Assembly (NCBI GenBank): GCA_016870455.1
Contig: VGBN01000012.1
Span: 1 to 37,296, forward strand
DNA length: 37,296 bases
Source: Actinomycetota bacterium
Lineage (GTDB): Bacteria > Actinomycetota > Actinomycetes > Nanopelagicales > Nanopelagicaceae
Direction of reading: 5' to 3'
Positions within the stretch are counted from its first letter, which is position 1. Every line of letters starts with the position of its first letter. The notes below the pieces were generated by a model. It saw only the letters and a program-made list of their open reading frames with translations. It was not told where the DNA came from and did no database searches. Of the stretch, positions 1 through 37,296 are shown in pieces. Both the position numbers and the translations under genes were made by a program.

Positions 1-1143
1 GTTGAGATAAGTAAAGCGGTAAATGAAAATGATTTGGCAGTATCTGCTGTTTTATCTGGAAATCGTAATTTTGAGGGAAGAATCTCACCTGATGTAAAGA
101 TGAACTACCTAGCTTCACCGCCTTTAGTGGTTGCATATGCATTGACTGGGTCGATGAACCATGATTTTGAAAAGGATCCAATTGGCACTGGCAGTGATGG
201 AAATCCAGTCTTTTTGAAGGATATTTGGCCAAGTACTGAAGAGATTGAATCAGTTATTTCTTCATCAATCTCATCAGATATGTTCACTAAAGATTACTCC
301 TCGGTGTTTGAGGGAGATAAGAGGTGGAAGTCCTTGGAGACTCCAACTGGCAACACCTTTGAATGGGATTTGAACTCAACCTATGTTAGAAAACCTCCCT
401 ACTTTGATGGCATGCCAAGAAATCCTCAACCTGTTACCAATATAACTGGAGCCAGAGTATTGGCGATGTTAGGTGACTCAGTAACTACAGATCACATTTC
501 ACCTGCTGGGAATATAAAAGTTGACTCACCAGCTGGAAAGTATCTAGCCGAACATGGCATTGATAAATTAGATTTTAACTCCTATGGCTCTCGGCGTGGC
601 AATCATGAGGTAATGATCAGAGGAACATTTGCAAATATTCGTTTGAAAAATTTATTGCTTAATGGAGTTGAGGGTGGTTTTACAAAGAATTTCTTGGCAA
701 ATGGTGAGCAAACAACAATATATGAGGCATCTGCTGCATATATTAAAGCCCGAATTCCATTAGTTATCTTGGCCGGCAAGGAGTATGGCTCTGGTTCATC
801 CAGAGACTGGGCTGCAAAAGGAACTGCATTACTAGGTGTGAGAGCAGTTATTGCAGAGTCCTTTGAAAGAATTCATAGATCAAATCTAATTGGTATGGGC
901 GTTCTGCCACTTCAATTTTTGGATGGACAAAGCGCGGCATCTCTTGGTTTGACTGGTAGTGAAACTTTTTCCATTACTGGCGTGGACAAGTTAAATGAGG
1001 GAGTTACTCCACAAGAGGTTGAGGTAGCGGCAGGGGATAAGAAATTTAAGGCCAAGCTTCGAATTGATACACCAGGTGAGGCAGATTACTACCGTCACGG
1101 TGGGATTATGCAGTATGTATTGCGCTCATTACTAGCCAAATAA
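1..1143 (+). CDS. acnA: Aconitate hydratase, C-terminal part (5' end outside window)
   Basis: Aconitase interconverts citrate and isocitrate in the TCA cycle in the cytoplasm. The frame is open from base 1 ([20 protein letters not shown]), so the TTG start at 34 in the ORF track is an artefact of the window edge. What remains is about 380 residues of a protein usually near 900 long. It covers the region just after the Cys-X2-Cys iron-sulfur ligands, the linker, and the swivelling C-terminal domain. The signatures [15 protein letters not shown] and [13 protein letters not shown] are typical of AcnA/IRP-type aconitases. The cluster-ligand cysteines lie upstream and cannot be checked here. dxs follows after 30 bases on the same strand with no terminator between them, so read-through is possible. 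Confidence 0.97.
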
Positions 1144-1173
1144 ATCGCATTAACTTAAATTTGCCCTTAAACT

Positions 1174-3114
1174 ATGAAGATGCTTAATCAGATCAAGTCA
1201 CCTGCTGATCTTAAAAAGTTAAATCATTCTGAGTTGCCGGCATTGGCTAGTGAGATTAGAGCGTATTTAATTGAGCAAGTATCTAAATCTGGTGGTCATT
1301 TAGGACCGAATTTAGGTGTTGTTGAGTTAACCATTGCTATTCATCGAATTTTTGATTCACCTAAGGATGTTGTGGTTTTTGATACTGGACATCAAAGTTA
1401 TGTACACAAGTTGTTGACTGGCAGAGTGGCGGGTTTTGAGAAATTACGCCAACGAGGTGGCCTGGCAGGATACCCAAATCGCAGCGAGAGTGAACATGAT
1501 GTGGTGGAAAATTCACATGCCTCCACCGCACTTTCTTGGAGTGATGGTATTGCTAAAGGCTTTAATCTAACGGGCCAAAAAGATCGAGTGGTTGTTTGCG
1601 TAGTCGGAGATGGTGCTTTAACCGGTGGAATGAGTTGGGAGGCGCTAAACAATATCTCAACTAGTAAGAATGAAAGATTAGTAATAATTGTGAATGACAA
1701 TGAAAGATCTTATTCGCCAACTATTGGTGGTTTAGCTACCTATCTTTCAACCCTTAGAGCAACAAGTGGATATGAAAAGTTTTTAGAGTGGGGTAAAGGA
1801 GTGCTAGAGAAAACTCCGGTGGTGGGCCATCCAATTTATGAAACCTTGCATGGAGTTAAAAAAGGAATTAAAGATATCGTTGCACCGCAAGGAATGTTTG
1901 AAGATTTAGGTCTTAAGTATGTAGGTCCAATAGATGGTCACGATTTATTGGCGATGGAGAAGAGTTTAAAAATTGCTAAAGAGTATGGGCAGCCAGTATT
2001 GGTACATGTAATTACCCAAAAGGGTAGAGGACATGCGCCGGCGCTAAATGATGAGGCAGAAAAATTCCACGCAGTTGGAGTTGTAGATGCTGAGACTGGT
2101 CAGCCATTAAGCAAAAGTGGCACAAGCTGGACCAGTGTGTTCTCAGATGAGTTGGTAAAGATTGGTGCCCAGCGAAGTGATGTAGTTGCGATTACAGCGG
2201 CGATGATGGGACCAACTGGTTTAGATAAATTTGAAAAGGCATATCCTGAGCGCACATTTGATGTTGGCATTGCCGAACAACATGCAACTACTGCCGCTGC
2301 TGGTATGGCATTTGCTGGATTACACCCTGTGGTTGCTGTTTACTCAACCTTTTTAAATCGTGCCTTTGATCAATTATTACTAGATGTGGCACTTCATAAA
2401 GCAGGAGTGACCTTTGTGCTAGATCGAGCAGGTGTTACCGGCGATGATGGGCCATCCCATAATGGCATGTGGGATCTAGCATTAACTGGCATCGTGCCTA
2501 CTTTGCATGTGGCAGCCCCAAGAGATGGGCAGCGTTTGCGAGAGACATTACGTGAATCATTAGATATTGGTGATGCTCCTTCTTTGATTAGATTTCCAAA
2601 GGGAGCAATTAATCCAGATATTCCAGCCTTTGAACGTCGAGATGGCATCGATGTTTTGTATCGGGGAGAGAGTGCTGATGTTTTACTTATAAGTATTGGG
2701 GCTTTAGCCTCGATTGCCGTTGAGGCAGCAGCGCAGGCATACCGTGAAGGTGTTGGTGTGACAGTTATCGATCCAAGATGGGTCAAGCCATTACCTAAGG
2801 CACTTATAACTATGGCGCAGCGATATAAAAATGTGGTGGTGTTAGAGGATGGAATCAAACATGGTGGGATTGCAAGCACAGTCTCTGAGTTGTTTAGAGA
2901 GGAGCAGCTCAATACACCAGTGCATTCAATTGGGTTACCGTTAACATTTATTGAACATTCCAAACGAGCACAAATACTTGAAGATTTAGGAATTACCGTT
3001 CAAAACATTACCCGTTCTTTGGTTGCTTGGCATAGCAGTCAAATTACTGTAGATGTTAAGGAAGAGATGCAACGCCCTTTGGATGAAAGCGAACGCCGCA
3101 AACCGCTTCGCTAA
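1174..3114 (+). CDS. dxs: 1-deoxy-D-xylulose-5-phosphate synthase
   Basis: This thiamine-diphosphate enzyme condenses pyruvate with glyceraldehyde-3-phosphate, the entry step of the MEP isoprenoid pathway. At 646 residues it has normal full length. Visible motifs are DTGHQSYVHKLLTGR (residues about 70-84), the ThDP-binding GDGALTGGMSWEALNN (145-160) and DVGIAEQHA with the catalytic glutamate (about 368). The ATG at 1174 is the obvious start, but I see neither a Shine-Dalgarno nor a consensus -10 before it; the hexamer 6 bases upstream is TGCCCT. It may depend on read-through from acnA. The last 59 bases overlap the 3' end of the convergent fadB gene, so the basic C-terminal tail is encoded antisense to fadB. 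Confidence 0.97.
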   Translation: MKMLNQIKSPADLKKLNHSELPALASEIRAYLIEQVSKSGGHLGPNLGVVELTIAIHRIFDSPKDVVVFDTGHQSYVHKLLTGRVAGFEKLRQRGGLAGYPNRSESEHDVVENSHASTALSWSDGIAKGFNLTGQKDRVVVCVVGDGALTGGMSWEALNNISTSKNERLVIIVNDNERSYSPTIGGLATYLSTLRATSGYEKFLEWGKGVLEKTPVVGHPIYETLHGVKKGIKDIVAPQGMFEDLGLKYVGPIDGHDLLAMEKSLKIAKEYGQPVLVHVITQKGRGHAPALNDEAEKFHAVGVVDAETGQPLSKSGTSWTSVFSDELVKIGAQRSDVVAITAAMMGPTGLDKFEKAYPERTFDVGIAEQHATTAAAGMAFAGLHPVVAVYSTFLNRAFDQLLLDVALHKAGVTFVLDRAGVTGDDGPSHNGMWDLALTGIVPTLHVAAPRDGQRLRETLRESLDIGDAPSLIRFPKGAINPDIPAFERRDGIDVLYRGESADVLLISIGALASIAVEAAAQAYREGVGVTVIDPRWVKPLPKALITMAQRYKNVVVLEDGIKHGGIASTVSELFREEQLNTPVHSIGLPLTFIEHSKRAQILEDLGITVQNITRSLVAWHSSQITVDVKEEMQRPLDESERRKPLR

Positions 3115-5158
3115 TACCTTCTCGATCTAGGTAAGGAAGAATTCCACCTAAGTGCATTGGCCAGCCAGAGCCGAGCAACATACAAATATCAATCTCCTGT
3201 GGGGTTGCAACCACACCTTCATCAAGCATCATCTTTGCCTCAGTTGCTAAAGCTTGCAAGGCACGTTTTCTAACCTGCTCTGCAGTTGAGGCAGAATTTC
3301 CCTGTTGCAAAGCGGTGAGTGCTGCTGGGTTAACGGTATTAACACCATTTGCATCCTTGATATAGAAAGTTTTTATCCCTTCCTTAACAAATTTTTGCAT
3401 GGTTGGTGAAACTTTGTAACGGGGACCAAGATTTTTGTTTAAAGTTTCTGAGACATGTAATGCCACCCCTGGCCCTACTAGCCCGAGAAGTTCAAGTGAT
3501 GACATGGGAAAGCCAAGTGGAGCCATGGCAGCATCGGCAACCTCATAAGGGGTGCCCTCATCAATTGCATCGGTGACCTCACCCATAAATCTAGTTAGGA
3601 GGCGATTTACCACAAAGGCTGGTGCATCTTTTACAATCACCATTGTTTTCTTCAACTCTTTACCAACATTGATAGCAGTTGCAGTGGTTGCATCATCAGT
3701 TTTTGATGTTCGAGCTACCTCCAAGAGTGGCATTACCGCCACTGGGTTAAAGAAGTGAAAACCAATAACTCGCTCTGGATTCTTTAATCCTTCACTCATG
3801 GCCTCAACTGAAAGTGATGAGGTATTTGTGGCAAGCAAACACTCAGGGGTAATGATTGCTTCCAACTCTTTGAATAGTTTTTGCTTCAGTGCTAATTCTT
3901 CAAAGATTGCCTCGATAATAAAATCACAATTTGCAAATACCTTTTTATCCACCGAACCGGAGATATTAGATAGCAAACGTGCAGCACCCTCAGTGCTTAG
4001 TCGCTTTTTATCAACTAACTTTTGAATCTCTGATTTAATCCAGGCTAAACCCTTGTCCACTCGCTCCTGATCGATATCAGTTATTACTACTGGAACCTTT
4101 AAATTCCTCAGCATCAGCAGGGCCAGTTGAGATGCCATTAGACCAGCCCCAACCACGCCCACCTTGGTAACTTTTCTAGCTAAAGCAGGTTTTGGAGCTC
4201 CTTCAACTTTCTTGCGTTTTTTCTGAATCAAATTAAAAGAATATAAAGAGGCACGTAATGAATCACTCATTACCAAATCAGCAAGTACTTTGGTTTCAGC
4301 GGCAAAACCATCTCGGACAGAGTTGCTTTGAGCTGCCTTAATAAGATCTAGCGCAGCTAATGGGGATGGTATTTGAGCCCCACTGTATTTTTTAGACACA
4401 GCTGCTTTACCGGTAGCAAGTGCTTTCTCAAAACCAGCGGTATCTTTACTAAAATCCTTACGTTCAACCTTGGTTTTGCCACTTAAAACATTTGCAGCAA
4501 ACTTAACTGATTTTTCCAAGAAATCAGCTGGTTCAAATACGGCATCAACGACGCCAAGCGATAGCGCATCTTTGGCTTTCATCATTGTGTTGTTGTTTAA
4601 GGCATTTACGATTATTACCTGAACTGCATTCTCAGCACCAACTAGCTTTGGCAATAATGTTGCACCACCCCAACCTGGCACAAGTCCTAAGAAGCATTCT
4701 GGTAGTGCGGTAAATGCGGTAGATGCCAAGGTGCGGTAGTGGCAATTAAGCCCAACCTCTAGACCACCACCTAGTGCTAAACCATTTATAAAAGCAAAGG
4801 TTGGTTTTTTACTCTCATGTAATTTAAGAAATATCTCATGGCCCAAATCGCCAATCCCAACAGCTTGTGACTTATCTTTTAAAAAACTCATGGCAGAAAG
4901 ATCTGCGCCGGCTGCAAATATAAATGGCTTTCCAGTTACTGCAATCGCAGCGGCGTCAGATTTTTGCGCCTCATCGATGGCATTTGAGAGAGCTGCCAGG
5001 GAGGCAGGTCCAAATGTATTTGGGCGATTATGATCTGCTCCATTATCTAAAGTGATTAAAGCTAAATTACCGCTATGGCCAAATGGAGAAAGTGAAACCA
5101 TTTGCACAATTGCATTTGTGATGACCTCATCAGGTGATCCTGCTAAAATCTCAGCCAT
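3056..5158 (-). CDS. fadB: Bifunctional enoyl-CoA hydratase / 3-hydroxyacyl-CoA dehydrogenase (beta-oxidation alpha subunit)
   Basis: This multifunctional enzyme hydrates 2-enoyl-CoA and oxidises the 3-hydroxyacyl-CoA with NAD+. The 700 residues divide into an N-terminal crotonase domain (about 30-290; INGLALGGGLEVGLNCH and the catalytic-glutamate region ALPECFLGLVPGWGG) and a dehydrogenase half. The latter has the Rossmann motif GVVGAGLMAS (334-343), NTSSLSVEAMS (445-455), the HCDH signature with catalytic His near 468 (RVIGFHFFNPV), and a helical C-terminal domain. The ATG shares one base with the TAA of the upstream thiolase gene (TAATG), so the two are translationally coupled. The fadA-fadB order is the usual actinobacterial one. 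The 3' end overlaps dxs by 59 bases. Acyl-chain preference cannot be read from sequence. Confidence 0.95.
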   Translation of the reverse strand: MAEILAGSPDEVITNAIVQMVSLSPFGHSGNLALITLDNGADHNRPNTFGPASLAALSNAIDEAQKSDAAAIAVTGKPFIFAAGADLSAMSFLKDKSQAVGIGDLGHEIFLKLHESKKPTFAFINGLALGGGLEVGLNCHYRTLASTAFTALPECFLGLVPGWGGATLLPKLVGAENAVQVIIVNALNNNTMMKAKDALSLGVVDAVFEPADFLEKSVKFAANVLSGKTKVERKDFSKDTAGFEKALATGKAAVSKKYSGAQIPSPLAALDLIKAAQSNSVRDGFAAETKVLADLVMSDSLRASLYSFNLIQKKRKKVEGAPKPALARKVTKVGVVGAGLMASQLALLMLRNLKVPVVITDIDQERVDKGLAWIKSEIQKLVDKKRLSTEGAARLLSNISGSVDKKVFANCDFIIEAIFEELALKQKLFKELEAIITPECLLATNTSSLSVEAMSEGLKNPERVIGFHFFNPVAVMPLLEVARTSKTDDATTATAINVGKELKKTMVIVKDAPAFVVNRLLTRFMGEVTDAIDEGTPYEVADAAMAPLGFPMSSLELLGLVGPGVALHVSETLNKNLGPRYKVSPTMQKFVKEGIKTFYIKDANGVNTVNPAALTALQQGNSASTAEQVRKRALQALATEAKMMLDEGVVATPQEIDICMLLGSGWPMHLGGILPYLDREGISEAVCGVRFHPKGVASLP

Positions 5159-6363
5159 TATTTACTTCCTTTGTAATTAGGATTTTCCCAGATAACTGTG
5201 CCACCCATACCTAGACCAATACACATAGTTGTGATTCCATATCGCACATCGGGATTATCCTTGAAGCCATTAGCTAGATTTAAAATTAACCGAACTCCAG
5301 ATGAGGCTAGCGGATGACCAACAGCGATTGCGCCACCATAGATATTTACCCGCTTGTCATCATCTGCAATTCCAAAATGATCTAAAAATGAAAGTACTTG
5401 AATTGCAAAAGCCTCATTGACCTCAAATAAACCGATGTCAGTAATATCCAAGCCTGCTTTTTTCAGCGCTTTGATTGTGCTGGGAACTGGTCCATATCCC
5501 ATAATCTCTGGCTCCACACCAGCAAATGCATATGCCACCATCTTGGCCTTAATGGAAAGGTTTAACTCTTTAGCTTTATCCTCTGAGGCCAATAATGCAG
5601 CGGTTGCACCATCATTTAAACCTGCAGCATTTCCTGCAGTCACCCGACCTGCTGGTCTAAATGGTGTTTTCAGCGCTGCCAAAGCCTCTAATGTGGTTTG
5701 CGGCCGAGGTGGCTCATCAACAGTTGCAACACCCCAACCAAGTTCAATATTTCTTGTTGCAACTGGAATCAAATCTGGTTGAATTTTATTTGCTGCATAT
5801 GCTGCTGCAGTTTTTTGTTGCGAAGCTAGCGCATACTTATCTGCCCGCTCTTTAGTTAGGTGAGGAAACTTGTCATGCAATCTCTCAGCAGTTGCGCCCA
5901 TTTGCAATGCATCGGTGTCCACAATCTTTTCTGCTAAGTAACGTGGATTTGGATCGAAGCCATCACCCATCGGATGATTTCCCATATGCTCCACACCACC
6001 AGCAATTGCTAAGTCATATGCACCCATATTTATGCCACCAGCGATAGCGGTTACCGCAGTTAGTGCGCCAGCACACCACCTATCAATTGAGTAGCCAGGA
6101 ACAGTTTTTGGAATACCAGCTAAAATTGAAACAGATCTACCGATATTCATTCCTTGATCACCAGTTTGAGTAGTTGCCGCAATTGCAACATCATCAATTT
6201 GATTAACTGGCAGATTTGGATTTCGCTCTAACAATCCGCGAATGCAGCGCACCATAATGTCATCAGCTCTAGTTTGAGCATATAAAGAACCCGCTTTACC
6301 AAAGGGCGTCCTTACTGCATCCACTAAGACCACATTGGTTTTGGATGTTGCGGTTTTACTCAT
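5158..6363 (-). CDS. fadA: Acetyl-CoA C-acyltransferase (3-ketoacyl-CoA thiolase)
   Basis: Thiolase cleaves 3-ketoacyl-CoA with CoA, the last step of each beta-oxidation round, and partners FadB encoded directly downstream. The protein is 401 residues, normal for the family. The nucleophile is Cys97 in SIDRWCAGALTAV. The C-terminal catalytic His is in GGAIAVGHPLASSG and the second Cys in TTMCIGLGMGG; NEAFA is also present. The active-site context RWCAGAL differs from the textbook RFCSSG but keeps the cysteine. The ATG is preceded by AGGGG at 6-base spacing, one of the clearer Shine-Dalgarno sites in this window. The 86-base gap upstream separates it from RNase D on the same strand. Confidence 0.95.
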   Translation of the reverse strand: MSKTATSKTNVVLVDAVRTPFGKAGSLYAQTRADDIMVRCIRGLLERNPNLPVNQIDDVAIAATTQTGDQGMNIGRSVSILAGIPKTVPGYSIDRWCAGALTAVTAIAGGINMGAYDLAIAGGVEHMGNHPMGDGFDPNPRYLAEKIVDTDALQMGATAERLHDKFPHLTKERADKYALASQQKTAAAYAANKIQPDLIPVATRNIELGWGVATVDEPPRPQTTLEALAALKTPFRPAGRVTAGNAAGLNDGATAALLASEDKAKELNLSIKAKMVAYAFAGVEPEIMGYGPVPSTIKALKKAGLDITDIGLFEVNEAFAIQVLSFLDHFGIADDDKRVNIYGGAIAVGHPLASSGVRLILNLANGFKDNPDVRYGITTMCIGLGMGGTVIWENPNYKGSK

Positions 6364-6369
6364 ACTTAA

Positions 6370-6374
6370 CCCCT
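6370..6374 (-). promoter_or_regulatory. Ribosome binding site of fadA
   Basis: AGGGG lies 6 bases before the fadA ATG on the minus strand and supports that start. The surrounding TAGGGG is also close to the TANNNT hexamer seen at leaderless starts, so a dual reading is possible. Confidence 0.5.
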
Positions 6375-6449
6375 AGCTCACTGTTCATCGGTATGGCAGT
6401 AGGTTACTCGCCAGTAGTGAAAATGGATAGTGAGGCTTGAATCGGGGTG

Positions 6450-7739
6450 TTAGGAGTTATTTTCCTCAGCGCTTTGACTCTCAGATTCAACTGGCTCTGG
6501 AATTATCAATGGCTCACTTTCGCCCAACTTGGATGCTACTAATTTAGAGACTTGCTCTACCTGCCAACTCCTAGCCCCTAAATGTTGCAACTCAGCTACG
6601 ACAAAACTCTCATACTCACTATCGCTACTTGGCGGCTGCTGCCAACAAATCCGTTTTATAAACTCTGGGGTTATTAAATTCTCAGTTGGAATTTGTAGTT
6701 GGGTAGATAACTCCGCCAAGGCGGCCCGGACATGGGTTAGTCGGGCATACCCAATCGGATTTTTCTCTTTCCAAACTCGAAGTGGCGGTAGAGATTGTGA
6801 CTCAACCCGTAATTGCACCTGTTGCTCAATAGGCGTAGAAAGAGCAAGATTTAAAACCTTTAACCAACGATTAAATGGCGGGGACTCTAATCTGGTTCGC
6901 CAACCTATTACCTTTGCTACCTCCTCTAAGCTTTCAGGTCGCTTAATTGCCAACTCGATTATCGCCTCATCATTTAACACTCTGCCTGGAGCTAGATCTA
7001 ACTCCTGCGCCAATTGATCCCGGCTCAGCCAAAGCTGCTTAACAATTGTCATGGTTAATCGATCTCGCACCTTGTGCATTCCTGAGGTTTTCCGCCAGCG
7101 ATCTGGTTTTGGCATATCTGAAAACTTAAAATCTTGATAGTCCCTTAAAATTGACTCAAAATCTTGCACAGCCCATTTGAGTTTATTTTGTTCAATCAGC
7201 ATTTGCTCAACCTTGTCTCTAATCTCCAGCAGGATATCGACATCAAGGGCGGCGTAATTTATCCATTCCGGGCGAAGTGGTCTGATTGACCAATCAACTG
7301 CTGAATGCTCCTTTGCCAGTTGCAACTCCAACAAACTTTCAGCAAGTGCACCTAAACTAACCTTTGGGCAGCCAGCTATTCGTGCCCCTAACTCAGTATC
7401 AAAAAGTTTCTTGGGCATTAAACCAACCTCAATTAAACAGGGTAAATCTTGGGTGCTGGCATGAATCACCCACTCAATCTCTGAGAAGCTTTGATTAAAC
7501 TTTTGCCAAAGTTTTGATCCTTGCAACCCAATTGGGTCAATTAAATGCAGGCCACCATTTTTACGAAAAATTTGAATTAAATAAGCTTTTTGACTATAGC
7601 GATAACCAGAGGCACGTTCGGCATCAATGGCAATTGATCCATCACCTGCCAATAAATCCTTTATTACTTTTTCAAAACTGCTCTCATCTGCAGATATTTC
7701 AGGGGTGCCAGCACGTGGGGATAAGAGTGGAGTCAGCAT
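6450..7739 (-). CDS. rnd: Ribonuclease D-family 3'-5' exonuclease with HRDC domain
   Basis: This is a DEDDy-family exonuclease likely to trim tRNA or other structured RNA 3' ends. All catalytic positions are visible: DAE at residues 39-41 (AIDAERASGYRY), Asp98 (HASTQDLPCL), and Tyr162 with Asp166 (NYAALDVDIL). An HRDC helical domain follows at about 217-290 (RDRLTMTIVKQLWLSRDQLA), and a longer C-terminal region ends in an acidic tail. The 429-residue length fits the actinobacterial branch, which is longer than E. coli RNase D. The gene starts with ATG 13 bases after the DUF3000 gene, with no clear Shine-Dalgarno, suggesting co-transcription. DUF3000-rnd adjacency is conserved in actinobacteria. 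Confidence 0.93.
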   Translation of the reverse strand: MLTPLLSPRAGTPEISADESSFEKVIKDLLAGDGSIAIDAERASGYRYSQKAYLIQIFRKNGGLHLIDPIGLQGSKLWQKFNQSFSEIEWVIHASTQDLPCLIEVGLMPKKLFDTELGARIAGCPKVSLGALAESLLELQLAKEHSAVDWSIRPLRPEWINYAALDVDILLEIRDKVEQMLIEQNKLKWAVQDFESILRDYQDFKFSDMPKPDRWRKTSGMHKVRDRLTMTIVKQLWLSRDQLAQELDLAPGRVLNDEAIIELAIKRPESLEEVAKVIGWRTRLESPPFNRWLKVLNLALSTPIEQQVQLRVESQSLPPLRVWKEKNPIGYARLTHVRAALAELSTQLQIPTENLITPEFIKRICWQQPPSSDSEYESFVVAELQHLGARSWQVEQVSKLVASKLGESEPLIIPEPVESESQSAEENNS

Positions 7740-7752
7740 TACTTAGAGAATT

Positions 7753-8292
7753 CTAACTATTACGAGCAATTGGGCTAACTCCCTGCGGAATTGGCTCCAG
7801 TCCAGCGCTGATTGCCAGCAAATCCAGCCAGGCATTTACATGCTCTATCAAATTACTTTCATTACTTGGTGTCCATGAAGCGCGAACTTCAATCTCAGAA
7901 TCCTCATCTCGCTCCACCAATTCACCAAATGAGGCGCTAGCAACTCTTGTAACAGTGCCGCTTGGGTTAATAAATTCACAACCATGTTTTTTCAAAGATT
8001 CGATTAACCATGCCCAACCGATCTCAGGCAAAAGAGGATCTGAAGCCATTTCAAGATCTATTGCTGCTCGCGCAAATGTTACGCACCGCCATTGCCCACC
8101 CCAGCCCTCTTGGCCAGCTGGATCATGAAGTAAAACAAATCGTCCGGTGGCTGCATCCTCTAAAACATCAGCGGTCATTGCTAATGCAAAGGGTGCAAGT
8201 TTTTGCGGAGCAGGTACTGTTTCAAGCAAAATTTCACCTCTTGGCTTTAACGCCAAAATAGGTTGAATTAATTGATCAAAAGTTTTGCTCAC
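7753..8292 (-). CDS. DUF3000 family protein
   Basis: This 179-residue soluble protein matches the actinobacterial DUF3000 family from memory of its core (LLHDPAGQEGWGGQWRCVTF, EIGWAWLIESLKKHG). The family has no established function. I see no signal peptide, transmembrane segment or catalytic motif. It heads the operon with the RNase D gene, and this pairing is conserved in Streptomyces and mycobacteria, so an RNA-related role is possible but unproven. The start is GTG. Upstream, TATCCT then exactly six bases (TAGGTA) precedes the GTG with no Shine-Dalgarno, consistent with a leaderless transcript. Confidence 0.85.
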   Translation of the reverse strand: MSKTFDQLIQPILALKPRGEILLETVPAPQKLAPFALAMTADVLEDAATGRFVLLHDPAGQEGWGGQWRCVTFARAAIDLEMASDPLLPEIGWAWLIESLKKHGCEFINPSGTVTRVASASFGELVERDEDSEIEVRASWTPSNESNLIEHVNAWLDLLAISAGLEPIPQGVSPIARNS

Positions 8293-8298
8293 TACCTA

Positions 8299-8304
8299 AG
8301 GATA
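8299..8304 (-). promoter_or_regulatory. Predicted -10 box (TATCCT), leaderless start of the DUF3000-rnd operon
   Basis: TATCCT sits 6 bases before the GTG start codon. Transcription would begin at or next to the GTG. Confidence 0.6.
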
Positions 8305-8372
8305 AATTGTTAAATGAGTAAGTATGTGTAGGCACGAGCAGACTCAGCGCAATTAGCAGTAATTCAACCCAG

Positions 8373-8378
8373 TAGGAT
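8373..8378 (+). promoter_or_regulatory. Predicted -10 box (TAGGAT), leaderless start of the EamA gene
   Basis: TAGGAT, then CCACCG, then ATG at 8385. No purine-rich Shine-Dalgarno is present. Confidence 0.6.
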
Positions 8379-8384
8379 CCACCG

Positions 8385-9224
8385 ATGGCCTCATTGCTAG
8401 CACTTCTATCCTCCATACTCTGGGGTGGAGCGGATTTTTTAGGTGGAAAATTATCAAAGCGCTATCAGGCAATAGCGGTCACCGCTGTTTCTCAGGCAAT
8501 TGGCCTATTAATTGGAATTTTGATTGTGTTGATTAGCTCCTCCTGGTTTAGGCCAACACTTTCCTGGGATAACTACTTTTTATCAGGCATATTTGCTGGA
8601 TTACTTGGATTTATCGGATTAGTTGCTTTTTACTCAGGATTAGCAACTGGACGAATGGGAGTTGTTGCACCAATAAGTGCACTGAGTGTGTTTATTCCGC
8701 TGACAATTGCATTTATCAATGGTGAAAAGCCAAATGATGGGCAACTAATGGGCATGGGTATTGCTTTAACCGGTGCTTTCTTTGCCAGTGGTCCAGAGAT
8801 CAAAGGTGGTTTTGCCCTTAAGCCAATTCTCTTTGCAGTTATTGCAGCTTTTGGATTTGGTGGAGCGGTCACATTTATTGCTAAAGGATCTGAGAGCAGT
8901 GCAATCATGACCATGACCACAATGCGTTTTGCCACCTTCATGGTAGCGCTTTTGTTGTTTGCGCGTTATCGAACCATTGGTGGCTTCACCAAGAAGGAGC
9001 TGCCAATTTTGATTGCAATTGGTGGTGCTGACTTTATTGCAAATTTACTGTTAGGTGTGGCAACAACTAAGGGGTTAGTCTCACTTGCAGTTGTTTTGGG
9101 TTCACTTTATCCAATAGTTACCGCATTGTTAGCATTTAAGTTACTGCATGAGCGTTTGCATAAAGTTCAATACCTAGGAATTGCATTTGCTATTGCCGGT
9201 GTAGCAGTTATTTCAATTAGTTAA
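8385..9224 (+). CDS. EamA/DMT-superfamily membrane transporter
   Basis: This is a predicted inner-membrane metabolite exporter or permease of the drug/metabolite transporter superfamily. It has 279 residues with about ten hydrophobic segments, made of two repeated five-helix EamA units. The first begins MASLLALLSSILWGGADFLGG and the second LKPILFAVIAAFGFGGAVTF. The typical ending LLAFKLLHERLHKVQYLGIA precedes the last helix. Substrate cannot be inferred. The ATG is supported by the leaderless promoter 6 bases upstream. The gene diverges from the DUF3000 operon, and its last 12 bases overlap the 3' end of the convergent RibD-C gene. Confidence 0.9.
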   Translation: MASLLALLSSILWGGADFLGGKLSKRYQAIAVTAVSQAIGLLIGILIVLISSSWFRPTLSWDNYFLSGIFAGLLGFIGLVAFYSGLATGRMGVVAPISALSVFIPLTIAFINGEKPNDGQLMGMGIALTGAFFASGPEIKGGFALKPILFAVIAAFGFGGAVTFIAKGSESSAIMTMTTMRFATFMVALLLFARYRTIGGFTKKELPILIAIGGADFIANLLLGVATTKGLVSLAVVLGSLYPIVTALLAFKLLHERLHKVQYLGIAFAIAGVAVISIS

Positions 9225-9740
9225 TTTTTTGTAATACCTAAACTGACAAGGTGAGATTTCCTCACTACTGATTAACTCAAAACCTTTTGTCAAATCTGAT
9301 ATAGAAATTTGATTTTCACCACTCTTTTCCTGGTTAACAGTTAAATACAGATTATCAATTAATCCCTGCCTCACCATTTCTAATAGAAGCTTTGGTCCAG
9401 CCTCGATAAGTAAATTTATCGGTGTAGTTTTAGTGGCTTCAAAGTTGTTTGCGATTTCACTTATGAATTCAGCAGGAGAGAGTGAGAATTGTTTAGCTAA
9501 TTGATTTTTTGGTTGCAATCTAACTTTTGAGTGGGTAAGAATATAAAGTGGAATTGGTGTGCGTTTGTAAGGCTCTCGTCGGGCGGTATTTCCACCGATT
9601 AAGATCAGATCACTCTTTTGGCGAAGTGCTTTAAATCGGCTTCGATCTGCCTCAGTTGAAAGGCCGATCGATGATCCGACCAGGGTAGTTGAGCCATCTT
9701 TGCCCACAATTAGGTTGGCGCAGGTGATCACTTCTCGCAT
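9213..9740 (-). CDS. RibD C-terminal-domain (dihydrofolate reductase-like) protein
   Basis: This 175-residue protein has the fold signature of the RibD C-terminal reductase domain: an N-terminal strand with substrate loop (ANLIVGKDGSTTLVGSS), a nucleotide-binding region (DLILIGGNTARREPY) and LLIEAGPKLLLEMVRQGLIDNLYLTV near the end. Such stand-alone domains in actinobacteria are called pyrimidine reductase or deaminase-reductase-like. A role in riboflavin or deazaflavin synthesis is possible but no such neighbour is seen. There is no deaminase domain. The ATG start has TAGCCT eight bases upstream, slightly longer than the usual leaderless spacing here. It diverges from the small Cys-rich gene with only 47 bases between. 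Confidence 0.8.
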   Translation of the reverse strand: MREVITCANLIVGKDGSTTLVGSSIGLSTEADRSRFKALRQKSDLILIGGNTARREPYKRTPIPLYILTHSKVRLQPKNQLAKQFSLSPAEFISEIANNFEATKTTPINLLIEAGPKLLLEMVRQGLIDNLYLTVNQEKSGENQISISDLTKGFELISSEEISPCQFRYYKKLTN

Positions 9741-9775
9741 AGTGCTTAAGGCTACCCACTGTCAGTGGTCAGCTC

Positions 9776-9781
9776 TAATCT
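9776..9781 (+). promoter_or_regulatory. Predicted -10 box (TAATCT), leaderless start of the four-cysteine protein gene
   Basis: TAATCT, then TTAGCA, then ATG at 9788. No Shine-Dalgarno is present. Confidence 0.6.
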
Positions 9782-9787
9782 TTAGCA

Positions 9788-10006
9788 ATGATCATCGATT
9801 GTGAAAGTTGTGTAATGCGCGATATCGCCTGTGGCGATTGTGTTGTATCAGTGCTGCTGCAAATCTCACCAGCACCTGTTAAAAAAGCTGAGCTAAGTAA
9901 CACCCATGCGGCTGCAATAAATAATCTAGCCAAGGTTGGCTTGGTTCCCCCCTTGCGATTTACCCCTGGCAGCAAAGGCCAAGGTGGCAGAAAGAAAACT
10001 GGGTAG
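9788..10006 (+). CDS. Small four-cysteine protein, probable zinc ribbon
   Basis: This is a 72-residue protein of unknown function. The N-terminus carries two CxxC pairs (Cys5, Cys8, Cys15, Cys18) within CESCVMRDIACGDCVVSVLL, a spacing suited to one zinc or iron site. A conserved-looking NNLAKVGLVPPLRF stretch follows and then a basic tail. I recall similar short proteins (CxxC...RxxACxDCVV...GLVPPLR) in many actinobacteria, so it is not a random ORF; the antisense ORF 9775-9975 has no comparable pattern. The start is set by the leaderless promoter. It lies directly upstream of the NlpC/P60 gene in the same direction, but that gene has its own promoter. No membrane segment or signal peptide is visible. 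Confidence 0.8.
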   Translation: MIIDCESCVMRDIACGDCVVSVLLQISPAPVKKAELSNTHAAAINNLAKVGLVPPLRFTPGSKGQGGRKKTG

Positions 10007-10088
10007 ATAGGCGCAAAATCTTATTAATTTTAGGTAATTCTCAGCCGAGCACGCTTGCGATGGGTTGAGTTTGCCCACTTTAAGCAGT

Positions 10089-10094
10089 TAGCCT
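10089..10094 (+). promoter_or_regulatory. Predicted -10 box (TAGCCT), leaderless start of the NlpC/P60 gene
   Basis: TAGCCT, then TTCTTG, then ATG at 10101. The 6-base spacing selects ATG 10101 over the in-frame TTG at 10098. Confidence 0.6.
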
Positions 10095-10100
10095 TTCTTG

Positions 10101-11102
10101 ATGAGGTACTCCTTGCGCTGGATTTTTGCCTTTGTTATCGCAGTTGGTCTTTTATTTCCAATCTCAGCAAATGCTGCGCCAAATCTAATTGAGGTGCAGG
10201 GCAGGGTACGAGAGCTACAGGAGCAGGCAACAACCGCCGCCGAGGGTGCCCAAGAGGCAAAGGTGCAGTTAGCAAAGTTAAAAAAGACCTTAGAGACTGT
10301 GCAACAGCAGGCAAGTCAACAAGGTGCTTCAGTTACTGCACTTAATAAATCAATTGGCGTAATTGCAAATGAGCGTTACAAATCTGGCCCACTTAGCCAA
10401 TCACTTGAGTTGCTCTTTTCCACCGATCCAACACTTTACCTATCAGCAGCTGGCTCATTAGAGGCGGTAACTAGACAAAAGACAGCGGATTTAAAGAAAT
10501 TCTCAGTTGCAACCCAAAGATTAACTGCAACCTCATTAACTGTAGAAGATAAGTTAGCGATGGTAAAAGCTGCAGAGGCGAAATTTACTAGGCAGTTGGC
10601 CCTGGCAAACTCTAAGTTAAAAGAGGCAGAGGCATTACTTGCTAAGTTAACAGCGGCCGAACGGGAGCGGTTAGCAAAATTAACTGAGGATGAAGAGGAT
10701 GCAGATCAACAAAAGTCTTTAAGTGATGCTAGTAAGTACGCTACTTTATCTGGCCGGGCCGGTACAGCAATTAAATATGCCCTAGCTCAGATTGGGGATA
10801 AGTATGTATTTGGAGCAGATGGGCTTACCTACTGGGATTGCTCTGGCTTGACCATGCGCGCCTTTGCCGCTGCAGGTGTATCCCTGCCTCACTCATCGAG
10901 AGCACAGTATCGATATGGCAAGGCGGTAGCTAAAAAAGATTTACGACCTGGAGATTTAGTATTTTTTGGTAAACCAATTTCACATGTGGGAATTTATTTA
11001 GGACCGGATCGAATGCTGCATGCACCTAGATCAGGCAGCCGGGTAAAAATTGCCAATATGAATATGGGTAAGAAACCTTATATTGGAGCTCGCCGTCTCT
11101 AA
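10101..11102 (+). CDS. Secreted NlpC/P60 peptidoglycan endopeptidase with coiled-coil N-terminus
   Basis: This is a cell-wall hydrolase expected to cut stem-peptide bonds of peptidoglycan outside the membrane. A signal peptide (RYSLRWIFAFVIAVGLLFPISANA) is followed by a long Ala/Gln/Lys-rich coiled coil (about residues 27-200), then the NlpC/P60 domain in the last 115 residues. The catalytic Cys lies in YWDCSGLTMRAFAAAG and the His in ISHVGIYLGPDRMLHAP. The architecture resembles RipA-like enzymes, whose coiled coil can gate activity. I place the start at ATG 10101; the ORF track used TTG 10098. The downstream pimB-like gene overlaps by 20 bases. As I recall, mycobacteria also place an NlpC/P60 gene (Rv2190c) close to pimB'. 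Confidence 0.93.
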   Translation: MRYSLRWIFAFVIAVGLLFPISANAAPNLIEVQGRVRELQEQATTAAEGAQEAKVQLAKLKKTLETVQQQASQQGASVTALNKSIGVIANERYKSGPLSQSLELLFSTDPTLYLSAAGSLEAVTRQKTADLKKFSVATQRLTATSLTVEDKLAMVKAAEAKFTRQLALANSKLKEAEALLAKLTAAERERLAKLTEDEEDADQQKSLSDASKYATLSGRAGTAIKYALAQIGDKYVFGADGLTYWDCSGLTMRAFAAAGVSLPHSSRAQYRYGKAVAKKDLRPGDLVFFGKPISHVGIYLGPDRMLHAPRSGSRVKIANMNMGKKPYIGARRL

Positions 11103-12240
11103 TCAACAAAAAGTTCTATTAGTCACCAATGATCTAGGGCCTAGAGCAGGTGGCATTGAGACATTTGTGCTTGGTTTAATTGAAGGCTTACCCAAGAACT
11201 GTTTGACGATTTATACCTCCAGCCAAAAAGGCGATCAGGCATTTGATCAACAATTACTACAAAAATACGGGGTAGTGGTAATTCGAGATCGGGCGAGAAT
11301 TTTGTTGCCAACTCCAAGAGTTTTAGGTAGGGCGGTAAAAATTCTTAAAGAAAGCGGGGCAAAAAATATTTGGTTTGGCGCAGCCGCACCGCTTGGTTTA
11401 ATGGCCGGCAAATTAAGAGCAGCTGGTGCTACCAATATCGTTGCTTTATCTCATGGCCATGAGGTGTGGTGGGCAAAGATTCCAATGCTCAAAGGCTTGC
11501 TCAAAAAGATCATCACCGAGGTGGATTATTTGGGATATTTGGGTGAGTTCACAAAGAGTCAGATTATTAAGGTAAGTGGTGAGAGTAAAAAGTTTGTGCA
11601 AATTGCACCTGGCATCGATACCAATCACTTTACTCCCCGCCCACCACGGAAGGATTTAATTGAAAAGTATCGATTAGATGGCAGGCAAGTGATTGTCAGT
11701 GTTGGCAGATTGGTCCACCGAAAAGGACAAGATGAGTTAGTGAAGGCATTGCCAAAAATTCTGGAGAGATTTCCAGATGCAATTTTGCTATTAGTCGGTG
11801 AAGGGCCAATTAAACATATGTTGTTTAACTCGGCTAAACAATTAGGTGTATTACCAAAGGTAGTTTTTGCCGGAAGAGTCTCCCATGATGAGTTGCCAGA
11901 TTACATATCTTTAGGGCAGGTCTTTGCTATGCCAGTTCGATCAAGATTTTCTGGATTAGAGGTGGAGGGACTTGGCATTGTCTATTTAGAGGCAAGTGCC
12001 TGTGGCCTACCAATAATAGTTGGAAACTCTGGCGGAGCAGTTGATGCGGTTCTAGATAAGGTTACCGGCTTGCTGGTAGATGGAAATGACTGCGCAGATA
12101 TTGCTGAAAAAATATCTCAATTGCTAGCAAATCCCACCGCTGCCAAGCAGCTAGGTCAAGCAGGTAGGGGTTGGGTGATTGAAAACTGGCAAGCTTCTAC
12201 TTGGTCAAAGAAATTTAACCAGATACTAATTGGTGATTAA
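11083..12240 (+). CDS. pimB: GT4-family glycosyltransferase, probable PimB'-type phosphatidylinositol mannosyltransferase
   Basis: This enzyme is predicted to transfer mannose from GDP-mannose to phosphatidylinositol monomannoside on the inner membrane face. It is a 385-residue GT-B protein: an acceptor-side motif near the start (NDLGPRAGGIETFV), the donor-domain motif VGRLVHRKGQDELVKALPKI, and the EX7E motif in EVEGLGIVYLEASACGLPII. The last stretch, preceded by RSRFSG, closely resembles PimB' rather than general GT4 enzymes. The neighbours support this: NlpC/P60 upstream and fadD nearby, as around mycobacterial Rv2188c. The only plausible start is TTG 11083, inside the end of the NlpC gene (20-base overlap), implying coupled translation. 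Its 3' end overlaps the convergent regulator gene by 15 bases. Exact acceptor is inferred. Confidence 0.82.
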   Translation: MELAVSNQQKVLLVTNDLGPRAGGIETFVLGLIEGLPKNCLTIYTSSQKGDQAFDQQLLQKYGVVVIRDRARILLPTPRVLGRAVKILKESGAKNIWFGAAAPLGLMAGKLRAAGATNIVALSHGHEVWWAKIPMLKGLLKKIITEVDYLGYLGEFTKSQIIKVSGESKKFVQIAPGIDTNHFTPRPPRKDLIEKYRLDGRQVIVSVGRLVHRKGQDELVKALPKILERFPDAILLLVGEGPIKHMLFNSAKQLGVLPKVVFAGRVSHDELPDYISLGQVFAMPVRSRFSGLEVEGLGIVYLEASACGLPIIVGNSGGAVDAVLDKVTGLLVDGNDCADIAEKISQLLANPTAAKQLGQAGRGWVIENWQASTWSKKFNQILIGD

Positions 12241-12834
12241 ATTATTTTCGATGCCGATTGCAACCGCCTGAGCGCGATTTGCAGCTCCTAACTTTCGATA
12301 GATGTTTGCTAGATGGGTTTTGATTGTAGCTTCAGTTAAAAACAAGACCGCCCCAATTGCATTTGCTGTTGCCCCGGATGAAAGTAGTGAGAGCACCTCT
12401 AACTCTCTGGGGGTGAGATCAAAATCTTTTCTAACTTTAGATTTTTTGATCTCACCAGCTTTTAGAAACCTATCTACACCAGCAGCCACACTTTGTACTA
12501 CCTCAATAAGTGAATCAGTTGGTGCCGATTTGGTAATAAAGGCGGCTGCACCAGCTGCCTTGGCTAACTCAAGTGTTTGTTGATCATCATGCATTGTCAG
12601 CACCACAAATTTACTCTTCATCTTGGCAGTATGTGCTTGTTTGATTACCTCCAATCCGCTTGCGGCACCAAGATTTATATCAACTACTGTGATTTCAGGT
12701 TGGTGGGTGTTTAGCATGGCAAGTGCTTGATTTACAGTTGCAGCCTCAGCAACTACCTCAAAGTTTTTTTCTTTAAGCGCCGTCGCAACTGCAGCTCTAA
12801 TTAGCGCATGATCATCTACTAGCAGTACTCGCAC
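12226..12834 (-). CDS. NarL/FixJ-type response regulator
   Basis: This two-domain DNA-binding regulator is predicted to be phosphorylated by the adjacent kinase. The receiver domain (residues 1-120) keeps the acidic pocket (LLVDDHALIR, Asp7/8), phosphoacceptor Asp52 (VVDINLG), switch Thr80 (VVLTMHDD) and Lys102 (FITKSA). A LuxR-type helix-turn-helix occupies about 135-198 (LTPRELEVLSLLSSGATANAIG, EATIKTHLANIYRKLG). The start is GTG, one base after the kinase stop (TAA A GTG), so the pair is translationally coupled. It belongs to a fadD-kinase-regulator run. A role in controlling lipid genes is inference from that linkage only. Confidence 0.93.
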   Translation of the reverse strand: MRVLLVDDHALIRAAVATALKEKNFEVVAEAATVNQALAMLNTHQPEITVVDINLGAASGLEVIKQAHTAKMKSKFVVLTMHDDQQTLELAKAAGAAAFITKSAPTDSLIEVVQSVAAGVDRFLKAGEIKKSKVRKDFDLTPRELEVLSLLSSGATANAIGAVLFLTEATIKTHLANIYRKLGAANRAQAVAIGIENNLITN

Positions 12835-12835
12835 T

Positions 12836-13405
12836 TTAAAAGGTAATCTCTACCAAAGTACCAGCTGCGGTTGAATCAACCTTGATTTGTGCCCCAATCA
12901 GGGCAAGCCGCTCAATTACCCCAGTCATACCAAATGAATTGGGCTTATCTTTAACTCCACCACCGCCATCATCTACTACCGAGATTCGCTTTGGCTCTAA
13001 AGTGATTTTAATCTGCTGGCAGTTTGCATATCGCTTTGCATTTAATACTAACTCTCGGATAACTCGAAGTAACTCATATTTGTGGGCTGCATCAGGGAGG
13101 ATCTCACCTGTGACCTCAAAATTTATTGATGTATCTGAAAGTAGTGGTTGTACCTGATCTTGAACTTGTTGATAAAAACTCTTTGAATCTTGAGTTCGCA
13201 GCTCATAAATCTCATCTCGCACCTGATTTAGTATTGCTGAGAGGGTAAGGCGCAGATCACGCAGGGTAGAGCGATTTTTACTCCCTAAATTCTCATCACC
13301 AATTACTTGATCTAATCGATAGCCAAAGGCAGCTAACTCTTGAGCAAGTCCATCATGAAGCTCTCGAGCAAGTCGAGTACGTTCTGAATTAGGCGAAGAG
13401 TTCAT
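12836..13405 (-). CDS. Sensor-less cytoplasmic histidine kinase (HisKA_3 + HATPase)
   Basis: This 189-residue kinase consists almost only of the catalytic core. A HisKA_3 dimerisation helix carries the phospho-His (RLARELHDGLAQELAAFGYRL, His17 from the ATG). An ATPase domain follows with an N-box-like RELVLNAKRYA, a G1-like VVDDGGGGVKDK and the ending TLVEITF. No transmembrane segment or sensor domain exists; the upstream DNA is fadD coding sequence, so there is no room for one in this gene. I prefer ATG 13405; the ORF track's TTG at 13420 adds five residues. Either way the start lies inside fadD (17 or 32 bases of overlap). The regulator gene follows one base after the stop. The signal must come from a partner protein or a cytosolic cue. 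Confidence 0.88.
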   Translation of the reverse strand: MNSSPNSERTRLARELHDGLAQELAAFGYRLDQVIGDENLGSKNRSTLRDLRLTLSAILNQVRDEIYELRTQDSKSFYQQVQDQVQPLLSDTSINFEVTGEILPDAAHKYELLRVIRELVLNAKRYANCQQIKITLEPKRISVVDDGGGGVKDKPNSFGMTGVIERLALIGAQIKVDSTAAGTLVEITF

Positions 13406-15173
13406 CAATCTCGCGAGCAAATTGCTGCGAAACTACATGGCGCTTTACAGATAACTTAGCGGTCAATTGTCCGCCAGGAATTGTGAAGTCAACCGGTAAA
13501 ATTGTGAACTTTCGAATTGACTCAGCCCTACTGACAGCCTTATTAGTCTCATCAACTGCAGTTTGAATTACCGCTTGCAGGGTTGGATCCTTAGCTAAAT
13601 CAGCGATTGATGCACCCTCTTTTTTGTTAGCAGCAGCCCAAGGCTTAATCGCATCTGGATCAATTGTTATCAATGCCGCGATAAATGGTTTGTTATCACC
13701 AACCACCATGCATTGGCTAATAAGTGGATGTGAACGCAATCTGTCTTCTAATACGGCAGGCGCAACATTCTTACCGCCTGCGGTAACAATTAGCTCTTTC
13801 TTACGGCCAACAATTGATAGGTAACCTTCATCATCAATCTTTCCAAGATCTCCTGATTTAAAGTAACCATCTGAGGTGAAGGTCTCTTTGTTTGCTGCAT
13901 CATTTTGCCAATAACCTTGCATCACAATTGCACCTTTTATTAAGACCTCGCCATCTTCAGCGATCTTGATTGTGGTGCCTGGGATTGGCTTACCAACTGA
14001 TCCAACCTTGTGTGCGGTTGTTAAATTCAATGTTGCACCGGCTGTAGTTTCGGTTAATCCATAACCTTCTAAAACTCTAATACCAGCTCCACGATAGAAG
14101 TGGCCAAGGCGTTCACCTAATGGCGCACCACCTGAGATCGCAGCCTCTACTCTGCCACCTAAACCGGTGCGAATCTTTACATAAACCAACTTATCAAATA
14201 ACCCATGTTGCAATTTCAAAAGTGGTGAGATCTTTTTACTATCTAAAGCCTTGCTATAAGCGATTGCTACCTCAGCAGCTTTATGGAAGATCTTTCCTTT
14301 ACCAGCTGCTTGTGCCTTTGCTTCAGCGCCGTTGTAAACCTTTTCAAATATACGTGGCACTGCCAATACGAAGGTTGGCTTAAATGATGCCAGGTCTATT
14401 GGTAGTTTTGTTAAATCGCTGCAATGGGCAAGATGTAAGCCAGCGGTAATTGAACCAATTTGCACCATTCGACCAAAGACGTGGGCAACTGGCAGGAACA
14501 AAAGAGTTGAACCACCAGGCTTTAAGAATAGATCACTTGCGCCATTGACCACATTTCCGCACTCAGATAAGAAGTTTCCATGTGTTAACTGCACACCTTT
14601 TGGTTTACCAGTGGTGCCAGAGGTATAAATTAAAGTTGCAAGTGTCTCTGGTTTTAATCTCTCACGACGTTTTGCAATTTCATCATCACTTACATCTTTT
14701 CCTTCATGGGTCAAGGTGGCAAGTGCGTTGTAGGTAATATTCCAAACTTTCTTACATGCAGCAGGTAGTACCGGTTGGACTAACTCTGCCAATGCCGGAG
14801 TCTCAACAATTATTGCAACTGCCGCAGAGTCAGTTAATATCCACTCCACCTGTTCTGCGCTAGAGGTTTCATAAATAGGTACCGGAACTGCACCGGCATA
14901 CCAGATTGCAAAATCTAGAACTGTCCACTCATACCGAGTCTTTGCCATAATCGCTACTCGGTCGCCAAATGAGATACCAGCTGCGATCAATCCCTTGGCA
15001 ACAGCCTTGATCTCCTCCTCATACTCTTTGGCGGTAACAGCTTGCCAGCCATCACCTAATGGGCGGGAGACGATTACTCGTTGCGGCTCAAAGTGAGCTC
15101 TTTCTGAAATTAGATTTGTTAAGTTGCCGGCGACTGCGGCTGGAATTAATGCTGGAATAGTTATCTCATTCAT
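13389..15173 (-). CDS. fadD: Long-chain fatty-acid-CoA ligase (AMP-forming)
   Basis: This enzyme activates fatty acids with ATP and CoA through an acyl-adenylate, at the cytoplasmic membrane face. The 594-residue protein shows the ANL-superfamily motifs: LIYTSGTTGKPKGVQLTHGN (residues 181-200), the substrate-site motif GYGLTETTAGATLN, the hinge region YFKSGDLGKIDDEGYLSIVGRKKELI, and a C-terminal lysine in QLTAKLSVKRH. The type resembles actinobacterial FadD15-like ligases next to pimB'. TAGCGT exactly six bases before the ATG suggests a leaderless start and makes this the head of the fadD-kinase-regulator unit. It diverges from the SRPBCC gene with 99 bases between. Confidence 0.93.
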   Translation of the reverse strand: MNEITIPALIPAAVAGNLTNLISERAHFEPQRVIVSRPLGDGWQAVTAKEYEEEIKAVAKGLIAAGISFGDRVAIMAKTRYEWTVLDFAIWYAGAVPVPIYETSSAEQVEWILTDSAAVAIIVETPALAELVQPVLPAACKKVWNITYNALATLTHEGKDVSDDEIAKRRERLKPETLATLIYTSGTTGKPKGVQLTHGNFLSECGNVVNGASDLFLKPGGSTLLFLPVAHVFGRMVQIGSITAGLHLAHCSDLTKLPIDLASFKPTFVLAVPRIFEKVYNGAEAKAQAAGKGKIFHKAAEVAIAYSKALDSKKISPLLKLQHGLFDKLVYVKIRTGLGGRVEAAISGGAPLGERLGHFYRGAGIRVLEGYGLTETTAGATLNLTTAHKVGSVGKPIPGTTIKIAEDGEVLIKGAIVMQGYWQNDAANKETFTSDGYFKSGDLGKIDDEGYLSIVGRKKELIVTAGGKNVAPAVLEDRLRSHPLISQCMVVGDNKPFIAALITIDPDAIKPWAAANKKEGASIADLAKDPTLQAVIQTAVDETNKAVSRAESIRKFTILPVDFTIPGGQLTAKLSVKRHVVSQQFAREIDELFA

Positions 15174-15179
15174 AGACCC

Positions 15180-15185
15180 ACGCTA
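15180..15185 (-). promoter_or_regulatory. Predicted -10 box (TAGCGT), leaderless start of fadD
   Basis: TAGCGT, then GGGTCT, then ATG at 15173 on the minus strand. No Shine-Dalgarno is present. Confidence 0.6.
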
Positions 15186-15260
15186 CTGGCTTCCACTAAA
15201 TTGCGCTAGAACCTATTGATAACTCTCAGGAATGGGCTAATCGGGTTGGCTACTTCAGGG

Positions 15261-15266
15261 TAACCT
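15261..15266 (+). promoter_or_regulatory. Predicted -10 box (TAACCT), leaderless start of the SRPBCC-glk unit
   Basis: TAACCT, then TGCGCC with the intervening T counted as spacing six, then ATG at 15273. No Shine-Dalgarno is present. Confidence 0.6.
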
Positions 15267-15272
15267 TGCGCC

Positions 15273-15707
15273 ATGAGCAACCCAACCACCTCCACCGTAA
15301 CAATCTCAGCCAGCGCAGATGATGTCCGGGCTGTTCTCTTTGATATTGCAAACTTTCCAACCTGGTCTACCTCATTTAAGTCAGTAACAGTGCTGGCATC
15401 AAATGGCGATGGCAGAGTTACACAGGCGAAATTTTCTGTTGATGCTGGTGCATTAAAGGATAAGCCAACCTTAAATTTTGATTGGTCTGGGTATCCAGAT
15501 CGAGTGGATTACTCACTTGAGGATGCTGACCTATTAACCGATATGAGTGGGGCATACATCGTTAAAGATAATGGTGATGAGTCTGAGGTTACCTTTGAAT
15601 TAACCGTTGCATTATCTATGCCTGTTCCAGATGTCATGCGAACTAAGGCAGAGAAAGCAACAATTGATTTAACCTTAAAACAGTTAAAGGAAAAACTGGA
15701 AAATTAA
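15273..15707 (+). CDS. SRPBCC (START-like / polyketide cyclase-type) protein
   Basis: This 144-residue soluble protein has the START-like fold pattern: ISASADDVRAVLFDIANFPTWSTSFKSVTV at the N-terminus, strand-rich middle, and a long C-terminal helix ending in LKQLKEKLEN. Such proteins bind hydrophobic ligands, but no ligand can be assigned. As I recall, a protein of this type (Rv2185c) lies near fadD15 and pimB' in mycobacteria, so association with lipid handling is reasonable inference. Its stop codon directly abuts the TTG of the glucokinase gene. There is no signal peptide. Confidence 0.85.
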   Translation: MSNPTTSTVTISASADDVRAVLFDIANFPTWSTSFKSVTVLASNGDGRVTQAKFSVDAGALKDKPTLNFDWSGYPDRVDYSLEDADLLTDMSGAYIVKDNGDESEVTFELTVALSMPVPDVMRTKAEKATIDLTLKQLKEKLEN

Positions 15708-16673
15708 TTGAGCAACAATATTGCAACATCTGCTCTAACAATTGGTATTGATATTGGTGGCACCAAGGTATTAGGTGGGGTAGTAGATAACAAGGGCACA
15801 ATTATTGACTCTGCCCGACGTCCTACCCCTGCAAGCGGCGGAGCTGCGCTAATAACCACCATTATTGATTTGATTAAAGAGTTTCAAGGCAAACATCAAA
15901 TCGCAGGAATTGGTATCAGCGTCGCAGCATTAATCTCAAAAGATCAAGGCACAATCGTAGGTGCACCAAATATTGCAAATTTAAGTAAGTTAAATTTTGT
16001 GGCTGAGTTAAAAAAAGTTTTTAATCTTCCAGTAATCGCTGAAAATGATGCAAATGCAGCCATGTGGGCTGAGTATAAATTTGGAAATGCTCAAGGATTA
16101 AATCCCGTTATATTTTTCATTATTGGCACTGGCATGGGTGGCGGTCTAGTAGTTGATGGGAAATTGTTTAGAGGAGCTAATGGAATTGGCGCAGAGTTTG
16201 GTCACATGATTGTGCAACCAAATGGTTTGCAATGTGGTTGTGGAGCATTTGGCTGTATCGAGCAGTACGCATCCGGAAGTGCATTAATGCGTTATGCAAA
16301 AGAGGCGATCGCCGCCAACCCAAAGCAAGCTGAGGCGTTATTACCTATGTGTAATGGTGATTTTGCCAATCTAACTGGCTCTATTTTGACCCAAGCAGCG
16401 AAAAATGGTGATGAGTTGGCACTTGCTGCATTTGATAAACAAGCAGATTGGCTGGGTAGCGCCTGCGCCTCCTACACATTGTTGCTAGATCCGCAGGCGA
16501 TCGTAGTTGGTGGTGGTGTAGTTGAGGCAGGGGAGTTGTTTCTAACTAGGGTAAGAAATGCAATGGAGAGGTATATGCCATTTGCTGGTACTCATCTGTT
16601 ACCAAAAATTATTGCGGCCAAACACGGCAATGATGCTGGCTTAATTGGAGCGGCGGATTTAGTTAGAGACTAG
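15708..16673 (+). CDS. glk: ROK-family glucokinase
   Basis: This enzyme is predicted to phosphorylate glucose with ATP (some actinobacterial homologues also use polyphosphate). The 321-residue protein has the N-terminal phosphate loop GIDIGGTK (about 13-20), the catalytic-aspartate motif AENDANAAMWAEY (111-123), and GTGMGGGLVVDGKLFRGANG. The ROK zinc motif has His166 and Cys176, Cys178 and Cys183 (LQCGCGAFGCIEQ). It starts with TTG immediately after the SRPBCC stop, so translation is probably coupled. A ROK glucokinase in the same general neighbourhood in Streptomyces (glkA) supports the name. The last 11 bases overlap the convergent hydrolase gene. Confidence 0.87.
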   Translation: MSNNIATSALTIGIDIGGTKVLGGVVDNKGTIIDSARRPTPASGGAALITTIIDLIKEFQGKHQIAGIGISVAALISKDQGTIVGAPNIANLSKLNFVAELKKVFNLPVIAENDANAAMWAEYKFGNAQGLNPVIFFIIGTGMGGGLVVDGKLFRGANGIGAEFGHMIVQPNGLQCGCGAFGCIEQYASGSALMRYAKEAIAANPKQAEALLPMCNGDFANLTGSILTQAAKNGDELALAAFDKQADWLGSACASYTLLLDPQAIVVGGGVVEAGELFLTRVRNAMERYMPFAGTHLLPKIIAAKHGNDAGLIGAADLVRD

Positions 16674-17772
16674 CTCCATCATCAAAGTCATCCTCTGTTC
16701 GAGCAGTTCGCCAAATGATTATCGCCACCGAGGCTAAGCACCCCAACACCGCTGGCCAAACTCCAATAAATTCAAAATCAGTAAACCAATAAAGTATTAG
16801 ATATGCACCAGAACCCAACAATGCCACCACTGAACTTCGTTGCATTTGATCAAGTTTTATCTTGCCAGGATTTGGCGGAGTAAATAGATTTGCCTGATCA
16901 ATCTTTTCTAACTCATCTAAGTAGGTGGTAGGTGCGGATTGATCAAGGGATAAGCCAGAAACAATTGACTCAAACTCAGCATCGACTAAATCACTTTCAT
17001 TAAAATCTGAGCCGCGTTTTACCGCACCAGATAAAACATCTTCAATAAAGATTTTACTTTCGATATTTAACTGCGTTAAGTCAAAATCCAACGCAACATT
17101 GTGAAATGAGTTTTCAAAAACAACCTCCCGGATATCTACTGAAAATACATTGTCTATCACCGTCATTGAGTTCTCTGGGTCAACTGCATGATCATTAATT
17201 GAGTAAGCCACCATGATTGGTAAATCAATCAAGTAAAGATCACGCTCTACTAGCCTCCATAATTTACGAAGGGAATCCAATGCTTTTAATGGAGTTCGGC
17301 CATAAGCATGAATTGGCGGATTTGGCGCTGCTACATCAGTTGGACCTTTACCAATTGAACCAATTAGAAACTTTGAAATCGGAACAAATTTCATAAACCA
17401 TCTACGATCATGAATTGAGGGGTTTAAAACAATCAGACCCTCCACCTCAGAGCCACGAATCTGGCACAGCCTAAGGGCTAAGGTTGCTCCCATTGAGAAG
17501 CCTGCAACAAATACTCGATCACAACTTTTCTTTAACTCCAAAAAAGATTTCTCAACCTCGCCATACCAATCTTGCCAAGTTGTTTGATTCATCTGTTGCC
17601 AGCTGGTGCCATGTCCAGGAAGCAATGGCGCAACTACGGTGTAACCAGCGTTGTTTAAAAATTTTGCCCACGGGGCAATACTGATTGGTGTGCTGGTGAA
17701 ACCATGGATAAGTAGCACTCCAATTTTTCCACCCATCAGGGTAAATCCGGCTGAGTTTGGAATGGAATTCAC
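16663..17772 (-). CDS. Alpha/beta hydrolase (carboxylesterase-like) with C-terminal membrane tail
   Basis: The first 230 residues are an esterase/lipase-type hydrolase: oxyanion loop LLIHGFTSTP (20-29), LLPGHGTSW, nucleophile Ser93 in GFSMGATLAL, probable Asp194 (SINDHAVDP) and His224 (SFHNVALDFD). After an acidic linker of about 80 residues come two hydrophobic segments (about 313-332 and 335-354), then a short acidic end. The enzyme is therefore likely tethered to the membrane with its domain on the cytoplasmic side, as no signal peptide is present. Substrate is unknown; a lipid ester fits the acyltransferase next door. The start is GTG; the hexamer 6 bases upstream (CACCAT) is one base off the TANNNT pattern. 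ATG at 17736 is an alternative. Confidence 0.82.
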   Translation of the reverse strand: MNSIPNSAGFTLMGGKIGVLLIHGFTSTPISIAPWAKFLNNAGYTVVAPLLPGHGTSWQQMNQTTWQDWYGEVEKSFLELKKSCDRVFVAGFSMGATLALRLCQIRGSEVEGLIVLNPSIHDRRWFMKFVPISKFLIGSIGKGPTDVAAPNPPIHAYGRTPLKALDSLRKLWRLVERDLYLIDLPIMVAYSINDHAVDPENSMTVIDNVFSVDIREVVFENSFHNVALDFDLTQLNIESKIFIEDVLSGAVKRGSDFNESDLVDAEFESIVSGLSLDQSAPTTYLDELEKIDQANLFTPPNPGKIKLDQMQRSSVVALLGSGAYLILYWFTDFEFIGVWPAVLGCLASVAIIIWRTARTEDDFDDGASL

Positions 17773-17804
17773 GCTCGAATGGTGTCATAGATTGGCTTAG
17801 CCAC

Positions 17805-17810
17805 TAAATT
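17805..17810 (+). promoter_or_regulatory. Predicted -10 box (TAAATT), leaderless start of the acyltransferase gene
   Basis: TAAATT, then ATCCCT, then ATG at 17817. No Shine-Dalgarno is present. Confidence 0.55.
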
Positions 17811-17816
17811 ATCCCT

Positions 17817-18527
17817 ATGCCATACCAGATCTTGAAGTCATTTTTAATCCCGCTATTGATGTTTATCTTTAGGCCAAAGGTAAGTGGATTAAGACATGTG
17901 CCAAGCACCGGACCGGTGATAATCGCCTCCAACCACCTTTCATTTAGCGATTCAATCTTTATGCCACTGGTTGTGCCACGTAATGTCACCTTCTTAGCAA
18001 AGAGTGAGTACTTCACCTCACCTGGTTTAAAAGGTCTAATTAAAAAACTAACCTTTATTGCGCTGGGTCAGGTTCCGATTGATCGATCTGGTGGCAAACG
18101 TAGTGAGGCGGCGATCTTGACTGGTTTAAGGTTGCTTAAAGAGGAACATTGCGTTGGAATTTATCCAGAGGGGACAAGATCCCCAGATGGACGGTTATAT
18201 AAAGGTCGAACTGGTATTGCACGAATGGCAATTGAGTCAGGAGCACCAGTTGTGCCAGTTGCGATGTTTAACACCGCAGAGATACAACCGACTGGGCAGG
18301 TGGTGCCCAAGGTAAGGCGGGTTGAGATGGTCTTTGGTGAACCAATGTATTTTTCTGGCGATTCAACCGATCAGACGGTGTTAAGAGCTGCCACCAATCA
18401 ATTAATGGAGAAGATTGCTGAGTTATCAAAGCAAGAGTATGTGCCACATATGTACGCCTCTGATGCTAAAGATGCAATCAAAAAGAGCTTAAGAGAGAGA
18501 ATTGATTTTGATGAGGATGATGTCTGA
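17817..18527 (+). CDS. 1-acyl-sn-glycerol-3-phosphate acyltransferase-like (PlsC family)
   Basis: This enzyme is predicted to acylate lysophosphatidic acid or a related lysolipid at the membrane. The 236-residue protein carries the acyltransferase block I ASNHLSFSDSIF (NHX4D pattern) and block III YPEGTRSPDGRLYKGRTG, plus VPVAMFN in block IV. A hydrophobic N-terminus (FLIPLLMFIFRPKV) could anchor it. As I recall, a homologue (Rv2182c) lies in the mycobacterial pimB'-fadD15 neighbourhood, so an alternative is acylation of phosphatidylinositol mannosides or another glycolipid. It diverges from the hydrolase gene (44-base gap). Its stop is one base from the end of the convergent nuclease gene. 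Confidence 0.88.
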   Translation: MPYQILKSFLIPLLMFIFRPKVSGLRHVPSTGPVIIASNHLSFSDSIFMPLVVPRNVTFLAKSEYFTSPGLKGLIKKLTFIALGQVPIDRSGGKRSEAAILTGLRLLKEEHCVGIYPEGTRSPDGRLYKGRTGIARMAIESGAPVVPVAMFNTAEIQPTGQVVPKVRRVEMVFGEPMYFSGDSTDQTVLRAATNQLMEKIAELSKQEYVPHMYASDAKDAIKKSLRERIDFDEDDV

Positions 18528-18528
18528 T

Positions 18529-19245
18529 TTACTGAGCGCCAATAAACTCTCGTCGCTGATTTAGGTAATTACACATATCGCAGTTGTCTTTAGCAGCTGG
18601 CATCGGACCACTTACCACGGTAATAAAATCGGTAAGGCGCTCACCAAGGGCTGCCGGGTTTCGTTCAATTGGTCGCCAGGTGTGTTTTAACTTTAAACCA
18701 AAGCCTTTATTAACATCACCAGCTGGCTCCAGTAATGACCAAACTAGAAGTCCCATAACTGAAACCTGCTTTGGAGCACCAGTTGCAGGATTTTCTAACG
18801 CAAATGCATATGCCTCAAGTTGTGGTTGGTAGAGCTCTGTTTTATCGGAATCCTTTGCTTGAAATTTGCAATCAATAATGCCAAAGCTGCCATCAGAAAA
18901 CTCAATCAATAAATCATATTTGCCTCGAATTGCATACTTTGTGGGCTGCCCATTTACTGTAATAAAGGTTGACTTAACCCATCCTCCTAAATCAGCGACC
19001 CTTCCAGCTGGCAAAACCGGGGCAATATCGGCACAGCTTTTATCTGCAAAGTACTTTTCTTGCATGCTGGCTAGATCTCCCACCAAAGGCATAAAACCTG
19101 GGGTACGAAGGCCGTGGTTGTAATTTAACCAAAGGCATCGGTGACAAGATCCCCAGGAAAAAGTTAAATCGGAGGGTGAGATAAATTCGCGGGCATTTCC
19201 AACTGCATTTGATGAGGCCACTATTACTCTTCTTTCGTTACCCAC
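18529..19245 (-). CDS. RecB-like PD-(D/E)XK nuclease with four cysteines
   Basis: This stand-alone 238-residue protein has the RecB/Cas4-type nuclease core: Asp111 in KYDLLIEFSDGS, Asp125-X-Lys127 in GIIDCKF, and the QXXXY motif at 142-146 (QLEAYAFAL). Two CxxC pairs frame the domain, Cys34/Cys37 (SCHRCLWL) and Cys222/Cys225 (NCDMCNYL). This resembles the iron-sulfur clasp of AddB- and Cas4-type nucleases, although the 2+2 spacing differs from the usual 1+3. No helicase or CRISPR genes are nearby. The GTG at 19245 is used here; GTG 19221, with AAGAAGAG five bases upstream, is a good alternative. Biological role unknown; DNA repair or end processing is the cautious guess. Confidence 0.78.
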   Translation of the reverse strand: MGNERRVIVASSNAVGNAREFISPSDLTFSWGSCHRCLWLNYNHGLRTPGFMPLVGDLASMQEKYFADKSCADIAPVLPAGRVADLGGWVKSTFITVNGQPTKYAIRGKYDLLIEFSDGSFGIIDCKFQAKDSDKTELYQPQLEAYAFALENPATGAPKQVSVMGLLVWSLLEPAGDVNKGFGLKLKHTWRPIERNPAALGERLTDFITVVSGPMPAAKDNCDMCNYLNQRREFIGAQ

Positions 19246-19338
19246 CCTTAACTAGGTGCCTGATTTTGGTTTGTTAAGCAGTGTAAGTCTGCCTGCTTGC
19301 GGTGACAAAAGGATAGATCGCCACGAAAATATCGGTGA

Positions 19339-19995
19339 TTAACCTATTATTACTGCGGAGAAAATGGTAAATATGCCAAGTCCGATCATTACCACCCCAC
19401 CAAATCGGCGCATAAATATCAATCTTCTTAAATCACCCGACAACCAACTTCTAATCGTGCCAGCGAGTAAGCCATAAGCACCATCAGAGATCATCGCTAC
19501 CAGGGCAAATATTCCACCTAGCAGCAGCAATTGCGCTGTGACATTGCTTTTTTCTTGATCAACAAATTGGGGCAAGATTGCGGCGAAGAAAACTATTGAT
19601 TTAGGATTTAAGGTCCCTACCCAAAAGCCATTTTTTATTGATGTAAAAAAGGATGGTCTTGCGCCATCGGTGCTTTGCAGATCTTGAGAGTGGCTTTTGC
19701 TAGCTGCAATCGCTGCATAACCTAGATAGATCAGATAACCACCACCTGCCCATTGAATTGCGTGGTAAAACAGCTCAGATCTTTGTAACAGTGGACCTAA
19801 CCCCAGCGCCACCAAGATGGATACCAAAAACATTCCACCGGCATTTCCAATCACGGTGGCAATTGCCGCCAACCTGCCCCAGGCGATGGCACGGGCGATG
19901 GTGAAGAGCACCGATGGGCCAGGGGCGAGAATGATCAAAATCGTGGCTACTAGGTACTCCCAGAGCCGGGATGGAATGGCATCTGAGAGGAACAC
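19339..19995 (-). CDS. LysE/RhtB-family amino-acid exporter
   Basis: This is a predicted inner-membrane efflux carrier for amino acids or derivatives. It has 218 residues with five to six hydrophobic helices and the family N-terminal pattern (EYLVATILIILAPGPSVLFTIARAIAWGRLA). WVGTLNPKSIVFFAAILPQF in the middle is typical of LysE/RhtB proteins. Substrate is not readable. The GTG start has TACAAT exactly six bases upstream, implying a leaderless mRNA. It diverges from padR across 88 bases containing TCGATA repeats, so PadR may control it. Confidence 0.9.
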   Translation of the reverse strand: MFLSDAIPSRLWEYLVATILIILAPGPSVLFTIARAIAWGRLAAIATVIGNAGGMFLVSILVALGLGPLLQRSELFYHAIQWAGGGYLIYLGYAAIAASKSHSQDLQSTDGARPSFFTSIKNGFWVGTLNPKSIVFFAAILPQFVDQEKSNVTAQLLLLGGIFALVAMISDGAYGLLAGTIRSWLSGDLRRLIFMRRFGGVVMIGLGIFTIFSAVIIG

Positions 19996-20001
19996 GCTTT
20001 A

Positions 20002-20007
20002 ATTGTA
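20002..20007 (-). promoter_or_regulatory. Predicted -10 box (TACAAT), leaderless start of the LysE gene
   Basis: TACAAT is close to the classic TATAAT, followed by TAAAGC and GTG at 19995. This is among the strongest examples in the window. Confidence 0.65.
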
Positions 20008-20022
20008 TGGGTTGCCAATATT

Positions 20023-20066
20023 TCGATAATGGGTTTAAATACTCGATAGTATCGATTCGATATATC
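20023..20066. promoter_or_regulatory. TCGATA repeat cluster, candidate PadR operator
   Basis: The lysE-padR intergenic region holds TCGATA at 20023, the perfect 13-base palindrome TCGATAGTATCGA (20043-20055), TCGATT at 20052 and TCGATA at 20057, then GATATATC. The first two copies are 20 bases apart, about two helical turns. Binding by the adjacent PadR protein is inference. Confidence 0.45.
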
Positions 20067-20083
20067 TAGTAGATAGGCAGCCA

Positions 20084-20626
20084 GTGAGATCTCGTTCCCA
20101 ATCCTTGGAGTTTGCTCTCCTTGGCCTGCTCTCCCAGGGACCACTTCATGGGTATGAGTTACGAAAGCGGATGAGTGCTATCTATGGTCCATTTCGGGCA
20201 TTAAGTTTCTCCGTTTTATACCCACAACTTCGCAAGATGTTAGAGGCAAACTTAATCGAACAATCATTTTCCGACTCTGGTGGTTTATCGAGAAGATCAA
20301 GAATTGTCTATGAGTTAACTGGCAAGGGTAGGGAGCGTTTTGCATCTTTAATGCAAAGTGCCAGCCCTGACTCCTTTGAGGATGAAGGATTTGAGGTCCG
20401 GTTTGCTTTTTTTGGACCAACACCTAGAAATAATCGCGTCAGAATTTTAGAGGGGCGCCATCGCAGATTAGTTGAGAAGGCGGAGATTGTTCGCAAGGAC
20501 TTAGCAAAAACACCAGAGGGAATTGATACCTATTTAGTTGAGTGGCGCCGTCACTCATTGGAATCAGCAGAGCGAGAGATCGCTTGGCTGGAAGAGATGA
20601 TAAAAACCGAAAGGAAGAGCTCGTGA
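20084..20626 (+). CDS. PadR-family transcriptional regulator
   Basis: This 180-residue repressor-type protein has an N-terminal winged helix ([22 protein letters not shown], then [21 protein letters not shown]) and a C-terminal helical dimerisation arm (residues about 100-178). The start is GTG. It does not show the clean leaderless hexamer seen elsewhere. The next gene, ino1, begins inside its stop codon. As I recall, a PadR-ino1 pair is conserved in actinobacteria (Rv0047c-Rv0046c in M. tuberculosis), so control of inositol phosphate synthesis is likely, probably with autoregulation through the TCGATA repeats. The ligand is unknown. Confidence 0.9.
20611..20619 (+). promoter_or_regulatory. 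Ribosome binding site fixing the ino1 start
   Basis: AAGGAAGAG ends three bases before GTG 20623. It selects this GTG over the ORF-track start at 20542, which lies inside padR. Confidence 0.7.
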
Positions 20627-21717
20627 GCGTAGAAAATAAAGGGGAGATCCGGGTAGCAATAGTTGGAGTGGGAAACTGCGCCAATTCATTGGTTCAGGGA
20701 ATTACCTACTACAAGGATGCTACTAACGAAACCGAGATTCCTGGTTTGATGCACCCAGTACTTGGTGGCTATCACATTAAGAATATCAACTTTGTCCTAG
20801 CCCTAGATGTTGATGCTAAAAAGGTTGGCTTAGATTTAGCTGATGCTATTTGGGCAAGTGAAAACAATACGATTAAGTTTGCAACAGTTGCTAAGACTGG
20901 TGTGGTTGTAAAACGCGGCACCACACTTGATGGTCTTGGTCGCTATTACAAAGAGACGATTAAAGAGTCAGATGCCCCGGCGGTAGATGTAGTGGCGGAG
21001 CTAAAGGCAAGCAAGGTTGATGTCTTAATCTGCTATCTGCCAGTTGGCTCTGAAGAGGCTGCAAAGTTTTATGCCCAATGCGCACTTGATGCTGGCTGTG
21101 CCTTTGTTAACGCCCTGCCGGTCTTTATCGCCTCTGATCCTCTTTGGGCGGACAAGTTCACAAAGGCTGGAATTCCAATTGTTGGCGATGATATTAAGTC
21201 GCAAGTAGGAGCAACTATTACCCACCGCATCATGGCAAAACTATTCCAAGATCGTGGTGTTCATCTAGATCGCACCTACCAATTAAATGTGGGTGGAAAT
21301 ATGGATTTTAAAAATATGTTGGAGCGAGATCGCTTAGAGTCAAAGAAGATCTCTAAAACTCAATCTGTCACCTCACAATTAGATTATGAGTTAGGTTATA
21401 AAAATGTGCATATTGGGCCATCTGATTACATCCCGTGGCTAGATGATCGTAAATGGGCGTATGTTCGGCTGGAGGGTCGTGCATTTGGTGATGTGCCATT
21501 AAATCTTGAGTACAAGCTTGAGGTTTGGGATTCACCAAACTCAGCTGGAGTCATCATTGATGCACTTCGATGTGCCAAGATTGCGTTGGATCGCAAGATT
21601 GGCGGGCCACTTCTATCACCATCTAGTTACTTTATGAAAACACCACCTATTCAATACACCGATGAACAGGCTTACCAAAAGGTGGAACAGTTCATCGAAG
21701 GTAACATCGAAAGATAA
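20623..21717 (+). CDS. ino1: Myo-inositol-1-phosphate synthase
   Basis: This enzyme converts glucose-6-phosphate to 1D-myo-inositol-3-phosphate with NAD+ as cofactor, supplying phosphatidylinositol (and thus PIMs) and mycothiol. The 364-residue protein has the actinobacterial short-form features: NAD-binding [17 protein letters not shown] near residue 10, the 150s region [20 protein letters not shown], the active-site region [16 protein letters not shown], and [12 protein letters not shown]. The start is GTG at 20623, overlapping the padR stop by four bases (GTGA) with a good Shine-Dalgarno; the 20542 start in the ORF track is rejected. A strong terminator follows 19 bases after the stop. Confidence 0.96.
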
Positions 21718-21736
21718 GATCGTTTTGGTAATTTAA

Positions 21737-21769
21737 AAACCCCTAAGACATTTAATGCCTTAGGGGTTT
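21737..21769 (+). terminator. Rho-independent terminator after ino1
   Basis: An 11-bp perfect stem, AAACCCCTAAG / CTTAGGGGTTT, flanks an 11-base loop; the right arm ends in TTT. The flanking A and T runs could let it act in both directions. Confidence 0.85.
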
Positions 21770-21834
21770 GGTACTTAATTGTATTTAATGAATGGCACGG
21801 CTTAAATCCAGATTGCTAAATCTACAAAATAAAG

Positions 21835-22149
21835 TTAATCAGTATGCTTTCCGCAGATTTGCTCACCATTTGGCCCGATAGTTAGGTGTTGGCAGGCAAT
21901 CCCTAATTTATCAAAAGCTTTGTCGCCAAAGTGCGAACGATAAGCCAGTGCTAGCAGCACCCGAACATTGACCTCGCCATTTGATTTGATTGAGAAGGCA
22001 TGGGCAACTCTAGAAACAGTGTTTTCTACGACCTTGTCAGTATGTGATGTGGCTTTAGCAATTGCAGAGTTGGTTAAACCATCACAAAGGTGTTCGCATA
22101 CTAGATGCTCAAATGGGGTCAATTCCCGAAGCAGGATATTTACATCCAA
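21835..22149 (-). CDS. HTH-only LuxR-type regulator with Cys/His tail
   Basis: This small DNA-binding protein has a LuxR-type helix-turn-helix (LTPFEHLVCEHLCDGLTNSAIA, then KVVENTVSRVAHAF) but no receiver or ligand domain. Its C-terminus holds ACQHL and QICGKH about a dozen residues apart, a possible Cys/His metal site. I choose TTG 22149 (104 residues), which has GGAGAG five bases upstream. The ORF-track TTG at 22245 would add 32 residues of unusual codon use and would share its first base with the divergent enoyl-CoA hydratase ATG. If the shorter form is right, 22150-22244 is a shared regulatory region, and control of the beta-oxidation-type genes next door is plausible. Function is not established. 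Confidence 0.68.
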   Translation of the reverse strand: MDVNILLRELTPFEHLVCEHLCDGLTNSAIAKATSHTDKVVENTVSRVAHAFSIKSNGEVNVRVLLALAYRSHFGDKAFDKLGIACQHLTIGPNGEQICGKHTD

Positions 22150-22232
22150 GGTCACTCTCCAATGATCTGCTTCATATTGTGCCCCTGAAGGTGTTGATTT
22201 TCCAAGCGGGTGGAGATGAGGCGATTTGCGCT

Positions 22233-22238
22233 TACTAT
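22233..22238 (+). promoter_or_regulatory. Predicted -10 box (TACTAT), leaderless start of the enoyl-CoA hydratase gene
   Basis: TACTAT, then TGCGCA, then ATG at 22245. It selects this ATG over the ORF-track start at 22062. Confidence 0.65.
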
Positions 22239-22244
22239 TGCGCA

Positions 22245-22994
22245 ATGAGCTTTATTCAATCAGAGCAAATTGGCACAGTTTTGCGCCTAACCTTAGATCG
22301 GCCAGAGAAGAAAAATGCTCTTACCCAAGATATGTATCAAACTTTGGCAACTAAGATAAATGAGGCAGCCGCTGACTTTGGGATTCGAGTTGTGGTTATT
22401 TGCGCAAATGGTGATTCATTTACTGCCGGAAATGATATAAATGATTTTGCCAATGACCCGCAGATGGACTCTGGCTCTCCAGTATTTAATTTTTTATTTG
22501 CAATTCATAATTTCCCAAAACCATTGATTGCTGCTGTTAAGGGCAGTGCAGTTGGAATTGGAACCACAATGTTGATGCATTGTGATCTTGTGACTGCTAA
22601 TCCAGAGACCAAGTTCTCAATGCCCTTTGTTTCACTTGGCTTAGTTGCAGAGGGTGGGTCCAGTTACTATTTCCCCAGATTGGTTGGCCACGCCAAAGCT
22701 GCAGAAATCTTTTTTACCGGTCGTACATTTACCGCACAAGAGGCACTAGATATGGGCTTAATAAATTCAATTGCTCAAGATGAGTTATCGGCTGCAATGG
22801 CATTTGCGCAAGAGATAGCAGAGCAACCACCGACTGCTGTAATCAATACTAAAGCATTGTTAAAGAGCGGATCCCATGAAGCTTTGAATCAGGTGATGCT
22901 GGCTGAAGGGGAGCTGTTTAAATTAGCAACTCAATCAGATGAGGCCCAGATGGCATTTATGAATTTCTTGGCAAAAAAGAGCAAGGCTAAGTAA
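22245..22994 (+). CDS. Enoyl-CoA hydratase/isomerase family protein
   Basis: This is a crotonase-superfamily enzyme acting on an enoyl- or related acyl-CoA. From ATG 22245 it has 249 residues, a usual stand-alone length. Visible motifs are DRPEKKNALTQDMY, the oxyanion-hole loop SFTAGNDINDF, the second oxyanion motif AAVKGSAVGIGTTMLMHCDL, and FVSLGLVAEGGSSYYFPRLVG with a glutamate at the catalytic position, closer to the isomerase-like branch than to strict hydratases. The 61 upstream residues in the ORF track are non-coding: they run antisense to the LuxR-type gene, and the promoter falls within them. The stop overlaps the ATG of the SDR gene by one base (TAATG). Confidence 0.9.
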   Translation: MSFIQSEQIGTVLRLTLDRPEKKNALTQDMYQTLATKINEAAADFGIRVVVICANGDSFTAGNDINDFANDPQMDSGSPVFNFLFAIHNFPKPLIAAVKGSAVGIGTTMLMHCDLVTANPETKFSMPFVSLGLVAEGGSSYYFPRLVGHAKAAEIFFTGRTFTAQEALDMGLINSIAQDELSAAMAFAQEIAEQPPTAVINTKALLKSGSHEALNQVMLAEGELFKLATQSDEAQMAFMNFLAKKSKAK

Positions 22995-23824
22995 TGACAT
23001 TAGCTGGCAAGAGAATTTTAGTTACCGGAGGCTCCCGCGGAATTGGACTTGCCATCGCTTTACGGGCGGCTAAAGATGGTGCCTGGATTGCCATCGCCGC
23101 TAAAACAACGGAAGCACATCCAAAACTACCCGGCACAATCTTTACTGCAGCAAAAGATATTGAAGCAGCTGGTGGCAAAGCATTGGCGATTCAATGTGAT
23201 CTTCGCGATGAAAATCAGATAGCTAAAGCGGTGGAACAGGCTGGTAGTGCATTTGGTGGCATAGATATATTGATTAATAACGCATCTGCAATAAATTTAA
23301 CTAATACCGAGAACACACCTGCTAAAAGATTTGACTTGATGATGGGTGTAAACACACGTGGCACATTTCTTACCTCCCAAGCCTGCTTGCCATATTTAAA
23401 GAAGAGCGCGCAAGAGGGAAGAAACCCCCACATTTTGATGCTCTCACCACCCTTATCAATGAAGGGTAAATGGTTTAAGCCTCACCTGGCTTACACCATG
23501 GCTAAATACGGAATGAGTATGTGTGTTTTGGGATTGGCTGATGAGATAAAACGAGATGGCATCGGTGTTAATGCACTGTGGCCCAGAACTGCAATCGATA
23601 CTGCAGCATTAGCAATGATTCCTGGGGTTGATACTGCATTTTGCCGAACCACAGATATTCTTGCCGATTCAGCCTACATAATTTTAAATCGATCAGGTAA
23701 AGAGTGTTCGGGTAACTTCTTTATCGATGATGAGGTATTAGCAAGTGAGGGAATTGTTGATTTGGATAAATACGCAGTAGTGCCTGGTACCAAAGAGTTT
23801 ATAAATGATCTATTTGTTGATTAG
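22994..23824 (+). CDS. Short-chain dehydrogenase, HSDL2-like
   Basis: This NAD(P)-dependent oxidoreductase has 276 residues. The Rossmann motif is TGGSRGIGLAIA near the N-terminus, NNAS is present, and the catalytic Tyr-X3-Lys is in AYTMAKYGMS, preceded by LSPPLSMKGKWFKPHL. This last stretch and the ending (SGNFFIDDEVL) resemble hydroxysteroid dehydrogenase-like protein 2, a peroxisomal protein of unclear substrate in animals; only the SDR part is present, without the SCP2 domain. It is translationally coupled to the enoyl-CoA hydratase gene, pointing to acyl-CoA or sterol-like substrates (inference). It overlaps cbiO by four bases at the 3' ends. Confidence 0.88.
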   Translation: MTLAGKRILVTGGSRGIGLAIALRAAKDGAWIAIAAKTTEAHPKLPGTIFTAAKDIEAAGGKALAIQCDLRDENQIAKAVEQAGSAFGGIDILINNASAINLTNTENTPAKRFDLMMGVNTRGTFLTSQACLPYLKKSAQEGRNPHILMLSPPLSMKGKWFKPHLAYTMAKYGMSMCVLGLADEIKRDGIGVNALWPRTAIDTAALAMIPGVDTAFCRTTDILADSAYIILNRSGKECSGNFFIDDEVLASEGIVDLDKYAVVPGTKEFINDLFVD

Positions 23825-24567
23825 AGAGTAAACCCAACCGGTAGCTCTAATCTATGCTTTTTTAGTAGCTCTTTGTCTTTGAGTAACTCTGTTGTTTTTC
23901 CATCTGCTGCGATAACTCCACCCGAAAGAATCAAAGCTCTTTCGCATAACTCATTGGCATATGGCAGATCATGGGTAACCATGATCATGGTTATATCCAA
24001 GGATCTTAAAATATCGACTAATTCACGTCTACTTGCTGGGTCAAGATTTGATGAAGGCTCATCTAAAACTAATATCTCAGGCTTCATTGCTAAGACTGTT
24101 GCTACAGCAACTCGCCGACGTTGGCCAAATGAAAGATGATGTGGTGGGCGATCTTTGTACTCAAGCATTCCTACTAAAGATAGTGAGTCTTCAACAACCT
24201 TAGTCAGATCACCGTTACGTAGACCCATATTGTATGGACCAAACGCCACATCTTGGCCAACAGTTGGCATAAACAATTGATCATCGGGATCCTGAAAAAC
24301 AATTCCAACTTTGGATCTAATTTGTTTAAGCGATTCCTTATCTTCGTTATCTACTAATTTACCTGCAACAAAAACTCGGCCATGACCAGAGGATAAAATC
24401 CCATTTAAATGTAAAACTAAGGTTGTCTTACCAGCGCCATTTGGCCCGAGCAAGGCAACTCTTTCACCTCGCTTTATAGTTAGATTTACACCAAATAAAG
24501 CCTGGTTTCCATCTGGATAGGCAAAGGCTAACTCTTCAATAACCAAAGAGTTTTCAGAGTTTGACAT
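23821..24567 (-). CDS. cbiO: Cobalt ECF transporter ATPase
   Basis: This ATP-binding subunit drives cobalt uptake with CbiM, CbiN and CbiQ. The 248 residues show Walker A LLGPNGAGKTTL, the Q-loop with the energy-coupling-factor pattern FQDPDDQLFMPTV, the signature LSFGQRRRVAVA, Walker B ILVLDEPSSNLD and the switch histidine MVTHDLPYA. The ATG lies four bases after the cbiQ stop. GGTTAGGAT upstream could be a Shine-Dalgarno (AGGA, eight bases away) or a TAGGAT -10 at six bases; inside an operon I favour the former. It is the last gene of the cbiMNQO operon and ends convergently with the SDR gene. Confidence 0.94.
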   Translation of the reverse strand: MSNSENSLVIEELAFAYPDGNQALFGVNLTIKRGERVALLGPNGAGKTTLVLHLNGILSSGHGRVFVAGKLVDNEDKESLKQIRSKVGIVFQDPDDQLFMPTVGQDVAFGPYNMGLRNGDLTKVVEDSLSLVGMLEYKDRPPHHLSFGQRRRVAVATVLAMKPEILVLDEPSSNLDPASRRELVDILRSLDITMIMVTHDLPYANELCERALILSGGVIAADGKTTELLKDKELLKKHRLELPVGFTL

Positions 24568-24571
24568 GAAT

Positions 24572-25375
24572 TTATCCTAACCAGTTACTAAGAAGTGAGA
24601 TCGCCAAAGCAAGTGCTGGAATTGAAAGAGCAGTAATCCAATCTTTTGCATGATTGGCAACTCTTTCTTCCTTCGGAAGATCACCTTGGTAGCCGCGGGC
24701 AATCATTGCCAGGTGCACGCGCTCACCTCTCTCATAAGATCTAATAAAAAGAGCACCTGCTGCAGTTGCAAGTACTGGCCACTGCCTAACTCCAGTTGCT
24801 TCAAAGCCACGTGCTGATCGAGCAACTGCCATTCGCTGCATCTCATCATTTACGACATTTATGTAGCGGAGCATGAAGGATGCAATCTGCACCATTGGGG
24901 TTGGCATCTTTAAAATCTCAAGCCCGCGCAAAATTTCTCTAGCCGTGGTAGTCGCCGATAAATTAATTGCAACCAAGATACCTAATGTGCCCTTAGCAAC
25001 GATGCTAGCTCCAGCTAGAAGGCCATCCCGATACAAATTCAAAGATCCCACCTCAAACCGCTCTCCGGTTCCAAAAAATGGCATCAAAATGGCAAATAAA
25101 ATGAAGGGAATCTCAATCAGTGAGCGTTTTGCAACAGTGCTGAATGGTAATTTAGCGACCTGGGTAACAGAGATAATAATCAAAAAGAAAGCGATAAAAG
25201 CTGGCCAATTTGAAATGTCGGTTGAGACTGCAACAATTATAAATAGTAGCCCTGCAACAATTTTTATGTGTGCTGGAATTTGATGGGCAATTGAATGTCG
25301 GTGAAGATAAAGTCGCTCACCAACATCATGGCCATGGTGATGAACTGATCTATCTTTACTTGCTAAATTATTGAT
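24572..25375 (-). CDS. cbiQ: Cobalt ECF transporter transmembrane subunit, non-standard start
   Basis: CbiQ is the T-component linking the ATPase to the metal-binding CbiM. The ORF-track start (TTG 25183) truncates it. The frame stays open upstream to a TGA at 25400-25402 and encodes clear CbiQ sequence: LYLHRHSIAHQIPAHIKIVA and a full first transmembrane helix. Yet no ATG, GTG or TTG occurs in that stretch. ATC at 25375, overlapping the cbiN stop, would give 267 residues, the normal family size, and is my best guess; an ATT further in, a +1 frameshift from cbiN, or a one-base error in the nearby run of five A/T are alternatives. The remaining protein is typical (VQIASFMLRYINVVNDEMQRM, FIRSYERGERVHLAM). 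Confidence 0.8.
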   Translation of the reverse strand: MNNLASKDRSVHHHGHDVGERLYLHRHSIAHQIPAHIKIVAGLLFIIVAVSTDISNWPAFIAFFLIIISVTQVAKLPFSTVAKRSLIEIPFILFAILMPFFGTGERFEVGSLNLYRDGLLAGASIVAKGTLGILVAINLSATTTAREILRGLEILKMPTPMVQIASFMLRYINVVNDEMQRMAVARSARGFEATGVRQWPVLATAAGALFIRSYERGERVHLAMIARGYQGDLPKEERVANHAKDWITALSIPALALAISLLSNWLG

Positions 25376-25682
25376 TTTTACTAGTTGCTTTCTTTCGAAT
25401 CAAAGTAAAAAACCCCACCGCAATTACCGCAGTTGCAACTACCCCAATCAAGCCAGCAAGACCAACTGAGAGGCGGGCATTCTCTAGCCCTGAAACTCCG
25501 TAATCAGCTAGGGTGAAATCACTTAGGGTGTGGTCTTTAGCAGTCTCGATGAAACCTACATCTTCAGCTACCTTCTCTAATCCGTCAGGGGAGGAGGAGG
25601 CGTAAAAGGAAACACCACCAGCAAGTAAAGCGCTTACCAAAATGGCACTGGCAAAAAATTTACGGTTAGATATTTTCATCAC
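25368..25682 (-). CDS. cbiN: Cobalt ECF transporter small subunit (PDGLE domain)
   Basis: CbiN assists metal loading of CbiM. The 104-residue protein has an N-terminal hydrophobic helix (FFASAILVSALLAGGVSFYA), the PDGLE motif (SSPDGLEKVAEDVGF), an ADYGVSGL segment and a second helix (LIGVVATAVIAVGFFTLI) followed by a basic tail. This is the expected two-helix hairpin with an extracytoplasmic loop. It begins GTG-ATG directly after the cbiM stop, so either codon could initiate. Its own stop overlaps the probable beginning of cbiQ. Confidence 0.9.
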   Translation of the reverse strand: MMKISNRKFFASAILVSALLAGGVSFYASSSPDGLEKVAEDVGFIETAKDHTLSDFTLADYGVSGLENARLSVGLAGLIGVVATAVIAVGFFTLIRKKATSKNQ

Positions 25683-26354
25683 TTAAGTTCTAATCTCAAG
25701 TGTGGAGTTTTTCTTATCCCAGCCAAAAACTAGATCAGATCGACTTGCAAGCACAGCACTTACAGTTAGTGCTGTAATGATCGCCTCACCAATTCCGATT
25801 AAAATATGTGTTCCAACCATTGCATTTAAAACAGTAGTAACTGAAAATGTAGCGTTTGCACCTATTGCATATTGGATTACAAATCCAATTGCAGCCGCAG
25901 GCACTGATACAAGCGCAGCAATAAATGTAGCTACCACAACCCATGTCTTACTCTTAGGAAGAATTTTCTTTAACACCACAAATACTGCAAAACTTACCCA
26001 GACACTGATTACTGCCATATTGAAAACACTCAAACCAAGTGCGGTTAAGCCACCATCGGCAAATAGAAATGCTTGGATGATTAAAACCACTACTAATGCC
26101 AAAGTGGCTGCATATGGACCGACCAAGACCATCGCCAGGGCTGCGCCAATTAGATGGCCGCTGGTACCAGCGGCAACCGGAAAGTTAAGCATTTGCACCG
26201 CAAAGATAAAGACTGCGGTCAATCCAGCCAGCGGAGCACTTTGCTCACTTAACTGTTTTCTCGCCCCCTTAACTGCTCCGACAACTGCCACTGTGGAGGC
26301 AGCGGCAAAAGCGGCTGAGGTGGGCAGATCTATAAAGCCATCTGGGATATGCAC
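25683..26354 (-). CDS. cbiM: Cobalt-binding ECF transporter subunit
   Basis: CbiM is the membrane S-component that binds the cobalt (or nickel) ion. I place the start at GTG 26354, not ATG 26357. It gives MHIPDGFID, and in characterised family members the metal is held by the amino terminus and the His at position 2. It also puts TAGTCT exactly six bases upstream, as at other leaderless genes here. The later His motif AAGTSGHLIGAAL is present, as is FLFADGGLTALGLSVFNMAV, with six or so hydrophobic helices in 223 residues. Cobalt rather than nickel is suggested by the separate cbiN and overall resemblance, but is not proven. Confidence 0.92.
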   Translation of the reverse strand: MHIPDGFIDLPTSAAFAAASTVAVVGAVKGARKQLSEQSAPLAGLTAVFIFAVQMLNFPVAAGTSGHLIGAALAMVLVGPYAATLALVVVLIIQAFLFADGGLTALGLSVFNMAVISVWVSFAVFVVLKKILPKSKTWVVVATFIAALVSVPAAAIGFVIQYAIGANATFSVTTVLNAMVGTHILIGIGEAIITALTVSAVLASRSDLVFGWDKKNSTLEIRT

Positions 26355-26360
26355 CATCCA

Positions 26361-26366
26361 AGACTA
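26361..26366 (-). promoter_or_regulatory. Predicted -10 box (TAGTCT), leaderless start of cbiMNQO
   Basis: TAGTCT, then TGGATG, then GTG at 26354. The ATG within the spacer would be only three bases from the box. Confidence 0.6.
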
Positions 26367-26383
26367 ATGCAAACGTTTTGCAT
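26367..26383. promoter_or_regulatory. Palindrome ATGCAAA-N3-TTTGCAT, candidate operator
   Basis: Seven-base inverted arms with a three-base centre abut the cbiM -10 box and lie 26 bases upstream of the copC -10 box. A repressor here could block cbiM transcription. The regulator is unknown. Confidence 0.5.
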
Positions 26384-26408
26384 CTGCAAGTTATCTAAAA
26401 AGAGTTGT

Positions 26409-26414
26409 TAAAGT
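26409..26414 (+). promoter_or_regulatory. Predicted -10 box (TAAAGT), leaderless start of copC
   Basis: TAAAGT, then GTATGA, then GTG at 26421. No Shine-Dalgarno is present. Confidence 0.6.
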
Positions 26415-26420
26415 GTATGA

Positions 26421-26945
26421 GTGGGGCATTTAAAGAGTAGAGGTATTTTAGCGGTAACTGCGCTGGCCACCCTGGTGATCGCCTCCTCCTACACACCTGC
26501 GTTAGCCCACACCAAATTGCTTTCACAGATCCCAGCTGCCGGCACTCAGGTAGCGAACTGGCCAAATCAAATCACTTTGGAGTTTGATGAGAGCTTACAA
26601 AATCTCGGGGATGAAAAAGCAAATTTCCTAGTTGTAAATAATGCCGCTGGAGATCAGGTCAGTAATGATGATGAGCTGCTAATCGATAACACAATTACGG
26701 TGAGCTTGTCTGAAAATCAGATTCAAGGGCCGGTCTTGGTTTACTACCGAGTGGTCTCAGGTGATGGTCATCCAGTAGAGGGTGAGTACACATTTACCTA
26801 TGGAGTGGGTGTTGAAACTGCAGAGGGTGTTACCCAAAGCCAATCAGAAAGCTATCCAATTGCAGTTTATATAGCCTCAGCTATTTTTATTGTTTCAGGT
26901 TTGTTTTTTGCCATCTACTCATACCGCAGAAGAAGTAGGATTTAA
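26421..26945 (+). CDS. copC: CopC-domain copper-binding protein with C-terminal membrane anchor
   Basis: This is an exported copper-binding protein of 174 residues. The signal peptide ends ...SSYTPALA before His30 (HTKLLSQIPAAGT), so the mature protein would begin with the histidine used as a Cu(II) ligand. The DGH motif (Asp115, His117 in VSGDGHPVEGEYTF) supplies the other ligands. A single hydrophobic helix (about 147-165) and a basic tail (SYRRRSRI) anchor it outside the membrane. No CopD domain is fused or adjacent. It diverges from cbiMNQO across 66 bases that include the palindrome, so co-control by a metal-responsive regulator is possible. Start GTG is set by the leaderless promoter. 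Confidence 0.9.
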   Translation: MGHLKSRGILAVTALATLVIASSYTPALAHTKLLSQIPAAGTQVANWPNQITLEFDESLQNLGDEKANFLVVNNAAGDQVSNDDELLIDNTITVSLSENQIQGPVLVYYRVVSGDGHPVEGEYTFTYGVGVETAEGVTQSQSESYPIAVYIASAIFIVSGLFFAIYSYRRRSRI

Positions 26946-26980
26946 AAAAATAATGCCCCGGTGATTAACCGAGGCATTAT
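26944..26980 (-). terminator. Rho-independent terminator after glnA
   Basis: On the minus strand, ATAATGCC(T)CGG / CCG(G)GGCATTAT forms a 12-position stem with one mismatch and a 7-base loop, followed by a run of seven T. It lies 10 bases after the glnA stop. copC on the other strand ends at its edge. Confidence 0.88.
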
Positions 26981-26990
26981 CTGTAATCGC

Positions 26991-28421
26991 TTAGAGATCG
27001 TAGTAAAGCTCAAACTCAGCTGGATGTGGACGCAATCTGACGTAATCCACCTCTTGCTTGCGCTTAAACTCAATCCAAGTTTCTACCAAATCCTTGGTAA
27101 AGACTCCACCACGAGTTAAGAACTCATTGTCCCGCTCTAAGTTATCAAGCACTGCATCTAGTGAGCCTGGAACTTGTGGAATTGCCTTTGCTTCATCACC
27201 CTCCAACTCGTAAAGATCCTTATCTACCGGCTTTGGCGGCTCGATCTTGTTTTGAATTCCATCAATTCCAGCCATCAACATCGCAGCAAATGCTAGATAT
27301 GGATTAGAGGATGGGTCTGGGCAGCGGAACTCAATTCGCTTTGCCTTTGGATTAGAGCCGGTGATTGGAATACGAATACATGCTGATCGATTTCTAGCAG
27401 AGTAAACCAGATTAACTGGGGCTTCATACCCTGGCACTAATCGCTTATATGAGTTAACTGTTGGATTTGTAAAGGCGAGCAAGCTAGGTGCATGCTTAAG
27501 CAAACCACCGATATACCAACGAGCGGTATCTGAGAGATTTGCATACCCATCTCCCCAGAACAATGGCTTGCCATCTTTCCAAAGTGATTGGTGAACATGC
27601 ATACCGCTACCGTTATCACCAAACAATGGTTTTGGCATAAAGGTTGCAGTCTTTCCAGCTGCCCATGCGGTGTTCTTGACAACATATTTGAACTTCATCA
27701 ACTCATCTCCTGCGGTCAAAATATCGTTGAACCGGTAGTTGATCTCCATCTGTCCAGCGGTACCTACCTCATGGTGTGCGCGTTCAACCTGCAAGCCAAC
27801 CTTGCCAAGATTCATTACCATCTCATCGCGCAGATCTGCAAATTGATCAGTTGGTGAAACTGGGAAGTAGCCGCCTTTAATTCTGGTGCGATAGCCACGA
27901 TTTGGTGTGCCATCTGCATCCTCTTCAATACCGGTATTCCATGCCCCTTCATAGGAATCAATGTGATGGAAGGCTTGATTCATTCCAGTTAAGAATCTGA
28001 TCCGATCAAATACATAAAACTCAGCCTCAGGTGCAAAGTATGCAGTGTCAGCAATTCCAGTACTGCGCATGAACTCAACAGCTTTTGCAACTATTCCTCT
28101 TGGATCTCGGGAGTATGCGCTGTTGTCATCTGGATTATGTACGGAGAAGAGAATGATTAAAGTTTTTTCTTTACGGAATGGATCAAGGTAAGCAGATGAA
28201 GGAACTGGCAAAAGTTTCATATCTGACTCATGGATTGATTGGAAACCTCTAATTGATGAGCCATCAAACATCAAGCCATCTTTGAAAACACTCTCATCAA
28301 ATGACTCAATGGGAACATTAAAATGATGCTGGATACCGGGTAAATCAATAAATCTAACATCGATCAACTTCACATCATTTTTTTTGATGTAATCGAAGAT
28401 CTCGGCCGAATTTTTAAACAT
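26991..28421 (-). CDS. glnA: Glutamine synthetase, type I
   Basis: This enzyme makes glutamine from glutamate, ammonia and ATP, and forms a dodecamer. The 476 residues fit the GSI-beta subgroup: [17 protein letters not shown] near residue 52, the metal-site motif [26 protein letters not shown], and NRSACIRIP. The adenylylation-type tyrosine is present ([15 protein letters not shown] near 400), so activity is probably controlled by GlnE. The ATG is preceded by AAGGAG at five bases, the best Shine-Dalgarno in the window, so unlike most first genes here glnA has a leader. A possible GlnR-type box lies about 100 bases upstream. As I recall, the glnA-RDD-DUF4191-lipA-lipB order is shared with mycobacteria. 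Confidence 0.97.
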
Positions 28422-28426
28422 CTACT

Positions 28427-28432
28427 CTCCTT
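28427..28432 (-). promoter_or_regulatory. Strong Shine-Dalgarno of glnA
   Basis: AAGGAG lies five bases before ATG 28421. It contrasts with the leaderless starts and indicates a true 5' leader. Confidence 0.85.
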
Positions 28433-28521
28433 GGATAAATTTTGCTGAAAGAAGGGCGACTTTGCTCCGCTTCAGATGGGTAAAACCTAGTAGAAATTAG
28501 TGAAAAAGCCGTAAAGCACGT

Positions 28522-28537
28522 GTTACATCCATGTTTC
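28522..28537. promoter_or_regulatory. Candidate GlnR-type half-site pair upstream of glnA
   Basis: On the minus strand GAAAC-N6-GTAAC occurs between glnA and the RDD gene. GlnR boxes of actinobacteria alternate GTNAC and GAAAC with 6-base spacing, so this could be a partial site. The match is short and the outer half-sites are poor. Confidence 0.35.
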
Positions 28538-28554
28538 GCTTACTTGCTTTGGGC

Positions 28555-28560
28555 TAGGGT
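28555..28560 (+). promoter_or_regulatory. Predicted -10 box (TAGGGT), leaderless start of the RDD gene
   Basis: TAGGGT, then seven bases TGCCCGC, then ATG at 28568. The spacing is one longer than in most cases. Confidence 0.5.
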
Positions 28561-28567
28561 TGCCCGC

Positions 28568-28948
28568 ATGAGTTGGCAAGATAACCCGAATTTGTTGCCC
28601 GATGCCTCCCTGGGGCGGCGACTATTGGCCCTGGTGATTGATTGGACCATGTGCCGTTTAATCGCCGCACTGCTTAGCCCATCAGTGATTCCCAACAACT
28701 CCTTCTCCACTCTGATCATTTTTTATCTTGAGGTAACTTTATTTACCATCGCATTTCAAGCATCTGCAGGACAGCGAATTATGGCGATTAAGGTGGTTAC
28801 CTATCCTGATCAAATGCGGGTTAAGCCAACTAAAATTATTCTTCGAACCCTTTTAATCTGTTTAGTACTTCCTGCGGTGTTCACCAATAATGGGCGAGCA
28901 CTTCATGATCACTTTGCCAATAGCCAAACTGTTAGAGAGCGATATTAA
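28568..28948 (+). CDS. RDD-family membrane protein
   Basis: This small inner-membrane protein of unknown role has 126 residues from ATG 28568. The RDD core is recognisable: SLGRRLLALVIDWTMCRLIAALL with the Arg and Asp, a middle helix FSTLIIFYLEVTLFTIAF, and the second part SAGQRIMAIKVV...RTLLICLVLPAVF, ending in LHDHFANSQTV. About three transmembrane segments are visible. The 16 extra residues in the ORF track (from 28520) include the promoter and are rejected. It lies between glnA and the DUF4191 gene, as Rv2219A does in M. tuberculosis by memory, but is divergent from glnA and convergent with DUF4191. Confidence 0.87.
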   Translation: MSWQDNPNLLPDASLGRRLLALVIDWTMCRLIAALLSPSVIPNNSFSTLIIFYLEVTLFTIAFQASAGQRIMAIKVVTYPDQMRVKPTKIILRTLLICLVLPAVFTNNGRALHDHFANSQTVRERY

Positions 28949-28951
28949 TTA

Positions 28952-29653
28952 TTATCGACGCGGCATCTTAAGGTTGGTTGGAATTGGACCCTTTGGCATC
29001 GGCAAATTCAATCCGCCAACTGATTTTAACCTAGCACGCATCTCTCGAAGTTGAACAGTACTTAACTTCTTCGGCAGCTTCTTTAAATGCTTCTGCAACT
29101 TTCTAATTGATACCTGTCCCTGCCCATCACCAACTACCACCTCAGTTATCGGCACACCAGATAGAAATCTCTCCATCTTACGTCGCTCATCTTGCATCAA
29201 AGATTTAACACCATAACCACCCTCGCCGACCAAAATAATTCCTGCTTTAGCTGAGACTCGATGGACCATATCCTGATCGCGATTTACATTGACCGCAGGT
29301 GTGGTTAAAAATCCTCGTCGAATCGACATCAACACACTTGCCCCGGCGCCAACTTGACCTTCAATTGAAGCAAAAGCGGCAGAGTTTGCATACCGAGTAA
29401 AGAGAAAAAATGCTGCCAAAAATGCTAACGGCAGCGTTAAAAATCCAGTATAAATAGGACGACCTAAATTATTTCCAATTATCACACCAAATGTGAGAAC
29501 TAATACAAAGATGATTACACACCAAAGAATGGCAAGGGGGGAGTCCTTTTTAACTAATCGATAAGCATCCTTTACAACCGCTAATTGAGATTGCTTTTTT
29601 GGGGCATCTGCCTTACCTGCAGCTGCTTCTTTCTTTTTCTTTCTGCCAAACAT
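28952..29653 (-). CDS. DUF4191 family membrane protein
   Basis: This 233-residue protein of unknown function starts with a very basic Lys/Ala-rich cytoplasmic stretch (FGRKKKKEAAAGKADAPKK). Two transmembrane helices follow at about 43-65 (LAILWCVIIFVLVLTFGVII) and 72-90 (FLTLPLAFLAAFFLFTRY). A conserved soluble domain (INVEG-type region ASIEGQVGAGASVLMSIRRGF; KAGIILVGEGGYGVKSLMQDERRKMERF) and a basic end (NLKMPRR) come next. It matches the actinobacterial DUF4191 family always found next to lipA as I recall. GGGAG four bases before the ATG and a nine-base gap after lipA show co-translation with lipA-lipB. A link to lipoylation is suggested only by position. Confidence 0.87.
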   Translation of the reverse strand: MFGRKKKKEAAAGKADAPKKQSQLAVVKDAYRLVKKDSPLAILWCVIIFVLVLTFGVIIGNNLGRPIYTGFLTLPLAFLAAFFLFTRYANSAAFASIEGQVGAGASVLMSIRRGFLTTPAVNVNRDQDMVHRVSAKAGIILVGEGGYGVKSLMQDERRKMERFLSGVPITEVVVGDGQGQVSIRKLQKHLKKLPKKLSTVQLREMRARLKSVGGLNLPMPKGPIPTNLKMPRR

Positions 29654-29662
29654 CTCTCTCCC

Positions 29663-30592
29663 TTACTTAACTGCCCGAGCAGCCATCGCTTGGTTATAAA
29701 GACGGCCTGCCCTATAGCTAGAACGTACCAAGGGACCGCTCATAACACCAAGAAATCCTATTTCTTCCGCCTCTTTACTCAACTCTGCAAACTCATTTGG
29801 CTTAACCCACCTAAGTACGGGATGGTGTTTAGCACTTGGCCTTAGATATTGGGTGATGGTGATCAAATCACAGCCCGCCTGCCGCAGATCAAGTAGCGCT
29901 TGGCTTATCTCCTCGCGAGTTTCACCCATTCCTAAGATTAGATTTGATTTGGTGATCAAACCAAAATCCCTAGCCTGAGTAATTACATCTAATGATCTTT
30001 CATATCTAAAGGCTGGCCTAATCTCTTTAAAGATTCGAGGCACTGTCTCAAGGTTATGTGCAAAGACCTCTGGCCTTGCTTCAAATACTTGATTTAACAG
30101 GTGTGGATTTCCGTTGAAATCTGGGGCTAACATCTCAACTCCAACCCCTGGATTTAATTGATGCACCTGCAAAATTGTTTCAGCATAAAGCCAAGCACCC
30201 TCATCATCTAGATCATCTCGGGCTACCCCAGTAATAGTTGCATACTTTAAATTCATCACTTTTACTGATTCGGCAACTCTTCGTGGTTCATCTCTATCTA
30301 ATGGCAATGGTTTGCCAGTATCAATATTGCAAAAGTCGCATCTTCTGGTGCAGGCCTGACCACCAATTAAAAATGTTGCCTCCCGATCCTCCCAGCACTC
30401 AAAAATGTTGGGGCAAGCTGCCTCCTGGCAAACGGTATGCAAACCCTCCTTAGCAACTAATGAACGTAGTTTTGTGTACTCCGGTCCCATATTTGCTCGA
30501 GTTTTAATCCACTCTGGCTTTCGCTCAATTGGTGTTTGTGCGTTACGTGCCTCAATGCGAAGCAACCTACGACCATTTGGTGCGGTGGTCAT
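29663..30592 (-). CDS. lipA: Lipoyl synthase
   Basis: This radical-SAM enzyme inserts two sulfurs into protein-bound octanoyl groups to make lipoate. The 309 residues contain both cluster motifs: the auxiliary [4Fe-4S] cysteines at 55, 60 and 66 ([12 protein letters not shown]) and the radical-SAM cysteines at 81, 85 and 88 (CTRRCDFC). The C-terminal [12 protein letters not shown] carries the serine ligand of the auxiliary cluster. Length and motifs are complete. The ATG overlaps the lipB stop (ATGA), so LipB and LipA are made together. Probable acceptor proteins include the E2 subunit encoded at the end of this window. Confidence 0.97.
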
Positions 30593-31242
30593 TGTGAAAC
30601 TCTCTCTAATACCGGTAACAGATATTGCTGCAGCACTGGCTTAACCGCTGGAATTGAAATTGCTCGGCCAAGCTCTTTTTCAATGGAGGTTACCTGCGCA
30701 CCAGAAATGCCACATGGAATTATTTTTTCATAGGCAGAAAGATTTGGGTTTACATTTAAGGCAAAGCCATGCATGGTTACCCCTTTTGAAACCCGCAAAC
30801 CAATAGCTGCAATCTTTCGGTCACCCTTTAAATCCCTGATCCAAACGCCGCTGCGCTCGCAGTATCGCTCAGCATTAATTGAAAAGAAATGACAAACCTC
30901 AATCAAGGCGTTTTCTAGCTCTCTGACAAAACCAACCACATCGGTGGAGTTTTTTAATCTCAAAATAGGATAACCAACTATCTGGCCAGGGCCATGCCAG
31001 GTAATTTTTCCACCTCGATCAACATCTATTACCGGTGTGCCATCAATTGGCCGATCTACAGCTTGGGTCCGACGACCTGCGGTGTAGACAGATGGATGCT
31101 CTAGCAATAGAAGTGAGTTATTTATCTTTCGATTTATCACATCTACTTGAATTTGTTTTTGCAATTGCCAGGCAGATTGATAATCAATTAAACCAAGATC
31201 TTCAATTTTAATTTTATTCGCTATTGCTATGGTTGAACTCAC
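30589..31242 (-). CDS. lipB: Octanoyl-[acyl carrier protein]:protein octanoyltransferase
   Basis: LipB moves octanoate from acyl carrier protein to lipoyl domains, the step before LipA. The 217-residue protein has [16 protein letters not shown], the glycine-rich [36 protein letters not shown] with the catalytic lysine and [22 protein letters not shown] with the catalytic cysteine. It starts with GTG. TAGGCT lies exactly six bases upstream without a Shine-Dalgarno, marking the leaderless head of lipB-lipA-DUF4191. A 131-base gap separates it from the divergent MMPL gene. Confidence 0.96.
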
Positions 31243-31248
31243 AACCTA

Positions 31249-31254
31249 AGCCTA
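31249..31254 (-). promoter_or_regulatory. Predicted -10 box (TAGGCT), leaderless start of lipB-lipA-DUF4191
   Basis: TAGGCT, then TAGGTT, then GTG at 31242. No Shine-Dalgarno is present. Confidence 0.6.
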
Positions 31255-31373
31255 ATTGGCAGGGAAATTTTTGGCTAAAGTTTGCCCAACAAATCCCCAT
31301 TTGGTGTGATCAAATTGGCATCGCTGATAGATTTACCCCTTAAATCCTTAAAGCAGAAAGGCTTAATTCACCT

Positions 31374-33557
31374 ATGGCAACCAAAGTTAAGAGCAATGGA
31401 TCGGTAAAGGGCAGAAAACCACTTTGGATTGCGGTAATGGTAATTATTGCCTGGCTTGGGATCACATCTATCTCCGGCCCAACCTTCGGCAAATTATCTA
31501 CTGTTCAAGAAAACGACAACGCAGCGTTTTTGCCAGATAGCGCCGAATCAACTTTGGCTAGCAAAATCACAGTTAAGTTCAGTGATGCCTCCAATGATCA
31601 AATTCCAACCCTTCTTTTGTTTTTAGGTGATGTTAATCCAGCAACGAACCCAACTAAGTTGGCTCAAATCCAAAGTTACTTGGATTCGCTAGGTAGCAAG
31701 GTTTTAGAGGAGTCAGGTAAACCCCTTAGTACCTATTTTGTGCCAGGCCTACCAATTGCTGCCTTCCCCTCAACTGATGGAAAAGCGGCGTTGGTAAACA
31801 TTCCGCTTAATGCCGATATCGCGCAGGAGCGGGTGGAGGAAAAGCCAGTAATTACTTTGCTTATTGAGTTTTTACGTGAGGATCTAAAGGAAAACTTTGA
31901 ATCGCAATCTCTGACAACCCATGTCACTGGCTTTGGTGGAATCTTTGCTGATCTATTTAGTGCCTTCGGCTCGATCGACACCACTTTGCTTTTAACTACG
32001 CTGATTGTTGTTTCAATTATTTTGATTTTGGTTTACCGCTCGCCTCTACTTTGGATTTTACCTTTGTTTTCAGCGATTACCGCCTTGGCATTAGGTGGCA
32101 CAGTGGTTTACTTCGCGGCAAAAGCTAATTGGTTAGATTTAAATGGCCAATCTCAAGGAATTCTCTCCGTTTTAGTTTTAGGTGCAGCAACTGATTACGC
32201 CTTGCTATTGATTGCCAGATATCGAGAAGAGTTACACCATCATGAATCTAGATTTGAGTCGATGCGGATTGCGCTAAAAGGAGTATTTGAGCCAATTTTG
32301 GCCTCTGGCTCAACGGTAATTGCTGGTTTGTTAGTCCTGCTCTTAAGTGATCTTTCTAGTAACCGAGGATTAGGTCCAGTAGGTGCAATTGGAATTGCAT
32401 CTGCAATGATTACAGTTTTAACTTTTCTGCCAGCCCTGTTGGTAGTTTTTGGCAGATGGATTTTTTGGCCAAAGGTGCCAAGGTTTGATGATGTTGATGA
32501 ACAGTTAAGTGGTACTTGGGCCAAGATTGGCAGAGTGGTTGAGAGGTACCCAAAACGTACTTGGATTTCAACTGCACTCTTACTAACAATTTTTGCTGGC
32601 TTTTCTTTCACCCTCAAGGCTGATGGTTTGGCCAACACGGAAGCCTTCACCTCCCGAACCGATTCAGTAATTGGTTTAGAAAAACTAGGGGAGCACTTTC
32701 CAAGTGGCGAGGGCTCACCAGTTGAGGTTGTAGTTAAGGAAGGTGATGTTGCAGCGGCAACTGCTGCATTAAAAACTATTCCAAATGTTTCATTTGTTGA
32801 ACCAGTTGTAGCCGGTCAAAAGATCCCAGGTCAGCCAATGCCACCAATTAAAGTGGTGGATGGACAGGTTCTTTTAAATGCCACTTTAAAGGTAGCACCT
32901 GATTCAGTTGAGGCTCGCAACACAATTCCACAAATTAGAGCTGCAGTTCACGCGGTAGATAAAGGAATTTTAGTCGGTGGTGGAACTGCAGTTCAGTATG
33001 ACACCGATGTTGCCTCCCGCCATGATAATCGTTTAATTATTCCGGTTGTTCTAATTATTATTGGAATAATTTTAGGCCTGTTGCTACGCAGTATTTTGGC
33101 AGCTGGTCTGTTATTGCTAACTGTTGTGCTCTCCTTTATGGCAACGCTAGGTGTTTGCCAATTGGTGTTTGAGCATGTATTTGGATTTGCTGGTGCAGAT
33201 GCATCCTTTCCACTCTTTGCCTTTATCTTCCTTGTGGCATTAGGAATTGATTACAACATTTTCCTTATGACACGGGTGCGAGAAGAGGCTTTAAAGATTG
33301 GTACTCGCAAAGGCGTGATTAAAGGATTAACCGTAACTGGTGGTGTAATTACCTCTGCCGGAATTGTATTAGCAGCCACATTTGCAGTCCTTGGCATATT
33401 GCCACTGGTATTTCTTGCTCAACTTGGCTTTGCCGTGGCATTTGGTGTTTTACTTGACACCATAATTGTTCGATCTTTGTTAGTACCTGCCTTAGTGCAT
33501 GTGATTGGACCAAAAATTTGGTGGCCATCCAAACTCCAATTTGAGGATAAGAAGTAA
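31374..33557 (+). CDS. MMPL/RND-family membrane transporter
   Basis: This is a predicted proton-driven exporter of lipids or other hydrophobic compounds in the cytoplasmic membrane. The 727 residues have the duplicated RND plan: TM1 (LWIAVMVIIAWLGITSI), a soluble domain of about 150 residues, a five-helix block with GAATDYALLLIARYREELH, a second TM and soluble domain of about 120 residues (415-535), and a last five-helix block with the matching LVALGIDYNIFLMTRVREEA. The Asp-Tyr pairs in these motifs are the usual proton-relay residues. No MmpS-like partner or regulator is next to it. I see no clear Shine-Dalgarno or TANNNT box before the ATG. Substrate is unknown. Confidence 0.92.
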   Translation: MATKVKSNGSVKGRKPLWIAVMVIIAWLGITSISGPTFGKLSTVQENDNAAFLPDSAESTLASKITVKFSDASNDQIPTLLLFLGDVNPATNPTKLAQIQSYLDSLGSKVLEESGKPLSTYFVPGLPIAAFPSTDGKAALVNIPLNADIAQERVEEKPVITLLIEFLREDLKENFESQSLTTHVTGFGGIFADLFSAFGSIDTTLLLTTLIVVSIILILVYRSPLLWILPLFSAITALALGGTVVYFAAKANWLDLNGQSQGILSVLVLGAATDYALLLIARYREELHHHESRFESMRIALKGVFEPILASGSTVIAGLLVLLLSDLSSNRGLGPVGAIGIASAMITVLTFLPALLVVFGRWIFWPKVPRFDDVDEQLSGTWAKIGRVVERYPKRTWISTALLLTIFAGFSFTLKADGLANTEAFTSRTDSVIGLEKLGEHFPSGEGSPVEVVVKEGDVAAATAALKTIPNVSFVEPVVAGQKIPGQPMPPIKVVDGQVLLNATLKVAPDSVEARNTIPQIRAAVHAVDKGILVGGGTAVQYDTDVASRHDNRLIIPVVLIIIGIILGLLLRSILAAGLLLLTVVLSFMATLGVCQLVFEHVFGFAGADASFPLFAFIFLVALGIDYNIFLMTRVREEALKIGTRKGVIKGLTVTGGVITSAGIVLAATFAVLGILPLVFLAQLGFAVAFGVLLDTIIVRSLLVPALVHVIGPKIWWPSKLQFEDKK

Positions 33558-33560
33558 GAT
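33555..33560 (+). promoter_or_regulatory. Predicted -10 box (TAAGAT) overlapping the MMPL stop codon
   Basis: The MMPL stop TAA is the first half of TAAGAT, followed by TTCAAT and ATG at 33567. It could give the dehydrogenase gene its own leaderless transcript; read-through from MMPL is also possible. Confidence 0.45.
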
Positions 33561-33566
33561 TTCAAT

Positions 33567-34577
33567 ATGGCACCTCGCGTTGGAATCGCAGGTTATGGGT
33601 TAGCCGGGCGTTACTTTCATGCACCACTTCTGAGTGGAGCTGGATTTGAGGTAGCGGCAGTACTTACTAATAACCCTGAGCGAATCGCTAATGCAAAAAG
33701 TGATTATCCCAATACCAAGGTTGTACCCAGCTTAGAGGAGTTACTTAATAGCAAACTTGATCTACTGGTGGTGGCATCTACAAATGATGTGCATGCCATC
33801 CAAGCAAAAGCAGGCTTAAGAGCTGGCATTCCTGTTGTAGTAGATAAGCCAATGGGGCGGACATTAAAAGAAACAAAAGAGATTATTGATGTAGCAAAAG
33901 AGGTTGGTGTACCAGTTACAACCTACTTTAATCGCAAATGGGACTCAGATGCTCTAACAGTTAAGAAGGTAATTGCTGAAGGGGTGTTGGGAGAGATTTT
34001 TCGGTTGGAGTCAAGGTTTGAAGTTTTTAAACCAAAATTAAAGCCGGACTCATGGCGAGAAAAGCAAAGCGCAGCAGAGGGCGGGGGAAATCTTTTAGAT
34101 TTACAGCCACATCTAATCTCAACTGCTTTGGATTGGTTTGGTCCAGCAGATTTAATCTCTGCCTCAGTTAGATCTATTCGTGGCGCTTCAGATGATGACA
34201 TCGTGCTGGTACTAAAACATCATAATGGTGTCGACTCATACCTGTCAGCAAGTGCAGTAATGGGATCAGCTGGACCAAGAATTAGATTGGTTGGAAATCT
34301 GGCAACTTTAATTATTCAAGATTTAGATCCACAAGAGAGTTTATTAAAATCAGGTGGCAAACCAGAAAATGGTAAGTGGACACAGAGCACAAAATCTCAA
34401 GCCTTTATTCATAAAGGCACTGATATAACTTCATACCCAACTTTGGATGGTAATTACACACAGTTTTACACGCTAGTTAAAGCTGCACTCAACGGTGGGG
34501 CATGGCCAGTTTCTACCGATGAGGCCTTAGCAGTTGCAAAAATAATTGGTCAAGCCCGGGAAATTAGTTTTAGATAA
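33567..34577 (+). CDS. Gfo/Idh/MocA-family oxidoreductase, YdgJ/IolW-like
   Basis: This NAD(P)-dependent sugar or polyol dehydrogenase has 336 residues. The N-terminal Rossmann domain begins GIAGYGLAGRYFHAPLLSG, and the catalytic lysine lies in VVVDKPMGRTL. The C-terminal domain has FNRKWDSDALTVKKVI, EGGGNLLDLQPHL and LDPQESLL. These stretches are close to what I remember of E. coli YdgJ and the scyllo-inositol dehydrogenase IolW of Bacillus, so an inositol-type substrate is possible. A histidine (DLQPHL) sits at the usual active-site position. The gene lies nine bases after MMPL and two before the FAD oxidoreductase gene, in the same direction. Confidence 0.88.
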   Translation: MAPRVGIAGYGLAGRYFHAPLLSGAGFEVAAVLTNNPERIANAKSDYPNTKVVPSLEELLNSKLDLLVVASTNDVHAIQAKAGLRAGIPVVVDKPMGRTLKETKEIIDVAKEVGVPVTTYFNRKWDSDALTVKKVIAEGVLGEIFRLESRFEVFKPKLKPDSWREKQSAAEGGGNLLDLQPHLISTALDWFGPADLISASVRSIRGASDDDIVLVLKHHNGVDSYLSASAVMGSAGPRIRLVGNLATLIIQDLDPQESLLKSGGKPENGKWTQSTKSQAFIHKGTDITSYPTLDGNYTQFYTLVKAALNGGAWPVSTDEALAVAKIIGQAREISFR

Positions 34578-34579
34578 GA

Positions 34580-35725
34580 ATGAGTTTTGATTGCATCGTT
34601 GTTGGTGCAGGTTTAGCTGGAATTACTGCAGCCCGCACCATCCAGCAAGCAGGTAACTCTGTCTTACTTATTGAGGCAAGTGATCAGGTAGGCGGTCGGG
34701 TAAGAAGTGACTTAATTGATGGATATATCTGTGATCGAGGTTTTCAGGTTATTAATCCTAGGTATCCCCAAGTCGCTAAAAGTCGGGTGATAAAAGAGTT
34801 AGATTTTCGATATATCTCTGGAAAAATTAGGCTGGCAGATCAGCAAATAAAAGTTGGCTACACGCCTTCAACTTTTTCACCAAAACTTGGTCCGATGACT
34901 CAAAAGATTAGATTCCTGCAATTTCTCTCCTCCTTCAAGATAGAGAATGGAAAAAGTTTTGGGGAGTACAGTAAAAATTTCTCAGAATTTTATCAAGCGG
35001 TATTAAGACCCTTTCTTTCTGGAGTATTCCTAACTGATCCAAATGAGATTGCAGCGGATGTGGCTCAGGAAATTTTACGAAGTTTTGTTAAATCACTACC
35101 GGGAGTTCCAGCAAATGGTGTTGGCGAGTTTTCCAAAGCCCTAACTAGAGAAATTCAAAATATTCATTTAAATGAGTTGGTTAAATCAGTATCTAATGGA
35201 CAAGTGCACACCAATCTTGGTAGATATCAAAGTAGGTATGTAATAGTGGCAACAGATCCCACCACTGCAGCAGGATTACTTGATGGTTTACCACTGCCTA
35301 AGATGCTGGCAAGCACCACAACCTACTTTGCAACTGATGAGCTGCCACCTGATTCTGGAAACTTGGTAGTCTCAAATGCTTCGAAGTTAGTTAACTCGAT
35401 AGTTATCTCCAAAGTTTCAGATAGGTATGCACCAAAAGATCAACATCTAATAAGTGCAACATCACTATTACCGATTACTGAGACAGTCTTTCGAAGAGAG
35501 CTAGCTAAAATATGGGGGATAGGAACACGAAGCTGGCAGTATGTGGCACGGTATGAGATTAAACAATCTTTGCCAGCGCATCTGCCTGGAGTAAAAAGAT
35601 TCAAATCTGGTAAGTACTCAGATCAAATTTACGTCGCAGGTGATCATATGGCGATGCCATCTCAGCAAGGGGCTATGCAGAGTGGCTACCTAGCAGCGAG
35701 TGCGATTAATCAACTAATTCAGTAA
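34580..35725 (+). CDS. NAD(P)/FAD-dependent amine-oxidase-like oxidoreductase
   Basis: This flavoprotein has 381 residues. The N-terminal dinucleotide fold is complete (CIVVGAGLAGITAARTIQQAG, LIEASDQVGGRVRSD), and the C-terminal FAD motif is IYVAGDHMAMPSQQGAMQSGYLAA. The overall plan resembles the amine oxidase / phytoene desaturase / protoporphyrinogen oxidase group, shorter than most of them. Substrate is unknown; no carotenoid genes are present in this window. It starts two bases after the dehydrogenase stop (TAAGAATG), so expression is coupled. The last 20 bases overlap the convergent epimerase gene. Confidence 0.88.
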   Translation: MSFDCIVVGAGLAGITAARTIQQAGNSVLLIEASDQVGGRVRSDLIDGYICDRGFQVINPRYPQVAKSRVIKELDFRYISGKIRLADQQIKVGYTPSTFSPKLGPMTQKIRFLQFLSSFKIENGKSFGEYSKNFSEFYQAVLRPFLSGVFLTDPNEIAADVAQEILRSFVKSLPGVPANGVGEFSKALTREIQNIHLNELVKSVSNGQVHTNLGRYQSRYVIVATDPTTAAGLLDGLPLPKMLASTTTYFATDELPPDSGNLVVSNASKLVNSIVISKVSDRYAPKDQHLISATSLLPITETVFRRELAKIWGIGTRSWQYVARYEIKQSLPAHLPGVKRFKSGKYSDQIYVAGDHMAMPSQQGAMQSGYLAASAINQLIQ

Positions 35726-36593
35726 GTGCAGCAAGTAGATGCGGGTAATCAAACTTAAACTCATTATCTAGTAATACCTTTGGTATTACTTTTTTTGATC
35801 CCAAAACTTCCGATGAAAATCCACCTAAGACAGCACGCAGAGCAAATGCTGGGGCGGGGAAGAAGGCTGGTCGCTTTAATGCTCGAGCCAAAGCTGCGGT
35901 GAACTCCTGATTGGTGGCAGGATTTGGTGAGGTGATATTTACCGGGCCTTCAATTTTTGAATTCATTAAGAAAATCATGGCTCGGATTTGATCATGCAAA
36001 GTTATCCAGGACCACCACTGTTTACCAGAGCCTAATCTTCCACCTAACCCAAACTTAAATATTGGCAGCATTCGACCAAGTGCACCACCTGTTGGATCTA
36101 AAACTAATCCAGTTCGCAACTTAATAGTGCGAATACTTGGAGCTTGGTTTGCTACTAACTCCCACTCACGGCAGACAGTTGATAAGAAATCCTCACCACC
36201 TCGATCCGTTTCAGTAACTGATCGATCGCCAGTTTCGCCGTAATAACCAATTGCACTAGCGCAGATAAACACCTCAGGTTGAATTTGTTCGCAAGCGGTG
36301 GCAATTGTGGTGGTGCCAAGCAATCTGGAGTTTAAGATCTCAGATCGATATGCAGCAGACCAACGCTTGTCGCCAACACCAGCACCAGCAAGGTGAAAGA
36401 GGGCATCCACACCCTCAAGTGATGCGATATCGATCTCTGATTTAAGTGGATTCCAACTTACCTCATCAGATAACCGAGCCGCTCTTCGAACAATTTTTAA
36501 GACTTGATGACCATCGCTTTTTAACTGGGCACAAAGTGCACTACCTATTAATCCAGAGGAGCCAGTTACTGCAATCTTCTTCGGTCTGGCCAA
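35706..36593 (-). CDS. TIGR01777-family epimerase (SDR-type NAD-dependent)
   Basis: This 295-residue extended-SDR protein is of uncertain substrate. It has the family N-terminus KIAVTGSSGLIGSALCAQL, HLAGAGVGDKRWSAAYRSEI, the catalytic Tyr region SAIGYYGETGDRSVTE, GKQWWSWITLHDQ, and a C-terminal DUF1731-like part (PAFALRAVLGGFSSEVLGSKKVIP). The start is TTG, one base after the sucB stop (TAA A TTG), with no ATG nearby, so translation depends on the upstream gene. A homologue (Rv2216) lies between dlaT and lipB in M. tuberculosis as I recall. The biological role is unknown even in well-studied species. Confidence 0.9.
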   Translation of the reverse strand: MARPKKIAVTGSSGLIGSALCAQLKSDGHQVLKIVRRAARLSDEVSWNPLKSEIDIASLEGVDALFHLAGAGVGDKRWSAAYRSEILNSRLLGTTTIATACEQIQPEVFICASAIGYYGETGDRSVTETDRGGEDFLSTVCREWELVANQAPSIRTIKLRTGLVLDPTGGALGRMLPIFKFGLGGRLGSGKQWWSWITLHDQIRAMIFLMNSKIEGPVNITSPNPATNQEFTAALARALKRPAFFPAPAFALRAVLGGFSSEVLGSKKVIPKVLLDNEFKFDYPHLLAALTELVD

Positions 36594-36594
36594 T

Positions 36595-37296
36595 TTATAA
36601 ACCTAAATCTGATTCGAAGCGACCCTCTTCTAATCTTTCTTTTAAGGTAACTAAGAATCGTGCAGCATCTGCGCCATCTACCACACGATGATCATAAGAG
36701 AGTGCTAGATAAACCATGGATCTAATTGCAATTGTCTCGCCTCCATCTGCACCCTTAACCACCATAGGCCGCTTGACCACCGCACCTAAGCCCAAAATTG
36801 CAACCTGTGGTTGATTAATAATTGGGGTATCAAACAAAGCTCCTCTAGATCCAGTGTTGGTGATAGTAAATGTTCCACCACCTAACTCATCTGGTGTGAT
36901 CTTGTTTTCTCTAGTTCTGGCTGCAACATCAGAGATCTTTCGAGCAATTCCACCCATGTTTAGATCCCCTGCATCTTTAACTACCGGAACTAGTAAGCCA
37001 CGATCGGTATCAACTGCCACACCTAAATGCTCAGCTCCATGGTAGGTAATTTGATCACCCTCAACCGATGAGTTTAAGACTGGATGTTGTTTAAGAGCCT
37101 CACATACGGCAACTGCGAAAAATGGCAGGAAGGTTAACTTAACTCCTTCGCGAGATTCAAAAGCTGCCTTTGCAGCATTTCGCAATCGATCAATCTTTGT
37201 AACATCTACCTCAATAACAGTTGTTAACTGCGCAGAGATCTTTAATGACTCAACCATGCGATCTGCAATAACTTTTCGCAATCGTGACATCGTTAC
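36595..37296 (-). CDS. sucB: 2-oxoacid dehydrogenase E2 acyltransferase, C-terminal catalytic part (5' end outside window)
   Basis: This is the dihydrolipoyl acyltransferase core of the pyruvate or 2-oxoglutarate dehydrogenase complex. Only the catalytic domain (about 233 residues) is inside the window. The frame is open to the last base, so [12 protein letters not shown] in the ORF track is internal, not a start. The active-site motif [17 protein letters not shown] with His and Asp, and [28 protein letters not shown], are typical. The lipoyl and peripheral-subunit domains lie upstream. In mycobacteria the gene here is dlaT, which serves pyruvate dehydrogenase, so sucB and dlaT cannot be separated from this part. 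It is the likely lipoate acceptor served by the nearby LipA and LipB. Confidence 0.93.

Follow-up and report, generated by a model that had tools for sequence, protein, structure and literature searches.

The window analyzed here, a stretch of 37,296 nucleotides (contig VGBN01000012.1), comes from a 1.01-Mb assembly of 58 contigs that is 83% complete, and the relatives of this genome are Nanopelagicales (acI) actinobacteria. Its minus strand carries a cobalt-type ECF transporter operon composed of cbiM, cbiN, cbiQ, and cbiO, with the following features:

25683-26357, minus strand: cbiM, S component (substrate-specific subunit), with an ATG start; Pfam CbiM, E = 7e-54
25368-25682, minus strand: cbiN, with the stop codon TAA at 25370-25368; Pfam PDGLE, E = 2e-18, and weak matches to CbiN models
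25368-25380, minus strand: cbiN-cbiQ junction, an A5 run and the cbiN stop (minus-strand TAAAAATCAATAA); A5 is the same in all eight closest distinct junctions
25184-25402, minus strand: part of the cbiQ frame lacking ATG, GTG, and TTG, holding HHHGHDVGERLYLHRHS and the first membrane helix
25373-25375, minus strand: ATC, proposed start codon of cbiQ, in ATCAATAA overlapping the cbiN stop; the sole in-frame near-cognate codon before the conserved body
24572-25375, minus strand: cbiQ as proposed, 267 amino acids plus stop, first residue fMet (ATC); based on TIGR02454, Pfam CbiQ, and dN/dS
25181-25183, minus strand: TTG, first standard in-frame start of cbiQ, at a position not conserved in relatives
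23821-24567, minus strand: cbiO, ATPase, with an ATG start; Pfam ABC_tran, and TIGR01166 (cbiO) above cut-off

The cbiQ frame runs from TGA 25402-25400 down to the stop codon at 24574-24572. Its product was identified as CbiQ, the T component of cobalt ECF transporters, by a match of the stop-to-stop frame to the equivalog model TIGR02454 (137.6 bits versus a cut-off of 111.8) and by the adjoining cbiM, cbiN, and cbiO genes. The original prediction stated that no ATG, GTG, or TTG lies between the TGA and TTG 25183, and that a start at this TTG would cut off the genuine N-terminus of CbiQ. Both statements were borne out. TTG 25183 is the first standard in-frame start, so that no ATG, GTG, or TTG is positioned to start the conserved CbiQ, which is the sequence pattern of genes with non-canonical starts. 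The missing N-terminus is supported by the TIGR02454 match, by the Pfam CbiQ match, which begins at residue 36 of the stop-to-stop frame, and by selection: across six members of the window clade, dN/dS for the stretch between HHHGHDV and the TTG region is 0.022 in the cbiQ frame versus 9.1 and 3.6 in the other two frames, and it is 0.040 for the remainder of cbiQ. The region upstream of the TTG is therefore translated in the cbiQ frame. Confidence is lower for the exact start codon than for the frame, because the spacer between the ATC and HGHDV is only weakly constrained in this clade (dN/dS 0.52).

Gene finders accepting only ATG, GTG, and TTG would be forced to place the start at TTG 25183 or at another standard codon within the conserved body, which would leave the N-terminal segment untranslated. 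This placement is hardly credible in view of the dN/dS of the segment upstream of the TTG, of the position of the first standard start downstream, which varies among relatives, and of other Actinomycetes, where an ATG or GTG stands just upstream of the conserved GHxH motif. Of 26 cbiQ loci from these other Actinomycetes, 22 have ATG, or GTG read as such, immediately 5' of the G-H-x-H motif, three have Val at that place (codon not printed), and one has neither. CbiQ of the window opens with a histidine cluster, HHHGHD (25325-25342, minus strand), which is found order-wide, is longer in some genera (HSHGHHHGHD), and is possibly metal-binding.

A search of 296 genomes of the order Nanopelagicales found cbiQ in 90 of them. 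The complete genomes G001, G005, and G014, which belong to the same genus as the window, gave no cbiQ match, so the operon has a patchy distribution in this genus. After removal of duplicates, 84 distinct cbiN-cbiQ junctions were compared, nearly all from Nanopelagicales and at least one labelled outside the order (L059, Actinomycetales). The sources included single-cell genomes (SCGC AAA028-A23, AAA027-J17), numerous MAGs, and, from an isolate, the complete Candidatus Planktophila versatilis genome (NZ_CP016774.1, L048). No ATG, GTG, or TTG occurs between 12 nt before the cbiN stop and the HGH motif in 73 of the 84 junctions, or in 60 of them when the scan begins 30 nt before the stop, these rows being related and their counts not independent events. 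Another 13 junctions carry an in-frame TTG or GTG at most 30 nt inside cbiN that could act as their start, and 12 junctions lack any ATN or CTG codon near the cbiN stop. In-frame stops flagged within cbiQ of three relatives proved to be merely stop codons three or four residues earlier. Judged from these sequences, cbiQ appears usually to have lost all standard start signals throughout an order of freshwater actinobacteria, and the missing start goes beyond chance because the gap is maintained across that order. An ordinary ATG at the junction of relatives, which the original prediction had named as evidence against itself, was found only in a few scattered lineages outside the window genus (L044, L045, L070, L075, L132).

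One base fewer in the A5 run would put cbiN and cbiQ in one frame, and an assembly or sequencing error at this place had been proposed. The comparison rules this out for practical purposes: the eight closest distinct junctions sharing the A5 come from single-cell genomes and independent MAGs, and the start is also missing in more distant genera without an A-run, including the complete P. versatilis genome.

The presumed cbiQ start shares bases with the cbiN stop codon. The overlap is ATCAATAA in the window and NTAA, NTGA, ATTAA, or ATTAG in most relatives, a spacing found in coupled gene pairs, and the codon at the stop almost always has the form NTA, NTG, or NTT. Where cbiQ is in frame -1 to cbiN, this codon is ATA (22 junctions), GTA (9), CTG (5), TTA (4), CTA (2), or ATG (2); in junctions with cbiQ in frame +1, ATT (15) and GTT (6) predominate. 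In the window genus, also in frame +1, ATC stands one codon earlier, within ATCAATAA, ATCGTTAA, or ATCGCTGA. An ATC or ATT start overlapping the cbiN stop had been suggested for the window; ATC 25375-25373 is backed by the relatives, being invariant in the eight closest distinct junctions, but no in-frame ATT overlaps the stop in the window, this form being found in other genera. A nearby in-frame stop pins the start in 22 junctions, for example in TAG|ATA of P. versatilis (L048), TAA|ATA (L115), TGA AGA ATT (L040), and TAA GTC GTA (L029), and the cbiN stop itself is uncertain in two (L012, L124). Natural GTA occurs at the junctions L029, L033, L035, L053, and L110. In E. coli, GTA, GTT, TTA, and CTA would be expected to initiate very poorly.

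When the seven start classes are placed on a tree of 77 cbiN-cbiQ sequences, they require 16 changes versus 38 when shuffled (none of 200 shuffles was as low), and the standard ATG accounts for six rows and five changes; the codon thus drifts slowly, and ATG comes and goes. Of the 37 NTA junctions, 22 have A immediately before the stop, versus 20% before TAA or TAG in other genes (binomial p about 1e-7), and 31 have a purine there, versus 45% before TAA or TAG elsewhere (p about 1e-6), the true significance of both biases being lower than these p values because the rows are related.

The overlap of the two frames also brings to mind a programmed ribosomal frameshift at the end of cbiN yielding a CbiN-CbiQ fusion protein, and a +1 shift had been among the original suggestions. 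In six phase-2 junctions, the last cbiN codon AAA could indeed re-pair after a -1 slip. However, 33 junctions would need a +1 shift and 46 a -1 shift, and five have cbiQ in phase after the stop (phases 1, 2, and 0, respectively), so that the fixed frame relation between cbiN and cbiQ expected of a programmed frameshift is absent. A natural switch of this relation is seen in the near-identical L042 and L074 (G284): L074 has one additional base close to the cbiN end, which turns the final residues KKDRN into KKG and shifts the stop, and the phase flips while the cbiQ codons AGG ATA GAA ATT AGA GTC GAG remain unchanged. There is also no conserved slippery site, the last-codon pairs being varied and most of them unable to re-pair (CCG to ACC, CCA to GCC, CGT to GTT), and L048 and L115 have an in-frame stop immediately before the start. 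With sister lineages differing in the cbiN frame relative to an unchanged cbiQ and with slippery sites absent, a programmed frameshift is very unlikely.

No Shine-Dalgarno (SD) motif was detected before cbiQ: the pairing energy there, -2.99 kcal/mol, matches that at ordinary gene ends (-3.02 kcal/mol, p = 0.78), whereas 144 ATGA-coupled genes pair more strongly (-5.05 kcal/mol, p = 2e-8). Such a motif is usual but not obligatory in termination-reinitiation pairs, and the cbiQ junction does without it. An altered translation machinery was considered and rejected for P. versatilis and G014, which have an ordinary-looking initiator tRNA (CAU anticodon, three G-C pairs), 16S 3' end (CCTCCTTT), and IF3.

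In an uncoupled alternative, free 30S subunits might start de novo on the near-cognate codon in the manner of infC, the overlap with cbiN then reflecting only genome compaction. Starts of this kind are known, as actinobacterial infC and sigR start at ATC and GTC (PMC5472188) and natural AUA and AUU starts exist in S. aureus (PMC13009471). We nevertheless consider an uncoupled start improbable for cbiQ: the S. aureus non-canonical starts rely on a strong SD, whereas the cbiQ junction scores like a gene end, and the start position stays at the cbiN stop while the codon changes.

For cbiQ, the direct observations are the lack of a standard start and of an SD motif, selection in the frame, and the clade-wide pattern at the stop codon. 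The explanation that we favor, and regard as probable, is that cbiQ is translated by cbiN-coupled termination-reinitiation at a near-cognate codon, ATC 25375-25373 in the window. A ribosome ending at the cbiN TAA (25370-25368) would be incompletely released and would restart within a few nucleotides, using the ordinary initiator tRNA, at the near-cognate codon overlapping the cbiN stop, which would adjoin the P site of the terminating ribosome. The anticodon CAU of fMet-tRNA would pair with the first two bases, AU, of the ATC, and the third would be tolerated. Since termination itself brings the ribosome to the site, SD and AUG would be dispensable, and the codon would therefore be free to drift across the order (AUA, AUC, AUU, GUA, GUU, CUG, and others). 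From the sequences we infer a start at that codon, a dependence on cbiN translation, and a yield below that of AUG.

Termination-reinitiation is a well-established mode of translation for overlapping genes (Huber et al. 2019, PMC6728339), and non-AUG reinitiation works in E. coli with an initiator tRNA whose anticodon has been changed (PMC2268962). Counting against the proposal, overexpressed IF3 inhibits reinitiation in E. coli, more so without an SD (PMC2268962), and the natural AUA and AUU starts of S. aureus reach only about 10-30% of AUG with strong extended SD motifs (PMC13009471), unlike cbiQ, which has no SD. The expected weakness of GTA, GTT, TTA, and CTA as starts, the 12 junctions without ATN or CTG, and the 13 with TTG or GTG inside cbiN also speak against it.

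The search for similar starts was extended to whole genomes by comparing P. versatilis with 1.16 Mb of a complete genome of the window's genus (G014), which yielded 979 reciprocal pairs; cbiQ is outside this comparison because G014 lacks it. The comparison was limited to non-overlapping best matches because antisense ORFs swamped the unrestricted version, and weaker matches from frames overlapping conserved upstream genes were left uncounted. Clear cases of a conserved N-terminus before any standard start were few, namely rnc in both genomes, menA in P. versatilis, and lspA, infC, and an MFS gene in G014, and nadD, prs, and recX are possible further cases. Most of these genes are located at an upstream stop, and the arrangement of menA, lspA, and rnc, being like that of cbiQ, counts in favor of coupling. 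The presumed start codons are CTG for rnc and lspA, ATT for menA, and ATC for infC. The loci are:

L284-L313; G285 810621, minus strand; G014 471666, plus strand: rnc
G285 1142412 (L191:2412-3254), plus strand: menA-like UbiA prenyltransferase, with ATT in ATTAAT overlapping the upstream stop and the SD AGGAGG
G014 about 531,000, plus strand: lspA-like gene, with the first standard start 140 codons in

In many Nanopelagicales genomes, rnc (RNase III) has no ATG, GTG, or TTG before its conserved N-terminus, and most of about 25 distinct sequences keep a CTG that immediately follows the upstream TGA (TCTGATCTG). menA has ATTAA at the upstream stop where the G014 ortholog has ATGA, and the lspA-like gene of G014 likely starts at the CTG of a CTGA overlap after AAAGGAGG. 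A broader reading, which we put forward as speculative and rather doubtful, is that post-termination ribosomes of Nanopelagicales may restart at a place fixed by the stop, at nearly any NUN codon (including GUA, UUA, and CUA) and without SD pairing, cbiQ being the clearest of a small set of genes without start signals.

A conserved transport gene without standard start or SD across an order offers a natural test of whether reinitiating ribosomes follow the start-codon rules of free 30S subunits, a question that bears on reinitiation by 70S or 30S and on the role of IF3. In practical terms, gene-finding software that recognizes only ATG, GTG, and TTG as starts would shorten cbiQ, and in some genomes probably rnc and lspA too, in a freshwater lineage that ranks among the most abundant.

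Our literature search turned up no publication that deals with the start of cbiQ or with start codons in Nanopelagicales, and related systems are known elsewhere. The infC gene, encoding IF3, starts at AUU, AUC, or AUA, and this start is used for autoregulation by IF3. Like cbiQ, infC has a natural near-cognate start kept in evolution, but its start serves that autoregulation, whereas the cbiQ codon is not fixed and we know of no autoregulatory link for cbiQ. The pairs with ATGA or TGATG overlaps (PMC6728339) resemble cbiN-cbiQ in that the two genes run in the same direction, belong to one complex, and overlap at stop and start, and differ in having a standard start and usually an SD motif. 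sigR of Streptomyces (PMC5472188), also actinobacterial, likewise has a non-canonical start and is wrongly annotated in genomes, but its GTC start has an RBS, whereas the cbiQ codons drift and overlap the upstream stop. In E. coli recJ, according to Haggerty and Lovett (1997) as cited in PMC2268962, a GUA mutant was restored by IF3 mutations; as that citing account has it, GUA initiation there occurs, as at cbiQ, in a gene apparently coupled by reinitiation and without an SD, but the recJ GUA is a mutation needing an altered IF3, whereas the GTA of cbiQ is natural and accompanied by an ordinary-looking IF3. The S. aureus genes ccpN, citZ, and cvfC1 (PMC13009471) share with cbiQ the use of AUA or AUU starts in real genes and differ from it in their extended SD motifs. 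Against this background of an otherwise known phenomenon, the new element, as far as the sequences indicate, is the combination of a degenerate non-canonical start, the absence of an SD, and order-wide persistence at one junction.
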